Assembly (NCBI RefSeq): GCF_038446665.1
Contig: NZ_CP151802.1
Span: forward strand, 3,844,001 to 3,908,000
DNA length: 64,000 nt
Direction of reading: 5' to 3'
Origin: Lysobacter sp. FW306-1B-D06B
GTDB taxonomy: Bacteria > Pseudomonadota > Gammaproteobacteria > Xanthomonadales > Xanthomonadaceae
Shown: positions 1 through 64,000 of the stretch, piece by piece
Position numbering within the stretch: position 1 is the first letter of the stretch
Layout of the letters: each line of letters opens with the position of its first letter
Notes under the pieces: model-generated
Database searches by the model: none
Told to the model about the DNA's origin: nothing
Seen by the model: only the letters and a program-made list of their open reading frames with translations
Translations under genes and position numbers: made by a program

Positions 1-1005
1 GAGCAGGCGATTCCCGGCGACATCGCCGCCGTGGTGAAGGTGGAGGAGCTGCATTTCGACGCCGTGCTGCACGACAGCCACGACGAAGACCAGATCCGCC
101 TGGCGCCGCTGGACTTTCCCAAGCCGATGTTCGGACTGGCCGTGGAAGCGGCGAGCAAGGGCCAGGAGCAGAAGCTCGCCACCGCGCTGCACAAGCTCGG
201 CGAAGAGGATCCCTGCTTCGTCGTCGAGCACGAGGCCGAGACGAACGAAACGGTCATCCGCGGCCTGTCCGACCTGCACCTGCGCATCAACCTGGAACGG
301 TTGAAGGACCGCTACGGCGTGGAAGTCACCTCGCGCCCGCCGCGCATCGCCTACCGCGAAACCGTCAGCGGCAAGGCCGAGGGCCATCATCGCCACAAGA
401 AGCAGACCGGCGGTGCGGGCCAGTTCGGCGAGGTGTTCCTGCGCATCGAACCGCTGCCGCGCGGCGGCGGCTTCGAGTTCGTCGACGAAGTGAAGGGCGG
501 CACCATCCCCGGCCAGTTCATGCCGGCGGTGGAGAAAGGCGTGCGCCAGGTGCTGCGCAGCGGCGCGGTGGCCGGCTATCCGATCCAGGACGTGCGCGTG
601 GTCGTCTACGACGGCAAGCATCATCCGGTGGACAGCAAGGAAGTGGCGTTCGTCGCGGCGGGCAAGAAGGCGTTCCTCGATGCGATCGGCAAGGCGCGGC
701 CGCAGGTGCTGGAGCCGATCGTCGAGCTGGAAGTCAGCGCGCCGGAGCAGCACATGGGCGACGTCAGCGGCGGGCTGGCCAGCAAGCGCGCGCGCATCAG
801 CGGCACCGACAGCGTGCGCGGAAGCGAGATCGTGGTGAAGGCGCATGTCCCGCTGTCGGAGCTGGAAGGCTACGCGGCCGAACTCAAATCGGTGACCGCC
901 GGACGCGGCCGGTATTCGCTGGATTTCAGCCACTACGAGCCCGTTCCGGCCAACGTGCAGCAAAAGCTCGTGGAGGCCTACAAGCCGCGGCACGACGAGG
1001 ACTGA
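1..1005 (+). CDS. Elongation factor G-like translational GTPase, C-terminal part (5' end outside window)
   Basis: The reading frame is open from the first base, so the gene is truncated by the window and only its last 334 codons are present. The visible part matches EF-G from the end of the G/II region through domains III, IV and V. The domain IV signature reads HKKQTGGAGQFGEV and is followed by GGTIPGQFMPAVEKG. The domain IV tip loop keeps the His-Pro-Val-Asp-Ser pattern (GKHHPVDSKEVAF), where EF-G has its decoding-site histidine. Domain V has GDVSGGLASKRARISG and the PLSELEGYAAELKSVT helix. Wording in domain IV suggests a divergent EF-G paralogue rather than the canonical FusA of the str operon, since no ribosomal protein or EF-Tu gene follows. 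The G domain cannot be seen, so GTPase competence is inferred from the family. Confidence 0.88.
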   Translation, partial: EQAIPGDIAAVVKVEELHFDAVLHDSHDEDQIRLAPLDFPKPMFGLAVEAASKGQEQKLATALHKLGEEDPCFVVEHEAETNETVIRGLSDLHLRINLERLKDRYGVEVTSRPPRIAYRETVSGKAEGHHRHKKQTGGAGQFGEVFLRIEPLPRGGGFEFVDEVKGGTIPGQFMPAVEKGVRQVLRSGAVAGYPIQDVRVVVYDGKHHPVDSKEVAFVAAGKKAFLDAIGKARPQVLEPIVELEVSAPEQHMGDVSGGLASKRARISGTDSVRGSEIVVKAHVPLSELEGYAAELKSVTAGRGRYSLDFSHYEPVPANVQQKLVEAYKPRHDED

Positions 1006-1094
1006 GCGCGTTCGACGCCGGCACCGCCGACAACGCGATGCCGGCTTCACGCGGTTGTGGCCACTCTGTGCGCTCCGCCCCCGGGAACGCGCCG

Positions 1095-2336
1095 ATGCGA
1101 CCGTCACGAAGCGTGCTGCAGACCGTGCTCGTCGTTGGCCTTGGCATGAGCCTGGGCCTGTTCGCCGCCGCCCCGGCATGGACGCAGACCGCCGCGAGCG
1201 CCACCCGCTCGATCCCGGCCTTCCCCCGCCCTGCGGGATTTCCCGACCCCGCTCGGCGCGTGATCTACGCATATGCCGACGAAGCGCCGCCGATGATGGT
1301 GCGCACCGGGCCCAACACTCTCGAACCGCTGTACCGACGCAGCGGCGACGGCTTCACGCCCGTACGCGCGGCGGGCTATCGCATCGCGATGACCTCATGT
1401 CCGTCGATCACCACCGGCGGCGATTTCCGCACGCGCATGATCGACCTGGCCGCCGCCGAATGGGCCTACTTCGGCCTGCCCGTGCTGGACATGGCGGTGG
1501 AGCCGGCGGCGATCGTGCCGCGCGTGCCGCAGCCATCCGGCGTGGTCGAGATCATCTCGCCGCAACGCAACGCGTCCATCGGCGACCGCGTGCTGCGCCA
1601 GGCGCCGCGACTGGGCCTGATGGAGGACGACCTTGCGGTCGAGGCCGCGATCGCCGGGTACTGGGCCGCCACCGGCAACGAGGAAGCGATGCGCGTGCAG
1701 AGCATCGTCAACTACGGCTGGCACGAAGCGGGCTGGGCGATGCCGTGGTCGGCGGCGTTCATATCGTGGCTGGCCTGCGAAGCGGGACTGACGACCGACC
1801 AGTTCCGTCGCAGCGGCGGCCACATCGACTACGTGCGCGCGGCGGTTCGCGCGCGCGACGGGCAGGATCCCGGCCACCTGTTCGTCGCCTACGATCTCAA
1901 GGAAGCAACACCGGAGGCGGGCGACCTGCTGTGCACCGCGCGCGGCGAGAGTTCCTTCGCCTCCATCGCCGACATCCGTTCCGGAAACAGTCCGTCCACC
2001 GCGCTGCATTGCGACCTGGTGGTGAAGACCGACGCCAAGCGCAACCGGCTCTATGCGATCGGCGGCAACGTCAACCACTCGGTCACGCTGTCGGTGATCG
2101 CCACCGACACGAAGGGCCGTCCGCTCACCGACCAGGACATCATCGGCGCGCACCGCTGGTTCGCGGTGCTCAAACCGCGCGCCGGCGGCAAGCTGGCGCA
2201 CGACCTGGACGGCACGCCGACGGTGCAGATGCTCTATCGCGATTACGCCCGTTACGCCGCCGGCCGCCGCGCGCCCCCGCCCGTGCCGGTGCAGGCGCGC
2301 GACGTGCGGGCCAAGACCGATGCCGCGTCGCCGTGA
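1095..2336 (+). CDS. Exported DUF2272 domain protein (NlpC/P60-like fold)
   Basis: A 413-residue protein with an N-terminal signal sequence (hydrophobic run VLVVGLGMSLGLFAAAPAW, likely cut after an Ala). The C-terminal half carries the DUF2272 pattern: PWSAAFISWLACEAG, then a Gly-Asp-Leu-Leu-Cys strand, then a His-Cys-Asp-Leu-Val-Val strand, consistent with a cysteine-peptidase-like fold in which a late His pairs with an earlier polar residue. I chose the ATG at 1095 rather than the in-frame ATG at 1038 because it has GGGAA upstream and puts the signal peptide close to the start. No DUF2272 substrate is established; periplasmic or cell-wall action is inference. It stands alone, 89 bp after the EF-G-like gene, with a perfect hairpin behind it. 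Confidence 0.8.
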   Translation: MRPSRSVLQTVLVVGLGMSLGLFAAAPAWTQTAASATRSIPAFPRPAGFPDPARRVIYAYADEAPPMMVRTGPNTLEPLYRRSGDGFTPVRAAGYRIAMTSCPSITTGGDFRTRMIDLAAAEWAYFGLPVLDMAVEPAAIVPRVPQPSGVVEIISPQRNASIGDRVLRQAPRLGLMEDDLAVEAAIAGYWAATGNEEAMRVQSIVNYGWHEAGWAMPWSAAFISWLACEAGLTTDQFRRSGGHIDYVRAAVRARDGQDPGHLFVAYDLKEATPEAGDLLCTARGESSFASIADIRSGNSPSTALHCDLVVKTDAKRNRLYAIGGNVNHSVTLSVIATDTKGRPLTDQDIIGAHRWFAVLKPRAGGKLAHDLDGTPTVQMLYRDYARYAAGRRAPPPVPVQARDVRAKTDAASP

Positions 2337-2344
2337 GGGCGCCA

Positions 2345-2368
2345 ACGCGATGGAACGCTCCATCGCGT
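2345..2368. terminator. Perfect 10-bp hairpin after the DUF2272 gene
   Basis: ACGCGATGGA and TCCATCGCGT form a 10-bp stem with a 4-nt loop, 9 bases after the stop codon. No T-run follows, so it is either a weak intrinsic terminator or an mRNA-stabilising hairpin. Confidence 0.4.
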
Positions 2369-2437
2369 GCAGGCGCGTCGCGTGAAGCGATGCCGCGCGC
2401 ATAGTCTGTCGTACTCCGATCACCGTCCACGCCCGCC

Positions 2438-3076
2438 ATGGCCCTGTTCGACCTGCAAACGCTGCTGACCTACCTGGCCGCCGCCGTGGTGCTGGTGATC
2501 CTGCCCGGCCCGGGCACGGCGTGGATCGTCGGGCAGAGCCTGGCCGGCGGGACGCGGCGCGGACTGCAGGCCGGCCTTGGACTGGAAACGGCGACGCTGC
2601 TGCATGCGGTTGCTGCGGGCCTGGGCCTGTCGGCCCTGCTGGCGACCTCGGCCGTGGCCTTCGAATTCGTGAAGTACCTCGGCGCCGCCTACCTGATCTG
2701 GCTCGGCATCAAGGCCTGGCGCAACGGCGAGACCGCCGGCCCGCAGGCCGAAGCCGAAGGCGCGAAGCCGCGCGTCTCCGGCCGCAGTGTCTACCTGCGT
2801 TCGGTGGTGACCGGCGTGCTCAATCCGAAGGTGGCGCTGTTCTTCCTGGCCTTCCTGCCGCAGTTCGTCCACCCCGAGCGCGGCTGGGTGTGGCTGCAGT
2901 TCCTGCTGCTCGGCGCGTTGCTCGCGGTGGTGGGTTTCTGCAACGACGTGATCCTGAGTTTCGCCGCCGGGCGCTTCAGCCGACGCATGGCCGGCGGCGG
3001 GCGTTGGACGCAGCGCGTCACCGGCACCCTCTTCATCGGACTGGGTCTGCGCCTGGCGATGCAGCAACGCGCGTGA
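2438..3076 (+). CDS. LysE/RhtB family amino-acid exporter
   Basis: A 212-residue inner-membrane protein of the LysE superfamily, whose members export amino acids or homoserine-type compounds by proton exchange. It has about six hydrophobic segments, starting with LLTYLAAAVVLVILPGPG. The first segment ends in the PGPGT motif near residue 30, which is the hallmark of the family, and GVLNPKVALFFLAFLPQF is the second conserved block. The length matches the usual 205-215 residues. It is a single gene with no regulator beside it, so the substrate cannot be told. Confidence 0.88.
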   Translation: MALFDLQTLLTYLAAAVVLVILPGPGTAWIVGQSLAGGTRRGLQAGLGLETATLLHAVAAGLGLSALLATSAVAFEFVKYLGAAYLIWLGIKAWRNGETAGPQAEAEGAKPRVSGRSVYLRSVVTGVLNPKVALFFLAFLPQFVHPERGWVWLQFLLLGALLAVVGFCNDVILSFAAGRFSRRMAGGGRWTQRVTGTLFIGLGLRLAMQQRA

Positions 3077-3198
3077 ACGACCGCCGGTCGGCTCGTCACC
3101 CGGCGTGGACGGGACGGCGATAGCATCGATGCGTGTGGGGTCGTGTGGTGTTGTTCATGCGGCGCGGGTATCGTCCCGGCAAACCCGTGGAGCCCGAG

Positions 3199-3759
3199 AT
3201 GTACCCGCGCCGCTATCTCCAGATCGCCTTCGTTGCCGCCTTCACCCTGCTGCTCGCCGCCTGTTCGACACTGGGCGCCATGCTCGGCGATGAAGTGCGT
3301 TTCACGCCGATGCAGTTGCAGCACTCGCTCGACCGCAACTTCCCCAAGCATTACGACAAGCTCGGCGGCCTCGTCTCGCTGACGCTGATGAACCCGCGCC
3401 TGACGATCCCGCAGGATCAGAACCGCCTGCGCGTGGATTTCGACCTGGGCCTGGGTGCGCTGGGCAGCGACAGCAGCAAGCCGGCCGGCCATTTCGCCCT
3501 GACCAGCGCGCTGCGCTACGACCCGACCACGCGCGGCCTGCACCTGCAGGATCCGCGCATCGAGCAGGTCGACGTGCCCACGCTCGGCGGCGCCATGAAC
3601 GGCAGCGCGCGCGCCCTGCTCAACTCCTGGCTGGCCGGTTACGCGCGCGAGGAACCCGTCTACCGCTTCGACAACAGCCTGCTGGACCGGCTGGGCTCGC
3701 GCCGCATCGGCACGACCGCCATCGAGAACGGCGGCGTGGTCGTCCATCTGGATCAATGA
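3199..3759 (+). CDS. DUF1439-type lipoprotein (YceB-like)
   Basis: A 186-residue lipoprotein. The N-terminus is a short basic region, a hydrophobic stretch and the lipobox LLAAC, so the mature protein is anchored through Cys. The body resembles the DUF1439/YceB family: QLQHSLDRNFPKHYDK near the start and an amphipathic beta-rich middle (RLRVDFDLGLGALG). I take the ATG at 3199 as the start; two upstream in-frame ATGs (3133, 3157) would place a charged leader before the signal peptide. Its stop overlaps the next gene's start by 4 bases (ATGA), so the two lipoproteins are probably made together. Function is unknown; members are small outer- or inner-membrane lipoproteins. Confidence 0.78.
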   Translation: MYPRRYLQIAFVAAFTLLLAACSTLGAMLGDEVRFTPMQLQHSLDRNFPKHYDKLGGLVSLTLMNPRLTIPQDQNRLRVDFDLGLGALGSDSSKPAGHFALTSALRYDPTTRGLHLQDPRIEQVDVPTLGGAMNGSARALLNSWLAGYAREEPVYRFDNSLLDRLGSRRIGTTAIENGGVVVHLDQ

Positions 3760-4442
3760 CGATGCCCGCGCTGCGCCACGCCGTTCTCCTGTTCGTGCTC
3801 GCGCTGTCCGCCTGCGGCGGCGACAAGCCCGGCGCCGCCGGGCGTTCCGGCGGTGACGCCGAAGCCCTGCCCGCCCCGGCCGGTGCGCGCGGCAGCGTGA
3901 CCGGCATGCCCGACCAGCCGGGCCCCGGTCAGATCGGCCCGCCGCAACCGGCCGATGCAGTCGCGCTCGATGCCGAAGGCAATCCGATCCTGCCCGCCGA
4001 CGGCACCGTCACGGGCACGGAAACACCGGTGGATCCCACTGCGCCCGTGATCGATCCCGCAACCGCCGAGCCGACGCCGCAGGACGCCGTCGCGGTCATT
4101 CGCGACTACTACGCCGCGATCAACCGCCGCGACTTCGCGCAGGCCCATGCGCTGTGGTCCGACGGCGGCCGCGCCAGCAAACAGACGCTGGAGCAGTTCG
4201 CCGCGGGATTCGCCGACACGACGGGCGTATCGGTGGAAATCATGCCGCCCGGGCAGGTGGATGCCGCCGCCGGTTCGCGCTACATCGAAGTGCCGGTCGC
4301 GCTGACCGCCACGCATGCGGAGGGTCGCCAGCAGCGCTTCGTCGGCGCGTACACGCTGCGCCGCGCGGTCGTGGATGGCGCGAGCGCGGACCAGCGAGCC
4401 TGGCGCATCGGCACGGCCGACATCCGCGAAGTGGCCCAGTGA
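3756..4442 (+). CDS. Lipoprotein with NTF2-like C-terminal domain
   Basis: A 228-residue protein beginning with a lipoprotein signal (hydrophobic run ending in LSAC, Cys near residue 17). A Gly/Ala/Pro-rich low-complexity spacer of about 80 residues follows, and then a C-terminal domain that reads like an NTF2/SnoaL-type fold: AVAVIRDYYAAINRRDFAQAHALW, then a predicted beta sheet ending in RAWRIGTADIREV. Such domains often bind small ligands or act as adaptors; no catalytic set is recognisable here. The start ATG overlaps the preceding stop, and an ATG two codons later is an equally possible start. The PIN gene follows after one base. Confidence 0.7.
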   Translation: MTMPALRHAVLLFVLALSACGGDKPGAAGRSGGDAEALPAPAGARGSVTGMPDQPGPGQIGPPQPADAVALDAEGNPILPADGTVTGTETPVDPTAPVIDPATAEPTPQDAVAVIRDYYAAINRRDFAQAHALWSDGGRASKQTLEQFAAGFADTTGVSVEIMPPGQVDAAAGSRYIEVPVALTATHAEGRQQRFVGAYTLRRAVVDGASADQRAWRIGTADIREVAQ

Positions 4443-4443
4443 C

Positions 4444-5253
4444 GTGAACACCGCGCACGGCGATGCGCCGCCGCGCATCGTGCTCGACACGAATGTCTGC
4501 CTGGACCTGTTCGTGTTCGGCGATCCCGCGGTGTCGGTACTGCGCGATGCGCTTTCCTCCGGCGATGTCGTCGCGGTGAGCAGCGCGGCGTGTCGCGAAG
4601 AATGGGAACGCGTGCTGTCGTACCCGGCGCTGCGGCTGGACGAAGCGGCGCGTGCGTCCCGGCTCGCGGCCTACGACTCGGCGATGGCGAGCGTGTTTGG
4701 CGTCGTGCAGGTTACGCGACCCCTGCCGCGATGCCGCGACGCGGACGATCAGAAATTCATCGAGCTGGCGGCCGCCGCCTCGGCGCGCTGGCTGCTGTCG
4801 CGCGATGACGAACTGCTGCGTCTGGCGAAGCGGACAAGGCGCGAGGGGTTGTTCGAGATCCTTGCGCCCGGGAATGGGTCGGAGCGTGGGCGGGTCGCTG
4901 ACGGATACGCTCGCGCTCATGCTGTCATGACAGAAGGCTGGGGCTCTTGGGCCGCCGAACGGCGGCACTATCCAGGCCTGCGCGGCATCATGCTCGACAC
5001 AGGCTTTCGTTTCGGCAAGTTGGATCCCCGCCTTCGCGGGGATGACGGCATCGCGTCGGAACCTTCGAGGACCTGGGTCCCGGCCTTCGCCGGGATGACG
5101 GCGTTGCACGCGCAATGCAGGACACTGCGCGATGCGAGGCTATCCACACCCCGCCCCATCACAACTCGAAGCGATAACTCAACTTCACCAGCAGCTGCTC
5201 GTCGTCGCGCAGGTCGAAGCTGTCGCGCACCAGGTCGCTCGCGCTTTCCGTGA
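4444..5253 (+). CDS. PIN-domain putative RNase with a repeat-encoded C-terminal extension
   Basis: Residues 10-141 form a PIN domain of the COG1569 type: IVLDTNVCLDLF (Asp15), an EEWE stretch (about 52-55), DADDQKFIELA (Asp101/102) and LLSRDDELLRLA (Asp121/122) supply the acidic metal-binding set of a metal-dependent RNase. The GTG start lies one base after the upstream lipoprotein stop. The usual family length is about 140 residues, but the frame stays open for another 128 codons. This tail is the in-frame translation of dispersed repeat DNA (residues 192-202 KLDPRLRGDDG and 211-219 WVPAFAGMT), and its last 95 bases run antisense into the 3' end of the DUF5916 gene. No antitoxin gene is adjacent, so a toxin role is not supported. 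The PIN call is solid; the true C-terminus is doubtful. Confidence 0.72.
   Translation: MNTAHGDAPPRIVLDTNVCLDLFVFGDPAVSVLRDALSSGDVVAVSSAACREEWERVLSYPALRLDEAARASRLAAYDSAMASVFGVVQVTRPLPRCRDADDQKFIELAAAASARWLLSRDDELLRLAKRTRREGLFEILAPGNGSERGRVADGYARAHAVMTEGWGSWAAERRHYPGLRGIMLDTGFRFGKLDPRLRGDDGIASEPSRTWVPAFAGMTALHAQCRTLRDARLSTPRPITTRSDNSTSPAAARRRAGRSCRAPGRSRFP
4947..5100. repeat. CCCGCCTTCGCGGG-family repeat, copy A (inside the PIN reading frame)
   Basis: Contains a GCCGCC-GAAC-GGCGGC hairpin (4951-4966) and two copies of the dispersed hairpin unit with core CCCCGCCTTCGCGGGG (5022-5047) or CCCGGCCTTCGCCGGG (5075-5100), each followed by ATGACG. The first 34 bases are identical to 8587-8620. Confidence 0.85.
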
Positions 5254-7381
5254 AGGGATCCTGCTGGTAACCGCCGCGCCCGTAGACGACGTACAGGTAC
5301 GACAGCGGCGCCAGTTCGTAGCGATAGCGCACCTGGAAGCCCAGGTTGCGCACGCTGAAATCCTCGACGACATCGTCCGACGCGATCGCCGCGCCGCTCG
5401 GTGCGACCCGGTAGGCCTGCTCGATCCCCGCGTCCAGGCCGATCGCCTGCAGCTTCACGCGCAGCTCCTGCTTGTTGGTGATCGTCCAGTCCAGGCCGGC
5501 GTCGATCTGCAGCATCTTCTCGTCGAACTCGCCGATCAGGTTGTCTTCCTGCCAGACCAGCCAGCTGGGAATGCGTTCGTAGAAGCCGCCCAGGTACACG
5601 CTGAAGGCGTCGCTGATGAAGTACGTCGGCTGCACGCGCAGGCTGTAGCCGACCTTGTCGTTGCCGGCCAGGCCGCCGCTGAACACCTCCGACTCCATCT
5701 CCCAGCCCCAGTCGCCCTTGCGCGGGCGCTCGTACTCGAAGTAGGTGTTGAAGTTCGTCGGCTTGTTCACCACGCCGTTGCCGCGCGTGAGCAGGTCGTC
5801 CATGCCGGAGCTGTTGATGTTGATCTGCGCGTACTCGTAGCTGCCGTCGCGCACGTTGCCTTCGCGGCTGATGCGCAGCTGCCGCTGCAGGCGGTCGCCG
5901 TGATCGTTGTCCGTACCGCTGATGCGGAAACGCCAGTCCTTGGCGGAGTAGCGCGACTCCTTCGGCAGATCGGTGAAGCGGCGCTTCACTTCCCAGTTGA
6001 GGTAATTGGTGCTGGCGCGCTGCAGGTAGCCGAAGTCGTTGATCTCCAGCTCATTGCCAAAATGCATCGCCAGCCACTGCTGGCGCCAACCGTGGTCCAT
6101 CTCGTAGTTGACCCACATCGTCGCGCCGGTGTCGTCGGTGGTGCGGCCGAACTCGTCGATCTGGCTGCCGATCAGGCGTGTTTCCACGCTCACGCGCGCC
6201 GTCGGCCGCCAGTTGTGGTCCACGCCCATCACGGCGGCCGTGCGATCCAGGAACGGGCGATCGACGTAGGTGAGCATCGCGCCCAGGTTCTGCTTGGGCA
6301 TGTCGCGCACCACGCGCACGGCGCCGAACGTGCGACCCACTTCATCGGCCTCGTCGGCGGCGAAGATGCCGTACTTGGTCGCGCCGACGCTGCCGTTGAG
6401 CTTCACCGCCGCGGTGATGTCGCCGGCGCCGTTGCCGTCGTCGGCGGGCCCGCCCACGCGTCGCGTGTACAACAGCTGGCTGTAGTCCGAGGGCGTGGTG
6501 AACTCGAAGATGCCCTGGTTCTCGGTGAAGAACGGGCGCTTGTCGCTGATGAAGATTTCGGTGGCGTCGAAGTTGACGACCAGGTCGTCGCTTTCGACCT
6601 GGCCGAAATCGGGGTTCACCGTCGCCGACAGCTGGAACTGGCCGTTGGGTTTCCAGAACAGGTCGGCGCCGCCGTCGAAGTCGCTGGAGCCGTTGACGTT
6701 GTCGTACAGGCCGGAGACGTACGGCGTGATCGCCAGCAACGACTGGCTGTACTGCGGCATTTCCACCGGCGCGAAGTCCGACAGATAGCGTGGCCGTGCG
6801 AAGCTCGCGCCCGGCCACGCGGAACGTTCGCCAGTCGAGCCGATCACGCGGTCCAGGTAGACCTTCACCGTGCGCTTGCCGTCGCGGCCTTCGCGCATCG
6901 GCGCGATGTACCACGGAATCAGGATCTCCACCGACCAGCCGGTGTCGTCCTCGCTCACGGCATGGCGCCAGTTGCCGTCCCAGTCGTCGTTGAACTGGTT
7001 TTCGTTGGTCACCACCGCGTCGGCGATGCCGTCGGTGGAGGAGATGGTGAAGTTGTAGCCGGTGCGCCCGTCGCCGTCGTAGTCGACGACGAGGTTGACG
7101 CGGTCCACCTGCTCCTCGAAGTCACGCTGCACGCGTTGGCGCGTGCGCGTTTCCAGCGGCTGTGTCGCGCGGTACGCGACCGCCAGGCCTTCGGGCGTGG
7201 CGAGGATCCAGGCTTCGGTGGGCAGCGAGGCCGGTTCCAGCGACAGCGGCTGGACCTTGCGGAAGTCGGTGATGTGGCGCGCGCCCTGCCATTCGGCGGG
7301 GTCGATGCGGCCATCGATCTCCACCGCGAAGGTGGGCGTGGAAAGTGCGGCCAGCAGGGCCAGGAGCAGCGGTGCGCGCAT
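5159..7381 (-). CDS. DUF5916 / CBM9-like outer-membrane-type protein
   Basis: A 740-residue secreted protein. The start at 7381 (MRAPLLLALLAALSTPTFA) gives a clean signal peptide; a more upstream ATG at 7504 would add 41 non-conserved residues. Residues about 20-210 resemble a carbohydrate-binding family 9-like domain (IDGRIDPAEWQGA, VVDYDGDGRTGYNF, GWSVEILIPW). The remainder is a DUF5916 region: long runs of alternating hydrophobic residues, KRPFFTENQGIFEF, and a final strand ending LVKLSYRFEL, as in outer-membrane beta-barrels. No ligand is known for the family; the CBM9-like domain hints at polysaccharide or surface contact. It is transcribed alone, and its last codons overlap the antisense extension of the PIN frame. 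Confidence 0.8.
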   Translation of the reverse strand: MRAPLLLALLAALSTPTFAVEIDGRIDPAEWQGARHITDFRKVQPLSLEPASLPTEAWILATPEGLAVAYRATQPLETRTRQRVQRDFEEQVDRVNLVVDYDGDGRTGYNFTISSTDGIADAVVTNENQFNDDWDGNWRHAVSEDDTGWSVEILIPWYIAPMREGRDGKRTVKVYLDRVIGSTGERSAWPGASFARPRYLSDFAPVEMPQYSQSLLAITPYVSGLYDNVNGSSDFDGGADLFWKPNGQFQLSATVNPDFGQVESDDLVVNFDATEIFISDKRPFFTENQGIFEFTTPSDYSQLLYTRRVGGPADDGNGAGDITAAVKLNGSVGATKYGIFAADEADEVGRTFGAVRVVRDMPKQNLGAMLTYVDRPFLDRTAAVMGVDHNWRPTARVSVETRLIGSQIDEFGRTTDDTGATMWVNYEMDHGWRQQWLAMHFGNELEINDFGYLQRASTNYLNWEVKRRFTDLPKESRYSAKDWRFRISGTDNDHGDRLQRQLRISREGNVRDGSYEYAQININSSGMDDLLTRGNGVVNKPTNFNTYFEYERPRKGDWGWEMESEVFSGGLAGNDKVGYSLRVQPTYFISDAFSVYLGGFYERIPSWLVWQEDNLIGEFDEKMLQIDAGLDWTITNKQELRVKLQAIGLDAGIEQAYRVAPSGAAIASDDVVEDFSVRNLGFQVRYRYELAPLSYLYVVYGRGGYQQDPFTESASDLVRDSFDLRDDEQLLVKLSYRFEL

Positions 7382-7620
7382 GCGGTCGGGGGTCGTCGCG
7401 GTCCATGTGGCCAGCCGGCGCGCTCCCGGCACCGCGTTAGCGGGTCGCCGGCCGGCGTTCCGTGCTGGAGGTTCAGCTTCATGCTGGCCCGCGCACGTCA
7501 CCATGCCGGGCGACGCGCAGACTAGCGGGCGGAGCGCACGCTACGCAGTGGCGTGAGTCATGGCAACCCTTTCGCTCCGCGGTGCATCACGACAGTACGG
7601 ACCCGTCGCGCGTGGGACCG

Positions 7621-8433
7621 TTACTGCATGTGCCAGCCGTGGCTGACGACGAAGCTCTGGCCGGTGAATGCGGCGGTCGGGAATTCGGCGAGGAAGCGCA
7701 CCGTGCGGGCCACGTCCTCCACGGTGGTGAAGATGCCGTCGACCGTGTTGCCCAGCATCACCTTGCTGACGACGTCGGCCTCGCTGATGCCCAGCTCCCT
7801 GGCTTGCTCGGGAATCTGCTTGTCCACCAGCGGCGTGCGCACAAAACCGGGGCAGACGACGTGGCTGCGCACGCCGTGCTTCGCCCCTTCCTTGGCGAGC
7901 GTGCGCGACAGCCCCAGCAGGCCGTGCTTGGCGGTCACGTAGGCCGACTTCAGAGGCGAAGCCAGGTGCGAGTGCACCGAGCCCATGTAGATGACGGTGC
8001 CGCCGCGGCTGCTGCCATCGGGCTTCTTGCCGTACATGTGCGGCAGCACGGCTTTCGTGGTCAGGAAGGCGCCGTCGAGGTGGATCGCCAGCATCTTCTT
8101 CCAGTCGGCATGGGCGAACTGCTCGATGGGATTGACGATCTGGATGCCGGCATTGGAGACGAGGATGTCCACGCCGCCGAAAGCCTCCGTCGCGCGCGCC
8201 ACGCCTTCGTTGACGGCGGCTTCGTCGGTCACGTCCATGGCGACGCCCAGCGCCTTGCCGCCGGCCGCTTCGATCTCGCTGGCGACCGCCTGCGCGCCCT
8301 GCACGTTGAGGTCGGCGATCACCACATGCGCGCCGGCGCGGGCGAGTTCGAAGGCGATTTCCTTGCCGATGCCGCTGGCGGCACCGGTGATCAGCGCGGT
8401 CTGGCCTTCGAGGGCGCGGGGCTGGGGGCTCAT
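7621..8433 (-). CDS. 3-hydroxybutyrate dehydrogenase (SDR family)
   Basis: A 270-residue short-chain dehydrogenase. The Rossmann glycine motif TGAASGIG is at residues 16-23, DLNVQ follows beta-2, NAG is present, and the active site shows Ser in GSVHSH and the YVTAK (YxxxK) pair. The C-terminal half ([39 protein letters not shown]) is the pattern of D-3-hydroxybutyrate dehydrogenases, which interconvert 3-hydroxybutyrate and acetoacetate with NAD in the cytoplasm. I chose the start at 8433 because AGGAG stands just upstream; the in-frame ATG at 8514 adds 27 residues of unlike composition. No other polyhydroxybutyrate gene is adjacent. Confidence 0.85.
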
Positions 8434-8563
8434 GCGTGACTCCTGTGCGATGCGAACCGGAACGCGCTCGACGGCGCGCGACGCAGTGTGTCGGCGCCCG
8501 GCCGGCGCCGCCATTGCCCGATGGTACGGGACGGGTATGACGCGGCGATTCGCTCTCAGCCGT

Positions 8564-8689
8564 CGTTCCCGCGAAGGCGGGGTCTGTTGGGCCGCCGAAC
8601 GGCGGCACTATCCAGGCCTGTGCGATATCACGCTGGACTCATGCCGTCCCGCTTCCGAGCGTTGGATCCCCGCCTTCGCGGGGATGACG
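8564..8689. repeat. CCCGCCTTCGCGGG-family repeat, copy B, in a 363-bp gene-free stretch
   Basis: The gap from 8434 to 8796 holds a left arm (8564-8584, TTCCCGCGAAGGCGGG core), a GCCGCC-GAAC-GGCGGC hairpin and a right arm (8662-8689, CCCCGCCTTCGCGGGG core). Bases 8587-8620 are identical to 4947-4980. I see no gene in this stretch. Confidence 0.85.
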
Positions 8690-8796
8690 ACACTGCCTAG
8701 GAGCGTTCGAACGCCCGGGGCCCGGCTTTCACCGGATGACGGACGCGGCGACGTGCCGCGCTGACTGTCGTGCGTCGTGCCAGCGCGGCCCAGGCT

Positions 8797-9399
8797 TCAG
8801 CGCTTGGCTGCCTTCTTTGCGCCCTTCTTCGCACCGGCCTTCTTGGCGCCGGCCTTTTCAGCCTTCTTGGCACCGCTCTTCTTGGCGCCGGCCTTCTTCG
8901 ACTTGGCGGCCTTGGCGGGCTTTTTCTTCGCCGGGGTCTTCGGCTGGAGCATCGTGCCGGTGCAGTTGCGCGAACCGCAGCGGCATTCCCAGATCTTCTT
9001 CAGCTCCGGGGTGTGCTTCTCGTCCAGGGTGATGCCGTAGTTGTACGACAGCTCCTCGCCCGGCTTGATCTCGCGGATCGCCTCGATGAACACGCGATCG
9101 CGGGTGCGGTCGTCGCCGTCGTCTTCTTCCAGCACGGCCTCGCAGTTGGGCGAGCAGCTGTGGTTGATCCAGCGTGCAGTGCCGCCTTCGTAGTTCGCGT
9201 CGATGACGTATTCATCGTTCAGCGTGAACAGGAACGTATGGCCGGAATCGATGTCCCCGGCGGCGTCGGCGTCTACCTGCGCGTGCGTGCGGCGACGGCC
9301 CTTGTATTCGACGACGCGCTCGCCCTTGGCGATCGGGGCGACGGCGAAGACACCGTTGCCGTGGATGGCGGAACGACGGGCGACGATCTTGCGCGGCAT
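8797..9399 (-). CDS. SET-domain protein-lysine methyltransferase with a Lys/Ala-rich tail
   Basis: A 200-residue protein. Residues 1-150 form a complete SET domain: ARRSAIHGNGVFA at the start, RWINHSCSPNCEA at about 77-88 (NHSC knot), GEELSYNYG at 114-122, and a post-SET zinc motif CRCGSRNCTG at 139-148. SET enzymes methylate protein lysines using S-adenosylmethionine. Residues 154-200 are a basic tail with 20 lysines, including five GAKK units, that looks like the C-terminal domain of histone H1 or bacterial Hc1/AlgP-type DNA-binding tails. I took the ATG at 9399 because the SET fold begins there; ATGs at 9429 and 9501 are in frame but precede no conserved sequence. Substrate unknown; the tail suggests nucleic-acid binding or automethylation (inference). 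Confidence 0.82.
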   Translation of the reverse strand: MPRKIVARRSAIHGNGVFAVAPIAKGERVVEYKGRRRTHAQVDADAAGDIDSGHTFLFTLNDEYVIDANYEGGTARWINHSCSPNCEAVLEEDDGDDRTRDRVFIEAIREIKPGEELSYNYGITLDEKHTPELKKIWECRCGSRNCTGTMLQPKTPAKKKPAKAAKSKKAGAKKSGAKKAEKAGAKKAGAKKGAKKAAKR

Positions 9400-9565
9400 G
9401 CGGGAATCCGGATCTGGGAAAGCGGACATTCTGTACGGATCGGCGCGACATCGCCATCGCGACTGTGTCACGAAGACGAAGATGCGACGCGATGCCCGCA
9501 CGTTCGCGCCGGTTCGGTACCGTGCCCCTCCGGCGAACCTGAACCGGATGCGCTTTCCAGCACCC

Positions 9566-9604
9566 TTGGCCGCGGCGGCGCGAAACCGTACAATTCCGGT
9601 ACGG
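9566..9604 (+). promoter_or_regulatory. sufR promoter overlapped by a perfect inverted repeat
   Basis: TTGGCC (9566-9571), 17 bases, then TACAAT (9589-9594) fits a sigma-70 promoter 20-30 bases before the sufR start codon. CCGTAC (9586-9591) and GTACGG (9599-9604) form a perfect inverted repeat with a 7-base spacer that covers the -10 element. This is the expected place for autorepression by the downstream Rrf2 protein. Confidence 0.62.
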
Positions 9605-9623
9605 ATTGAACTTCCCCACCCCC

Positions 9624-10073
9624 ATGCTCCGCGTCACCAAGCTCACCGACTACGCCACGGTCGTCATGACCGTCCTCGCCCACGGCGAAGATTCCGTGCT
9701 CAGCGCCTCGGAACTCGCCGAGCGCGCGGGCCTGGAGGCCACGACCGTGGCCAAGGTCCTCAAGCCGCTGGCGCAGGCCGGCCTGGTGGAAGGCTTCCGC
9801 GGCGCGAACGGCGGCTACCGCCTGGCGCGTCCGGCCGATGACATCGGCCTGATCGAGATTGTCGAAGCCATGGAAGGGCCGCTGGGCATGACCGAGTGCA
9901 GCGTCCACACGGGTAATTGCGGCCTGGAGCAGTCCTGCGGCGTGCGCGCCAACTGGCGGCGCATCAACGATGTGGTGGTGGAGGCGCTGCGCGGGGTGAC
10001 CCTGGCGCAGATGCTCACCCCGCCCCCACCCAATGAACCACCCGGCAGGCAGATCGACCTGCGCCTGGCTTGA
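9624..10073 (+). CDS. sufR: SUF system regulator, Rrf2 family
   Basis: A 149-residue Rrf2-type transcription factor. The N-terminal winged helix (MLRVTKLTDYATVVM, then SASELAERAGLEATTVAKVLKPLAQAGLV) is followed by the wing GANGGYRLARP and a cluster-binding loop with Cys92, Cys99 and Cys105. Family members of this type hold an iron-sulfur cluster and repress suf genes when the cluster is loaded. The ATG at 9624 matches the conserved start; the in-frame ATG at 9606 lies six codons earlier. It is the first gene of the suf operon, 16 bp ahead of sufB, and it sits behind a promoter whose -10 lies in an inverted repeat, so autoregulation is likely. The symbol follows usage for the SUF-linked Rrf2 regulator and is not the cyanobacterial DeoR-type SufR. 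Confidence 0.85.
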   Translation: MLRVTKLTDYATVVMTVLAHGEDSVLSASELAERAGLEATTVAKVLKPLAQAGLVEGFRGANGGYRLARPADDIGLIEIVEAMEGPLGMTECSVHTGNCGLEQSCGVRANWRRINDVVVEALRGVTLAQMLTPPPPNEPPGRQIDLRLA

Positions 10074-10089
10074 CGAGTAGGCAGCCCCC

Positions 10090-11538
<1,449 letters not shown>

Positions 11539-11540
11539 TC

Positions 11541-11566
11541 CCCTTCTCCCGCTTGCAGGAGAAGGG
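11541..11566. repeat. Hairpin between sufB and sufC
   Basis: CCCTTCTCC and GGAGAAGGG form a 9-bp stem with an 8-base loop immediately after the sufB stop. There is no T-run, so it is more likely an mRNA processing or stability element than a terminator. It resembles the CCCCTCTC...GAGAGGGG hairpin after murU (42835-42857). Confidence 0.6.
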
Positions 11567-11590
11567 TTCAAGAACAACTCGGAAACGAAC

Positions 11591-12355
<765 letters not shown>

Positions 12356-12356
12356 C

Positions 12357-13655
12357 ATGAGCGCCTTGCTCGACTCCTTCGCGACTGCCTTCGATTCGCT
12401 CGCCGCGCGCGATGCCGCCGGCCTGGGCGCCAGCCGCCGCGCCGCGCTCGATGCCGTCCTGCGTGACGGAATTCCGCACGCGCGGGTGGAAGCGTGGAAA
12501 TACACGCCGCTGCGCTCGCTGGAACGCCGTGCGTTCGTAGTGGCGCCGGCAGGCATTCCGACGTTCGATGACGCATTGCTGGCGGCGATTCCCGGCCCGC
12601 GCATGGTCTTCGTCAACGGCCGCTTCGACGCCGCGCACAGCGATCTTTCCGGCTTGCCTGCCGGTGTGACGCTTCAGCCGCTCTCGCGCGTGCTGATCGA
12701 AGGCGAGCCGCGTGAAGCGAACTTCCTCGCCCGCCGCTTCGACCGCGCCGACGAAATCTTCGCGCGCCTCAACGCCGCACTCGCCGATGACGGCGTCGTG
12801 CTGCGCGCTCACGCGAACGCGCGGATGGATACGCCGATCCACCTCGTCTTCATCGGCGCTCCGGCGCAGGCCGACGAGGCCTGGCACCTGCGCCATCTGA
12901 TCGAGCTGCGCGACGGTGCGTCGCTGGCCGTCGTCGAGCATCACATCGCAACGGATGCGCACCAGCACCTCGCCAACAGCCTGATGCATGTCCACCTGGG
13001 CACGAACGCGGTGCTGCGTCACGCACGCGTCCAGGACGAAGGCGCCGGCGCGACGCTGATGGCACGCAGCGACGCCGTGCTCGCCAAGGATGCGGCCTAC
13101 CATCGGCTCGACCTCGAGCTCGGTGCGGGCCTGTCGCGCCATGAGCTCAACGCCGCGCTGCACGGCAACGGCGCACGCCTGCACGCCAACGGTGTGCTGC
13201 TCGCGTCCGGCAAGCGTCACCTCGACACGCGGCTGGGCATCGACCACGTCGGTCGCGACACGGCATGCGACCTCACTTGGCGCGGCATGGCGGCGGGCCG
13301 CTCCAAGGCGGCCTTCCACGGCGGCATCCTGATCCGCGAAGGCGCCGACGGCACCGCCGCGAACCTGTCGAACAAGAACCTGCTGCTCAGCGAAGGCGCC
13401 GAGATCGACAGCCAGCCCGTGCTGGAGATCCACGCCGACGAAGTGCAGGCCGCGCACGGCGCCACCGTCGGCCAGCTCGATACGACCGCGCTGTTCTACC
13501 TGCGCAGCCGCGGGTTGCCGGCCGAACAGGCGCGCTCGCTGCTGACCGCAGCCTTCTGCCGCGAAACGCTGGCCGTGTTCGCACCGGGCGACGCCCTGCG
13601 CGCCGCACTGGAAGCCCGCCTCGACACCGCGCTGGCCCGACTGGGCACCGTCTGA
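12357..13655 (+). CDS. sufD: SUF complex subunit SufD
   Basis: A 432-residue SufD. It has a variable N-terminal helical part and the conserved VEAWKYTPLRSLERRAF block. The C-terminal beta-helix holds RRLGID-like repeats (HLDTRLGIDHVGRDTACDL, GGILIREGADGTAANLSNKNLLLSEGAEIDSQPVLEIHADEVQAAHGATVGQLD) and the terminal LRSRGLPAEQARSLLTAAF. SufD pairs with SufB and is needed for iron entry into the scaffold. The ATG at 12357 lies one base after the sufC stop; an in-frame ATG at 12348 would overlap sufC and is less likely. sufS follows 11 bp downstream. Confidence 0.95.
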   Translation: MSALLDSFATAFDSLAARDAAGLGASRRAALDAVLRDGIPHARVEAWKYTPLRSLERRAFVVAPAGIPTFDDALLAAIPGPRMVFVNGRFDAAHSDLSGLPAGVTLQPLSRVLIEGEPREANFLARRFDRADEIFARLNAALADDGVVLRAHANARMDTPIHLVFIGAPAQADEAWHLRHLIELRDGASLAVVEHHIATDAHQHLANSLMHVHLGTNAVLRHARVQDEGAGATLMARSDAVLAKDAAYHRLDLELGAGLSRHELNAALHGNGARLHANGVLLASGKRHLDTRLGIDHVGRDTACDLTWRGMAAGRSKAAFHGGILIREGADGTAANLSNKNLLLSEGAEIDSQPVLEIHADEVQAAHGATVGQLDTTALFYLRSRGLPAEQARSLLTAAFCRETLAVFAPGDALRAALEARLDTALARLGTV

Positions 13656-13666
13656 CTGGAGCACGC

Positions 13667-14911
13667 ATGAACCTGCCCGCCGCCGAATCCGCGTCCGCCA
13701 TCGACTGGGCCCGCGTCCGCGCGGATTTCCCGCTGCTCACGCGCCAGGTCCACGGCAAGCCGCTGATCTACTTCGACTCGGCCAATACCGGACAGAAGCC
13801 CGAAAGCGTGATCGAAGCGGTCGATGACTTCTATCGCCGCCACAACGCCAACGTCAGCCGCGCGGTGCATGCGCTGGGCACCGAAGCGACCGAAGCCTAC
13901 GAGGGCGCGCGCACGAAGCTGGCGAAGTTCCTCAACGTGCGCGGCGACGAACTCGTGCTGTGCAGCGGCACCACGTTCGCGCTGAATCTCGTCGCCTACT
14001 CGTGGGCACTGCCGCGCCTGCAGCCGGGCGATGCGATCGTGCTCACGCGGATGGAGCACCACGCCAACATCGTGCCGTGGCAGTTGGTCGCACAACGCAC
14101 GGGCGCGACGATCAAGGTCGCGGAGATCGACGAGCGCGGCGAACTGGATCTTGCGCAGCTGTATTCGCTGCTCACTCCGGAAGTGAAACTGCTCTCGCTC
14201 ACGCACGTGTCGAACGTGCTGGGCACGGTGAATCCCGTTCGCGAGATCTGCCGCGAGGCCCGCAAGCGCGGCATCGTCACCGCCATCGACGGCTCACAGG
14301 CCGCGCCGCATCGCGCGCTCGACATCGCGTCCATCGGCTGCGACTTCTATGCCGTCACCGGGCACAAGATGTCCGGCCCCACCGGCACCGGCGCGCTGTG
14401 GGCACGCCGCGAGCATCTGGCCGCGATGCCGCCCTTCATCGGCGGCGGCGAGATGATCAAGGAAGTGCGCTTCGAGGGCACGGTATTCAACGACCCGCCG
14501 CATAAGTTCGAGGCCGGCACGCCGAACATCGCCGGCTTCGTCGGACTCGGCGCCGCGGTCGACTATCTCTCGACGCTGGGCATGCACAACGTCGAGACGC
14601 GCGAGCAGGAATTGCTGGCCCACTTCAACGAAGCGGTTTCTTCCGTCGAGGGCCTACGCATCTTCGGCCAGGCGCGCGAGAAGGCCGCGGTGGTGAGCTT
14701 TCTGATCGAGGGCGCGCACGCGCACGACCTGGCGACACTGCTCGACCTGGAGGGCGTGGCGATCCGTTCCGGCCACCATTGCGCGCATCCGCTGATGCAG
14801 CATTTCGGCGTGCCGGCGACATGCCGCGCGTCCCTCGCCTTCTACAACACACACGAAGAAATCGAAGCCTTCGTTACCGCCCTGCGCAAGGTGCGTAAAC
14901 TGCTCGCATGA
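13667..14911 (+). CDS. sufS: Cysteine desulfurase SufS
   Basis: A 414-residue group II cysteine desulfurase that uses PLP to take sulfur from cysteine as an enzyme persulfide for SufB. IYFDSANTGQKPESVIEAV near the start, TRMEHHANIVPWQ, the PLP lysine in VTGHKMSGPTGTG, and the catalytic loop RSGHHCAHP with Cys372 are all present. The ATG at 13667 follows a GGAG 11 bp after sufD. No SufE or SufU sulfur acceptor is encoded in the operon; SufE would have to be elsewhere. The stop overlaps the next start (ATGA). Confidence 0.96.
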   Translation: MNLPAAESASAIDWARVRADFPLLTRQVHGKPLIYFDSANTGQKPESVIEAVDDFYRRHNANVSRAVHALGTEATEAYEGARTKLAKFLNVRGDELVLCSGTTFALNLVAYSWALPRLQPGDAIVLTRMEHHANIVPWQLVAQRTGATIKVAEIDERGELDLAQLYSLLTPEVKLLSLTHVSNVLGTVNPVREICREARKRGIVTAIDGSQAAPHRALDIASIGCDFYAVTGHKMSGPTGTGALWARREHLAAMPPFIGGGEMIKEVRFEGTVFNDPPHKFEAGTPNIAGFVGLGAAVDYLSTLGMHNVETREQELLAHFNEAVSSVEGLRIFGQAREKAAVVSFLIEGAHAHDLATLLDLEGVAIRSGHHCAHPLMQHFGVPATCRASLAFYNTHEEIEAFVTALRKVRKLLA

Positions 14912-15462
14912 ACACCACTGTCGATACGCCGGCACGGCCCGGCCTGAAATTCCGCAACGCCACACATGCCGACATCGATGCGCTGGTCGCGCTCGTGGAA
15001 TCGGCCTACCGTGGCGACGTGAGCAAGCAGGGCTGGACGACCGAGGCGGACATGCTCGGCGGCCGCCGTACCGGCCCGGACGATATCCAGGCGTGCATCG
15101 ATCGTCCGCGCAGCGTCATCCTGATCGCCGAGCGTGCGGATGCAGAGCTGATCGCCTGCGCACATGTAGCCGAGGAGAACGGCGCGGGCTACTTCGGCAT
15201 GTTCTCCGTGTCGCCCACGCAGCAGGGCGGCGGCATCGGCAAGCAGGTCATCACCGAGGCCGAGCGCCTGGTTCGCGAAGACTGGTCGTTGCCGGCGATG
15301 CGCATGACCGTCATCGACATCCGTGACGAGCTCATCGCGTTCTACGAGCGCCGTGGCTATCGCCGCACCGGCATCAAGAAGCCCTTTCCGTACGGCGACG
15401 AGCGCTTCGGCGTTCCCAAGCGCGACGACCTGCGTTTCGAGGTGCTGGAGAAGTCGCTGTGA
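14908..15462 (+). CDS. GNAT family acetyltransferase in the suf operon
   Basis: A 184-residue GNAT fold: LKFRNATHADIDALVALVESAYRG at the start, the central strand YFGMFSVSPTQQGGGIGKQVI (acetyl-CoA pyrophosphate loop, Q-x-x-G-G-G-I-G form), and IAFYERRGYRRTG near the end. It probably N-acetylates a small molecule or a protein; the target is unknown. It overlaps sufS by 4 bases and the Rieske gene by 4 bases, which ties it firmly to Fe-S assembly in expression. No suf-related role for a GNAT is established that I know of, so any role there is inference. Confidence 0.88.
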   Translation: MNTTVDTPARPGLKFRNATHADIDALVALVESAYRGDVSKQGWTTEADMLGGRRTGPDDIQACIDRPRSVILIAERADAELIACAHVAEENGAGYFGMFSVSPTQQGGGIGKQVITEAERLVREDWSLPAMRMTVIDIRDELIAFYERRGYRRTGIKKPFPYGDERFGVPKRDDLRFEVLEKSL

Positions 15463-15785
15463 GCGACAACTGGGTCTTCGTCTGCGCCACATCGCAACTG
15501 CTCCCTGGTGAGCGCACCGTGGCCTGGGACGGCGATACACCGATCCTCGTCGTCAACTACGACGGCGATTACTACGCGCTCGAGGACAAGTGCTCGCACG
15601 AGGACTTCGAGTTGTCCGCCGGCAATTACGACGGCGACGAGGCCACGATCGAATGCGTCCTGCACGGAGCGAAGTTCGACGTGCGCGATGGGCGCGCACT
15701 TTGCGCGCCCGCTTACGAGCCCGTGCTGAAGTTTCCGGTGAAGGTCGACGACGTCGGGATCTGGACGCGGGACGATCGCGGCTGA
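15459..15785 (+). CDS. Rieske [2Fe-2S] ferredoxin
   Basis: A 108-residue Rieske ferredoxin. The cluster ligands are Cys45-x-His47 (DKCSHEDF) and Cys66-x-x-His69 (ECVLHGAKFD), and the flanking VRDG and PAYEPVLKFPVKV strands fit the non-heme-oxygenase ferredoxin group. The GTG start overlaps the GNAT stop (GTGA). No oxygenase gene lies nearby. As the last gene of the suf operon it may donate electrons for cluster assembly or serve as a client, which is inference. Cytoplasmic, with no signal sequence. Confidence 0.92.
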   Translation: MSDNWVFVCATSQLLPGERTVAWDGDTPILVVNYDGDYYALEDKCSHEDFELSAGNYDGDEATIECVLHGAKFDVRDGRALCAPAYEPVLKFPVKVDDVGIWTRDDRG

Positions 15786-16151
15786 TCCATAGCCCTGCCA
15801 CGCAGGGTTGAATCTGCTCCGGCCCGATGGGCCAGGCCCGTTGTCTTCCTGTGCCGCGCACGCGGCCCCTGGCGGAATGGCGCAACCAGGCACCGGGCCG
15901 GATTGCGCGACGCGCCCGCGCCAAGGCGGAGCGACTTCTTCTTTCGATCACGGCCCTCCGCGGGCGCGTGCGCCTTCGTTTTCTCCTTGTTTCATGGGCT
16001 GTGCCATGCCGGTCGGTTCCGGCCGGTGAGGCGCTTTGAAGGTGCCGCTCGTCCGGGCGCGTTCACTTTTCGTTGCAAATGAGAATCCCTCTCATTACCA
16101 TTCAACGCCGAACCGCGGCCGTGCCGCCTGACCTCTCCCCCAGGGATTCCC
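15786..16151 (+). other. 366-bp gene-free stretch ahead of the TonB receptor
   Basis: No convincing gene. Two short frames (about 70 codons) lack conserved sequence or a clear ribosome site. The only recognisable element is the promoter with a Fur box at 16073-16101. Confidence 0.6.
16073..16101 (+). promoter_or_regulatory. Promoter with a Fur box in its spacer
   Basis: TTGCAA (16073-16078), 17 bases, TACCAT (16096-16101). Inside lies AATGAGA (16078-16084), 5 bases, TCTCATT (16090-16096), a perfect 7-5-7 inverted repeat matching the 19-bp Fur box type. Iron-loaded Fur here would block RNA polymerase directly. Confidence 0.82.
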
Positions 16152-18494
16152 ATGCACAACAGGAAGTTCGTCGTCTCGCCGCTCACCGGCGCCCTTGCCC
16201 TCGCGATCGCCGCTCCCGTTCTGGCCGATCCGGCCGGCGAGGCTGCCGACGCGCGCAACCTGGACAAAATCGAAGTCCACGGCGAGTACGTCGAGAAGCC
16301 CTCTTCGGTGAAGTACACGCAGCCGCTGCTCGACACGCCGCAGACCATCACCGTGGTCACCCGTGACGTGATGGACCAGCAGAACCTGATCGGCCTACGC
16401 GACGTGCTCAGCACCCTGCCGGGCATCACCTTCGGCGCGGGCGAAGGCGGCGGCGGTTACGGCGACAGCATCACGCTGCGCGGCTTCAACGCCAACAGCG
16501 ACATCACCACCGACGGCGTTCGCGACAGCGCGCAATACACGCGCACCGACAACTTCAACCTGGACGCCGTCGAACTGATCAACGGCGCCAACTCGGTGTA
16601 CTCGGGCGCAGGCTCGGTGGGCGGCAACATCAACCTGGTCAGCAAGGTCGCACGCAGCGGCGACTTCACCGTGCTGCAGGCGGGTGCGGGCACCGACAGC
16701 TTCGGCCGCCTCACGGTGGACAGCAACACGGACCTGGACAACGGCACCGCCGTGCGCGTCAACGCGATGGTGCACCAGAACGACGCCCCGGGCCGCGACC
16801 GCGAGACCTTCGAGCGCTGGGGCTTCGCGCCGTCGGTCGCGTTCGGCCTGGACGAGGACACGCGCTTCACCGCCAGCTACTTCCACCAGAGCGACGACAA
16901 CATCCCGCAGTACGGCGTGCCGTTCTTCAGCGCGTTCGGCGGGCCGCTGCCGGGCGTGGATCCGAGCAACTACTACGGCTACCACAACGTCGACCGCCAG
17001 AAGATCGACATCGACATGGTGACCGGCGTGTTCGAGCACGACTTCAGCGAGAACACCACGCTGCGCAGCCTGGCGCGCTACCAGCAGGTCGAGCAGCTGA
17101 GCATTGTCAATCCGCCACAGGGCACGTGGTGCCTGGCGAATGGAACCAATCCGGCGGGCGGCGCCTGCTCGGTCACGGTCAACGGTGCGCTGGTCCGGGT
17201 TCCGCCGGACATGTACCAGCCAACGGGTCCGCGCGGCAACACGCGCGACACGCGCAACACCATCGCGATCAGCCAGACCGACCTGACCACGCGCTTCCAG
17301 ACCGGCTCGGTGAAGCACTCGCTGGTGACGGGCGTGTCGATCTCGCAGGAGAACTTCGACCTCGACACCGGCAACGTGCTGCGCACCGCCAACGGGACGA
17401 TCGTGCCGTTGCCGCTGATGTCGTTGCCCAACCCGGATTCGACCTACCTCGGGCCGATCAACTACATCCGCAGCAGCACGAGTGAAGGCAAGCTCGATAA
17501 CCAGGCCATCTACGTGTTCGACACGCTGGAGTTCAACGACCAGTGGATGTTGAACCTCGGCGCCCGCTACGAGCACAATGAAGGCGACACCGTTTCGTAC
17601 ACGTACAACACGACCGCCGGCAGCCCGCTGCTGGGCCGCCCCACGGCCGTGACCGTGGGCGAAAACAAGGACGATCTGTTCTCCTACCGCGCGGGCCTGG
17701 TCTTCAAGCCGGTCGAGAACGCCAGCCTGTATCTGTCGTACTCCGACAGCAAGACGCCGTCGAAGGCGTCGGTCAACGGCACGTGCACCCCGGTCAGTTC
17801 GACCACCGGCGCCACCGGCACGGCCAATTGCAATGTCGATCCGGAAACCGCGGTCAACATGGAATTCGGCGGCAAGTGGGACATCAACAACCGCCTGGCG
17901 CTGACCGGCGCGGTGTTCCGCAACGAGCGCGAGGACTACAAGGTCGCCGACCCGGGCAATCCGGACAATCCGACCGGCGAGCAGCAGCTGGACGGCAAGG
18001 CGCGCGTCGACGGTGTCACGCTCGGCGCGGCCGGGCGCCTCACCCATGACTGGTCGATCTTCGCCAACGTGACCTGGCTCGACAGCGAAGTGCTGCAGGG
18101 CGTGTCCGACTTCTGCCGCGCCCATCCGTCGACCGCCTGCGCCAACACGCCCGCCAATCCCGATCCGCTCAAGGGCCTGCCGATCACCGGCACGCCGGAG
18201 CGCTCGGGCAGCCTGTGGACCACGTACGACCTGCAGCAGTGGACCTTCGGCTACGGCGTGACGTACATGAGCAACTACGACGTCTACACCGGCAACGGTG
18301 CCAACATCGCCGAGGTGAAGGGCTTCACCACGCACCGTGCGATGGTCGGCTACGACATCAACGAGCGCTTCGCGCTGCAGCTCAATGTCAACAACCTGTT
18401 CGACAAGGAGTACTACACGCGCATCCGCAACAACGGCTGGGCGACGCCCGGCGATGCGCGCTCGGTGGTGCTGATGGCCACCTACAGGTTCTAA
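16152..18494 (+). CDS. TonB-dependent siderophore receptor, Fiu-like
   Basis: A 780-residue outer-membrane receptor. A signal peptide (ALALAIAAPVLA) is followed by a TonB-box-like stretch (NLDKIEVHG), the plug domain (LLDTPQTITVVTRDVMDQQN, then RDVLSTLPGITFGAGEGG and DSITLRGF), and a 22-strand barrel ending in VLMATYRF with the terminal Phe needed for assembly. The ITLRGFNANSDITTDGVRDSAQYTRTDNFNLDAVE region matches the catecholate (Fiu/PiuA) group. It imports ferric catechol-type siderophores with TonB energy. A Fur box sits in its promoter and a PiuC dioxygenase gene follows 63 bp downstream, the classical piuA-piuC pairing. Confidence 0.93.
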   Translation: MHNRKFVVSPLTGALALAIAAPVLADPAGEAADARNLDKIEVHGEYVEKPSSVKYTQPLLDTPQTITVVTRDVMDQQNLIGLRDVLSTLPGITFGAGEGGGGYGDSITLRGFNANSDITTDGVRDSAQYTRTDNFNLDAVELINGANSVYSGAGSVGGNINLVSKVARSGDFTVLQAGAGTDSFGRLTVDSNTDLDNGTAVRVNAMVHQNDAPGRDRETFERWGFAPSVAFGLDEDTRFTASYFHQSDDNIPQYGVPFFSAFGGPLPGVDPSNYYGYHNVDRQKIDIDMVTGVFEHDFSENTTLRSLARYQQVEQLSIVNPPQGTWCLANGTNPAGGACSVTVNGALVRVPPDMYQPTGPRGNTRDTRNTIAISQTDLTTRFQTGSVKHSLVTGVSISQENFDLDTGNVLRTANGTIVPLPLMSLPNPDSTYLGPINYIRSSTSEGKLDNQAIYVFDTLEFNDQWMLNLGARYEHNEGDTVSYTYNTTAGSPLLGRPTAVTVGENKDDLFSYRAGLVFKPVENASLYLSYSDSKTPSKASVNGTCTPVSSTTGATGTANCNVDPETAVNMEFGGKWDINNRLALTGAVFRNEREDYKVADPGNPDNPTGEQQLDGKARVDGVTLGAAGRLTHDWSIFANVTWLDSEVLQGVSDFCRAHPSTACANTPANPDPLKGLPITGTPERSGSLWTTYDLQQWTFGYGVTYMSNYDVYTGNGANIAEVKGFTTHRAMVGYDINERFALQLNVNNLFDKEYYTRIRNNGWATPGDARSVVLMATYRF

Positions 18495-18557
18495 TCACGC
18501 TTCACCCAGGCCACGCGACGCCCGGCCCCGCCGGGCGCTCGCATGAAGGAATGCCCG

Positions 18558-19244
18558 ATGCTGCTGCAGGTTCCGCAAGTCCTCACCGCCGAACAGGTGG
18601 CCCATTGCCGGGACCGCCTGCGGCAGGCCGGCTGGGCCGACGGCCGCATCACCGCCGGCCACCAGTCGGCGATGGCCAAGGACAACGCGCAGCTGCCGGA
18701 GAACGATCCGGTGGCGCGCGAGTTGGGCGGGCTGATCCTCGAGGCGCTGGCGCGCAACACCACGTTCTTCTCCGCGGCGCTGCCGCAGCGGATCTATCCG
18801 CCGCTGTTCAACCGTTACGGCGGCGGGCAGTCGTTCGGTTTCCACGTCGACAACGCGATCCGCTACGACCGCAGCCGCGGCGGTGCCGATCCCATCCGTA
18901 CCGATCTTTCGGCCACGCTGTTCCTCAGCGATCCGGACGATTACGACGGCGGCGAACTCATCATCGAGGACACCTACGGCGTGCAGCGCGTGAAGCTGGC
19001 GGCCGGCGACATGGTGCTCTACCCGGGCACTAGCCTGCACAAGGTCACGCCGGTCACGCGCGGCGAGCGCGTGGCGTCGTTCTTCTGGATCCAGAGCCTG
19101 CTGCGCGAGGATGCGCAACGTCGGCTGATGTTCGAGCTCGACGTCTCGATCCGCCGCCTGACCCAGGACGTGCCGGAGCATCCGTCGCTCGTGCAGCTCA
19201 CCGGCATCTACCACAACCTGCTGCGCCGCTGGGCCGAGCCCTGA
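18558..19244 (+). CDS. piuC: Fe(II)/2-oxoglutarate-dependent hydroxylase, PiuC/YbiX family
   Basis: A 228-residue prolyl-4-hydroxylase-like dioxygenase. The iron triad is His96-x-Asp98 (FGFHVDNA) and His161 (SLHKVTP), with Arg171 (TRGERVASF) for 2-oxoglutarate. [20 protein letters not shown] and YHNLLRRW are near-identical to the YbiX family. The start at 18558 follows GAAGGA; a slightly earlier ATG at 18543 lies inside that ribosome site. PiuC proteins accompany catecholate receptors and are co-induced by iron starvation, but their substrate is unknown. Confidence 0.93.
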
Positions 19245-19251
19245 GGCGCGC

Positions 19252-19896
19252 GTGGGTCCTTCTTCCGCACCGCAGGATCTGGTCGCGCAGCAGCAGCGCC
19301 GTGGCTTCTGGCTGCGCACGCTGCATTCCTGGCACTGGATCAGCTCCGCCATCTGCCTGATCGGCATGCTGCTGTTCGCCATCACCGGCATCACGTTGAA
19401 CCATTCGGCCGCGATCGAGGCGAAGCCGGACACGCTCACGCGCAAGGTCGAGATGCCGGCTTCGGTGTTGCGTGCGCTGGGCAAGCGTGAGGACGGCAAC
19501 GCGCCGCTGCCGGGCACGGTCAGCGACTGGCTCAACGACGTGCTGCCGGTGTCGATCGGCGCGCAGCCGGCGGAATGGTCGAGCGAGGAGATCTACCTGT
19601 CGCTGCCGCGTCCCGGCGGCGATGCATGGCTGAGCATCGACCGCGAAAGCGGCGCGGTGGAGTACGAGCGCACCAGGCGCGGCTGGATCGCCTACCTCAA
19701 CGACCTGCACAAAGGCCGCAACGCCGGTGCCGCGTGGCGCTGGTTCATCGACGTGTTCGCGCTGGCCTGCCTGGTGTTCTGCGTGACGGGCCTGTTCCTG
19801 TTGCAGATGCACGCGCGACAGCGGCGCATGACCTGGCCGTATGTCGCGCTCGGGCTCGCATTGCCGGTGTTGCTCGCCCTCCTCTTCATCCACTGA
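19252..19896 (+). CDS. PepSY-associated membrane protein
   Basis: A 214-residue inner-membrane protein with three hydrophobic segments: about 29-49 (ISSAICLIGMLLFAITGITL), 164-184 and 195-213. A periplasmic PepSY-like loop lies between the first two. Histidines at the membrane faces (His25, His28, His51, His153) could bind heme, as in PepSY_TM-type siderophore reductases, but this is inference. The GTG start lies 7 bp after piuC, so it is co-transcribed. The family includes proteins that help pass electrons to ferric siderophores in the periplasm, which fits the locus. Confidence 0.85.
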   Translation: MGPSSAPQDLVAQQQRRGFWLRTLHSWHWISSAICLIGMLLFAITGITLNHSAAIEAKPDTLTRKVEMPASVLRALGKREDGNAPLPGTVSDWLNDVLPVSIGAQPAEWSSEEIYLSLPRPGGDAWLSIDRESGAVEYERTRRGWIAYLNDLHKGRNAGAAWRWFIDVFALACLVFCVTGLFLLQMHARQRRMTWPYVALGLALPVLLALLFIH

Positions 19897-19927
19897 ACCT
19901 GCTTACTTTCAAAATAAGGGAGTTTCC

Positions 19928-20437
19928 ATGCGCGTCCAACTGACCATCGCGCTGAGCGGACTGCTCGCGTTGCCGGCCTACTCGGCCGAGATCGACGTCA
20001 ACGTGCAGATCCCCCAGCTCAACGTCGCCGAATACCACCGTCCGTACGTGGCGATCTGGGTCGAGGGCGCCGACCAGAAGGCCGCGGCCAACCTCGCCGT
20101 GTGGTACCAGCAGAAGGCCACCAACGAAGGCGCCGGCACCAAGTGGCTGCCCGACCTGCGCCAGTGGTGGCGCCGCAGCGGTCGCACGCTGAAGGTGCCG
20201 GTGGACGGCGTGACCGGTCCGACGCGCCCCGTCGGCACGCATGCGCTGAAGTTCGGCAGCCAGCATCCGGAGCTGGGCAAGCTCCCGCCCGGTGAGTACA
20301 CGCTGGTCGTGGAGGCCGCGCGCGAAGTCGGCGGCCGCGAGCTGCTGAAGATTCCCTTCACCTGGGGCGGCGCCAGCGCCGGCAAGGCGCAGGGCACGTC
20401 CGAACTCGGCCTGGTCACGCTGGCCAGCAAGCCCTGA
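19928..20437 (+). CDS. DUF2271 periplasmic protein with a possible flavinylation motif
   Basis: A 169-residue exported protein: signal peptide MRVQLTIALSGLLALPAYSA, then the DUF2271 domain (NVAEYHRPYVAIWVEGADQ, LPDLRQWWRRSGR, LPPGEYTLVVEAARE VGGREL). Residues 93-99 read DGVTGPT, close to the D-x-x-(S/T)-G-A-(S/T) motif where ApbE transferases attach FMN through a Thr or Ser phosphoester. An apbE gene lies three genes downstream in the same run. The start at 19928 has AAGGGAG upstream; an earlier in-frame ATG at 19841 overlaps the PepSY gene. If modified at Thr99, the protein would be a periplasmic one-electron carrier between the PepSY protein and ferric substrate (inference). Confidence 0.82.
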   Translation: MRVQLTIALSGLLALPAYSAEIDVNVQIPQLNVAEYHRPYVAIWVEGADQKAAANLAVWYQQKATNEGAGTKWLPDLRQWWRRSGRTLKVPVDGVTGPTRPVGTHALKFGSQHPELGKLPPGEYTLVVEAAREVGGRELLKIPFTWGGASAGKAQGTSELGLVTLASKP

Positions 20438-20443
20438 TCCCGC

Positions 20444-20543
20444 TGTCATCCCTGCGAAGGCGATCCAACTCGAAGACGCATCACGCCCGACGCGAGGCGT
20501 GAACTCGCGCAACGATGGATCCCCGCCTTCGCGGGAATGACGG
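20444..20543. repeat. CCCGCCTTCGCGGG-family repeat, copy C
   Basis: Left arm GTCATCCCTGCGAAGGCG (20444-20461) and right arm with CCCCGCCTTCGCGGG core (20516-20543), facing each other, between the DUF2271 and DUF4198 genes of the iron locus. Confidence 0.85.
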
Positions 20544-20583
20544 CAGAACGCGAACACACATCCACTTACGCAGGAGCATCGCA

Positions 20584-21396
20584 ATGAAGCCGACCCTGAA
20601 GCTCGCCGCGCTCGCGCTGGCCCTTTCCCTTCCCTTCGCCGCGCAGGCACACAAGGCGTGGCTGCAGCCGTCGCAGACGGTGCTGGCCGGCAACAATCCG
20701 TGGGTGACGGTGGACGCGGCCGTGTCCAACGACCTGTTCTACTTCAACCACGTCCCGCTGAAGACCGACAACCTCGCCATCACCGCGCCCGACGGCAGCA
20801 CCGTGACCGCGCAGAACGCCGCCACCGGCAAGTACCGCACGGTGTTCGACGTCGAGCTCAAGCAGACCGGCACGTACCGCATCGGCGTGGTCAACAACTA
20901 CGTCACCGGCAGCTGGGAAGACGCGAACGGCCAGACCAAGCGCTGGCGCGGCACCGAGGCGACCTTCGCCACCGAAGTGCCCAAGGACGCGAAGAAGCTG
21001 CAGGTCGGCCAGTCGGTGAGCCGTGTGGAAACCTTCGTCACCAGCGGCTCGCCGAACGAGACCGCGCTCAAGCCCAGCGGCGTGGGCCTGGAGCTGGTGC
21101 CGGTGACGCATCCCAACGACCTGTTCGCCGGTGAGGAAGCCAGGTTCCGCTTCCAGATCGACGGCAAGCCGGCGGCGAACCTGGATGTGGAAATCGTCCG
21201 CGGCAACACGCGCTATCGCAACGCGCAGGACGAGCTGAAGGTGAAGACGGATGCCAAGGGCGAGTTCGTCGTGACCTGGCCGGAAGCCGGCATGTACTGG
21301 CTCGAAGCGAATTCCGAAGACAACAAGACCACGGTCAAGCAGGCCAAGCAGCGCCGCCTGGGCTATGTCGCCACGCTGGAAGTGCTGCCGCAGTAA
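20584..21396 (+). CDS. DUF4198 periplasmic protein
   Basis: A 270-residue exported protein: signal peptide [17 protein letters not shown], then [28 protein letters not shown], the start typical of DUF4198, with a His right after the cleavage site that could bind metal. Two beta-sandwich parts follow ([31 protein letters not shown] and the closing [12 protein letters not shown]). The ATG at 20584 has CAGGAG upstream; the in-frame ATG at 20515 lies in the repeat. DUF4198 proteins often sit with TonB receptors and metal transport genes. Here it is probably a metal-binding or electron-transfer partner, with no proven function. Confidence 0.85.
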
Positions 21397-21413
21397 CGAA
21401 GACGCAACACGCA

Positions 21414-22409
21414 GTGGCCACGCACGCATCCGCAACGCAGCCCGTCCCGCGCGCCGTCGACATCCTCGGCGGTGCGACGATGGGCACGACCTGGTCGGTG
21501 AAACTCGCCGCGCCTCGCAACGCCGACCTGCATGCCCTGCACGCGGGCATCCAGTCGCGTCTGGACGACGTGGTCGCGCAGATGAGCAACTGGGAGGCCG
21601 GCTCGGACCTGAGCCGGTACAACGCGTCGGACGCGGGCTCGTGGCACGCGCTGCGCGATGACTTCTGGACGGTGCTGTCGTGCGCGCTCGACATCGCACA
21701 CGCCAGCGGCGGCGCGTTCGACCCGACCGTGGGGTCGCTGGTGGACGGATGGGGCTTCGGCCCGCCCAGCGCGGGCGCGGGCGCGGGCGCGTCCGCGTTC
21801 GCGTTCTCGCCCGAAGCCGCACGCGCCCACGTGCAGTGGCGGCGCGTGATCCTGGATCCGGCGCAGCGCCGGGCGTTGCAACCGGGCGGCACACGGCTGG
21901 ACCTGTGCGCGATAGCCAAGGGTTTCGGCGTGGACGCCGTGGCCGCCCATCTGCGCGCGCAGGGCATCGACGCGGCGCTGATCGAAGTCGGCGGCGAACT
22001 CTACGGCTACGGCCGCAAGCCCGACGGCGCGCCATGGCGGGTGATCGTGGCAGGCTGGTCCGGCGACGAGGACGATGCGAACGAAGCGCGCGTGCTGGCG
22101 CTGGATGGCCTGGCGGTCGCGACGTCGGGCGATCGTTGGCACCGACGCGAGCACGAAGGCCGCGCGATCAGCCACACACTCGACCCGCGCAGCGGGCATC
22201 CGGTCGTGGATGCGCCGGCCGCGGTCACCGTCGTCGCCGCCGATGCGATGCGGGCCGACGCCTGGGCGACGGCGCTCACGGTGCTCGGCATGCACGATGG
22301 CTTCGACGCTGCATGCGCGAACGGGCTCGCGGCACGCTTCGTGGACACGCGCGGCGACGCCGTGACCGAACGCATGACACCTGCCTTCGAAACCCTGTTG
22401 CACGCATGA
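21414..22409 (+). CDS. apbE: FAD:protein FMN transferase ApbE
   Basis: A 331-residue ApbE. ILGGATMGTTWSVKLAA at the start, QMSNWEAGSDLSRYNAS, DPTVGSLVDGWGFG, LDLCAIAKGFGVDAVAAHL, EVGGELYGYGRKPDG and SHTLDPRSGHPV (Mg/FAD loop) are all present. ApbE uses FAD to attach FMN to Thr/Ser of periplasmic redox proteins. No classical N-terminal lipobox is visible from the GTG start at 21414, and the N-terminus is short, so it may stay cytoplasmic or use another start. It overlaps the reductase gene by 4 bases. The nearest candidate target is the DUF2271 protein. Confidence 0.93.
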   Translation: MATHASATQPVPRAVDILGGATMGTTWSVKLAAPRNADLHALHAGIQSRLDDVVAQMSNWEAGSDLSRYNASDAGSWHALRDDFWTVLSCALDIAHASGGAFDPTVGSLVDGWGFGPPSAGAGAGASAFAFSPEAARAHVQWRRVILDPAQRRALQPGGTRLDLCAIAKGFGVDAVAAHLRAQGIDAALIEVGGELYGYGRKPDGAPWRVIVAGWSGDEDDANEARVLALDGLAVATSGDRWHRREHEGRAISHTLDPRSGHPVVDAPAAVTVVAADAMRADAWATALTVLGMHDGFDAACANGLAARFVDTRGDAVTERMTPAFETLLHA

Positions 22410-24034
22410 ACACCGATTCTTCACTGAAGACCTGGCTCGGCAACGGCTTCGTGCTGGCGATGCTGCTCGCCTTCGTGCTCGTCTTCGGGCGCTGGCAGTC
22501 GGGGCCGTGGTGGATCGCTTCGCCGCGCGCGGGGAGCTGGGTGCTGGCGACGCTGGTGGTGCTCGCCTTCCTCGGCCTGTGCACGGCCACATGGCTGCGC
22601 GTGCGCGAGGAACGCGCCGCCGCGCGCGTCGACCCGGGCAGCGGCGAGGATGCGCTGCTCCTCGCGTGGGCGAGCCAGACCGGATTCGGGCAGCAGCTCG
22701 CCGAACACACGGCGCAGGCGCTGCGCGGCGCCGGGATGGACGTGCGCCTGCTGCCGCTGCATCGCATCGATGCCACCGTGCTGCAGACGCATCGGCGCGC
22801 GCTCTTCATCGCCAGCACGACGGGCGAAGGCGATCCGCCGGACCATGCGCTTGGATTCACCCGGCACGTGCTCGGCCAGTCGATGGCATTGGCCGGGCTG
22901 GAGTATGCGGTGCTCGCACTGGGCGATCGCGCCTACGACCGCTTCTGCGGTTTCGGTCGGCGACTGGACCAGTGGCTGCACCACAACGGCGCGCAGCCGT
23001 TGTTCGATCGCATCGACGTCGACGCCGGCGACGCGGGCGCGCTGCGCCACTGGCAGCATCGCCTGGGGCAGCTCGCCGGCCATGCGGAGCTGGCCGACTG
23101 GAGCGCACCCGAATACCGCCCGTGGCGCCTGCTGGAACGCCAGTGGCTCAACCCCGGCAGCCTCGGCGGGCCCGCGTATTACCTCGCCCTGGTGCCGGCG
23201 GATGCGCGCGATCTGACGTGGCAGGCGGGCGACATCGCGGAGATCGGGCCGTGCCATGCGCCGGCCGATGTCATGGCGTGGCTGCTTGCGTCCGGCCAGG
23301 ATGGAACGGCGGACATCGAGCGCGACGGCGACACGCTGGAGCTTGCGACGCTGCTGCAGCACTCGCGTCTGCCGGAACCGGCGAGCGTGCGGGGTCAGTC
23401 CGCGCAGACCGTGGCCGACGGCTTGCAGGCGTTGCCGCATCGCGAGTATTCGATCGCCTCGCTGCCCGCCGACGGCAGCCTCCAGTTGCTGGTCCGCCAG
23501 ATGCGCCATCCCGACGGCCGCCTGGGCAGCGGAAGCGGCTGGCTCACCGCGCACGCGGACGTCGGAATGCGTATCGACCTGCGCATCCGCCGCAACGCGG
23601 CTTTCCATCCGCCGCAGGACGACCGGCCGATGGTGCTCATCGGCAACGGCACGGGCCTGGCGGGCCTGCGTGCGCACCTGAAGGCGCGTGCTGCTGCGGG
23701 CCATCATCGCAACTGGCTGGTGTTCGGCGAACGTCAGCGCGCGCACGACTTCCATCATCGTGACGAGATCGAAGGCTGGCTGCGCGACGGCCATCTGCAG
23801 CACCTGGACCTCGCCTTCTCCCGCGATGGTGCCCAACGCACCTACGTGCAGGACCGTCTGCACGAACAGTCCGCGCGCCTGCGCGAATGGATCGCCGACG
23901 GCGCGGCGGTCTACGTCTGCGGCAGCCTGGAAGGCATGGCGCCGGCGGTCGATGCCGTGCTGCGCGAGACGGTCGGCCTGGATGCGCTGGAAGCCATGGC
24001 CGCCGAGGGCCGCTACTGCCGCGACGTCTACTGA
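22406..24034 (+). CDS. Membrane-anchored flavodoxin/FNR reductase (sulfite reductase flavoprotein-like)
   Basis: A 542-residue protein with two N-terminal transmembrane helices (about 9-27 and 42-59), a flavodoxin domain (LLAWASQTGFGQQLAEHTA for FMN phosphate; STTGEGDPPDHA), and a ferredoxin-NADP reductase module with an FAD motif REYSIAS and an NADPH motif LIGNGTGLAGLRAHL, ending in GRYCRDVY. The build resembles CysJ with a membrane anchor. Located at the end of the iron locus and overlapping apbE (ATGA), it most likely feeds NADPH electrons from the cytoplasm to the PepSY and DUF2271 proteins for ferric-siderophore reduction (inference). CysJ in this window (30830-32710) is a paralogue. Confidence 0.88.
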   Translation: MNTDSSLKTWLGNGFVLAMLLAFVLVFGRWQSGPWWIASPRAGSWVLATLVVLAFLGLCTATWLRVREERAAARVDPGSGEDALLLAWASQTGFGQQLAEHTAQALRGAGMDVRLLPLHRIDATVLQTHRRALFIASTTGEGDPPDHALGFTRHVLGQSMALAGLEYAVLALGDRAYDRFCGFGRRLDQWLHHNGAQPLFDRIDVDAGDAGALRHWQHRLGQLAGHAELADWSAPEYRPWRLLERQWLNPGSLGGPAYYLALVPADARDLTWQAGDIAEIGPCHAPADVMAWLLASGQDGTADIERDGDTLELATLLQHSRLPEPASVRGQSAQTVADGLQALPHREYSIASLPADGSLQLLVRQMRHPDGRLGSGSGWLTAHADVGMRIDLRIRRNAAFHPPQDDRPMVLIGNGTGLAGLRAHLKARAAAGHHRNWLVFGERQRAHDFHHRDEIEGWLRDGHLQHLDLAFSRDGAQRTYVQDRLHEQSARLREWIADGAAVYVCGSLEGMAPAVDAVLRETVGLDALEAMAAEGRYCRDVY

Positions 24035-24143
24035 TGTCGACGAGCGAAGCCCACGCGCGAAGCCCCGTGGCTGGCAGCGGGCCCTGGGACCACGCGACAT
24101 CCCCACGACACCCGATCGCTTGCACGACCGGGCAGCACGCGAC

Positions 24144-24764
24144 TCAGCCCTCAGCCACCGGCTCGATGCGGATCAGCAGCAGTTCGCCACCGCCGTCGAT
24201 GACGTGACGCAGGCGCAGCTCCCCCGCCTCGAAGAACGCCGTATCGCCCGCCGACATCGCCGGCAATCCCGATTGGTCTGCGAACTCCGCCTGCCCCGCC
24301 ATCAGGTGCGCCACCCAGGTCGTGCCCGGTTCGGCGAACACCACCATCGGCCCCACCAGCGGGCGATGCCAGAGTGCGGCGCGGACGCGGTCGCGACGCC
24401 ACATCAGATTGAAGTCGTGCGTGGGGCCGTCGATGAGTTCGCCGACGACCCTGCGCTCGCCCGCGAAACGCAGGCGATCGTGAGGCGGATGAAGCTCGTG
24501 TGTCTCGCCATCCTCGAAGCGCAGGCGCACACCGTTGCCGCTGAGCAGCACCAGCTCGCGATCGACTCCCGGGAATGCGGAGAACTCCGCGTCCCGCTCG
24601 ATCTCCGCGATCGACAAACGCCAATCCCAGGGCGCGTCCGGTTCGGCGTCAGGCAGACGGCCGGCGTGGATCTCGCGCGTCCATCCCAGCTGGTTGCGCC
24701 AGCGTTCGCGGCGGTATTCGTTGGCGGGAACCACCCGCGAGCGGCTGCGTTGCTCGTTGGACAT
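24144..24764 (-). CDS. HutD/Ves family cupin-like protein
   Basis: A 206-residue protein of the HutD/Ves family. Recognisable parts are RWRNQLGWTREIHAG near the start, WDWRLSIAEIERDAEFSAFPGVDRELVLLSGNGVRL, PHDRLRFAGE, GPTHDFNLMWRR and a closing ISAGDTAFFEAGE-like strand. Members have a double cupin fold and unclear function; in some genomes they accompany histidine use, in others cold-adaptation genes. The start MSNEQRSRS at 24764 is preferred over 24791. Nothing nearby suggests a hut operon. It is convergent with the iron locus, separated by about 110 bp without visible features. Confidence 0.82.
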   Translation of the reverse strand: MSNEQRSRSRVVPANEYRRERWRNQLGWTREIHAGRLPDAEPDAPWDWRLSIAEIERDAEFSAFPGVDRELVLLSGNGVRLRFEDGETHELHPPHDRLRFAGERRVVGELIDGPTHDFNLMWRRDRVRAALWHRPLVGPMVVFAEPGTTWVAHLMAGQAEFADQSGLPAMSAGDTAFFEAGELRLRHVIDGGGELLLIRIEPVAEG

Positions 24765-24876
24765 CGGCACGTCCGGAAGTCGTTGCCGCACAGTCTAACG
24801 GCGGCATCTTCCGCACGAGGCGTCATCGCACGGCCGGCCCGGCGCGCCGGATCGCGCCGGACCGGCAGCGCTCCCC

Positions 24877-25251
24877 TTAACGCCTGACCGGGGCGGCCGG
24901 TTGCTTGGCCGCCGCAGCATTCGCCGTCGGCGCCGGCTTGGCGGCGGCCGACGCCGCCGCCGCGCCTCCGGCGAACACGATGCGGTCCTTGTTCTTCTCC
25001 ACCGTCTTCAGGCCGATGCCCGGCACCTGGGCCAGCTGGTCGGCGCTGCGGAACGGCCCGTTGGTCTTGCGGTAGGCGACGATGGCCTCGGCCTTGCTCG
25101 GGCCGATGTTGACCAGCACGCGGTCCAGCGTGGCGGCATCGGCGGTGTTGACGTTGACGGTCTCGGCCGCGACGGCCGGGGCCGCGAGCAGCAGCGACAG
25201 CAACAGCGCGCGGGCGAAGTTCGCGAGCGACGGGACGGCAATGGATTTCAT
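24877..25251 (-). CDS. ComEA-like helix-hairpin-helix protein
   Basis: A 124-residue exported protein: signal peptide ALLLSLLLAAPAVAAE, then a ComEA-type double HhH domain (VNVNTADAATLDRVLVNIGPSKAEAIVAYRKTNGPF followed by LAQVPGIGLKTVEKNKDRI), and an Ala/Pro/Lys-rich tail of about 25 residues. Such proteins bind DNA in the periplasm and can pull in transforming DNA. The start is the ATG at 25251, preceded by GGAGTC. The frame is open far upstream but only this part shows conserved sequence. It is single and divergent from the M20 peptidase gene. Confidence 0.9.
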   Translation of the reverse strand: MKSIAVPSLANFARALLLSLLLAAPAVAAETVNVNTADAATLDRVLVNIGPSKAEAIVAYRKTNGPFRSADQLAQVPGIGLKTVEKNKDRIVFAGGAAAASAAAKPAPTANAAAAKQPAAPVRR

Positions 25252-25536
25252 GGCGACTCCTGGGGGCCCACGTGGGGCCCGTCGATGTGGAAGGACTCCC
25301 GCCGGCGAGATGCGCGGCGGCCATGAAAGTCTCCATACCCTCCCGGATGCGTCGTATCGGCCAAGGCGCCGATCGCACGAAGGAAGCGGCCGCAACCTTG
25401 CGTAGGTGCGTTCCCAAGGTGTGTCGGGGCATTTCCCACCGGGTTCGGAACCTTCCGTGGCATGGGTAGGGGGTCGGCCGGGTGCCGCGGAGGCGTAAAC
25501 TTGTCGTCCCCCGCACGAATCGAGGCGCTCTCCGCC

Positions 25537-27030
25537 ATGGACATCAGCAAGGTCGACCGCTACGTCGGCGACAAATGGGACGACGAGATCGTTCCCCAAC
25601 TCGTCGAGTACATCCGAATTCCCAACAAGTCCCCGATGTTCGACGCCGACTGGGTCAAGCACGGTTACATGGACGATGCGGTCAAGCTGATGGAAACCTG
25701 GGCGAAGGCCCAGCCGATTCCCGGCATGCAGGTCGAAGTGGTGCGTCTGGAAGGCCGCACGCCGCTGATCTTCATCGACATCCCCGCCGCCAATGGCGGA
25801 CGCAACGACGATTGCGTGCTGCTGTACGGCCACCTGGACAAGCAGCCGGAGATGACCGGCTGGGATCCGGAGTTCGGTCCGTGGAATCCGGTCATCAAGG
25901 GCGACCGCCTGTACGGTCGTGGCGGCGCCGACGACGGTTACGCGATCTTCGGTTCGCTCACCGCCGTGCTGGCGTTGCAGGAACAGCAGCTGCCGCATGC
26001 GCGCTGCGTGATCCTGATCGAAGCCTGCGAGGAATCCGGCAGCTACGATCTGCCCGCCTACGTGGATCATCTTTCCGATCGCATCGGCAAGCCGTCGCTG
26101 GTGGTGTGCCTGGACTCGGGCTGCGGCAACTACGAGCAGCTGTGGTGCACGACCTCGCTGCGCGGCCTGGCCGGCGGCAACTTCACGGTGAAGGTGCTGG
26201 AAGAAGGCGTGCATTCGGGCGATGCGTCCGGCATCGTGCCGTCGAGTTTCCGCCTGCTGCGTCAGTTGCTCTCGCGTCTTGAAGATGAAACCACCGGCAA
26301 GGTCCGCGTCGAGGGCCTGTATTCCGAGGTTCCCGCCGAACGCCTGGCGCAGGCGCGCGAAGCGGCGAAGGTGCTCAACACCGCGATCTTCGACAAGTTC
26401 CCGCTGCTGCCCGGCATGACGCCGATGGCCGACGACCTCACCGAGCTGGTGCTCAACCGCACCTGGCGGCCGGCGCTGTCGGTGACCGGCGTGGACGGCA
26501 TGCCGGCGCTGGCCTCGGCCGGTAACGTGCTGCGTCCGTACACGTCGGTGAAGCTCTCGCTGCGCCTGCCGCCGACGCTGGACGGCAAGAAGGCCGGCGA
26601 ACTGCTCAAGGACGTGCTCACCCGCAATCCGCCCAACGGCGCGAAGGTGACGCTGGACCTGGAGAAGTCCTCCACCGGCTGGAACGCACCGGCGCAGTCG
26701 CCGTGGCTGACCAACGCGATCGACGCCTCCAGCCGCGAGTTCTTCGGCAAGCCCGCGATGTACATGGGCGAAGGCGGCTCGATTCCGTTCATGGGCATGC
26801 TCGGCGAGAAGTTCCCCGGCGCGCAGTTCATGATCACCGGCGTGCTCGGCCCGCACAGCAACGCGCACGGTCCCAACGAGTTCCTGCACATTCCGATGGG
26901 CAAGCGTGTGACGGCCTGCGTGTCGCGCGTGATCGCCGAACACCACCACGCCAGCCTGCGCGGGGAGACCACCGGCGCGTCGGTCGCACCGGACAGCGGC
27001 GACCGCCACGGCGGGCACGGCTGCTGCTGA
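25537..27030 (+). CDS. M20 family metallopeptidase
   Basis: A 497-residue cytoplasmic M20 peptidase. The di-zinc site is visible: GHLDKQPEMTGW (His and Asp), GRGGADDGYA (bridging Asp), EACEESGSYD (Glu-Glu pair), VCLDSGC (Asp) and GPHSNAHGPNEFL (His). The lid domain is between about 200 and 330. The family includes dipeptidases such as carnosinase-like CndP types, so a dipeptidase role is likely but the substrate is not shown. The ATG at 25537 starts MDISKVDRYVGDKWDDEIV, the conserved N-terminus. A terminator follows 22 bp after the stop. Confidence 0.92.
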   Translation: MDISKVDRYVGDKWDDEIVPQLVEYIRIPNKSPMFDADWVKHGYMDDAVKLMETWAKAQPIPGMQVEVVRLEGRTPLIFIDIPAANGGRNDDCVLLYGHLDKQPEMTGWDPEFGPWNPVIKGDRLYGRGGADDGYAIFGSLTAVLALQEQQLPHARCVILIEACEESGSYDLPAYVDHLSDRIGKPSLVVCLDSGCGNYEQLWCTTSLRGLAGGNFTVKVLEEGVHSGDASGIVPSSFRLLRQLLSRLEDETTGKVRVEGLYSEVPAERLAQAREAAKVLNTAIFDKFPLLPGMTPMADDLTELVLNRTWRPALSVTGVDGMPALASAGNVLRPYTSVKLSLRLPPTLDGKKAGELLKDVLTRNPPNGAKVTLDLEKSSTGWNAPAQSPWLTNAIDASSREFFGKPAMYMGEGGSIPFMGMLGEKFPGAQFMITGVLGPHSNAHGPNEFLHIPMGKRVTACVSRVIAEHHHASLRGETTGASVAPDSGDRHGGHGCC

Positions 27031-27051
27031 TTCCATCGGCGGCACGCTCAG

Positions 27052-27079
27052 AAAAGCCCTCGCTTTGGCGGGGGTTTTT
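27052..27079 (+). terminator. Intrinsic terminator after the M20 peptidase gene
   Basis: AAAAGCCCTCGC, loop TTTG, GCGGGGG and TTTTT: a 7-bp GC stem (one G-T pair) extended by A-T pairs and followed by a T-run. Confidence 0.85.
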
Positions 27080-27178
27080 CGTTTGCTGCCGTAGCATGCC
27101 TGCCGTTCGTCGGGCATTCCGGCGGATGTGTGCCGAAGCGCTACGATGCCTCGGCATCACCCACCTCAGGAGGACGCC

Positions 27179-27415
27179 ATGGGCAGTCTGCTCTACACGA
27201 TCATCATCGGTGCGGTCATTGGTGTGCTGGCCCGCTTCTTCAAGCCGGGCGCGGATCCGATGGGCTGGATCCTGACCATCCTGCTCGGCATCGTCGGCGC
27301 GTACATCGGCAGCCTGCTCTACGCCCGCGGCGGCATCATCGGTTTCGCCATTTCCATCGCCTGCGCGGTCGCGCTGTTGTTCCTGTATGAGCTGGTGCGC
27401 AAGAAGCGCGCCTGA
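27179..27415 (+). CDS. GlsB/YeaQ/YmgE family small membrane protein
   Basis: A 78-residue protein made of three hydrophobic helices: LLYTIIIGAVIGVLARFF, MGWILTILLGIVGAYIGSLLY and IIGFAISIACAVALLFLY. The GAVIGVLAR, KPGADPMGW, GIVGAYIGS pattern is that of the transglycosylase-associated / YeaQ family, often induced by general stress. It has a strong ribosome site (CAGGAGGA) and stands as a single gene between two terminators. Molecular role unknown. Confidence 0.93.
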   Translation: MGSLLYTIIIGAVIGVLARFFKPGADPMGWILTILLGIVGAYIGSLLYARGGIIGFAISIACAVALLFLYELVRKKRA

Positions 27416-27438
27416 TCCGACGGTGGTTCGCAAGAACG

Positions 27439-27470
27439 AAAAACCCCGGCTTCGCGCCGGGGTTTTTCTT
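27439..27470. terminator. Strong bidirectional-type terminator
   Basis: AAAAACCCCGGC (27439-27450), loop TTCGC, GCCGGGGTTTTT (27456-27467) and CTT. A 12-bp stem with A-run before and T-run after, able to stop transcription from both sides. Confidence 0.92.
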
Positions 27471-27558
27471 TGTACGTGCTCGTTGGGAGCACGGCATGGC
27501 CGCGGCGGTGGTGCGGTGTGGATGCCGCCGTGAGCTGTCATTCGGGCGAACGTGAGTT

Positions 27559-27658
27559 GTCATTCCCGCGAAGGCGGGAATCCAACCGTCTGCGCCGTCA
27601 TGTCCTCCGGAGGGCGTGAGGCTCGGAAAGTTGGGTCCCCGCCTTCGCGGGGACGACG
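27559..27658. repeat. CCCGCCTTCGCGGG-family repeat, copy D
   Basis: Left arm GTCATTCCCGCGAAGGCGGG (27559-27578) with GAATCCA after it, and right arm TTGGGTCCCCGCCTTCGCGG (27631-27650) running to GGACGACG. This and the terminator are all I see in the 327-bp gap between the GlsB and cysNC genes. Confidence 0.88.
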
Positions 27659-27742
27659 CCATGGGGGCGAGTGCGGTGCAAGTGCCCATCCGCCCACTCC
27701 GCACCTCGTGCGAACCCGCGCCCGCACTGTCGCGCACGCGCC

Positions 27743-29713
27743 TCAGCCCAGCAGGCGGTCGATCACCTGCTGCGCCAGGCGCTCGGCGGAATCGGACACC
27801 GTGTCGAGCGTGAGCTCCGCCGCCTCCGGCACTTCGTAGGGCGAGTCGATGCCGGTGAAGTTGCGCAGCTGGCCGGCGCGCGCCTTCGCGTACAGGCCCT
27901 TCACGTCGCGCTTCTCCGCCACCGCCAGCGGCGTGTCGATGTAGACCTCGACGAACTCGCCCGGCGCGAACAGCTCGCGTGCCATGCGCCGCTCGGCGCG
28001 GAACGGCGAGATGAAACTCACCAGCACGATCAGCCCCGCGTCGCTCATCAACTTCGCCACTTCGGCGACGCGACGGATGTTCTCCACGCGGTCCTCGTCG
28101 GTGAAGCCCAGGTCCTTGTTGAGGCCGTGGCGCACGTTGTCGCCGTCGAGGATGAAGGTGTGGTAGCCCATCGCGTGCAGGCGCTTGTCGACCAGGTTGG
28201 CGATGGTCGACTTGCCCGAACCCGACAGGCCGGTGAACCACAGCACGCGCGGCTGCTGGCCCTTGATGCGCGCACGCGCGGTGCGGTCCACGTCCAGGTG
28301 CTGCCAGTGGATGTTGCCTGCGCGGCGCAGCGCGAACTGCAACGTGCCCGCCGCGACCGTCGCATGGGTCTGGCGGTCGATCAGGATGAAGCCGCCCAGC
28401 GTGCGGTTGTCCGCATACGCCTCGAACGCCACCGGCTGATCCAGGTACAGATTGCAGAAGCCGACCTCGTTGAGCTCCAGGTGCTTGGCCGCCAGCGCTT
28501 CCTGCGTGTTGACGTCGGTCTTGTGCTTGATCTCGGTGACGCTGGCGCTGACCGTGCGCGTGCCGATCTTCAGCCAGTACGGGCGCCCGGGCAGCAACGG
28601 CTGTTCGCCCATCCACAGCAGGTGCGCGGCGAACTGATCGGCGACCTGCGGCGGGCGGTGCGCGTGCGCGATGACGTCACCGCGGCTGATGTCCACTTCA
28701 TCGCGCAGCGTGAGCGTGATGGCCTGACCTTCGCGCGCGAGGTCGAGGTCGCCGTCGGCGGTGACGATGCGCGCGACGTGCGAACGGCGGCCCGACGGCA
28801 ACGCGACGACCTCGTCGCCGGGCCGCACCTCGCCCGCAGCGACGGTGCCTGCGAAGCCGCGGAAATCCTGGTTCGGCCGATTCACCCACTGCACCGGCAG
28901 GCGGAAGCCGATGTCCTGCGCATGGCGCGAGACGTCGACGGTTTCCAGGTACTCGAGCACGTTCGGCCCGGTGTACCACGGTGTGCGTTCGGAGGAACCC
29001 AGCAGGTTGTCGCCACGCAGCGCGGACAGCGGCACCGCCTGGACGTGTTCGATGCCCAGCTGCGTTGCAAGCTCGCGGTAACCGGCCTGGATCTCGTCGA
29101 ACACCGCGCGGTCGTAGTCGACCAGGTCCATCTTGTTCACCGCCAGCAGCACATGGCGTATGCCCAGCAGCGAGACGATGTAACTGTGGCGCCGCGTCTG
29201 CGGCAGCAGGCCCTTGCGTGCGTCGACCAGCACCACCGCCACGTCTGCGGTGGACGCACCGGTGGCCATGTTGCGCGTGTACTGCTCGTGGCCCGGGCAG
29301 TCGGCGACGATGAACTTGCGCTTTTCCGTGCTGAAGAATCGGTACGCGACGTCGATGGTGATGCCCTGCTCGCGCTCGGCCGACAGGCCGTCGAGCAGCA
29401 GCGCGTAATCGATGTCGGCGCCCTGGGTGCCGTGACGACGGCTGTCTTTCTCCAGCGCCGACAGCTGGTCGTCGAACAACGCGCGGCTTTCGAACAGCAA
29501 GCGGCCGATCAGCGTGCTCTTGCCGTCGTCCACGCTGCCGCAGGTGATGAAGCGCAGCAGGCCCTTGGTTTCGTGGCGGGCGAGGTAGGCCGCTACGGCG
29601 GCCTCGGGATTCGGGATTCGGGATTCGGGATTCGAAACAGCCAAAGCCGAGTCCTCCGAAGCGCCCTGCGCTTTCGCCAATCCCGAATCCCCAATCCCCA
29701 ATCCCGGCTTCAT
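27743..29713 (-). CDS. cysNC: Bifunctional sulfate adenylyltransferase large subunit / APS kinase
   Basis: A 656-residue fusion. Residues about 48-440 are CysN, the GTPase that drives ATP sulfurylase: P-loop GSVDDGKS at 59-66, [17 protein letters not shown], and NKMDLVDYD. Residues about 455-656 are CysC, APS kinase: [44 protein letters not shown] and [18 protein letters not shown]. Together with CysD it makes PAPS from sulfate. The ATG overlaps the cysD stop (ATGA). Between that ATG and the conserved start ([19 protein letters not shown]) lie about 40 residues encoded largely by a GGGATTC-type repeat ([19 protein letters not shown]), which is not part of CysN elsewhere. No other ATG is available closer to the domain. 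Confidence 0.95.
29605..29707. repeat. GGGATTC-type inverted repeat element inside the 5' end of cysN
   Basis: Left arm of four GGGATTC units (29605-29634) and right arm of AATCCC-type units (29679-29707) facing each other across about 44 bases. The whole element is in frame within cysN and has no stop codon in that frame. Confidence 0.88.
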
Positions 29714-30627
29714 CAGAAATACCCCTCCTGCTTCTTCTTCTCCATCGACGCCGACGGATCGTGGTCGATCACGCGGCCCTGGCGTTCGGACGTGGTCGCC
29801 ACGAGCATCTCGGCGATGATCTTCTCCAGAGTGTCGGCCTGCGATTCGATCGCGCCGGTGAGCGGGTAGCAACCCAGCGTGCGGAAGCGCACCTGCCGCA
29901 GCTGCGGCGTTTCGCCTTCGCGCAGCGGCAGGCGATGGTCGTCGACCAGGATCAGCGCGCCGTCGCGTTCCACCACCGGGCGTTCCGCCGCGAAGTACAG
30001 CGACGGCACCGGGATCTTCTCGCGGTAGATGTAGAGCCACACGTCCAGCTCGGTCCAGTTGGACAGCGGGAACACGCGCACCGATTCGCCTTTGTGAATG
30101 CGCGCGTTGTACAGGCTCCACAGCTCCGGTCGCTGGCTCTTGGGATCCCAGCGGTGTTGTTCGTTGCGGAACGAGAACACGCGCTCCTTCGCGCGCGACT
30201 TCTCTTCGTCACGGCGCGCGCCGCCGATGGCCGCATCGAAACCGTACTGGTCCAACGCCTGCTTCAGCGCCTGCGTCTTCATCACGTCGGTGTGCACGGT
30301 GGCGCCGTGGGTGATGGGGCCGATGCCCTGCGCCACGCCGTCGGGGTTGGTGTGCACGCGCAGCTCCACGCCGGTCTGCGCGGCGCGCTGGTCGCGGAAG
30401 GCGATCATCTCGCGGAACTTCCAGCCGGTGTCCACGTGCAGCAGCGGAATGGGCGGCGTCGGCGCCGGCGCGAACGCCTTGAGCAGCAGGTGCAGCAGCA
30501 CCGAGCTGTCCTTACCGATGGAATACAGCATCACCGGATGCCGGAACTCCGCCGCGACTTCGCGCAGGATGTGGATGCTTTCCGCTTCGAGGCGGTCGAG
30601 GTGGCTCAGGTCCAGGGGCAGCGTCAT
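29713..30627 (-). CDS. cysD: Sulfate adenylyltransferase small subunit
   Basis: A 304-residue CysD. It has the PP-loop-like [17 protein letters not shown] motif, [38 protein letters not shown] and the [15 protein letters not shown] block. With CysN it converts sulfate and ATP to APS using GTP hydrolysis. The start at 30627 begins [18 protein letters not shown], the conserved N-terminus; the frame extends upstream without conserved sequence. It is the first gene of the cysD-cysNC unit and is divergent from cysJ over about 200 bp. A TACAAT element on the minus strand at 30705-30710 is a plausible -10 box, though no good -35 is visible. Confidence 0.96.
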
Positions 30628-30704
30628 CGGGTCTTGATCTTGCGGAACCGGGGTTGAAGGCCGGTTGCGGACAGTGTGCGCCGGCGACCGCTCTAGTGGA
30701 GCAC

Positions 30705-30778
30705 ATTGTAGGAACGGGGGCCTCGCGGCGCGGAAATAAGCCCCCGGCATGAGCGCATAACCCGACTTCCTTTCATAT
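30705..30778. promoter_or_regulatory. Divergent cysD/cysJ control region
   Basis: Within the 202-bp gap lie a minus-strand TACAAT (30705-30710) and an AT-rich patch with TTCATAT (30772-30778). The same heptamer stands between cysB and cysG at 38317-38323. LysR-type CysB commonly controls these genes; assignment of this patch as its site is inference. Confidence 0.35.
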
Positions 30779-30829
30779 GGCGACGCCGCGGACCTAGCCT
30801 GCAATGGTCCCCGCCGTGCACCTTCGCCC

Positions 30830-32710
30830 ATGTCGGCTTTCCAGCCCAGCGTTCCCGCAGCACTCGCCACCCCCTTCTCCGAGGACCGGCTGGCGGCGCT
30901 CGCGCGCGTCACCGAGGGGCTGGACACGCATGGGCTGTGGTGGCTCTCCGGCTATGCCGCCGGCCTGGCGACGCGCAGCGGCGGCAGCGTGCAAACGGTT
31001 ACAGCGCCCGTCGCGGACGCGCAGCCCGCCAGCCGCCTGACCATCGTCTACGGGAGCCAGACCGGCAATGCCAAGCGACTGGCCGAACAGCTCGCGCGCC
31101 AGAGCGAGGCCGCCGGGCTGGCCGTGCGCCTGCTGCGCGCCGACGCCTACCCCACGCGCGAACTGAAGGACGAGCGCACGCTGTACCTCGTCGTCAGCAC
31201 GCAGGGCGACGGCGATCCGCCGGACGATGCGCGCGCGCTGGTCGAGTTCATCGCCGGCAAGCGCGCGCCCGCGCTCAAGCAGCTGCGTTATGCGGTGCTG
31301 GGGCTGGGCGATTCGAGCTACCCGCAGTTCTGCGCGATCGGGCAGAAGCTGGACGCGCGCCTGGCCGAACTGGGCGCGACCCGTCTGCTGCCGCGCGCCG
31401 ATGCCGACCTCGACCTGGAAACCGTGGCCGAGCCCTGGCTCGCCCAGGCACTGGCGAAGGCGAAGGACGCGTTGAAGCCCGCCGCGCCGCTCGCCACCGT
31501 GACGCCGCTGCGCCCGCTTCCGGCCGCGCCGCTGCACGGACGCGACGCGCCCTTCGCGGCGGAACTGCTCGCCAACCAGCGCATCACCACGCGATCGAGC
31601 GCGAAGGACGTGCGCCACATCGAGCTGTCACTGGAGGGCTCGGGCCTGCACTACGAGCCCGGCGACGCGCTGGGCCTGTGGCCGGTGAATCCGCCGGCGC
31701 TGGTCGAGGCGATCCTGCGCACAGGTGGACTCGACGGCGATGCCGTCGTCGAGCACGGCGGCCAGCGCCTGCCGCTGCGGCAATGGCTGGGCGAGAAGCG
31801 CGAACTCACCAAGCTCGCGCGGCCGTTCGTCGCCAGCCACGCCGCGCAGGCGCGCAGCGACGAGCTCAACGGCCTGCTCGCGCCCGACCGCCAGGCTGAC
31901 CTGTCGCGCCTGCTCAACGAGGCGCAGGTGCTGGACCTGCTGCGCCAGCATCCCGCCGACTGGAGCGCGGAGGAGCTGGTCGCCGCGCTGCGCCCGCTCA
32001 CGCCGCGGCTGTACTCCATCGCTTCCAGCCAGAAGCACGTCGGCGATGAGGTTCACCTCACCGTCGCGCACGTCGAATACGACGCGGGCGACGGTCTGCG
32101 CTGGGGCAGCGCGTCGAACCATTTCGCGCGCAGCGACGAGGGCGCACGGCTTCCGGTGTTCATCGAACACAACGATCGCTTCCGTCTGCCCGCCGACGCA
32201 TCGCGCGACGTGATCATGATCGGCCCCGGCACCGGCGTGGCGCCGTTCCGCGCCTTCGTGCAGGAACGCGCGGCAACTCGCCCGATGACAGCAGGCGCCT
32301 CCGGGCGCAACTGGCTGTTCTTCGGCAACCCCCACTTCCGCACCGATTTCCTCTACCAGGTCGAGTGGCAGCAGGCGCTCAAGGACGAGACGCTGCACCG
32401 CTTGGACCTGGCCTTCTCACGCGACCAGGATTCAATGCGAGTCCCTCGCAACAGCCCGCACATCCCTGTGCGGACTCCTCAGAAAATCTATGTGCAAGAT
32501 CGCCTGCGCGAGCGCGGCCGCGAGCTGTTCGACTGGATCGAAAACGGCGCGCATCTCTACGTCTGCGGCGATGCCACGCGCATGGCGAAAGACGTGCACG
32601 ACGCGTTGCTTTCGATCATCGGCGAACACGGCGGCCGCTCCGCCGATGACGCCAACGACTACCTCAACACCCTGCAGCAACAGGGACGCTACGCCCGGGA
32701 CGTGTACTGA
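30830..32710 (+). CDS. cysJ: NADPH sulfite reductase flavoprotein subunit, with an internal insertion
   Basis: A 626-residue CysJ. The flavodoxin domain has [17 protein letters not shown] and [13 protein letters not shown]; the FAD part has RLYSIASSQ; the NADPH part has [16 protein letters not shown] and a GRYARDVY end. It passes NADPH electrons to CysI. At 32429-32482, between FSRDQ and KIYVQDRL, where the E. coli protein has only two residues, there are 18 ([18 protein letters not shown]). The extra DNA is two hairpins and keeps the frame. The reductase surface near the NADPH site may tolerate it, but activity is not assured. The stop overlaps the cysI start (TGATG). Confidence 0.95.
32429..32482. 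repeat. Twin-hairpin insertion within cysJ
   Basis: TGCGAG-TCC-CTCGCA (32436-32450) and CCGCACA-TCCC-TGTGCGG (32456-32473), in frame, with CAG just before (32426-32428) and at the end (32480-32482). It adds about 16 codons compared with the family. No second copy was seen in the window. Confidence 0.7.
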
Positions 32711-34425
32711 TGAGCAGCCATTCCGTCGAGGACATCAAGCAGCAAAGCGACCGCCTGCGCGGCACGCTGCTGGCCTCGCTCGCCAACCCGATCACCGGCG
32801 CGCTGCACGACGACGACCAGACGCTGATCAAGTACCACGGCAGTTACCAGCAGGACGATCGCGACATCCGCGAGGAACGCCGGCTGGCGAAGCTGGAACC
32901 GGCGTACAGCTTCATGATCCGCACGCGCACGCCCGGCGGCGTGGTCACGCCGGCGCAGTGGCTCAAGCTCGACAGCATCGCCACGACCTACGCCGAACGC
33001 GGCCTGCGCATCACCACGCGCCAGGCGTTCCAGTTCCACGGTGTGATCAAGACCGAACTGAAGGCGACGATGCAGGCGATCAACGCCGCGCTCATCGACA
33101 CGCTCGCCGCCTGCGGCGACGTGAACCGCAACGTCGCCGTGGCCGCCAACCCGCTGCAGTCGCAGGCGCATGCGCAGGTGCACGCGCACGCCGCCGCGCT
33201 GTCCGAACACCTGCTGCCGAACACGCGCGCCTACTACGAGATCTGGCTGGACGAAGAGCGCGTCGCCGGCAGCGGCAGCGAGGACGAGCCCGTGTACGGC
33301 GCGACCTACCTGCCGCGCAAGTTCAAGATCGGCTTCGCGATCGCGCCGTACAACGACGTGGACGTGTTCGCGCAGGACCTGGGCTTCATCGCCATTGTCG
33401 AGGACGGCGAACTGCTGGGCTACAACGTCAGCGTGGGCGGCGGCATGGGCGCGACGCACGGCGATCCGGAAACCTACCCGCGCCTGGGGGACGTGATCGG
33501 CTTCGTTACGCCGGAGCAGCTCACCGCCGTCGCCGTGGCAGTCGTCACTGCGCAGCGCGATTTCGGAAACCGCGCGGTGCGCAAGCGGGCGCGACTGAAG
33601 TACACGATCGACGACCACGGCCTGGAGTGGTTCAAGGCCGAAGTCGAGCGGCGCGCCAGCTTCGCGCTCTCCCCGGCGCGTCCGTTCGGCTTCGTCCACA
33701 ACGGCGACCGCTTCGGATGGATTGAAGGCGACGACGGCCGTGCGCACCTGACGCTGCGCATCGTCGCCGGACGCATCTGGGATCGCGACGGGCTCACGCA
33801 CCTGAGCGGCCTGCGCGAGATCGCACGCGTGCTGGACGAGGCCGACGCGGGCGCCGAATTCCGCCTCACGCCGAACCAGAACCTCGTCATCGCCGGCGTG
33901 CCCGCGGCGCTGCGCGATCGCGTCGATGCGCTCGTCGCGCAGTACGGCCTGGACACGCATGCACGCGCCACGCCGCTGCAACGCAACGCGCTGGCCTGCG
34001 TCGCACTGCCCACCTGCGGCCTGGCGATGGCCGAAGCCGAACGCTACCTGCCCGAGTTCGCCGACAAGGTGCAGGCATTGCTCGACACGCACGGCCTGCA
34101 CGATGCGCCGATCCACCTGCGCATCAGCGGTTGCCCGAACGGCTGCTCGCGCCCGTACCTGGGCGAGATCGCGCTCGTCGGCAAGGCGCCGGGCCGCTAC
34201 AACCTGATGCTGGGCGCGGACCATCGCGGCCAGCGCCTGAACACGCTGTACCGCGAGAACATCGCCGAGGCGCAGATCCTCGAATCGCTGGATCCGCTCT
34301 TCGCTCGCTATGCCGGCGAGCGCGACACCGACGAAGGCTTCGGCGATTTCCTCGTGAGAACCGGCACCGTCGTGCCGCCCCGACCCGCCATCGCACTGCA
34401 ACTTCGCACCGAGAACGCCGCATGA
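32710..34425 (+). CDS. cysI: Sulfite reductase hemoprotein subunit
   Basis: A 571-residue CysI that reduces sulfite to sulfide with six electrons using siroheme coupled to a [4Fe-4S] cluster. The two ferredoxin-like halves are visible, and the four cluster cysteines appear as [14 protein letters not shown] (Cys pair spaced by five) and [10 protein letters not shown] (Cys-x3-Cys). Substrate-binding Arg/Lys are in [13 protein letters not shown] and the KAPGRYNL block. Length is normal. Translation is coupled to cysJ and, by ATGA, to cysH. Siroheme is supplied by CysG (38497). Confidence 0.97.
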
Positions 34426-35159
34426 GCCCGCCCGATCCCATCACTGCCGCCGAATCGCCCCGAGCGCTGGCCGAACTGAACGCCTGGCTCGGCGGCCTCA
34501 ACGCGTCCGAGCGCATCGCCTGGGCGCTGGAACACACCGCAGGCGAGCACGCGCTGTCGTCGAGTTTCGGCGCGCAGGCCGCCGTGTCGCTGCACCTGGC
34601 CACGCGCCAGCGGCCGGACATGCCGGTGATCCTCATCGACACCGGCTATCTCTTCCCGGAAACGTACCGCTTCATCGACCAGCTCACCGACACGCTCGGA
34701 TTGAACCTGAAGGTGTATCGCCCGCAGATCGGCATCGCCTGGATGGAAGCGCGACTGGGCAAGCTGTGGGAAGGCGGCCTGGACGGCATCGAGCGTTACA
34801 ACCGCATGCGCAAGGTCGAGCCGATGCAGCGCGCGCTGGACGACCTGGGCGTGCGCACCTGGATCGCCGGCCTGCGCCGCAGCCAGTCGCGCACGCGCGC
34901 CAACATCGATTTCCTGCAACTGCGCGACGGCCGCTGGAAGCTGCATCCCATCGCCGACTGGACCGATCGCGACGTGTACCAGTACCTGCGCGAGCACAAC
35001 CTGCCCTACCACCCGCTGTGGGACCAGGGCTATGTATCGATCGGGGATGTGCACACCACGCGTCGGCTCGAGCCGGGCATGAACGAGGAAGACACGCGTT
35101 TTTTCGGCCTCAAGCGTGAGTGCGGACTGCATTTCGACGGCGAACCGAACGCGGCGTGA
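34422..35159 (+). CDS. cysH: Phosphoadenylyl-sulfate (PAPS) reductase
   Basis: A 245-residue thioredoxin-dependent reductase that turns PAPS into sulfite. It has [15 protein letters not shown] (PP-loop), [31 protein letters not shown] and the catalytic ECGLH with Cys234 near the C-terminus. It lacks the CC...CxxC cysteines of APS reductases, so it should be a PAPS-specific, cluster-free enzyme, in line with the CysC domain upstream in the pathway. It overlaps cysI by 4 bases and ends the cysJIH unit. Confidence 0.96.
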
Positions 35160-35307
35160 GCGCGCGCTCGCGCGATCCCCGACGCCCACGCTGAACGTTG
35201 CGCATCGGCTCCGACGGCTTTCCGACGGGCCGCGTTCGACAGTGCGCGCCCCAGCCGTTCCGTTTCGAGGTCGTGCCGCTCGGGCGCATTCCGGGCGCGC
35301 CGCGCGC

Positions 35308-35667
35308 ATGCACGATGCATTCGATGTTCTACGCAATTTCGTCACCACGCTCGTCATGGCATGGGCGGCCTTCGCCGCGCTGCGCTGGCAGCAGCCGTTG
35401 ATCGCGAAGGGCGGCGGTGCGTGGTGGACAGCGTTGGCGGGCACCCTCGCCTTCGGTCAGTGGCCACTCAACGCGTGGTTGGGCAGCCCGATCGGCGCAC
35501 CGATTGTCGTCGCCCTGCTCTACCTGCTCTCGCTGATCGGCCTGGCTCCCGACGATTCGGTGCTGAGCGCGCAGGCCAGCGAACACTCGCGCTGGTTCCG
35601 GCGCGGGCTGGTCTGCGCGGTGTTGGGCACGTTCGCCGGAATGGCGGCGTGGGCGGCGCTGCTGTGA
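35308..35667 (+). CDS. Small multi-pass membrane protein, function unknown
   Basis: A 119-residue hydrophobic protein with four likely helices (FVTTLVMAWAAFAALRW, WWTALAGTLAFGQWPLN, IVVALLYLLSLIGLA, LVCAVLGTFAGMAAWAALL). I do not recognise a family. The frame is open well upstream, but the ATG at 35308 begins the hydrophobic part; no strong ribosome site is visible there. It lies 148 bp after cysH and converges with the serine hydrolase gene three bases away. Confidence 0.55.
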   Translation: MHDAFDVLRNFVTTLVMAWAAFAALRWQQPLIAKGGGAWWTALAGTLAFGQWPLNAWLGSPIGAPIVVALLYLLSLIGLAPDDSVLSAQASEHSRWFRRGLVCAVLGTFAGMAAWAALL

Positions 35668-35670
35668 CGC

Positions 35671-36753
35671 TCAGCGCTCGGGCCGACCGCTGAGCACCAC
35701 GCGGCCGATGCGCGCGACGAACTCGTCCAGGTCCGTGTTGCCGACGTTGGCGAGGATGACAACGGTGACCTCGTCGTCCAGCAAGCGATACAGCTGCGCC
35801 TGCGCGCCCATGATGCGGCCCGGACGCTTGGCGATGCGGTGCGGCTTGCCGGCGATCGTGGATTCGTAGCTCCACACGCCGAATCCGTAGTCGTCCAATC
35901 CCGGCGCGAGCATGCGCTTCAGGCTGTCCTCGCCGATCAGCCGCCCGCCGTACAGCGCATCGGCGAACACGTACAGGTCGCGCACGGTCGAGTACATGGC
36001 GCCGGCTGCGTACCAGTTCTCCGGATACACGGGCAGATCGTTGATGAGCGCGCCATCGCTCTCGCGCACGAAGTAGGTGTTCGCCAGTCGCGGCAGGATT
36101 TCGGCCTGCCGCAGCATGCCGGTGTCGGCCAGTTTCAGCGGCGCCAGGATGCGACGCGACAGCGCCTGCTCGAAGGGCATGCCGGTCGCACGCTCGACGA
36201 TCTTGCCCAGGATCACGTAGTCGCCGTTGTTGTAATCGAAGGTCGTGCCCGGCGCGTGCACGCGCTTTCCGCTGGCGTAGCGACGCAGCAGTTCGCCGCT
36301 GTCGTGCGGCAGCTGGTAGGCGGGAATGCCTTCGCGCAATGCCGTCGCCGCGTCGGTGACGGTGTCGAAATTGGCGATGCCCGAGGTGTGGTTGAGCAAC
36401 TGCCGCACGGTCGCCTCGCGCCCTTCGCCCGCGTAATCGGGAAGCACGGTGCGGATCGGCGCATCCAAGTTCAGGCGGCCCTCCTCCACCAGCTGCATCA
36501 CCAGCGTCGCGGTGAACAGCTTGGTGATCGAGCCGATCCAGTAACGCGTGTCCGGCGTGTTGGGCACGGCGAAAGCGCGATTGGCCAGGCCGAAGCTGCG
36601 TTCGTATTCCACCCGGCCCGCGCGCTCGACCAGCACGGTGCCGCTGAAATCGTGCTCGCCCGCGTAGGCTTCGATAAACGCAGCGGTCGACACCGTCTGT
36701 GCCATCGCAAGGGCCGGCCACAGCGCCAGGCAGCCCAGGATCCACTTCTTCAT
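35671..36753 (-). CDS. Exported serine hydrolase, class C beta-lactamase family
   Basis: A 360-residue protein with a signal peptide (ILGCLALWPALAMA) and a beta-lactamase/DD-peptidase fold. The catalytic SxxK is SITK (Ser75, Lys78), the Tyr-x-Asn motif is DYNNGDYVILG, and VRQLLNHTSGI precedes it. The third motif (HxG/KTG) is not clear. Family members are esterases, D-aminopeptidases or beta-lactamases, so resistance should not be assumed. The start at 36753 has AGGAGG upstream. A single gene between unrelated neighbours. Confidence 0.85.
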   Translation of the reverse strand: MKKWILGCLALWPALAMAQTVSTAAFIEAYAGEHDFSGTVLVERAGRVEYERSFGLANRAFAVPNTPDTRYWIGSITKLFTATLVMQLVEEGRLNLDAPIRTVLPDYAGEGREATVRQLLNHTSGIANFDTVTDAATALREGIPAYQLPHDSGELLRRYASGKRVHAPGTTFDYNNGDYVILGKIVERATGMPFEQALSRRILAPLKLADTGMLRQAEILPRLANTYFVRESDGALINDLPVYPENWYAAGAMYSTVRDLYVFADALYGGRLIGEDSLKRMLAPGLDDYGFGVWSYESTIAGKPHRIAKRPGRIMGAQAQLYRLLDDEVTVVILANVGNTDLDEFVARIGRVVLSGRPER

Positions 36754-36811
36754 GACCGTCCTCCTCGTCGACTCCAGGAGGAGATACGCCATGACGGCGC
36801 GCGGTTGCGCC

Positions 36812-37192
36812 TCAGGTATGGATCAGCCGGCCGCCGCCGAAGGACCAGTTTTCCCAGGTGGTTTCCTTGAAGGCCACCATCACGTGCTCCGGATCCAGGC
36901 CGGCCGCCGACAGCCGCTCCATCAATTCGGCGAGCAGTTTCTTCTTCACCTTCACGCTGCGACCGACCGACCACAGGATCTCGATGAGCACGAAGTCCTC
37001 CGTGCGCGGCGAGGCCAGATCGGGATAGGAGGGATCGAAACGGAAGTCGGCCGCGTCCAGTTCGAACACACGCTGGAACAGGTCGGCCTGCGGCACGCCG
37101 CTGGACACCAGGCTCGCGTGGACCGCATCGAGCACGGAGGACTTGAACGCCTCCGCCTTGGGTTTGCGCACGGTGAGGGTCACGAGCGGCAT
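36812..37192 (-). CDS. Tautomerase family protein (Pro2)
   Basis: A 126-residue protein starting Met-Pro, giving the N-terminal catalytic proline of 4-oxalocrotonate tautomerase-like enzymes once Met is removed. PLVTLTVRKPKAEAFKSSVLDAVHASLV and EILWSVGRSVKVKKKLLAELMERL fit the Tautomerase_2 group, which is about twice the length of 4-OT. The end KETTWENWSFGGGRL is a conserved family ending. Substrate unknown. It is transcribed from the cysB side with 40 bp between genes. Confidence 0.87.
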   Translation of the reverse strand: MPLVTLTVRKPKAEAFKSSVLDAVHASLVSSGVPQADLFQRVFELDAADFRFDPSYPDLASPRTEDFVLIEILWSVGRSVKVKKKLLAELMERLSAAGLDPEHVMVAFKETTWENWSFGGGRLIHT

Positions 37193-37232
37193 GGCGGTTC
37201 CTCGTTCGACGACGGGTCGCGGCGTGCGGCCC

Positions 37233-38216
37233 TCAGGTGGTGATGGGTTGGCTCAACTCGCGCCACGACGGCGCGTGCGGCCACTGCGGCTCCAGGTTGC
37301 CTTCGAGCACGCGGCGCAGGTCGCGACGATCCAGCTGCGGCGCGATGCCGTGCAGCAGCGCCAGCGCATACTCGCGCAGCACGCGTGCGCGCGGGATCAC
37401 GGCCCAGGTGATGCATTCGGGCAGCGCGTCCGGCGCGGGCAGCGCGATGAGGTCTTCGTCGCGCGAGCCCACGGCCATCTCCGCCAGCACGCCGACGCCC
37501 AGGCCGGCACGCACGTAGGTCTTGATGAGGTCGGCGTCGCGCGCGGTCATCGCCAGCTGCGGCTCCAGGCCGGCCTCGACGAAGGTGCGGCGCAGCGAGG
37601 ATTCGGCGCGGTTGGACGACTCGTAGCTCACCAGCGGATGCGCGGCGAGTTCGGCCAGCGTCGGCGCGCGCTTCAGCGATGCGAGCGCATGCGTGCGCGG
37701 CACCAGCACCACGCGACGCCAGCGGTACAGCGGTACGGCGACGCCGCCGTCGGGCTCCGTGCCCGCGGTGCTGATGACGGCCAGGTCCGCTTCGCCGCGT
37801 GCGAGCTGCTCCAGCACTTCGTCGCCCGCGACCGCCTGCAGGTGCATGCTCACCTGCGGGAACTCGCGCTTCACCGCGGCGATGACAGACGGCAGCACGA
37901 AGCGCGCCTGCGTGTGCGTGGTCGCCAGCACCAGACGGCCGCTGTGCTGACCGCGTTCGTTGGCGGCATAGGCGCGGATGTTGCCGGCCTCTTCCAGGAT
38001 GCGGCGCGCGTGCATGAGCACGCGCTCGCCTGCGGGCGCGATCGATTCCAGGCTGCGTCCCTTGCGGGTGAACAACTGGAAACCCAGCTCGTCCTCCAGC
38101 TGCTTGAGCTGCTTGGACAAGCCGGGCTGGGTCGCGTGCACGCGCTCGGCGGCCAGGGTGATGTTGAGGCCCGAGTCGGCGATGGCGACGAGGTAGCGGA
38201 GCTGGGTGAGGGTCAT
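37233..38216 (-). CDS. cysB: LysR-type regulator of cysteine biosynthesis
   Basis: A 327-residue LysR regulator. The N-terminal helix-turn-helix is TLTQLRYLVAIADSGLNITLAAERVHATQPGLSKQLKQLEDELG, and the CysB-like effector domain includes LATTHTQARFVLP (sulfate/O-acetylserine pocket Thr-Thr-His-Thr-Gln), VISTAGTEP and YVRAGLGVGVLAEMA. CysB activates sulfate-assimilation genes when N-acetylserine or O-acetylserine rises. The start at 38216 gives MTLTQLRYL. Divergent from cysG, so it can control cysG and, by distance, the cysD and cysJ units in this window. Confidence 0.94.
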   Translation of the reverse strand: MTLTQLRYLVAIADSGLNITLAAERVHATQPGLSKQLKQLEDELGFQLFTRKGRSLESIAPAGERVLMHARRILEEAGNIRAYAANERGQHSGRLVLATTHTQARFVLPSVIAAVKREFPQVSMHLQAVAGDEVLEQLARGEADLAVISTAGTEPDGGVAVPLYRWRRVVLVPRTHALASLKRAPTLAELAAHPLVSYESSNRAESSLRRTFVEAGLEPQLAMTARDADLIKTYVRAGLGVGVLAEMAVGSRDEDLIALPAPDALPECITWAVIPRARVLREYALALLHGIAPQLDRRDLRRVLEGNLEPQWPHAPSWRELSQPITT

Positions 38217-38315
38217 GTCGAAGCGGTTCGTGGCAGCGGCGGGACAGGCCCGCACGGGCGGGCAGCGATCGGTTCCGGCGTCCGTCGACAGATCGGGGCA
38301 CGGCGGGCTGCCGCG

Positions 38316-38345
38316 TTCATATATCGCTCGATACGAATAAAGGGA
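38316..38345. promoter_or_regulatory. AT-rich patch with a short palindrome between cysB and cysG
   Basis: TTCATATATCGCTCGATACG: the core TATCG-CT-CGATA (38322-38333) is a perfect 12-base palindrome in an otherwise GC-rich 280-bp gap. A candidate CysB or promoter site. Confidence 0.35.
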
Positions 38346-38496
38346 TGGACGAAAACTAACCCGCCCCGCGGGCCCTGTCCAGCACGGGGCCGGGGTCATT
38401 CCGAAAGGGCATGACCCCAGGCGGCCGAGTCATTTCCGCACGTCCGGGTGCATGCGTAGCGTCACGGTATCGCCCCCTCTTCCCGGCTCCGACGCC

Positions 38497-39924
38497 ATGG
38501 CCCAGCCTTTGTTTCCCGTTTTTGCCGACCTGCGCGGGCGCCCCGTGCTGGTGGTCGGCGGCGGCACGGTCGCGCTGCGCAAGGCGACCGCGCTGCGGGA
38601 AGCCGGCGCGCTCGTGCGCGTCGGCGCGCCGGAGCTCAATGCGGAACTGGCGGCGCTGGCGGATACGGGCGAGATCGAGCATCTGCCCGGCCGATTCGCC
38701 CCGCACTGGCTCGACGACGTGTGGCTGGCCGTGGCGGCCACCGACGACGAAGACGTGAATCGCGCCGTCGCCGAAGAAGGCCAGGCGCGACGCCTGTGGG
38801 TCAACGTGGTCGACGACGCGCGGGCGTCGAGCGTGCAGATCCCCGCGCGCGTCGACCGCGGTCCGTTGCAGGTGGCGATTTCCAGTTCCGGCACCGCGCC
38901 GATGCTGGCGCGCCACCTGCGCGAGACGCTGGAAAGCCAGCTCGACGCCTCGCTTGGCGACCTGGCCGAATTGCTCGGCCGCGAGCGCGATCGCATCCGA
39001 ACGCGCTTCCCGCAGATCAACGCGCGGCGCCGCTTCTTCGACCGCCTCCTGCGCGGACGCGTCCCCGCCCTGTTGCGCCGACGCCAACGCCTGGCAGCGG
39101 AACACGAGTTCAGTGCGCAGCTCAGCGCCGATGCGTCCAGCGCGCGCGGCTCCGTCGCGCTGGTTGGCGCCGGCCCGGGCGATCCCGGCCTGCTGACGCT
39201 GCGCGCGCTGCGCGTGCTCAACGAAGCCGACGTGATCCTGCACGATCGCCTCGTCAGCAGTGAGGTGCTGCAACTCGTGCGTCGCGATGCGCAGCGCATC
39301 GAAGTCGGCAAGCAGGCGGGCAACCACCACGCGACGCAGGACCAGATCCATGCGCTGATGCTCGAACACGCCCGCGCCGGCAAGCGCGTGGTGCGCCTGA
39401 AGGGCGGCGATCCGTTCGTGTTCGGTCGCGGCGGCGAGGAACTGGAAGTGCTGCGCGCGCACGGCATCGACTTCGAGGTCGTGCCCGGCATCACCGCCGC
39501 GCTCGCCTGCGCCGCGTATGCGGGCGTGCCGCTCACGCACCGCGAGCACGCGCAGTCGGTGCGGCTGGTCACCGCGCATTGCAAGCAATCGCAGGACACG
39601 CTGGACTGGCAAGCGCTCGCACTGGAGCGGCAGACGCTGGCGGTCTACATGGGCGTCGCCGGGCTGGAAGGCTTCAGCGCGCGCCTGATCGAACACGGCC
39701 GCGCGCCGTCCACGCCGTTCGCCATCGTCGAGAACGGCTCGCGCGCGAACCAGCGCGTCGTCACCGGCGCGTTGGCCGATCTGGCCGATCTAGCCCGCGT
39801 GCACGCGGTGCAGTCGCCTGCGCTGTTGATCGTCGGCGAAGTCGCCTCGTTCGCGAACACGCTGCACTGGTTCGGCGACGCGCCCCTCGGCGCACCCGCG
39901 CCCGCCGTCGCCGAAGCCGCCTGA
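38497..39924 (+). CDS. cysG: Siroheme synthase
   Basis: A 475-residue trifunctional enzyme that makes siroheme for CysI. Residues 1-210 are the NAD-dependent precorrin-2 dehydrogenase/ferrochelatase ([14 protein letters not shown] at 17-30, [29 protein letters not shown]). Residues about 220-470 are uroporphyrinogen-III methyltransferase ([60 protein letters not shown]). The ATG at 38497 gives the conserved [14 protein letters not shown] start; an ATG at 38452 is in frame. It runs in the same direction as cysK, 43 bp apart. Confidence 0.96.
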
Positions 39925-39967
39925 CTCCTCACCTCCCACGCACGTCCCACGTACGCAGAGAACCCCC

Positions 39968-40945
39968 ATGGCCCTGTACGACAGCATTCTCGACACCATC
40001 GGCAGCACGCCCATCGTCAAACTGCATCGCATCGCGCCCAAGCACGTCACGCTGTATGCGAAGGTCGAATCGTTCAATCCCGGCGGCTCGGTGAAGGACC
40101 GTCTTGCGCTGGCGATCGTGCTCGACGCCGAACGCAAGGGACTGCTCAAGCCGGGCCAGACAATCGTGGAGGCGACGTCCGGCAACACCGGCATCGCGCT
40201 GGCGCTCGTCGCGGCGGCGCGCGGGTATCCGTTCGTGGCGGTGATGACGGAGACGTTCTCCGTCGAGCGCCGCAAGCTCATGCGCGCCTACGGCGCGAAG
40301 GTCATCCTCACGCCCGCCGCCGAGCGCGGCAGCGGCATGGTGCGCAAGGCGAAGGAGCTGGCCGACAAGCACGGCTGGTTCCTGGCTCGGCAGTTCGAGA
40401 ACGAAGCCAACCCCGCCTATCACCGCAGCACCACCGGGCCGGAAATCCTGCGCGATTTCGCCGGCAAGCGGCTGGATTACTTCGTCAGCGGCTGGGGCAC
40501 CGGCGGCACGATCACCGGCGCGGGCGAAGTGCTCAAGCTCGCGCGCCCGGATCTGAAGATCATCGCCAGCGAACCGGCCGGCGCCGCATTGCTCTCGGGC
40601 AAGGAGTGGGCGCCGCACAAGATCCAGGGCTGGACGCCGGACTTCCTGCCGGCGGTGCTCAGTCGCACGATCGCCGACGAGGTCCTGCCCGTGGACGAAG
40701 TGCTGGCGCGCGACACGGCGCGTCGCCTGGCCGCGGAGGAAGGTCTCTTCGTCGGCATTTCCGCCGGCGCGACGGTGGCCGCCGCGTTGAAGGTCGCCGA
40801 ACAGGCGCCGGAAGGCTCGGTGCTGCTGGCGGTGCTGCCCGATACCGGCGAGCGCTACCTGTCCACGTTCCTGTTCGAGGGCGTGGCGGAAGGCTCCGAC
40901 GACGAGTGGCTGGCCTCGCTGGAGCGCGACGCCGTCGCGGCCTGA
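39968..40945 (+). CDS. cysK: Cysteine synthase
   Basis: A 325-residue O-acetylserine sulfhydrylase. The PLP lysine is Lys43 in NPGGSVKDR; the substrate loop is TSGNTGIAL; GTGGTITGAGEVLK binds the PLP phosphate; and GISAGATVAAALKVA closes the cofactor site. It joins sulfide from CysI with O-acetylserine to give cysteine. It is the end of the sulfur block. A hairpin without T-run follows 3 bp after the stop. Confidence 0.96.
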   Translation: MALYDSILDTIGSTPIVKLHRIAPKHVTLYAKVESFNPGGSVKDRLALAIVLDAERKGLLKPGQTIVEATSGNTGIALALVAAARGYPFVAVMTETFSVERRKLMRAYGAKVILTPAAERGSGMVRKAKELADKHGWFLARQFENEANPAYHRSTTGPEILRDFAGKRLDYFVSGWGTGGTITGAGEVLKLARPDLKIIASEPAGAALLSGKEWAPHKIQGWTPDFLPAVLSRTIADEVLPVDEVLARDTARRLAAEEGLFVGISAGATVAAALKVAEQAPEGSVLLAVLPDTGERYLSTFLFEGVAEGSDDEWLASLERDAVAA

Positions 40946-40948
40946 TCG

Positions 40949-40976
40949 CACGTCCCGGCCTTCGCGCCGGGACGTG
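40949..40976 (+). terminator. Hairpin after cysK
   Basis: CACGTCCCGGC, 6-base loop, GCCGGGACGTG: a perfect 11-bp stem. No T-run, so termination is uncertain. Confidence 0.5.
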
Positions 40977-41049
40977 ATCGCCGTGCATTCCAACGTGCAG
41001 GCCCTGCGGGCTACCCTGTGCGCGGCGGCCATTGCCGCGCGGAGCCTGC

Positions 41050-42811
<1,762 letters not shown>

Positions 42812-42834
42812 CGCAGTCATGCCCGCCGCCTGAG

Positions 42835-42857
42835 CCCCTCTCCCACCAGGAGAGGGG
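42835..42857. repeat. CCCCTCTC...GAGAGGGG hairpin
   Basis: An 8-bp stem with 7-base loop, then GGGTGAGGGG, after murU. This form is common between genes in Xanthomonadaceae. A related hairpin is at 11541-11566. Confidence 0.65.
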
Positions 42858-42950
42858 TTGGGGTGAGGGGCAACGAAGAGGCAGAGGTGAACCACCGTTG
42901 CCGCACGGCGCTGCTCCATCGCTTCGCGCCATCCGCACGCCCAAGTCAAG

Positions 42951-43032
42951 ATGGATTCCAGCTTTCGCTGGAATGACGAGACGCAAACGGAGCGCGTGAC
43001 GGCCTGGGTCCCGGCCTTCGCCGAGATGACGG
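42951..43032. repeat. CCCGCCTTCGCGGG-family repeat, copy E
   Basis: Two units in the same direction: one diverged (GGATTCCAGCTTTCGCTGGA, 42953-42972) and one with CCCGGCCTTCGCCG core (43010-43023). Together with the hairpin at 42835 it fills the 274-bp gap between murU and hda. Confidence 0.8.
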
Positions 43033-43085
43033 CCTCAGGGGGACGCGCTTGCGTTTACTTCACGCGAGTGCAAGCTGCGAGCGGC

Positions 43086-43787
43086 CTACCCGCTCCCCAG
43101 CGTCTGCCGCAGAAACGGCACCGTGATCCGCCGCTGCGCCGCGAGCGAAGCGCGATCAAGGCGGTCCAGCAGCGAAGTCAATCCACCCAGGTCGCGCTCC
43201 ACGCGGCGCAGCAGCCAGTCGAGCGCGGCGTCTTCCAGCACCAGTCCGCGTCGCTGCGCGCGTTGACGCAGCACGTCGCGGCGACCTTCCTCGTCCAGCG
43301 GTGCGAGCGTGACGCGCGTGCACTGGCCCAGGCGCGAACGCAGGTCCGGCAGTCCCAGGCCGACGGCGTCGGGAATGTCGCGCGCCGCGTACACCAGCAC
43401 GACGCCGGCAGCGCGCGCGCGGTTGTGCGCGTCGAACAGCGCCACTTCGTCCTCGCGCTGGCCGGCGATGACGTCCAGACCGTCGAGGGCGATCACGTCG
43501 TTGCCTTCCAGCGATTCCAGCGCGTCGCGCAGGCGGCCGGCCGCGGCCATCAGCGGGAGGTAGGCGGCGCGGCGTCCGGCGGCTTCCGTCGCCGCGCAGG
43601 TCGCCAGCAGCAGGTGCGTCTTGCCGACGCCCGCAGGCCCTGCAAGAAACACGCTCTCGCGCCGCGCGTCGCGGCCCTCGGCCAGCGCGCGCAGCTGTTC
43701 GATCGCGCCGTCGGGCGCGTGCACGAAGGTGTCCAGTCGCTGGTCGGGCGGATAGCGCAAGGCCAGCGGCAACTGCGGAACGCTCAC
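43086..43787 (-). CDS. hda: DnaA regulatory inactivator Hda
   Basis: A 233-residue AAA+ protein. The N-terminal QLPLAL (residues 5-10) is the beta-clamp-binding motif; Walker A is GPAGVGKT at 50-57; IALDGLDVIAG is Walker B; and the sensor region AARDIPDAVGLGLPDLRSRL is typical. Hda with the clamp stimulates ATP hydrolysis by DnaA to prevent re-initiation. It lies downstream of perM in the DUF2066-perM-hda run, all on the minus strand. Confidence 0.94.
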   Translation of the reverse strand: MSVPQLPLALRYPPDQRLDTFVHAPDGAIEQLRALAEGRDARRESVFLAGPAGVGKTHLLLATCAATEAAGRRAAYLPLMAAAGRLRDALESLEGNDVIALDGLDVIAGQREDEVALFDAHNRARAAGVVLVYAARDIPDAVGLGLPDLRSRLGQCTRVTLAPLDEEGRRDVLRQRAQRRGLVLEDAALDWLLRRVERDLGGLTSLLDRLDRASLAAQRRITVPFLRQTLGSG

Positions 43788-43815
43788 TGCAAATGACTCA
43801 TTACGTTGTGGGCGG

Positions 43816-44979
43816 TTACTCGGGCTTGCGTTCGACCGGCGGCGGCAGATGCGGATCGGCGAGTGGATCGGGCGCTTCGCCTTCCGGCAGCGGACTCGCG
43901 CCGACGTACAGCCGGCTGTGGCGATAGCGCTCCTGCGCGTAGCGCAGCAGCACGTTGACCACCGCCGCCACCGGCAACGCCAGCAGCATGCCGAGGAAGC
44001 CGAACAACTGGCCGCCCGCGAGCACGGCGAAGATCACCGCGACCGGATGCAGGCCGATGCGGTCGCCGACGAGCTTGGGCGTGAGCACGTAGCTCTCGAT
44101 CACCTGGCCGATGCCGAACACCACCAGTACACCGGCGACGTGCTGCCAGTCGCCGTACTGCACCAGCGCGGCGATCACGCCCAGGATGATGCCGCTGGCC
44201 GGGCCCAGGTACGGCACGAAGGTCAGGATGCCGGCGATCAGGCCGATCAGGATGCCCAGGTCCAGCCCCACCGCCCACAGGCCCAGGCCGTACATCACGC
44301 CCAGCACCAGCATCACCAGGAACTGCCCGCGCAGGAACGCGCCGAGCACGTCGCTGGATTCGCGCGCCAGGCGGCTCGCGGTGTCGAGGTGGTCACGCGG
44401 AATCATCGACGCCACGCGTTCGACGATCAGGTCCCAGTCGCGCAGGAAGAAGAAGGTGATGACCGGAAGCAGCGCGACGTTCGCCACCAGCGCGATCACC
44501 GCGAAACCCGAACGTGACAGGTAACCCAGCAGCGTGCTCGCGATGCCGCCGGCCTGGTCCCAGTTGTCGCGCACGAGTTGGCTGATGTGGCTGAAGTCGA
44601 GCCACTCGGTGATTTCAACGCCCAGGCGTTGTTCGACCCACGGCACCGCGGTGAGCATGAACCAGTCGCGGTAGTGCGGCCACGACGAGACCAGCGTGGT
44701 GATCTGCCCCTCGATCAGCGGCACCAGGATCAGCAGGCCGGCGAGCACGATCAGCGCCATCGCCGTGAACACCAGGCTCACCGCGACATTGCGCGAGCGG
44801 CCGGCGCGTTCGAGCCGGTCGACCAGCGGGTCGCCCAGCCAGGCCAGCATCAGCGCGAACACGAACGGCGTGAGGATCGGCGCGAGCAGCCAGATCAGCC
44901 AGCACACGCCAACACCGAGCGCCACCCATTGCAGGCGGCGTAAGAAGAGTGCGATGTCGTCCAGTGCTTGCGATTGCAT
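43816..44979 (-). CDS. AI-2E family transporter (PerM-like)
   Basis: A 387-residue inner-membrane protein with about eight helices, including two at the N-terminus ([23 protein letters not shown]) and a conserved [21 protein letters not shown] segment. The C-terminal [42 protein letters not shown] block is the family hallmark. The family name comes from a proposed autoinducer-2 role, but many members are ion exporters or permeases of unknown substrate. It is 28 bp upstream of hda. Confidence 0.92.
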
Positions 44980-45002
44980 GCGGATCCTTGTCGGTGATGA
45001 CG

Positions 45003-46118
45003 TCAGCGCAGGTGATACACCGGCGGCTGGCCTTCCAGGCCTTCCAGGACATCGACCACGCCGTCGCGCGCCAGCAGGCGGTTCAGGCCGGGCATGCCGC
45101 TGACGAGTTGGAGTTCGTATTCCAGCCCCTGCGGCGTCGCCCGCACCGGCACGCTGCGGCGCACGACCGACAGCTTCTGCAGGTAGCCCGCCAGGCGGAT
45201 GAAATCATCGCTGCTGTCGATGCCGGTGAAGGTGACGCGGTACACACCCGGTTCGCCCGAAGGCGCGCGCTTGGCGTAACGCTTCATCAGCGCGTCGGCC
45301 GCGCCGTCGGCGCCGCTGGCCATCAACTGGCGGGGGTCGGTGCCGGTCTGCGACCAGGTGGCGAGCACCTTGCCGGTGTCGACGAAGGTCCAGTCGGCCT
45401 TCCAGCCGGCGGTCGTGTCGCGGTAGAGCTTGCCGATCAGTTGCATCGGCGGGCTGTAGCGGGCCGAGGCGCGCGCGACGGCGGCGCTGTCGCCGCGCCA
45501 GATCGCGCCGACCGCGGCCTGCTCGGCGGCGTTGCCGGTGGGCAGGCCGAGCTTGTAGCCACGCTCGACCGCCCGGTTCAGCGCCGGCCGTGCCGCGTTC
45601 ACCTGCGGCAGGCCGACCAGACGCGGGCCGCTGCCGTCGTCGATGGCCAGCCACAGGACCGGCTTGGGGCGCGGCTGCGGCCAGATCGGAATGCCCAGGG
45701 TCGCGGCGAGGTCGTTGACGGCTTCCTCGTCGTACTGGATGACCAGGGTGGTCCGGAAGCTCGGCGCGCCGGTGGGGCCCAGTCCCTCGTCCTGCCGGTA
45801 GTCGTAGGCCTTCACGTAGGTGCGGGCCTGGCGGAGCTCGTTGCCCACGCCGGGGCGGGAAGCCGCGCCACGGTCGCCGGAGAGCTTGCCCAGCACCTGG
45901 GCCAGGCCACGCGCGAGCGCAGCGTTGCGCTCCGTCTCGCCCTGCCCGTTCACCTGCACTTCGGTCGCGTAGATGCCCTCGGCCCGGGCGCGGTCGCCCT
46001 CCACGCGCTGCGCGGCGGCACCCAAGCTCGTCAGCAGCAACAAGGCGGCCACGATCGTCAGATGAACCTGCCGGAGGAGCGTCGTGCGCGGTGTTCCCGC
46101 GCGAATTGCCCGAACCAT
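45003..46118 (-). CDS. DUF2066 exported protein
   Basis: A 371-residue protein with a signal peptide ([18 protein letters not shown]). The DUF2066 features are [29 protein letters not shown] at the start and a C-terminal half ([49 protein letters not shown]) suited to a lipid- or peptide-binding module. Function unknown. In related bacteria it sits beside purM and perM, as here. It is 23 bp upstream of the perM-like gene and divergent from purM. Confidence 0.88.
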
Positions 46119-46259
46119 CGCTATCCCTGGGTACGTAAACAGTCGAAATGGTGCCGCAGCCGACCCGCCCCGTCCATTCGCGGCGTGATCCAGACCACAG
46201 CCGGGGTCGCGCGACTGTTAAAATCGCCGCTTCATCTCCCGCGACCGCCGAGGCCGCCC

Positions 46260-47318
46260 GTGTCGAATTCCCCCACCACGCCCACCCCGATCACCTACCG
46301 CGATGCCGGCGTCGACATCGACGCGGGCAACGAGGTGGTCGAACGCATCAAGCCGCTGGTCAAGCGCAGCTTCCGGCCGGAAGTCATGGGCGGACTGGGC
46401 GGCTTCGGCGCGCTGTTCGACCTGTCGGGCAAGTACAAGGAGCCGGTGCTGGTCTCGGGCACGGACGGCGTGGGCACCAAGCTCAAGCTGGCGCAACAGC
46501 TCAACCGCCACGACACCATCGGCATCGACCTGGTCGCCATGTGCGTCAACGATGTGCTGGTTCAGGGCGCCGAGCCGCTGTTCTTCCTAGACTATTTCGC
46601 CACCGGCAAGCTCGATGTCGACACCACGGTAGCCGTGGTCGGCGGCATCGCCAAGGGTTGCGAGATGTCGGGCTGCGCGCTCATCGGCGGCGAGACCGCC
46701 GAGATGCCCGACATGTACCCGCCGGGCGAATACGACCTGGCCGGCTTCTGCGTCGCCGCGGTGGAGAAGTCCAAGCTGCTCGACGGCGCCAAGGTGCGCG
46801 AAGGCGACGTGCTGATCGGCATCGCCTCCAGCGGCCCGCATTCCAACGGCTACTCGCTGGTGCGAAAGATCTACGACCGCGCCGGCCGCCCGGCCGACCT
46901 CGACATGGGCGGCGTGAAGCTGATCGATGCGCTGATGGCGCCGACGCAGCTGTACGTGAAGCCGATCCTCGAACTGCTCGGCAAGCACGATCTGCACGCC
47001 ATGGCGCACATCACCGGCGGCGGTCTGACCGAGAACATCATCCGCGTCATCCCCGATGGCCTGGGTCTGGACATCGAGGCGTCGGCCATCGTGCTGCCGC
47101 CGGTGTTCGACTGGCTGCAGCGCGAAGGCGCGGTGCCGAACGACGACATGTGGCGCACCTTCAACTGCGGCGTGGGCTTCGTACTGGTGGTTGCACCGGG
47201 CGAGGTCGCCGCGGTGGAAGCCGACCTCGACCGCCTGGGCCTGCGCCATCGCCCGATCGGGCAGGTGGTGAAGGCCGCTGCCGGTGCCCCGGTCGACAGC
47301 CGCGTCCGCATCGGCTGA
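46260..47318 (+). CDS. purM: Phosphoribosylformylglycinamidine cyclo-ligase
   Basis: A 352-residue PurM (AIR synthetase), fifth step of purine synthesis. The P-loop-like [63 protein letters not shown] and [15 protein letters not shown] blocks are intact. A GTG start at 46260 gives [24 protein letters not shown], the usual N-terminus. purN is the second gene downstream, with a membrane protein gene between. Confidence 0.97.
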
Positions 47319-47343
47319 TCGACGCTTCGCCACGCCAAGCCCC

Positions 47344-48036
47344 ATGACCGACCAAGCCACGCGGGAAGGATCCCGCGCACGCGATCCGGGATTCGCCATG
47401 TGTTTGCAAAAACGCTGGGCGTTGGGGGCCTTGCTTCTCGTGTTCGTGGCCACCTGGTTGAACCCGCAGTGGCCCAGGGAACAGGCGTTGCACACCATCG
47501 GCACCGTGATCGCCGTGGTGTGGCTGTGGTGGCACGACCGGCGCTGGAACACGCGCACCCGCGACTTCGTGCTGGTATGCGGATTCCTCGCCGTGCACTG
47601 CCTGGCCGCTCGCTGGCTGTACTCGAACGTGCCCTACGACGACTGGTTCCGTGCCGTGCTGCACTGGTCGCCACAGGACGCGTTCGGCTGGACACGCAAC
47701 CATGCCGATCGCTTCATCCACCTGCTGTACGGCCTCTGCCTGACGCCCCTACTCGCCGGCCATGCAACGCAGCGGTGGCCGCGTCTGTCGGCTGCGCAGG
47801 CGTTCGGGCTCGCGGTGATGGCGATCATGTGCACGAGCCTGGTGTACGAATGGATCGAATGGGGCATCGCGTTGACGATGTCGCCGCAGGAGGCCGAGTC
47901 CTACAACGGCCAGCAGGGCGACATCTGGGACGCACACACCGACATGCTTCTGGCCACGCTGGGTGCGCTGGCCACCTGGCCGCTGGTGTGTTCGGCGCGG
48001 ATGCCGGCCTGCATCGTGGCGGAGGCGGCCCCATGA
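47344..48036 (+). CDS. DUF2238 (YjdF-like) membrane protein between purM and purN
   Basis: A 230-residue protein with about six hydrophobic helices and the DUF2238 features: RWLYSNVPYDDWF, the NHADRFIHLLYGLCLTPLL helix with a membrane His, SLVYEWIEWGIALTM and GDIWDAHTDMLLATLGA. The GDxWDxxxDM motif is strongly conserved in the family. Function unknown. The ATG at 47344 follows purM by 25 bp; an ATG at 47398 is also possible and begins at the first helix. The stop overlaps the purN start by 4 bases, so purN translation probably depends on it. Confidence 0.85.
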   Translation: MTDQATREGSRARDPGFAMCLQKRWALGALLLVFVATWLNPQWPREQALHTIGTVIAVVWLWWHDRRWNTRTRDFVLVCGFLAVHCLAARWLYSNVPYDDWFRAVLHWSPQDAFGWTRNHADRFIHLLYGLCLTPLLAGHATQRWPRLSAAQAFGLAVMAIMCTSLVYEWIEWGIALTMSPQEAESYNGQQGDIWDAHTDMLLATLGALATWPLVCSARMPACIVAEAAP

Positions 48037-48707
48037 ACGAGCGCATCGCGGTGCTGGCTTCGGGACGCGGCAGCAACCTGCAGGCGATCCTCGACGCGAT
48101 CGCGGACGGCTCGCTGTCGGCGCGGATCGTCGGCGTGTTTTCCGACAAGCCGACCGCCGCCGCGCTCGACCGCGTCGAACCGGAACTTCGCTGGGGGGCG
48201 AGCCCGAAGGACTTCCCTTCGCGCGAGTCATTCGACGCGGCATTGGCCGACGCCATCGAAGCCACGCAGCCGGACTGGATCGTCTGCGCCGGTTACATGC
48301 GCATTCTGTGCGATGCCTTCGTGGAGCGGTTCCGCGGGCGGCTGCTCAACATCCATCCCTCGCTGCTGCCCAAGTACCCGGGCCTGCGCACGCATGCGCG
48401 GGCGATCGCCGAGGGCGATGCCGAGCACGGCGCCAGCGTGCACTTCGTGATTCCCGAGCTGGACGCCGGCACGGTCATTGCCCAGGCGCGCGTGCCGGTC
48501 CTGCCTGGAGACGACCCAGAGGCCTTGGCCCAGCGCGTCCTGCAGGTGGAGCACCCCCTGCTCGTGGCCGTGCTGCAGTTGGCCGTCGCGGGCCGTTTGG
48601 CTGAACAGGGCACAACCACGACCCTGGACGGTCATGCCCTGTTTACGCCTTTGCTCCTAGATTCCGCCGGTGCCCTGCAGGCATCCGGCACCGGCGCCCC
48701 CCGCTGA
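48033..48707 (+). CDS. purN: Phosphoribosylglycinamide formyltransferase
   Basis: A 224-residue PurN, the 10-formyl-THF-dependent third step of purine synthesis. IAVLASGRGSNLQAILDAI binds the phosphate; VCAGYMRIL, the catalytic Asn-His block LLNIHPSLLPKYPGLRTH, and VHFVIPELDAGTVIAQ are present. Coupled to the DUF2238 gene by ATGA. Twenty bases downstream the DUF3108 genes begin. Confidence 0.97.
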   Translation: MNERIAVLASGRGSNLQAILDAIADGSLSARIVGVFSDKPTAAALDRVEPELRWGASPKDFPSRESFDAALADAIEATQPDWIVCAGYMRILCDAFVERFRGRLLNIHPSLLPKYPGLRTHARAIAEGDAEHGASVHFVIPELDAGTVIAQARVPVLPGDDPEALAQRVLQVEHPLLVAVLQLAVAGRLAEQGTTTTLDGHALFTPLLLDSAGALQASGTGAPR

Positions 48708-48726
48708 ACGCCGCCCCGGAGCAGGC

Positions 48727-49497
48727 ATGCACGGCATCCTTCCGCACTACCTTTCGATGAAGCGTCCTCTCCGCGTCCTGATCACCGCCCCCCTCCTGGC
48801 CACGCTCGCCCTGGTCTCCTTCGCCGCGCCCGCCTCCGCGCTGGAGCCGTTCGTGGCGAACTACCAGATCTTCAACGAGGGCAAGCCGCTGGGCGAAGCG
48901 ACCATGCAGGTGGTGCCGTCCAGCGCACCGTCGCACTGGCGCATCGACCTCAACATGCGCGGTACGCGTGGCCTGATCGGCCTGGCCGGCGCCAATGCGC
49001 AGCAGAGCACGGTGTTCGACGTGGTCGGCAGCGATGTCTACCGCCCGCTGAGTCAAAGCACGGTGCGCAAGGCGGTGTTCGTCGGCAAGGAAATCACCGG
49101 CACCTACGACTGGGCCTCGCACACGGCGCGCTGGACGGGCGACGTGAAGAAGAAGCGCCAGGCGCCGGTGCCGCTGAAGGACGGCGACATGAGCGGGCTG
49201 CTGATCAACCTGGCGATCGTCCGCGATGCCCAGCCGGGCAAGACGCTCCAATACCGCTTCGTCGACAACGGCCGCGCGCGCGACCACCTGTATTCGGTGT
49301 CGCAGGAACTCGAAGGCGTGAGCGTCGACGGCATGGGCTTCAATGCCATGCGCGTGAGCCGTGTTCAGGGCGGGGGCAACGACGAGACGGTACTGTGGGT
49401 GGTTGAAGGCGTGCCCACGCCCGTGCGCATCCTGCAGCGCGAAAATGGCGAGGACACTTTCGACCTGCGCCTGGTCGACTACAAGGGAGCCCCGTGA
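48727..49497 (+). CDS. DUF3108 exported protein, first of a tandem pair
   Basis: A 256-residue protein with a signal peptide (ITAPLLATLALVSFAAPASA) and a DUF3108 beta-barrel-like fold: FVANYQIFNEGKPLGEATMQV, GTYDWASHTARWTGDVKKK, LLINLAIVRDAQPGKTLQYRFV and WVVEGVPTPVRILQRENGED. The start at 48727 has CCGGAGCAGG upstream; the ATG at 48757 gives a shorter lead to the signal peptide but no ribosome site. The stop overlaps the next gene by one base. Members are periplasmic and of unknown role. Confidence 0.82.
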   Translation: MHGILPHYLSMKRPLRVLITAPLLATLALVSFAAPASALEPFVANYQIFNEGKPLGEATMQVVPSSAPSHWRIDLNMRGTRGLIGLAGANAQQSTVFDVVGSDVYRPLSQSTVRKAVFVGKEITGTYDWASHTARWTGDVKKKRQAPVPLKDGDMSGLLINLAIVRDAQPGKTLQYRFVDNGRARDHLYSVSQELEGVSVDGMGFNAMRVSRVQGGGNDETVLWVVEGVPTPVRILQRENGEDTFDLRLVDYKGAP

Positions 49498-50186
49498 TGG
49501 CCACTGTTTCTACCCGCGTGCTGCGCTGCGCATTCGCCGCCGCGCTCCTGGCGACGGTCAGCGCGCCTGCGCTTGCGATCAAGCCTTTCACGGCCGATTA
49601 CCAGGCCAACTACATGGGCATGCAGGGCGCCGGCAAGATGACGCTGACGGCCGACGGCGCCAACCGCTGGAAGTACGACCTGTCCGTCTCCAGCCCGCTG
49701 GCGAACCTTCGCCAATCCACCGTGTTCGAGGACAACGGCGGCCAGTGGCGGCCGCTCTCGGGCAACGACAGTTCGCAGGTGCTGACCAAGAAGCAGAACA
49801 AGAACGCCACCTACGACTGGGCCAAGGGCGTGGCGAGTTGGACCGGCGACGTGAAGCCCGAACGCGCCGGCCCGATCAAGCTGCAACCCGGCGACATGGA
49901 CGCGCTGCTGATCAACCTGGCGATCGTGCGTGACGTGCAGGCCGGCAAGACGATGAACTACCGCATGGTGGAGGACGGCCGCGTCAAGCAACTCACCTAC
50001 ACCATCGCCGGCAAGGAACCGATCACCATCGGCGGACAGTCGAAGCAGGCGACCAAGGTCGTGAGCACGCAGGGCAACAAGCAGACCATCGCGTGGATCG
50101 TGGACGGCATGCCGGTGCCGGCGCGCATCCTGCAGCGCGACAAGGGCCAGGACGCGATCGACCTGCGGGTGCAGGCGGTGCGTTGA
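49497..50186 (+). CDS. DUF3108 exported protein, second of a tandem pair
   Basis: A 229-residue paralogue of the preceding gene. Signal peptide CAFAAALLATVSAPALA, then FTADYQANYMGMQGAGKMTL, ATYDWAKGVASWTGDVK, LLINLAIVRDVQAGKTMNYRMV and WIVDGMPVPARILQRDKGQD, aligning with the first copy over its length. AAGGGAG upstream supports ATG 49497 (GTG 49494 is in frame). A strong terminator follows 21 bp after the stop. A local duplication that has diverged; both copies appear intact. Confidence 0.83.
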   Translation: MATVSTRVLRCAFAAALLATVSAPALAIKPFTADYQANYMGMQGAGKMTLTADGANRWKYDLSVSSPLANLRQSTVFEDNGGQWRPLSGNDSSQVLTKKQNKNATYDWAKGVASWTGDVKPERAGPIKLQPGDMDALLINLAIVRDVQAGKTMNYRMVEDGRVKQLTYTIAGKEPITIGGQSKQATKVVSTQGNKQTIAWIVDGMPVPARILQRDKGQDAIDLRVQAVR

Positions 50187-50207
50187 GCACGATCGACGCA
50201 GGCAAGA

Positions 50208-50236
50208 AAAAAGCCCCGCGGAAGCGGGGCTTTTTC
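50208..50236 (+). terminator. Intrinsic terminator after the DUF3108 pair
   Basis: AAAAAAGCCCCGC, loop GGAA, GCGGGGCTTTTT. A 7-bp GC stem with flanking A-T pairs and a T-run. Confidence 0.93.
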
Positions 50237-50262
50237 GTTTCGTGGCCTGGTGCCGCGGACGC

Positions 50263-50574
50263 TCACTTCGTCGCGGGCTGCACCACGGTCCGGCAATCCA
50301 TGCGCAGCGTATCGTTGCTTCCGCGCCACGAATACGCACGGCATTCGCGCGCACCTTCCTTCGTGACCTTCACGGTGACGGCGTAGAACGACTGCAGCAT
50401 CTCCTGCATGGAGACGTTGCCGTCGCCGTTCCAGTCCATGTCCTTGCGGTCCATGCCGCGCGTGCCGGCCGCACCGGTGAAGTGCAGCCAGCCCACCACG
50501 ATCAGCAGCGTGACGAAGAAACCCAGCGTCGCAAGACGACGCGGCGTGAACGGTGCGCGCTTGATCGCAGCCAT
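50263..50574 (-). CDS. Small membrane protein with one EF-hand
   Basis: A 103-residue protein with one N-terminal helix (LATLGFFVTLLIVVGWLHF) and a single calcium loop DWNGDGNVSMQEM (Asp-x-Asn-x-Asp-Gly-x-Val-x3-Glu positions complete). Two Cys near the C-terminus (ECRAY, MDCRT) may form a disulfide in the periplasm. No known family. It lies three bases downstream of murA on the same strand. Confidence 0.72.
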   Translation of the reverse strand: MAAIKRAPFTPRRLATLGFFVTLLIVVGWLHFTGAAGTRGMDRKDMDWNGDGNVSMQEMLQSFYAVTVKVTKEGARECRAYSWRGSNDTLRMDCRTVVQPATK

Positions 50575-50577
50575 GGA

Positions 50578-52183
<1,606 letters not shown>

Positions 52184-52355
52184 GGGGGAAACAGCCTCGG
52201 GACGCGGAACTCGGGGGGGAAGATGGGGGCTTGATTCGTGCGCCGCGCGTCCTGCGCCCCGCACGCCGGTGGCGGGATCCGTCGTTGACGGGCTTTTGCC
52301 GGCCAGACCGCCTAAAATGGATGGATTAGCCTAACGGAAAGGCCCCCGGTCCGAA

Positions 52356-53399
52356 ATGGCACGCCCCATGGCAAGCATCCCCTTTACCTCGCCCGCCTCG
52401 CCCGTCCACGCCCAGGCATACGCCGACGACCCGGCCACCCTGGCCGCGAGCGGCCGCCGCGTCTTCGAGATCGAAGCACAGGCGCTCTCCGCCGTCGCCG
52501 CGCGCATCGACGGCGACTTCAGCGCGGCCTGCCGCCTGATCCTCGCCTCGCAGGGCCGCGTGGTCTGCACCGGCATGGGCAAGTCGGGCCATATCGCGCG
52601 CAAGATCGCCGCGACGCTGGCCTCCACCGGCACGCCCGCCTTCTACGTGCACCCGGGCGAAGCCGGCCACGGCGACCTGGGCATGATCACCGACGTCGAC
52701 ATCGTGCTCGCCCTGTCCTACTCCGGCGAGAGCGATGAAGTGCTCATGCTGCTGCCCGGCCTCAAGCGGCAGGGCAACAAGCTGATCGCGATGACGGGCC
52801 GGCCGAACTCCTCGCTGGCGCGCGAAGCCGACGTGCACCTGGACGTCAGCGTGCCCGCCGAAGCCTGCCCGCTCGCGCTGGCGCCGACGTCCAGCACCAC
52901 CGCTTCGCTGGCGATGGGCGACGCCCTCGCCGTCGCGCTGCTGGACGCGCGCGGCTTCACCGCCGACGACTTCGCCCGCTCGCACCCGGCCGGCGCGCTG
53001 GGCCGCCGGCTGCTGTTGCACATCGCCGACATCATGCATTCCGGCGACGACATTCCCCGCGTGACGGCCGACGCCAGCGTCAGCGAAGCGCTGGTGGAAA
53101 TGAGCCGCAAGCGTCTGGGCATGACCGCCGTGGTCGATGCGGACGATCGCTTGCTCGGCCTGTACACGGACGGCGATCTGCGCCGCACGCTCGACGACGA
53201 CCGCGTCGACCTGCGCGGCACGCGCATCGCCGAAGTGATGACCCGTTCGCCCAAGACCATCGGTTGCGATGCGATGGCGGTGGAAGCGGCGCAGTTGATG
53301 GAAGCGCACAAGATCAGCGGCCTGCTGGTCGTGGATGGAGAGGGACGCCTCGTCGGTGCCCTCAACATTCATGACCTGTTGCGCGCGCGGGTGGTTTAA
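52356..53399 (+). CDS. kdsD: D-arabinose-5-phosphate isomerase
   Basis: A 347-residue KpsF/GutQ protein. The SIS domain has VCTGMGKSGHIARKIAATLASTGTPAFYVHP (substrate site), LSYSGESDEVL and SHPAGALGRRL; two CBS domains follow (ADIMHSGDDIPRV and RIAEVMTRSPKTI). It converts ribulose-5-P to arabinose-5-P for KDO in lipopolysaccharide. The ATG at 52356 is used; one at 52368 is also possible. Partner kdsC lies 94 bp downstream across a repeat. Confidence 0.95.
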   Translation: MARPMASIPFTSPASPVHAQAYADDPATLAASGRRVFEIEAQALSAVAARIDGDFSAACRLILASQGRVVCTGMGKSGHIARKIAATLASTGTPAFYVHPGEAGHGDLGMITDVDIVLALSYSGESDEVLMLLPGLKRQGNKLIAMTGRPNSSLAREADVHLDVSVPAEACPLALAPTSSTTASLAMGDALAVALLDARGFTADDFARSHPAGALGRRLLLHIADIMHSGDDIPRVTADASVSEALVEMSRKRLGMTAVVDADDRLLGLYTDGDLRRTLDDDRVDLRGTRIAEVMTRSPKTIGCDAMAVEAAQLMEAHKISGLLVVDGEGRLVGALNIHDLLRARVV

Positions 53400-53403
53400 A
53401 GAC

Positions 53404-53493
53404 CGGGATTCGGACTGGGGATCGGGGATTCCAATCCCCCAGGAGATACCCGTTCTTGCGAATCCCGAATCCCGAATCTCGAATCCCAATCCC
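53404..53493. repeat. GGGATTC-type inverted repeat element between kdsD and kdsC
   Basis: Left arm 53404-53431 and right arm 53459-53493 (AATCCC-type units), the right arm ending at the base before the kdsC start codon. Confidence 0.9.
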
Positions 53494-54075
53494 ATGCCCT
53501 ACAGCCACCTCAACGACTATCCCGCCGATGTCCGCGAACGCGCCTCGCGCATCCGCCTGGCCTGCTTCGACGTGGACGGCACGCTGACCGACGGTCGCCT
53601 GTATTTCGATGGCGAGGGCAATGAACTCAAGGCGTTCCACGTCCACGACGGGCAAGGCCTCACGCTGCTGGGCAAGGTCGGCATCGCGGTGGCCTTCATC
53701 ACCGCGCGCGGCGGGCCGATCGCCAAGCGCCGTGGCGCGGACCTGGGCATCACCGAGGTCCATGTCGGCGTGAAGGACAAGCTCGCCTGCGTGCAGGAGA
53801 TCGCCACACGCATGGGCGTTGACATTTCCCAGGTCTCCTTCATGGGCGACGACCTGGCCGACCTGCGCGTGATGCTGCAGACCGGCTTCGCCGTCGCGCC
53901 GGCCGATGCGCACCGCTGGGTCGCCGAACGCGTGCACTGGCGCACCAGCGCGCGCGCCGGCCACGGCGCCGTGCGCGAATTCTGCGATCTGCTGCTGGCC
54001 GCGCAGGGGCATGCCGAGCCGCTGCTCGCCGATCTGCTGCGTGTCGAAGGCGTGCGCGTGGAAGGCAACGCATGA
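53494..54075 (+). CDS. kdsC: 3-deoxy-D-manno-octulosonate 8-phosphate phosphatase
   Basis: A 193-residue C0-type HAD phosphatase, third step of KDO synthesis. The nucleophile motif is CFDVDGTLTDG (Asp26, Asp28); AFITARGG is motif II; and VSFMGDDLADLRVM is motif IV. No cap domain, as in the tetrameric KdsC group. The ATG at 53494 is directly preceded by the repeat and lacks a Shine-Dalgarno, so translation may be weak or leaderless-like. It overlaps lptC by 4 bases. Confidence 0.94.
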   Translation: MPYSHLNDYPADVRERASRIRLACFDVDGTLTDGRLYFDGEGNELKAFHVHDGQGLTLLGKVGIAVAFITARGGPIAKRRGADLGITEVHVGVKDKLACVQEIATRMGVDISQVSFMGDDLADLRVMLQTGFAVAPADAHRWVAERVHWRTSARAGHGAVREFCDLLLAAQGHAEPLLADLLRVEGVRVEGNA

Positions 54076-54656
54076 ACTGGGGTCAGATGAACTGGCGCGC
54101 CGTGCTCACGGTCGTGCTCATGGTGGGTGCGCTGCTTAGCGGCTGGCTCATGTGGCAGCAGCGCGATCGCGGTGGCCCGACTGGCCCGGTCGGCAAGCGT
54201 CCGGACTACGTGCTGCACGACTTCCAGGTCAGCGTGCTAGACAAGGAAGGCCACGAGGCCTTCACGCTCAACGCGCCGCGCCTGGAACGCGACCCGGATG
54301 TGAGGACGATGCAGATCGCCACGCCGGTCTTCCACCTTCCGCCGAAGCAAGGCAGCCAGGCCTCGCCGTGGGACATCCGCTCGCAGACCGGCTGGGTCAG
54401 CGAGAAGGGCGACGAAGTGCGCCTGCGCGGCGGCGTCAAGGCCGAAAGCACCAACGCCGACGGCAAGCCGATCCGCGTGGTCACCGAGGAACTGAACGTT
54501 TTCCCCGACGCCCGGCGGGCCACGTCGTCCGCCCAGGTAACGCTCACGCAGCCGGGCCTTATACTGAACGGCCGTGGCCTCGAAGCCGACCTCGATGCCA
54601 AGCGCATCATCCTTCAGAACGACGTCAAGGCCCGATATGAACGTGCTGCTCCATAG
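54072..54656 (+). CDS. lptC: LPS export inner-membrane protein LptC
   Basis: A 194-residue protein with a single N-terminal helix (VLTVVLMVGALLSGWLMW) and a periplasmic beta-jellyroll: DFQVSVLDKEGHEAFTLNAPRLERD, PWDIRSQTGWVSEKGDEVRLRGGV. LptC takes LPS from the LptBFG transporter and passes it to LptA. The start at 54072 overlaps kdsC by 4 bases; an ATG at 54087 is an alternative. It overlaps lptA by 20 bases. Confidence 0.92.
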   Translation: MNWGQMNWRAVLTVVLMVGALLSGWLMWQQRDRGGPTGPVGKRPDYVLHDFQVSVLDKEGHEAFTLNAPRLERDPDVRTMQIATPVFHLPPKQGSQASPWDIRSQTGWVSEKGDEVRLRGGVKAESTNADGKPIRVVTEELNVFPDARRATSSAQVTLTQPGLILNGRGLEADLDAKRIILQNDVKARYERAAP

Positions 54657-55215
54657 CGAGTGTCTGGCGCATGCGCGCGCGATCCAGCGGCGCCGCGTTC
54701 GCGAAACGCCCATACACGTCCGGATGTTTCTCAGTCTCGCACTGGTGCTCGCCCTGACGCCGGCCCTGGCCCTGGCGCGCACGTCCGACCGGAACAAGCC
54801 GATGGACATCGATGCCGGCCACAGCGACTACTCGATGGACGACAGCCGCCCGACCACGCTCAGCGGCGGCGTGATCATCACGCAAGGCACGCTCGACATC
54901 CGCTCCAACCAGGCCGTGATCACCTCGCGCGACGGCGAGCCCGTGCGTGCGGTGCTGACCGGCGCGCCGGTGACGCTCAAGCAGGAACTGGACGACGGCA
55001 AGCAGATGGACGCGGTCGCCAAGAAAGTGGATTACGACCTCAAGAGCGAGATCGTCGTCTTCACCGGCGGCGTGAACATCCGCCAGCCTTCCGGCTCCAT
55101 CGCCGGCGAACGCGTGGTGTACAACATGAAGACCGGCCAGGTGCAGGGCGGCGGACAGGACGCGGGCCGCGTGAAGATCCGCATCATTCCCAAGAACACC
55201 CAGGGGGGCGGCTGA
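54637..55215 (+). CDS. lptA: LPS transport periplasmic protein LptA
   Basis: A 192-residue protein with the OstA-like fold: [84 protein letters not shown]. LptA forms the periplasmic bridge for LPS. The ATG at 54637 has AAGG upstream and would put 30 residues before the signal peptide; the ATG at 54724 ([18 protein letters not shown]) gives an ordinary signal peptide but lacks a ribosome site. Its stop overlaps lptB by one base. Confidence 0.88.
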
Positions 55216-55934
55216 TGCTGGTCGCCCAGGGCCTGCGCAAGGCTTACCGTGCGCGCGAGGTGGTCAAGGACTTCGGACTGACCCTGGACGCCGGCGAGGT
55301 GGTCGGCCTGCTCGGCCCCAACGGTGCCGGCAAGACCACCTGCTTCTACATGATCGTGGGCCTGGTGCCGGCCGACGCCGGCCAGATCGTCCTGGACGGC
55401 AAGGACATCACCTCCGAGCCCATGTACGCACGCGCGAAGTACGGCGTGGGCTACCTGCCGCAGGAACCCTCGGTCTTCCGCAAGCTCTCCGTGGCGGACA
55501 ACATCCGCCTGGTGCTGGAGCTGCGCGAGGACCTGGACCGTCACGGCCGCGACCGCGAACTGGAAAGCCTGCTCGACGAACTGCAGGTCGGCCATGTCGC
55601 CGACCAGATCGGCGCGAGCCTGTCCGGCGGCGAGCGCCGTCGCGTGGAAATCGCACGCGCCCTGGCCGCGCGTCCGCGCCTGATGCTGCTCGACGAACCC
55701 TTCGCCGGCGTGGACCCGATTTCGGTCGGCGAGATCCAGCGGATCGTGCGCCACCTCAAGAATCGGGGAATCGGCGTGCTCATTACCGATCACAACGTCC
55801 GCGAAACCTTGGGCATTTGCGATCGGGCGTATATCCTCAACGAAGGCGGCGTTCTGGCGCAGGGTGCTCCGGATGCGTTGCTAGCGAACCCCGATGTACG
55901 CCGCGTGTACCTGGGCGAGACCTTCCGGCTGTAA
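55215..55934 (+). CDS. lptB: LPS export ATPase LptB
   Basis: A 239-residue ABC ATPase. Walker A GPNGAGKT at 34-41, Q-loop [17 protein letters not shown], signature LSGGERRR, Walker [14 protein letters not shown] and the H-loop [10 protein letters not shown]. It energises LPS extraction with LptFG, which are not in this window. The normal kdsC-lptC-lptA-lptB-rpoN order is kept. Confidence 0.97.
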
Positions 55935-56017
55935 GGATGTAGTCGAAGGGTGCGGAAATTCCGCACGTCCAGAGCGCAGCGGCCGTCGGTTCCCCCTGGT
56001 CGCGTTGGCCTTCGACA

Positions 56018-57433
56018 ATGAAACCGCGTCTTCAAGCCGCACTTGGACAACAGCTGGTGATGACACCGCAGTTGCGTCAGGCGATCCGCCTGCTGCAATT
56101 GTCTGCTGTGGAGCTTGAGGCTGAACTGGCCGCAGCGGTGGAGAGCAATCCACTGCTGGACTGGACCGAGACCGCGATCAGCGTCTCCAACGGCGAGTCC
56201 GGCGGCGAACAGCCCGGCAACGGCGCCGAAACCGAGCACCTGCCGCCGGAGGCCGAATGGACCACCGACGGCGAGCCCTGGTACGAACGCCTGGGCCCGT
56301 CCGACAACGAGGAAGAGACGCCCATCGCCGAGCAGGTCGCCGAGTCGGACACCCTGCACGATCACCTGCTGTGGCAGTTGCACCTGAGCCCGCTCTCCGC
56401 GCGCGATCGCTCGCTCGGCGTCGCCCTGATCGAATCCATCGATGACGACGGCTACCTGCGCGAGCCGCTGGAGTCCATCGCCGCCTCGCTGGCGGAGACG
56501 TTCGACTGCTCCGTGGAGGAGCTCACGACCGTGCTGCACCAGGTGCAGCAGTTCGATCCCGTCGGCGTGGGCGCGCGCTCGCTGGGCGAATGCCTGCGCC
56601 TCCAGCTTGCCCAGTTCACGCCCGAGACCCCGGGCAAGGCATTGGCCCATCAGCTGGCCAATGGCCCGTTGGAACGCCTGCCGCGCATCGGCGTGGCGGG
56701 CCTTGCGGCGGAACTCAAACTCGATCTGGGCGAGGCCGAAACGGCCGTGCAGCTGCTGCGTTCGCTCGATCCGCGCCCCGGCGCGCAGATCGGCGCGATC
56801 GCCAGCGACACCTACATCGCCCCGGACCTGGTGATCTGGCGCCAGCACGGGCTGTGGCGCGTCGCGCTCGCCGACGGCATGCGCCCGCGCATCTCCATCC
56901 ACCGCGGCTACGAGAACATGCTCCGCCACGCCAGCGGCACCGACGCCAGCTACCTGCGCGGCCACCTGCAGGAAGCGCGCTGGCTGCTCAAGAGCCTGGA
57001 AGCGCGGGGCGAAACCCTCATCAAGGTGGCGCGCTGCCTGATCAAGCAGCAGGCGGCGTTCCTGGAGTTCGGCGACAGCGCGCTGCGCCCGCTGACGCTG
57101 CGCGAGGTGGCGGCCGAAGTCGGCCTGCACGAATCCACCGTTTCACGCGCGATCGCCCGCAAATACGCGCGAACGCCGCGTGGAACCGTGCCGATGCGTG
57201 CGTTCTTCGCGTCGGGCATCGACACCGGCGCCGGCGGCGAGGCCTCCAGCACGGCGATCCAGGCCATGATCCGGCGCCTGATCGAGGCGGAGAACCCGCG
57301 CAAGCCGCTCTCCGACGCCCGCCTGGCCGAAACGCTCAAGGCCACGGGCGTGCCGGTTGCGCGCCGCACCGTCGCCAAGTACCGCGAGGCGATGAGCATC
57401 CCCTCCTCGCAGGACCGCGTAAGAATCGGTTAG
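56018..57433 (+). CDS. rpoN: RNA polymerase sigma-54 factor
   Basis: A 471-residue RpoN. Region I has LGQQLVMTPQLRQAIRLLQLS and VESNPLLDW; an acidic region II follows; the core-binding part is in the middle; a helix-turn-helix (LTLREVAAEVGLHESTVSRAIARKY) and the RpoN box ARRTVAKYRE at 448-457 bind the -24 element. It directs enhancer-dependent promoters. The start at 56018 gives MKPRLQAALG. It lies 83 bp after lptB. Confidence 0.97.
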   Translation: MKPRLQAALGQQLVMTPQLRQAIRLLQLSAVELEAELAAAVESNPLLDWTETAISVSNGESGGEQPGNGAETEHLPPEAEWTTDGEPWYERLGPSDNEEETPIAEQVAESDTLHDHLLWQLHLSPLSARDRSLGVALIESIDDDGYLREPLESIAASLAETFDCSVEELTTVLHQVQQFDPVGVGARSLGECLRLQLAQFTPETPGKALAHQLANGPLERLPRIGVAGLAAELKLDLGEAETAVQLLRSLDPRPGAQIGAIASDTYIAPDLVIWRQHGLWRVALADGMRPRISIHRGYENMLRHASGTDASYLRGHLQEARWLLKSLEARGETLIKVARCLIKQQAAFLEFGDSALRPLTLREVAAEVGLHESTVSRAIARKYARTPRGTVPMRAFFASGIDTGAGGEASSTAIQAMIRRLIEAENPRKPLSDARLAETLKATGVPVARRTVAKYREAMSIPSSQDRVRIG

Positions 57434-57586
57434 GAAAACGAAACACCTGCGTGAAGAAGTTGCGGACGAAACCTTGCCGGATCAATGCGTTCTGTCCGGA
57501 TCCTCCAAACTGCGGACGTTCGCCCCTTGCGCAACGCACCGGGCGTGCCATCCTGTCTTCCCGTCGCGACGTAAAGGAGGTCTCCG

Positions 57587-57913
57587 ATGCGTATCGAAAC
57601 CTACGGTCAGCAGATCGAGGTAACCCCCGCCCTGCGGGATTACGTGGAAAGCAAGCTCTCGCGACTGGAACGTCATTGTGAACAACCCTTCGACGTGCGC
57701 GCCCAGCTGAGCCTCGAGAAACCGAACCACCGGGCCAAGGCCACCGTCAACCTTGCAGGCCGCACGCTCGTGGCCGATGCCCAGGCGATCGACATGTACG
57801 CCGCGATCGACCTGCTCACCGACAAGCTCGACCGCCTGCTGCGCGAGCATCGCAGCAAGGTCGTCGATCACCATCGCGGCGAAAGCGCCGCACGCAGCGA
57901 CAGCTTCGGCTGA
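57587..57913 (+). CDS. hpf: Ribosome hibernation promoting factor (short type)
   Basis: A 108-residue HPF/YfiA-type protein: MRIETYGQQIEVTPALRDYVESKLSRLERH, LEKPNHRAKATVNLAGRTLVADAQAIDMYAAIDLLTDKLDRLLREHRSK. It binds idle 70S ribosomes at the mRNA/tRNA sites and helps form 100S dimers. Lacking the long HPF tail, it is the short form. A strong ribosome site (AAGGAGG) precedes the start. It sits between rpoN and ptsN as in most gammaproteobacteria. Confidence 0.95.
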   Translation: MRIETYGQQIEVTPALRDYVESKLSRLERHCEQPFDVRAQLSLEKPNHRAKATVNLAGRTLVADAQAIDMYAAIDLLTDKLDRLLREHRSKVVDHHRGESAARSDSFG

Positions 57914-57939
57914 CGCACGCCCCACCCCGCCACAACACC

Positions 57940-58440
57940 ATGCCGCTGCACGATCTATTGAACCGCGCGCGTGTCGCCATCCTCGATGGTCACGCGATAG
58001 AGGCGAGCGCGTCCGATGAGGACGGCAAGCCGCACGCGCGCGCGCTCGATGCGGCGGCATGGCTGTTGGCGGACGGCTTCGACAGCGCCGCCATCGCGCT
58101 CGCACTGCGCGAGCGCGAGGCGCGCGCCAGCACCGCATTCGGCTTCGGCGTGGCGATTCCGCATGCCCGCGTCGCCGATCTGGACGAATGCCGCGCGGCG
58201 TTCCTGCGGTTGGAGCATCCGGTTGATTTCGGTGCCGCCGATGACCGACCGGTCGACCTGATCCTCGCGCTGCTGGTGCCCGAGCACGACATCGACGGGC
58301 AACTGCGCCGCCTGGCCGAAATCGCCGAACGCTTCGCCGATGCCGACTACCGTGCGGCGCTGCGCGAGGCGCGCGATGCGGGCCAGCTCCGACGCACCCT
58401 GGCCGGCCCCGGCCCCGATTTCCTTCCCTGCGCCGCCTGA
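57940..58440 (+). CDS. ptsN: PTS IIA-like nitrogen regulatory protein
   Basis: A 166-residue EIIA-Ntr. The phosphorylation site is His75 in [12 protein letters not shown]; the [14 protein letters not shown] region is typical. It regulates potassium transport and stress responses by its phosphorylation state and protein contacts. It would receive phosphate from the HPr encoded at 61766 (or an NPr elsewhere). The next gene is hprK, 8 bp downstream. Confidence 0.93.
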
Positions 58441-58448
58441 GGACCTGG

Positions 58449-59399
58449 ATGAGCACCAGCATCAGCGCAGGGGAACTGTTCGAACAACAACGCGATCGTC
58501 TGGGCCTGCGCTGGCTGGCCGGACAGAAGGGCGACCGCCGCATCCTCGAATCGGTGAACACGGTCGCGCGCCGACCGTCGCTGGCCGGTTACCTCAACGC
58601 GATCTATCCCAACAAGGTGCAGATCCTGGGCACCGAGGAACTGGCGTGGCTCGACGCGCTGGAACCACGTCTGCGCTGGGAGACGATCGAGAAGATCATG
58701 CAGTTCCGCCCGCTGGCACTGGTCATCAGCAAGGACCAGACCTGCCCGGAGGATCTGCGCATCGCGGCCGAGGAAAGCTACACGCCGTTATGGGTCTCGC
58801 CGCGGCGCGGGCACGAGTTGCTCAACCACCTGCAATACCACCTCGCGCGCACGCTGGCCCCGCGCGTGACGTTGCACGGCGTCTTCATGGAGATCTACTC
58901 CATCGGCGTGCTCATCACCGGCGAATCCGGTTCGGGCAAGAGCGAACTCGCACTTGAGCTGGTGACGCGCGGCCACCGCCTGGTCGCCGACGACGCGCCG
59001 GAGTTCACCCAGATCGCGCCGGACGTGCTCGACGGCACCTGCCCGGAAATGTTGCAGGACCTGCTGGAAGTGCGCGGCCTGGGCGTGCTCAACATCCGCC
59101 AGATGTTTGGTGACACGGCGGTGAAGAACAACAAGTACCTGCGCCTGATCGTGCATCTGGCCAAGCCGATGACCGAGCCCAAGCCCATGGGCATGGAACG
59201 GCTCACCGGCGACAGCGGGATGCGTCGCGTGCTGGACCTGGACGTGCCGATGATCACCCTGCCCGTCATGCCCGGCCGCAACCTGGCCGTGCTGACCGAA
59301 GCGGCCACGCGCCTGCACAGCCTGCGCATGAAGGGGCTCGACCCGGCCGCGGCGTTCATCGCGCGTCACAGCAATTTCCTCGAACACGGCGACGCATAA
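58449..59399 (+). CDS. hprK: HPr kinase/phosphorylase
   Basis: A 316-residue HprK. An N-terminal DRTGG-like domain (1-130) is followed by the kinase core: His143 in [31 protein letters not shown] with P-loop 158-165, the VADDAPEF catalytic loop, and the [16 protein letters not shown] signature. It phosphorylates Ser46 of HPr and removes it with pyrophosphate formation. In Gram-negatives it links the regulatory PTS to the cell's energy state. Placed between ptsN and rapZ. Confidence 0.95.
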
Positions 59400-59430
59400 G
59401 CCGCCCACGCCACCTTCCGCCCATCGCGCC

Positions 59431-60312
59431 ATGAGCGAACCGTCCAACTCCACTCTCGTCATCGTCAGCGGCATGTCCGGCTCCGGCAAGTCGGTGGCCC
59501 TGCGCACCTTCGAGGACCTGGGCTACTTCTGCGTCGACAACCTGCCGGCCGATCTGCTGCCGCAGTTCGTCGCCAGCGTGCAGCGCGCCGACGACGGCGT
59601 GCCGGCGAAGATGGCCGTGAGCATCGACGTGCGCAACCGCCACAGCGATCTGAGCAACATCCCCGAGTGGCTGTCGGCCGTGGGCGCGCTGGGCCTGGAC
59701 CCGCGCCTGGTGTTCTTCGACGCAGGCGATGAAACCCTGCTCAAGCGCTACGCCGACACGCGCCGCCGTCACCCGTTGAGCCACCTGGGCCTGTCGCTGG
59801 CCGATGCGATCTCGCTGGAACGCCAGGTGCTCAAGCCGCTGCGCTCCATCGCCGACGCCGTCGTCGACACCAGCAGCCTCAACGTGCATCAGCTGCGTCG
59901 GCAGGTGCTGACCGAGTTCGGCATCGGCGGCGACACCGGCATGTCGCTGCTGTTCGAATCCTTCGCCTACCGCCGCGGCGTGCCGGCCGACGCCGACTTC
60001 GTGTTCGACGCACGCGCGCTGCCGAACCCGCACTGGGATCCGGTGCTGCGCCCGCTCTCCGGACGCGACGCGGCGATCCGCGACTATCTGGGTTCGCAGG
60101 CCGACGTGAATCTGTTCTTCGAGCAGATCCGCCAGTTCCTCGATACCTGGCTGCCGCGCCTGCACGTGGACAGCACGCGCAGCTACGCGACCATCGCCTT
60201 CGGTTGCACGGGCGGTCGACATCGCTCGGTGTACCTGGCCGAACGCTTCGCCGAACACGCGCGTTCGCAGGGTTGGGATGAAGTTGCCGTGCATCATCGC
60301 GAACTGGACTGA
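59431..60312 (+). CDS. rapZ: RNase adapter / nucleotide-binding protein RapZ
   Basis: A 293-residue protein. Walker A GMSGSGKS at 14-21, [26 protein letters not shown]-like [22 protein letters not shown], and the C-terminal [17 protein letters not shown] fold. In E. coli it controls glucosamine-6-phosphate synthase through GlmZ sRNA and RNase E; whether such an sRNA exists here is unknown. Last gene of the rpoN-hpf-ptsN-hprK-rapZ run. Confidence 0.95.
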
Positions 60313-60479
60313 GGCACCGCGCCTTCACGGTATCGCGACGCGCGCGGTGAACGCGTCCTGACTCGGCCGGCCATATCGCGCCGACTCACGAAATTTTTGC
60401 ACCACGCTTGCACACGCCTTGCGCCTGGACGGCTACGGTCGGGTTGCGCTGCCTCATGCGCCATCCGCAGGAGTGTGCA

Positions 60480-60791
60480 ATGCGAACGACTTCCACCCTG
60501 ATGCTCGCGCTGGCCGGTGTGCTCGCGGCGTCACCTGCCCTCGCGCAGAAGACCGAACGACCGACACCGACCCCGCCGCCCACCGGCAGCACCACCGACA
60601 CCACACCGCGCGCGCTCAGCTTCGCCGACCTCGACGTCAATGCCGATGGCAAGGTGAGCAAGGACGAAGCCGCCGCGGACGCACGCCTCACCAGTCACTT
60701 CGCCCAGGTCGATCGCGACGGCGACGGCCAGTTGTCGGCGACCGAGTTCGCCGCGGGCCACGCGAGTTCCGAATCCAGTCCGCCACGCTGA
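60480..60791 (+). CDS. Exported EF-hand protein
   Basis: A 103-residue protein with a signal peptide (LMLALAGVLAASPALA), a Thr/Pro spacer, and two calcium loops: DLDVNADGKVSKDE and DRDGDGQLSATEF, both with complete Asp-x-Asx-x-Asp-Gly-x-(V/L)-x3-Glu patterns. Probably a periplasmic calcium-binding protein; partner unknown. CAGGAG precedes the start. Small, with neutral neighbours. Confidence 0.83.
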   Translation: MRTTSTLMLALAGVLAASPALAQKTERPTPTPPPTGSTTDTTPRALSFADLDVNADGKVSKDEAAADARLTSHFAQVDRDGDGQLSATEFAAGHASSESSPPR

Positions 60792-60851
60792 TCCATCCGC
60801 GGCGACCACGACGGTTCGCGCACCTCACCCTTCCCTAGCAGAGGAGTCCCC

Positions 60852-61121
60852 ATGAACCACCACGGCATCCATCGACTCACCGCCGCGCTGGCGCTGGTCC
60901 TGATCACCTCGACGCTGGCCCTGGCCGGCTGCCAGAAGACGGAGACCGAAACGGTCGCACCGCCTCCGCCGGCCGACACCGCGCCGCCGCCGGAACCGAC
61001 CCCGCCTCCGCCGGAGACCACCATGCCCCCGACGGACACCACGACGCCGCCCACCACGCCGCCCCCGGCCGAAGGCGAGCAGCCCCCGCCGCAGGATCAA
61101 ACCACCCCGCCGCGTACGTGA
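60852..61121 (+). CDS. Proline/threonine-rich small lipoprotein
   Basis: An 89-residue lipoprotein: signal with lipobox LAGC, then a mature part that is almost entirely Pro, Thr, Glu and Asp. No domain. Such stalks can span the periplasm or sit at the surface. GCAGAGGAG upstream acts as a ribosome site. It shares direction with the EF-hand gene 60 bp upstream and is followed by a strong terminator. Confidence 0.75.
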   Translation: MNHHGIHRLTAALALVLITSTLALAGCQKTETETVAPPPPADTAPPPEPTPPPPETTMPPTDTTTPPTTPPPAEGEQPPPQDQTTPPRT

Positions 61122-61145
61122 TCCTCGCGCCCTGACCCACTCCCC

Positions 61146-61178
61146 GAAACGGCCCGCTCGAGCGGGCCGTTTCCTTTG
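61146..61178 (+). terminator. Perfect long-stem terminator
   Basis: GAAACGGCCCGCTC (61146-61159) pairs with GAGCGGGCCGTTTC (61160-61173), a 28-base perfect palindrome, followed by CTTT. Confidence 0.85.
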
Positions 61179-61292
61179 CGCAGCCGCATTCTGTGACCGC
61201 GCTCGGCCAACCGCACAGGCACGCGCACGACTCGCCTCCCGGGGCTCGATTTCTGCTTCCGGGCCGTCACCCGGACCTGTTAAGTTGGCGGC

Positions 61293-61685
61293 ATGGCCGT
61301 CGGCATCCTCCTCATCACCCACGAAGGCATCGGCACCGCGCTGGTCGCGGTGGCGCGTCGGCTGTTGAGCCAGCTGCCGCTGCATACCGAGGCATTCGAG
61401 GTGCCGTTCGAGGGAGATCCCGACGCACTGCTGCCGCAGGCCAGCGCGGCGCTGCGCAGGGTGGACCGCGGTGACGGCGTACTGGTGCTGACCGATCTGT
61501 ACGGCGCCACGCCCAGCAACCTGGCGGCCAAGGTCGCCCGGCTGGGCACGCCGGTGCGCCGCGTATCGGCGGTGAGCCTGCCGATGCTGTTGCGGGTAAT
61601 GAACTACGCCGACCTGGGCCTGGACGAACTGCCGGCGGTCGCCGCCGCAGGGGCCCGCAACGGCGTGATCGTGGATGAGGCCTGA
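61293..61685 (+). CDS. PTS EIIA-Man domain protein
   Basis: A 130-residue single-domain EIIA of the mannose family: MAVGILLITHEGIGTALVA with the phosphorylated His10, and VLVLTDLYGATPSNLAA. No EIIB, EIIC or EIID gene follows, so it probably has a regulatory task rather than sugar uptake. It is the first gene of the EIIA-HPr-EI group. Confidence 0.92.
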   Translation: MAVGILLITHEGIGTALVAVARRLLSQLPLHTEAFEVPFEGDPDALLPQASAALRRVDRGDGVLVLTDLYGATPSNLAAKVARLGTPVRRVSAVSLPMLLRVMNYADLGLDELPAVAAAGARNGVIVDEA

Positions 61686-61765
61686 CTGCGGTCGGCCCGA
61701 AGTGGACAGAGCATGAGTGGAGCAATGGACAAGCGGACGCGGCAGTCGGCCCGGAGGATGCGGCG

Positions 61766-62035
61766 ATGATCGAGCACGACCTGACGGTCACCAATCGTCT
61801 GGGCCTGCACGCGCGGGCCACGGCCAAACTCGTCCAGACGCTGTCCGCCTATCGCAGCAGCGCCACGCTCACCGCCAAGGGCCGCGAAGTGAACGCCAAG
61901 AGCATCATGGGCGTGATGCTGCTCGCCGCCGGCCAGGGGACGCAGGTGAAGCTGCGCGTGGAAGGCGAGGACGAAGACCACGCCGCGCAGGCGGTGGTGT
62001 CGCTGTTCGAACGGCGTTTCGACGAAGACAGCTGA
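61766..62035 (+). CDS. ptsH: Phosphocarrier protein HPr
   Basis: An 89-residue HPr. His15 (NRLGLHARATAK) takes phosphate from Enzyme I; Ser46 (NAKSIMGVMLLAAGQG) is the HprK target. Both sites and the helix-2 pattern are intact. It can pass phosphate to the EIIA-Man protein and to PtsN. It lies 7 bp before ptsI. Confidence 0.95.
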   Translation: MIEHDLTVTNRLGLHARATAKLVQTLSAYRSSATLTAKGREVNAKSIMGVMLLAAGQGTQVKLRVEGEDEDHAAQAVVSLFERRFDEDS

Positions 62036-62042
62036 GGCGCGG

Positions 62043-63770
62043 ATGAGGCAGGAGTTCACCGGACATGGCGCATCGCGCGGAAGCGCACTCGGTCGCGCCC
62101 GTGTCCGCCTGCCCCATGCCCTGGAGGTTGCCGAGGAGCACATCCCGGCCAAGCGCGTGGAAGGCGAGATCAAGCGCCTGCACACGGCCATCGCCACCGT
62201 GCGCGAGGAGATGTTCGCCCTGCGCGAGCGCCTGCACGGCGCACTGGCGCACGAGGTCGGCGAATTCCTAGACCTGCACAGCCTGCTTCTGGACGATCCG
62301 GAACTGCTGCAGGGCCTGGACGAACTGATCCGCAAGGGCCGTTATTCGGCCGACTACGCGCTGCGCCTGCAACGCGACCGCATCGCCTCCGTGTTCCAGA
62401 ACATGGACGACGCCTATTTCCGCAGCCGTGTGGACGACATCGACCAGGTCATCGGCCGCATCCACGCCGCGCTGCATCGTCGCGACGCGGCCATGCCGGG
62501 CGTGGCCGGCGAAATCCTGGTGACCGACAACGTCGCTCCGGCCGAGATCGCCCAATTGCAGGCGCAGGGCGTGATGGCCATCGTCATCGCCTCCGGCAGC
62601 GTGCTCTCGCACAGCGCGATCCTCGCGCGCAGCCTGCACCTGCCGCTGGTGGTCGGCGCGGCGCAGGCGATGCAGAAGATCAACGACGGCGATGTGCTCG
62701 CGGTCGACGGCACCAGCGGCCGCGTGATCCTGGAACCCGATGCCGCCGACCTGCGCGCGCATCGCGCCCGCGTGCGCGAACTGGCGCGCGAGCGCAAACA
62801 GCTGCACCGCCTTCGCCGCGAGCCCACGCGCACGCTCGACGGCGCCGACATCAAGCTCTACGCCAACGCCGAATCGCGCGAGGACGTGGCCGAAGCCCAC
62901 GCGCTCGGCGCGGCCGGCGTGGGCCTGTACCGCACCGAGTTCCTGTTCCTGCAACGCAACGAGCTGCCGGACGAGGAAGAGCAGTTCCGCGTCTACCGCG
63001 ACGTCGTGCTCGGCATGACCGGTCGCACGGTGACGATCCGCACGCTGGACCTGGGGGCCGACAAGGCCGACCGCACCGGCCTTGCGCTGCGCGACGAGCC
63101 CAACCCGGCGCTGGGGCTGCGCGGCGTGCGCCTGTCGCTGGCGCGCGAGGGCCTGCTGGAAGCACAGCTGCGCGCACTGGTGCGGGCATCGGGTTACGGG
63201 CCGGTGCGCATCCTGCTGCCGATGATCAGCACGCGCGAGGAAGTCCGCTCGGTCCGTGCCACGCTCAAGCGCGTCACGGCGCAGCTGCGCGAACAGGGGC
63301 ACGAAATCGCCGACAGCGTTCCGCTGGGCGCGATGATCGAAGTGCCCGCCGCGGCGGTCGCACTGCCCACCTTCATCGGCAGCGTGGATTTCCTCTCCAT
63401 CGGCACGAACGACCTCGTCCAGTACCTGCTCGCCGCCGATCGCAACAACGAGGCGCTCATCGATCTCTACACGCCGCTGCATCCGGCGGTGATCCGCCTG
63501 ATCCGCAGCGTGATCCACCTGGGCCAGAAGCGTGGCAAGCCGGTGGCCGTGTGCGGCGAGATGGCCGGCGATCCGCACTTCGCGCCGATGCTGCTCGCGC
63601 TGGGCCTGACGGAGTTCAGCCTGCACCCCGCCACGCTGCTGGAGCTGCGGCGCACGATCCGCCACTGCGACCTCGCGCAATTGCAGGCGCGCGCGCCGAC
63701 CCTGCTGCGCGCGCGTGACCGCGCCGCGATCGAGGCGTGGATCGCGGAGAACGCGCCGACGGTGGCGTGA
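62043..63770 (+). CDS. ptsI: Phosphoenolpyruvate-protein phosphotransferase (Enzyme I)
   Basis: A 575-residue Enzyme I. The HPr-binding helical part is N-terminal; the active His190 is in GSVLSHSAILARS; the PEP-binding barrel carries GLYRTEFLFLQR, TIRTLDLGADK, and CGEMAGDP with the proton-donor Cys. There is no GAF domain, so it is the PtsI rather than the PtsP type. The stop is directly followed by a GGGAATC array. Confidence 0.96.
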   Translation: MRQEFTGHGASRGSALGRARVRLPHALEVAEEHIPAKRVEGEIKRLHTAIATVREEMFALRERLHGALAHEVGEFLDLHSLLLDDPELLQGLDELIRKGRYSADYALRLQRDRIASVFQNMDDAYFRSRVDDIDQVIGRIHAALHRRDAAMPGVAGEILVTDNVAPAEIAQLQAQGVMAIVIASGSVLSHSAILARSLHLPLVVGAAQAMQKINDGDVLAVDGTSGRVILEPDAADLRAHRARVRELARERKQLHRLRREPTRTLDGADIKLYANAESREDVAEAHALGAAGVGLYRTEFLFLQRNELPDEEEQFRVYRDVVLGMTGRTVTIRTLDLGADKADRTGLALRDEPNPALGLRGVRLSLAREGLLEAQLRALVRASGYGPVRILLPMISTREEVRSVRATLKRVTAQLREQGHEIADSVPLGAMIEVPAAAVALPTFIGSVDFLSIGTNDLVQYLLAADRNNEALIDLYTPLHPAVIRLIRSVIHLGQKRGKPVAVCGEMAGDPHFAPMLLALGLTEFSLHPATLLELRRTIRHCDLAQLQARAPTLLRARDRAAIEAWIAENAPTVA

Positions 63771-63771
63771 T

Positions 63772-63988
63772 CGGGAATCGGGAATCGGGAATCGGGAATC
63801 GGGAATCGGGAATCGCAAGAGCATGGCATTCCCGCGTAGGCGGGAATCCACGGATCCGACGACATTCCGGCCTACGTCAGCGGTGAGGCACGCAAGCCTG
63901 GATCCCCGCCTTCGTGGGGATGGACAGCTAAAGGCAACCCTCCGCGCCTTTGCGATTCCCAATTCCCGATTCCCAAATCTGAAATCCC
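63772..63988. repeat. GGGAATC-type inverted repeat element enclosing a second repeat
   Basis: Six GGGAATC units (63773-63814) directly after ptsI, and a facing arm of GATTCCC-type units at 63954-63988. Between them lies copy F of the CCCGCCTTCGCGGG family. I see no gene from 63771 to the window end. Confidence 0.88.
63826..63925. repeat. CCCGCCTTCGCGGG-family repeat, copy F
   Basis: Left arm ATTCCCGCGTAGGCGGGAAT (63827-63846) and right arm GGATCCCCGCCTTCGTGGGG (63900-63919), facing each other, nested in the GGGAATC element. Confidence 0.88.
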
Positions 63989-64000
63989 ACAACCCAAAGG

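Follow-up and report, generated by a model that had tools for sequence, protein, structure and literature searches.

The locus at 16152–24034 of the window, by which we mean the whole 64,000-nucleotide stretch of Lysobacter sp. FW306-1B-D06B DNA that was analysed, is an ordinary kind of iron-reduction operon that has already been proposed in print, and its novelty lies in a clade-wide change at the flavinylation step. Extracytosolic protein flavinylation is generally tied to an exported ApbE and to an [ST]GA[ST] site. This locus belongs to a large named clade whose loci encode an ApbE, in most cases the sole copy in its genome, that appears to be cytosolic, while its expected substrate, DUF2271, has a changed site. 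We consider it probable that the genes form a Fur-controlled operon for the uptake and reduction of ferric siderophores that works by the mechanism proposed below.

The window lies in a genome consisting of one contig of 4.24 Mb, and seven of its genes follow one another on the + strand, with profile scores confirming the families named in the earlier note. The first encodes a TonB-dependent siderophore receptor of 780 aa (Fiu/PiuA-like; 16152..18494, with a signal peptide by eye), which scores above the cut-off of TIGR01783 (244.1 bits against 223.5) but below that of the Fiu equivalog NF007349 (390.1 against 686), so that its earlier description as Fiu-type holds only loosely. It is followed by a PiuC/YbiX-type Fe(II)/2-oxoglutarate dioxygenase (18558..19244; 368.4 bits with NF003975, cut-off 180), whose listed open reading frame begins at 18543; the true start is probably 18558, because the NCBIfam models begin at residue 6 of that frame. 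Next come a PepSY_TM_like_2 inner-membrane protein of 214 aa (19252..19896; PF16357, 282.5 bits), the DUF2271 protein (19928..20437; PF10029, 166.7 bits) and the DUF4198 protein (PF10670, 209.9 bits), for which ATG 20584 is probably the true start of a gene ending at 21396, rather than 20515. The run closes with the FAD:protein FMN transferase ApbE (21414..22409; PF02424, 237.9 bits) and a CysJ/CPR-like flavodoxin/FNR reductase (22406..24034; PF00258, flavodoxin, 84.7 bits; PF00175, NAD_binding_1, 38.3 bits) that begins with a two-TM hairpin by eye and whose closest proteins in the PDB are CysJ and then P450 reductases. The closest named relatives of the proteins come from Lysobacter, e.g. L. 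auxotrophicus with 91% for DUF2271.

The genes are closely packed, with 7 nt between PiuC and PepSY and 17 nt between DUF4198 and ApbE. Several overlapping starts had been described, which overstates the case: the sole overlap seen is the 4-nt ATGA shared by ApbE and the reductase (22406–22409). The widest gap inside the run, 146 nt between DUF2271 and DUF4198, contains a REP-like inverted repeat (20442..20544). A scan for sigma-70 promoters returned 0 sites, and the number of terminators found in a second scan was not above that in shuffles.

Ahead of the receptor lies a putative Fur-like operator, the palindrome AATGAGA-N5-TCTCATT (16075..16099), in which two 13/19 matches to a 19-mer consensus overlap. 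No other match of at least 13/19 occurs on either strand of the 64 kb; base shuffles of a single strand, repeated five times, yielded 0, 1, 0, 0 and 0 such matches, and the best match in the five internal gaps examined was 9/19. Among 55 receptor genes, which come from 53 of 80 named loci, 28 have a best upstream match of at least 12/19, as a raw count. The predicted site would place the operon under Fur control, as had been proposed for its promoter. The related Caulobacter genes CC_3059-3063 are derepressed on iron limitation and on loss of fur (PMC3751524).

The order of these genes is conserved far beyond chance. A DUF2271 (PF10029) match was present in 76 of the 149 family genomes (Xanthomonadaceae/Lysobacteraceae); in samples of 398 genomes from the phylum and 185 from the class, 65 and 5 genomes, respectively, had one above the cut-off. 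From the places above the DUF2271 cut-off, a first survey fetched 80 of 82 in the family and 60 of 61 outside it. In 68/80 family and 16/60 non-family loci, a single strand carries PepSY, DUF2271, DUF4198, ApbE and the FNR reductase in that sequence, the conserved order for which a search had been suggested, and the trio PepSY-DUF2271-DUF4198 is present in 69/80 and 39/60, respectively; these counts rank scored families only, and other genes may intervene. The first scored gene upstream is PiuC in 54 of the 80 family loci, all of them within the 68 ordered ones, and in none of the 60 others. These counts indicate that a widespread core gained its receptor-PiuC head at the level of the family. 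Outside the family, a receptor-PiuC pair is sometimes found nearby, downstream or on the other strand. ApbE comes after DUF2271/DUF4198 in other classes as well.

The locus type has already been published, and therefore the claim of novelty made for it, that the only known pairing is piuA-piuC, fails. The five-gene order of transporter, DUF2271, DUF4198, ApbE and sulfite-reductase flavoprotein was described as the Fur-regulated CC_3059-3063 (PMC3751524), and insertions in this Caulobacter locus lowered fitness under EDTA (PMC12004947). Meheust et al. (2021, eLife, PMC8238504) reported 3220 PepSY-like clusters, with DUF2271 in 2833, DUF4198 in 1500 and a TonB receptor in 231, and proposed iron reduction for them. 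DUF4198/DUF2271 pairs near iron-responsive receptors were reported in Alteromonas (PMC7190382), and, according to the published account, the genes that rank next as neighbours of cciT/cciO (PiuA/PiuC) include a PepSY gene, in fewer than 25% of genomes. The roles of DUF2271 and DUF4198, presented earlier as unsettled, are also less open than that: the DUF2271 of A. ursilacus is flavinylated by its cognate ApbE, and replacing the motif threonine abolishes this (PMC8238504), which makes DUF2271 a proven ApbE substrate in one species, and the metal site of a DUF4198 protein has been solved (PMC12537917, 2025). An iron uptake and reduction locus with a route from NADPH to the periplasm, the core of the earlier reading, agrees with the domain content, the Fur-like site, the conservation of gene order and these published relatives. 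The full path for electrons is not supported in this species, where the acceptor motif is altered and ApbE lacks an export signal, two features that the earlier reading missed.

In an alignment of 125 loci, the family acceptor site DGV[ST]GAT reads DGVTGPT in the DUF2271 of the window (residues D93 to T99; codons 20204..20224, + strand). The protein thus lacks the [S/T]GA[S/T] acceptor of the PepSY-like flavinylation clusters, while the Asp, the Gly and the acceptor Thr are retained in the loci with this motif (hereafter GPT loci). A GGAS near the DUF2271 C-terminus was ruled out as the flavin site, since the alignment places the site at residues 93–99. In the predicted DUF2271 model the motif falls within a low-confidence stretch (block means 54–66), which would suit an exposed site, short of proof. 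Sixteen of the 140 loci of the first survey yielded no DUF2271 by profile and were excluded from the motif counts. A second survey, a single scan of named genomes, added the best 80 of 572 confirmed loci and is therefore biased toward near relatives. Among these best 80, GPT was found in all loci of Stenotrophomonas (13), Xanthomonas (12), Pseudoxanthomonas (17) and Luteimonas (4), and the seven Lysobacter-named loci were divided between GPT (soli, arvi, prati and xinjiangensis) and GAT (chinensis, niastensis and sp. cf310). A natural GAT protein is also found in Dyella. The two surveys overlap, and their 116 GPT loci represent 100 distinct DUF2271 sequences.

The second change concerns ApbE. 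DUF2271 and DUF4198 carry plain Sec-type signals by eye, whereas the ApbE of the window starts at GTG 21414, 22 residues before the Met of the first conserved motif, and has no hydrophobic stretch, its N-terminus being neither signal-like nor TM-like. It thus lacks both the signal peptide and the lipobox by which an extracytosolic ApbE is recognized in the PepSY-like flavinylation clusters. A hidden upstream start supplying a signal peptide was rejected after scanning in-frame ATG, GTG and TTG codons up to 70 codons upstream. Signals were called by a hydropathy rule, not by SignalP. Under a first rule, the loci with a separate ApbE among the 125, window included, comprised 13 with intact motif and signal, 21 intact without signal, 2 altered with signal and 58 altered without signal; two clear lipoproteins (L270, L284) fell marginally below its threshold and L271 lay exactly on it. 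In 9 of the 125 loci, all motif-altered, ApbE is fused to DUF2271, and in one it was unclassed. The remaining 21 had no ApbE by profile (motif altered in 12, intact in 9); the idea that motif loss tracks ApbE absence was rejected, as the motif is altered in 12/21 of these loci and in 60/94 of those with a separate classed ApbE. A refined second rule, which scans the start codons, was applied to both surveys (the second being the best 80 of 572), and classed the N-terminus of ApbE as signal-like at 0 of 110 GPT, 22 of 52 GAT and 2 of 8 other loci; it left 3 of the 113 GPT loci with ApbE unclassed (L185, L190, L252). The 22 GAT loci, of which L144, L145 and L183 are doubtful, are those at the loosest threshold and become 19 and 18 at stricter ones, while GPT stays at 0 throughout.

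The two traits share much of their history. In a FastTree tree of 92 loci, built with the motif columns removed and containing some long branches, 49 loci form one clade with local support 100, and all 49 have the GPT motif and an ApbE without signal. The minimum number of changes on the tree is 7 for the motif and 4 for the signal, and an independent-pairs test of motif against signal was not significant; the association is therefore mostly a single evolutionary event, and repeated co-evolution of signal and motif was rejected. The two traits may be a coincidence of common descent with no functional link, a possibility that we take seriously, though we would sooner bet against it. It also accommodates the many intact-motif loci whose ApbE lacks a signal (21/34 under the first rule, 30/52 under the second). 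Against it, every other locus of the tree with a proline variant (L148, L152, L163, L174, L177) has an ApbE without signal, and the altered motif that occurs alongside a signal-bearing ApbE is SAAT (L128, L130).

The ApbE of the locus appears to be a working enzyme. K169, H254, D282 and T286, which we take to be catalytic-type columns, are kept in 55/55 GPT rows of the first survey, and the gene is under purifying selection, with dN/dS of 0.13–0.19 against four relatives (0.07–0.21 for neighbour genes); retention of these residues under such selection implies that ApbE presumably acts on something. In its genome, profile searches found this single ApbE and 0 matches to FMN_bind, and a second ApbE or an FMN_bind substrate was thereby rejected. 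In a hand tally of the 50 family-sample GPT genomes, window included, a single PF02424 match was present in 40, two matches in 9 and none in 1; in 4 of the 9, the second match lies in an ApbE-DUF2271 fusion locus (L136, L139, L142, L143). Genome G274 was set aside as a case of GPT without ApbE, as it gave no match but its assembly is a draft in 330 contigs and the locus looks broken. The reading that we prefer, with nearly an even chance, is that ApbE serves DUF2271, attaching FMN in the cytosol before Sec export.

That DUF2271 is flavin-free is somewhat unlikely in our judgement. In its full form, which we find rather unlikely, this alternative holds that the DUF2271 of the clade is no longer flavinylated and acts as a flavin-free docking or substrate protein, that the PepSY hemes reduce the chelate directly, as proposed for FoxB, and that ApbE has moved to another cytosolic substrate. 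The replacement of Ala by Pro in the acceptor motif speaks for it, together with the absence of a signal-like ApbE from all 110 classed GPT loci and the single ApbE of most GPT genomes in the family; yet the Asp, Gly and Thr of the motif are fixed, ApbE is retained in the operon under purifying selection, and the milder replacement of Ala by Val in a different substrate's motif reduced flavinylation by about half, according to a review. No test of the change from Ala to Pro was found in the literature examined. Two named GPT loci among the best 80 of 572 (L209, L212) have no ApbE, as this alternative would allow, but their genomes hold a lipoprotein ApbE elsewhere, which rules them out as a natural experiment, and loci lacking ApbE are not clearly more often motif-altered.

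Another job for ApbE seems quite unlikely to us. The specific proposal, that it is not the flavin transferase of the locus but a cytosolic FAD hydrolase, like the Treponema Ftp enzyme for which this activity was reported, or a modifier of a cytosolic flavoprotein, for instance by providing the flavodoxin domain with FMN when iron is limiting, is improbable. It would fit the N-terminus of ApbE and the lack of an FMN_bind match in the genome, and the PepSY, PiuC, DUF4198 and reductase proteins encoded here are all free of [ST]GA[ST] (a single TGAT in the receptor is not accompanied by the motif's Asp). However, the best match of ApbE among solved structures is an FMN transferase (5mgy), and its place after DUF2271/DUF4198 is kept outside this class.

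In the mechanism that we propose, the receptor and PiuC would import, and probably modify, a ferric chelate, perhaps of catechol type by analogy with Fiu/PiuA. The anchored flavodoxin/FNR protein would pass electrons from NADPH through FAD to FMN, and the PepSY protein, with three TM helices, would carry them across the membrane via two b hemes. Periplasmic Fe(III) would be reduced near PepSY/DUF2271, whether or not DUF2271 bears a flavin, and Fe(II) would be captured by the N-terminal-His site of DUF4198 and then enter via FeoB; a FeoB-like gene (185.5 bits) lies elsewhere in the genome. ApbE would attach FMN to Thr99 of DGVTGPT in the DUF2271 precursor before its Sec export, a step that we place in the cytosol because ApbE has no export signal.

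The PepSY protein is predicted to be a two-heme conduit. Its His28, His51, His153 and His214 are conserved in at least 93% of 114 rows, and His25 and His187 in 79% and 83%; an inner-side heme may be bound by His25/28 and His187 and an outer-side one by His51/153 (and 214), the sides being deduced from helix order, not from coordinates. The predicted model has a pLDDT of 89 with three predicted TM helices. PDB sequence searches with PepSY and DUF2271 gave nothing useful, Foldseek gave no match below E 0.001 for either model, and structural comparison placed FoxB and C2-like sheets at background Z only. In DUF4198, His23 (predicted mature residue 1, with the cleavage placed by eye), His56 and His176 are conserved in at least 93% of 121 rows; its profile matched only 9mhi/9mhk in the PDB, which are labelled phosphoribosylglycinamide formyltransferase, and did not match 9GCB. 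It is very improbable that PepSY and DUF4198 as a unit handle nickel or copper in place of iron and that the receptor imports a metal chelate: IsDUF4198 binds Ni(II) at its N-terminal His with a Kd of 18 nM (9GCB, PMC12537917) and CciT/CciO influence copper resistance, but the operator is Fur-like, published relatives are Fur-regulated with EDTA and iron phenotypes, and the receptor passes a siderophore-receptor model.

Beyond this locus, we see somewhat better than an even chance that in the Xanthomonadaceae/Lysobacteraceae, and separately in other lineages, a cytosolic ApbE flavinylates D-x-x-[ST]-G-P-T before Sec export, or else the flavin was lost and iron is reduced by heme directly. Extracytosolic flavin chemistry would be arranged in a new way in both cases, and in the former a covalent flavin would cross the Sec channel on its carrier. 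Three questions follow: does ApbE use a GPT site, can a protein pass Sec once it is flavinylated, and does iron reduction need the flavin of DUF2271? No published work on a signal-less ApbE in PepSY clusters, or on the proline variant of the motif, was found in the literature collection searched. Surveys that filter ApbE by signal peptide could miss such loci; the first step in PMC8238504 kept ApbE and FMN-binding genes only if they had a signal peptide or a lipidation site.

Known systems share parts of this arrangement. As in Fiu-YbiX and PiuA-PiuC, a receptor is paired with a 2OG-Fe(II) dioxygenase, but here the receptor is under the Fiu equivalog cut-off and the pair is joined to a reductase unit. 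PA4513 (piuB) of P. aeruginosa, adjoining piuA, is presumably a fused PepSY-reductase. Caulobacter crescentus CC_3059-3063 (CCNA_03155-03159) matches the last five genes of the window in identity, order and common strand, whereas its receptor and PiuC homologue (cciT/cciO) lie elsewhere and those of the window head the same run. FoxB (7ABW) and HiuB are PepSY membrane proteins with membrane His and two heme sites that act in siderophore reduction (PMC11334425, PMC12424826); by contrast, the PepSY protein of the window has 214 aa and three predicted TM helices, and it is accompanied by DUF2271, ApbE and an NADPH reductase that is a separate protein. IsDUF4198 is secreted with His as its first mature residue, as predicted for the DUF4198 of the window, but its second ligand is His18, and ours has conserved His at mature positions 34 and 154. 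The cytosolic ApbE of Klebsiella pneumoniae also lacks a signal peptide, but its substrate is a soluble fumarate reductase (review PMC12052999), whereas the only candidate substrate in our locus is exported. The PepSY-like flavinylation clusters combine PepSY (PF03929/PF16357), ApbE, DUF2271 and DUF4198 as in the window; those of PMC8238504 have a signal-bearing or lipidated ApbE and an [ST]GA[ST] site, and the locus described here has neither.

The iron operon is adjoined upstream by iron-sulfur genes (window 12348-15785), in which SufD-, SufS- and acetyltransferase-like genes are followed by a Rieske-type ferredoxin; these identities were mostly assigned by eye, the ferredoxin having also been scanned with a profile. 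Within the operon, DUF2271 and DUF4198 are separated in Lysobacter sp. FW306-1B-D06B by one copy of a REP-like 21-mer, CCCGCCTTCGCGGGAATGACG, together with its inverted partner. Counted with up to 3 mismatches, this 21-mer has 9 copies in the window against 0.03 expected: one at 20522-20542, and the remaining 8 at 5027, 5080, 8561, 8669, 27558, 27638, 42958 and 63824.

Among the DUF2271 loci surveyed, ApbE is fused to DUF2271 in nine (L134, L136, L139, L142, L143, L186, L187, L189 and L190), most of which have DUF4198 close by. In 7 of the 9 fusions the aligned acceptor motif, the expected flavin site of DUF2271, reads RPT; of the remaining two, one has RET at this site and the other GPT. Two further loci, L209 and L212, carry a DUF2271 of the GPT type and lack ApbE; each of their genomes encodes one lipoprotein ApbE away from the DUF2271 locus.

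Another DUF2271 type, scoring about 108-126 bits, is found in L135, L137, L138, L140, L141 and L191-L202. In the two loci that were opened, L135 and L138, its motif is DGVSGAS/DGITGAS, and the next gene encodes a protein of 740-742 amino acids that by eye resembles a PepSY-reductase fusion. An ApbE match is present in 15/17 loci of this second type, and among those listed none has an ApbE with a signal-like N-terminus by the hydropathy rule.

The record of locus L253, titled Bacillus subtilis SK7B5, holds a whole copy of the operon that is Xanthomonadaceae-like, and its assembly is perhaps mislabelled or contaminated. The DUF4198 profile matches PDB entries 9mhi and 9mhk at E about 1e-7, their chains being labelled phosphoribosylglycinamide formyltransferase; either this label or the family link of the two structures to DUF4198 looks odd.
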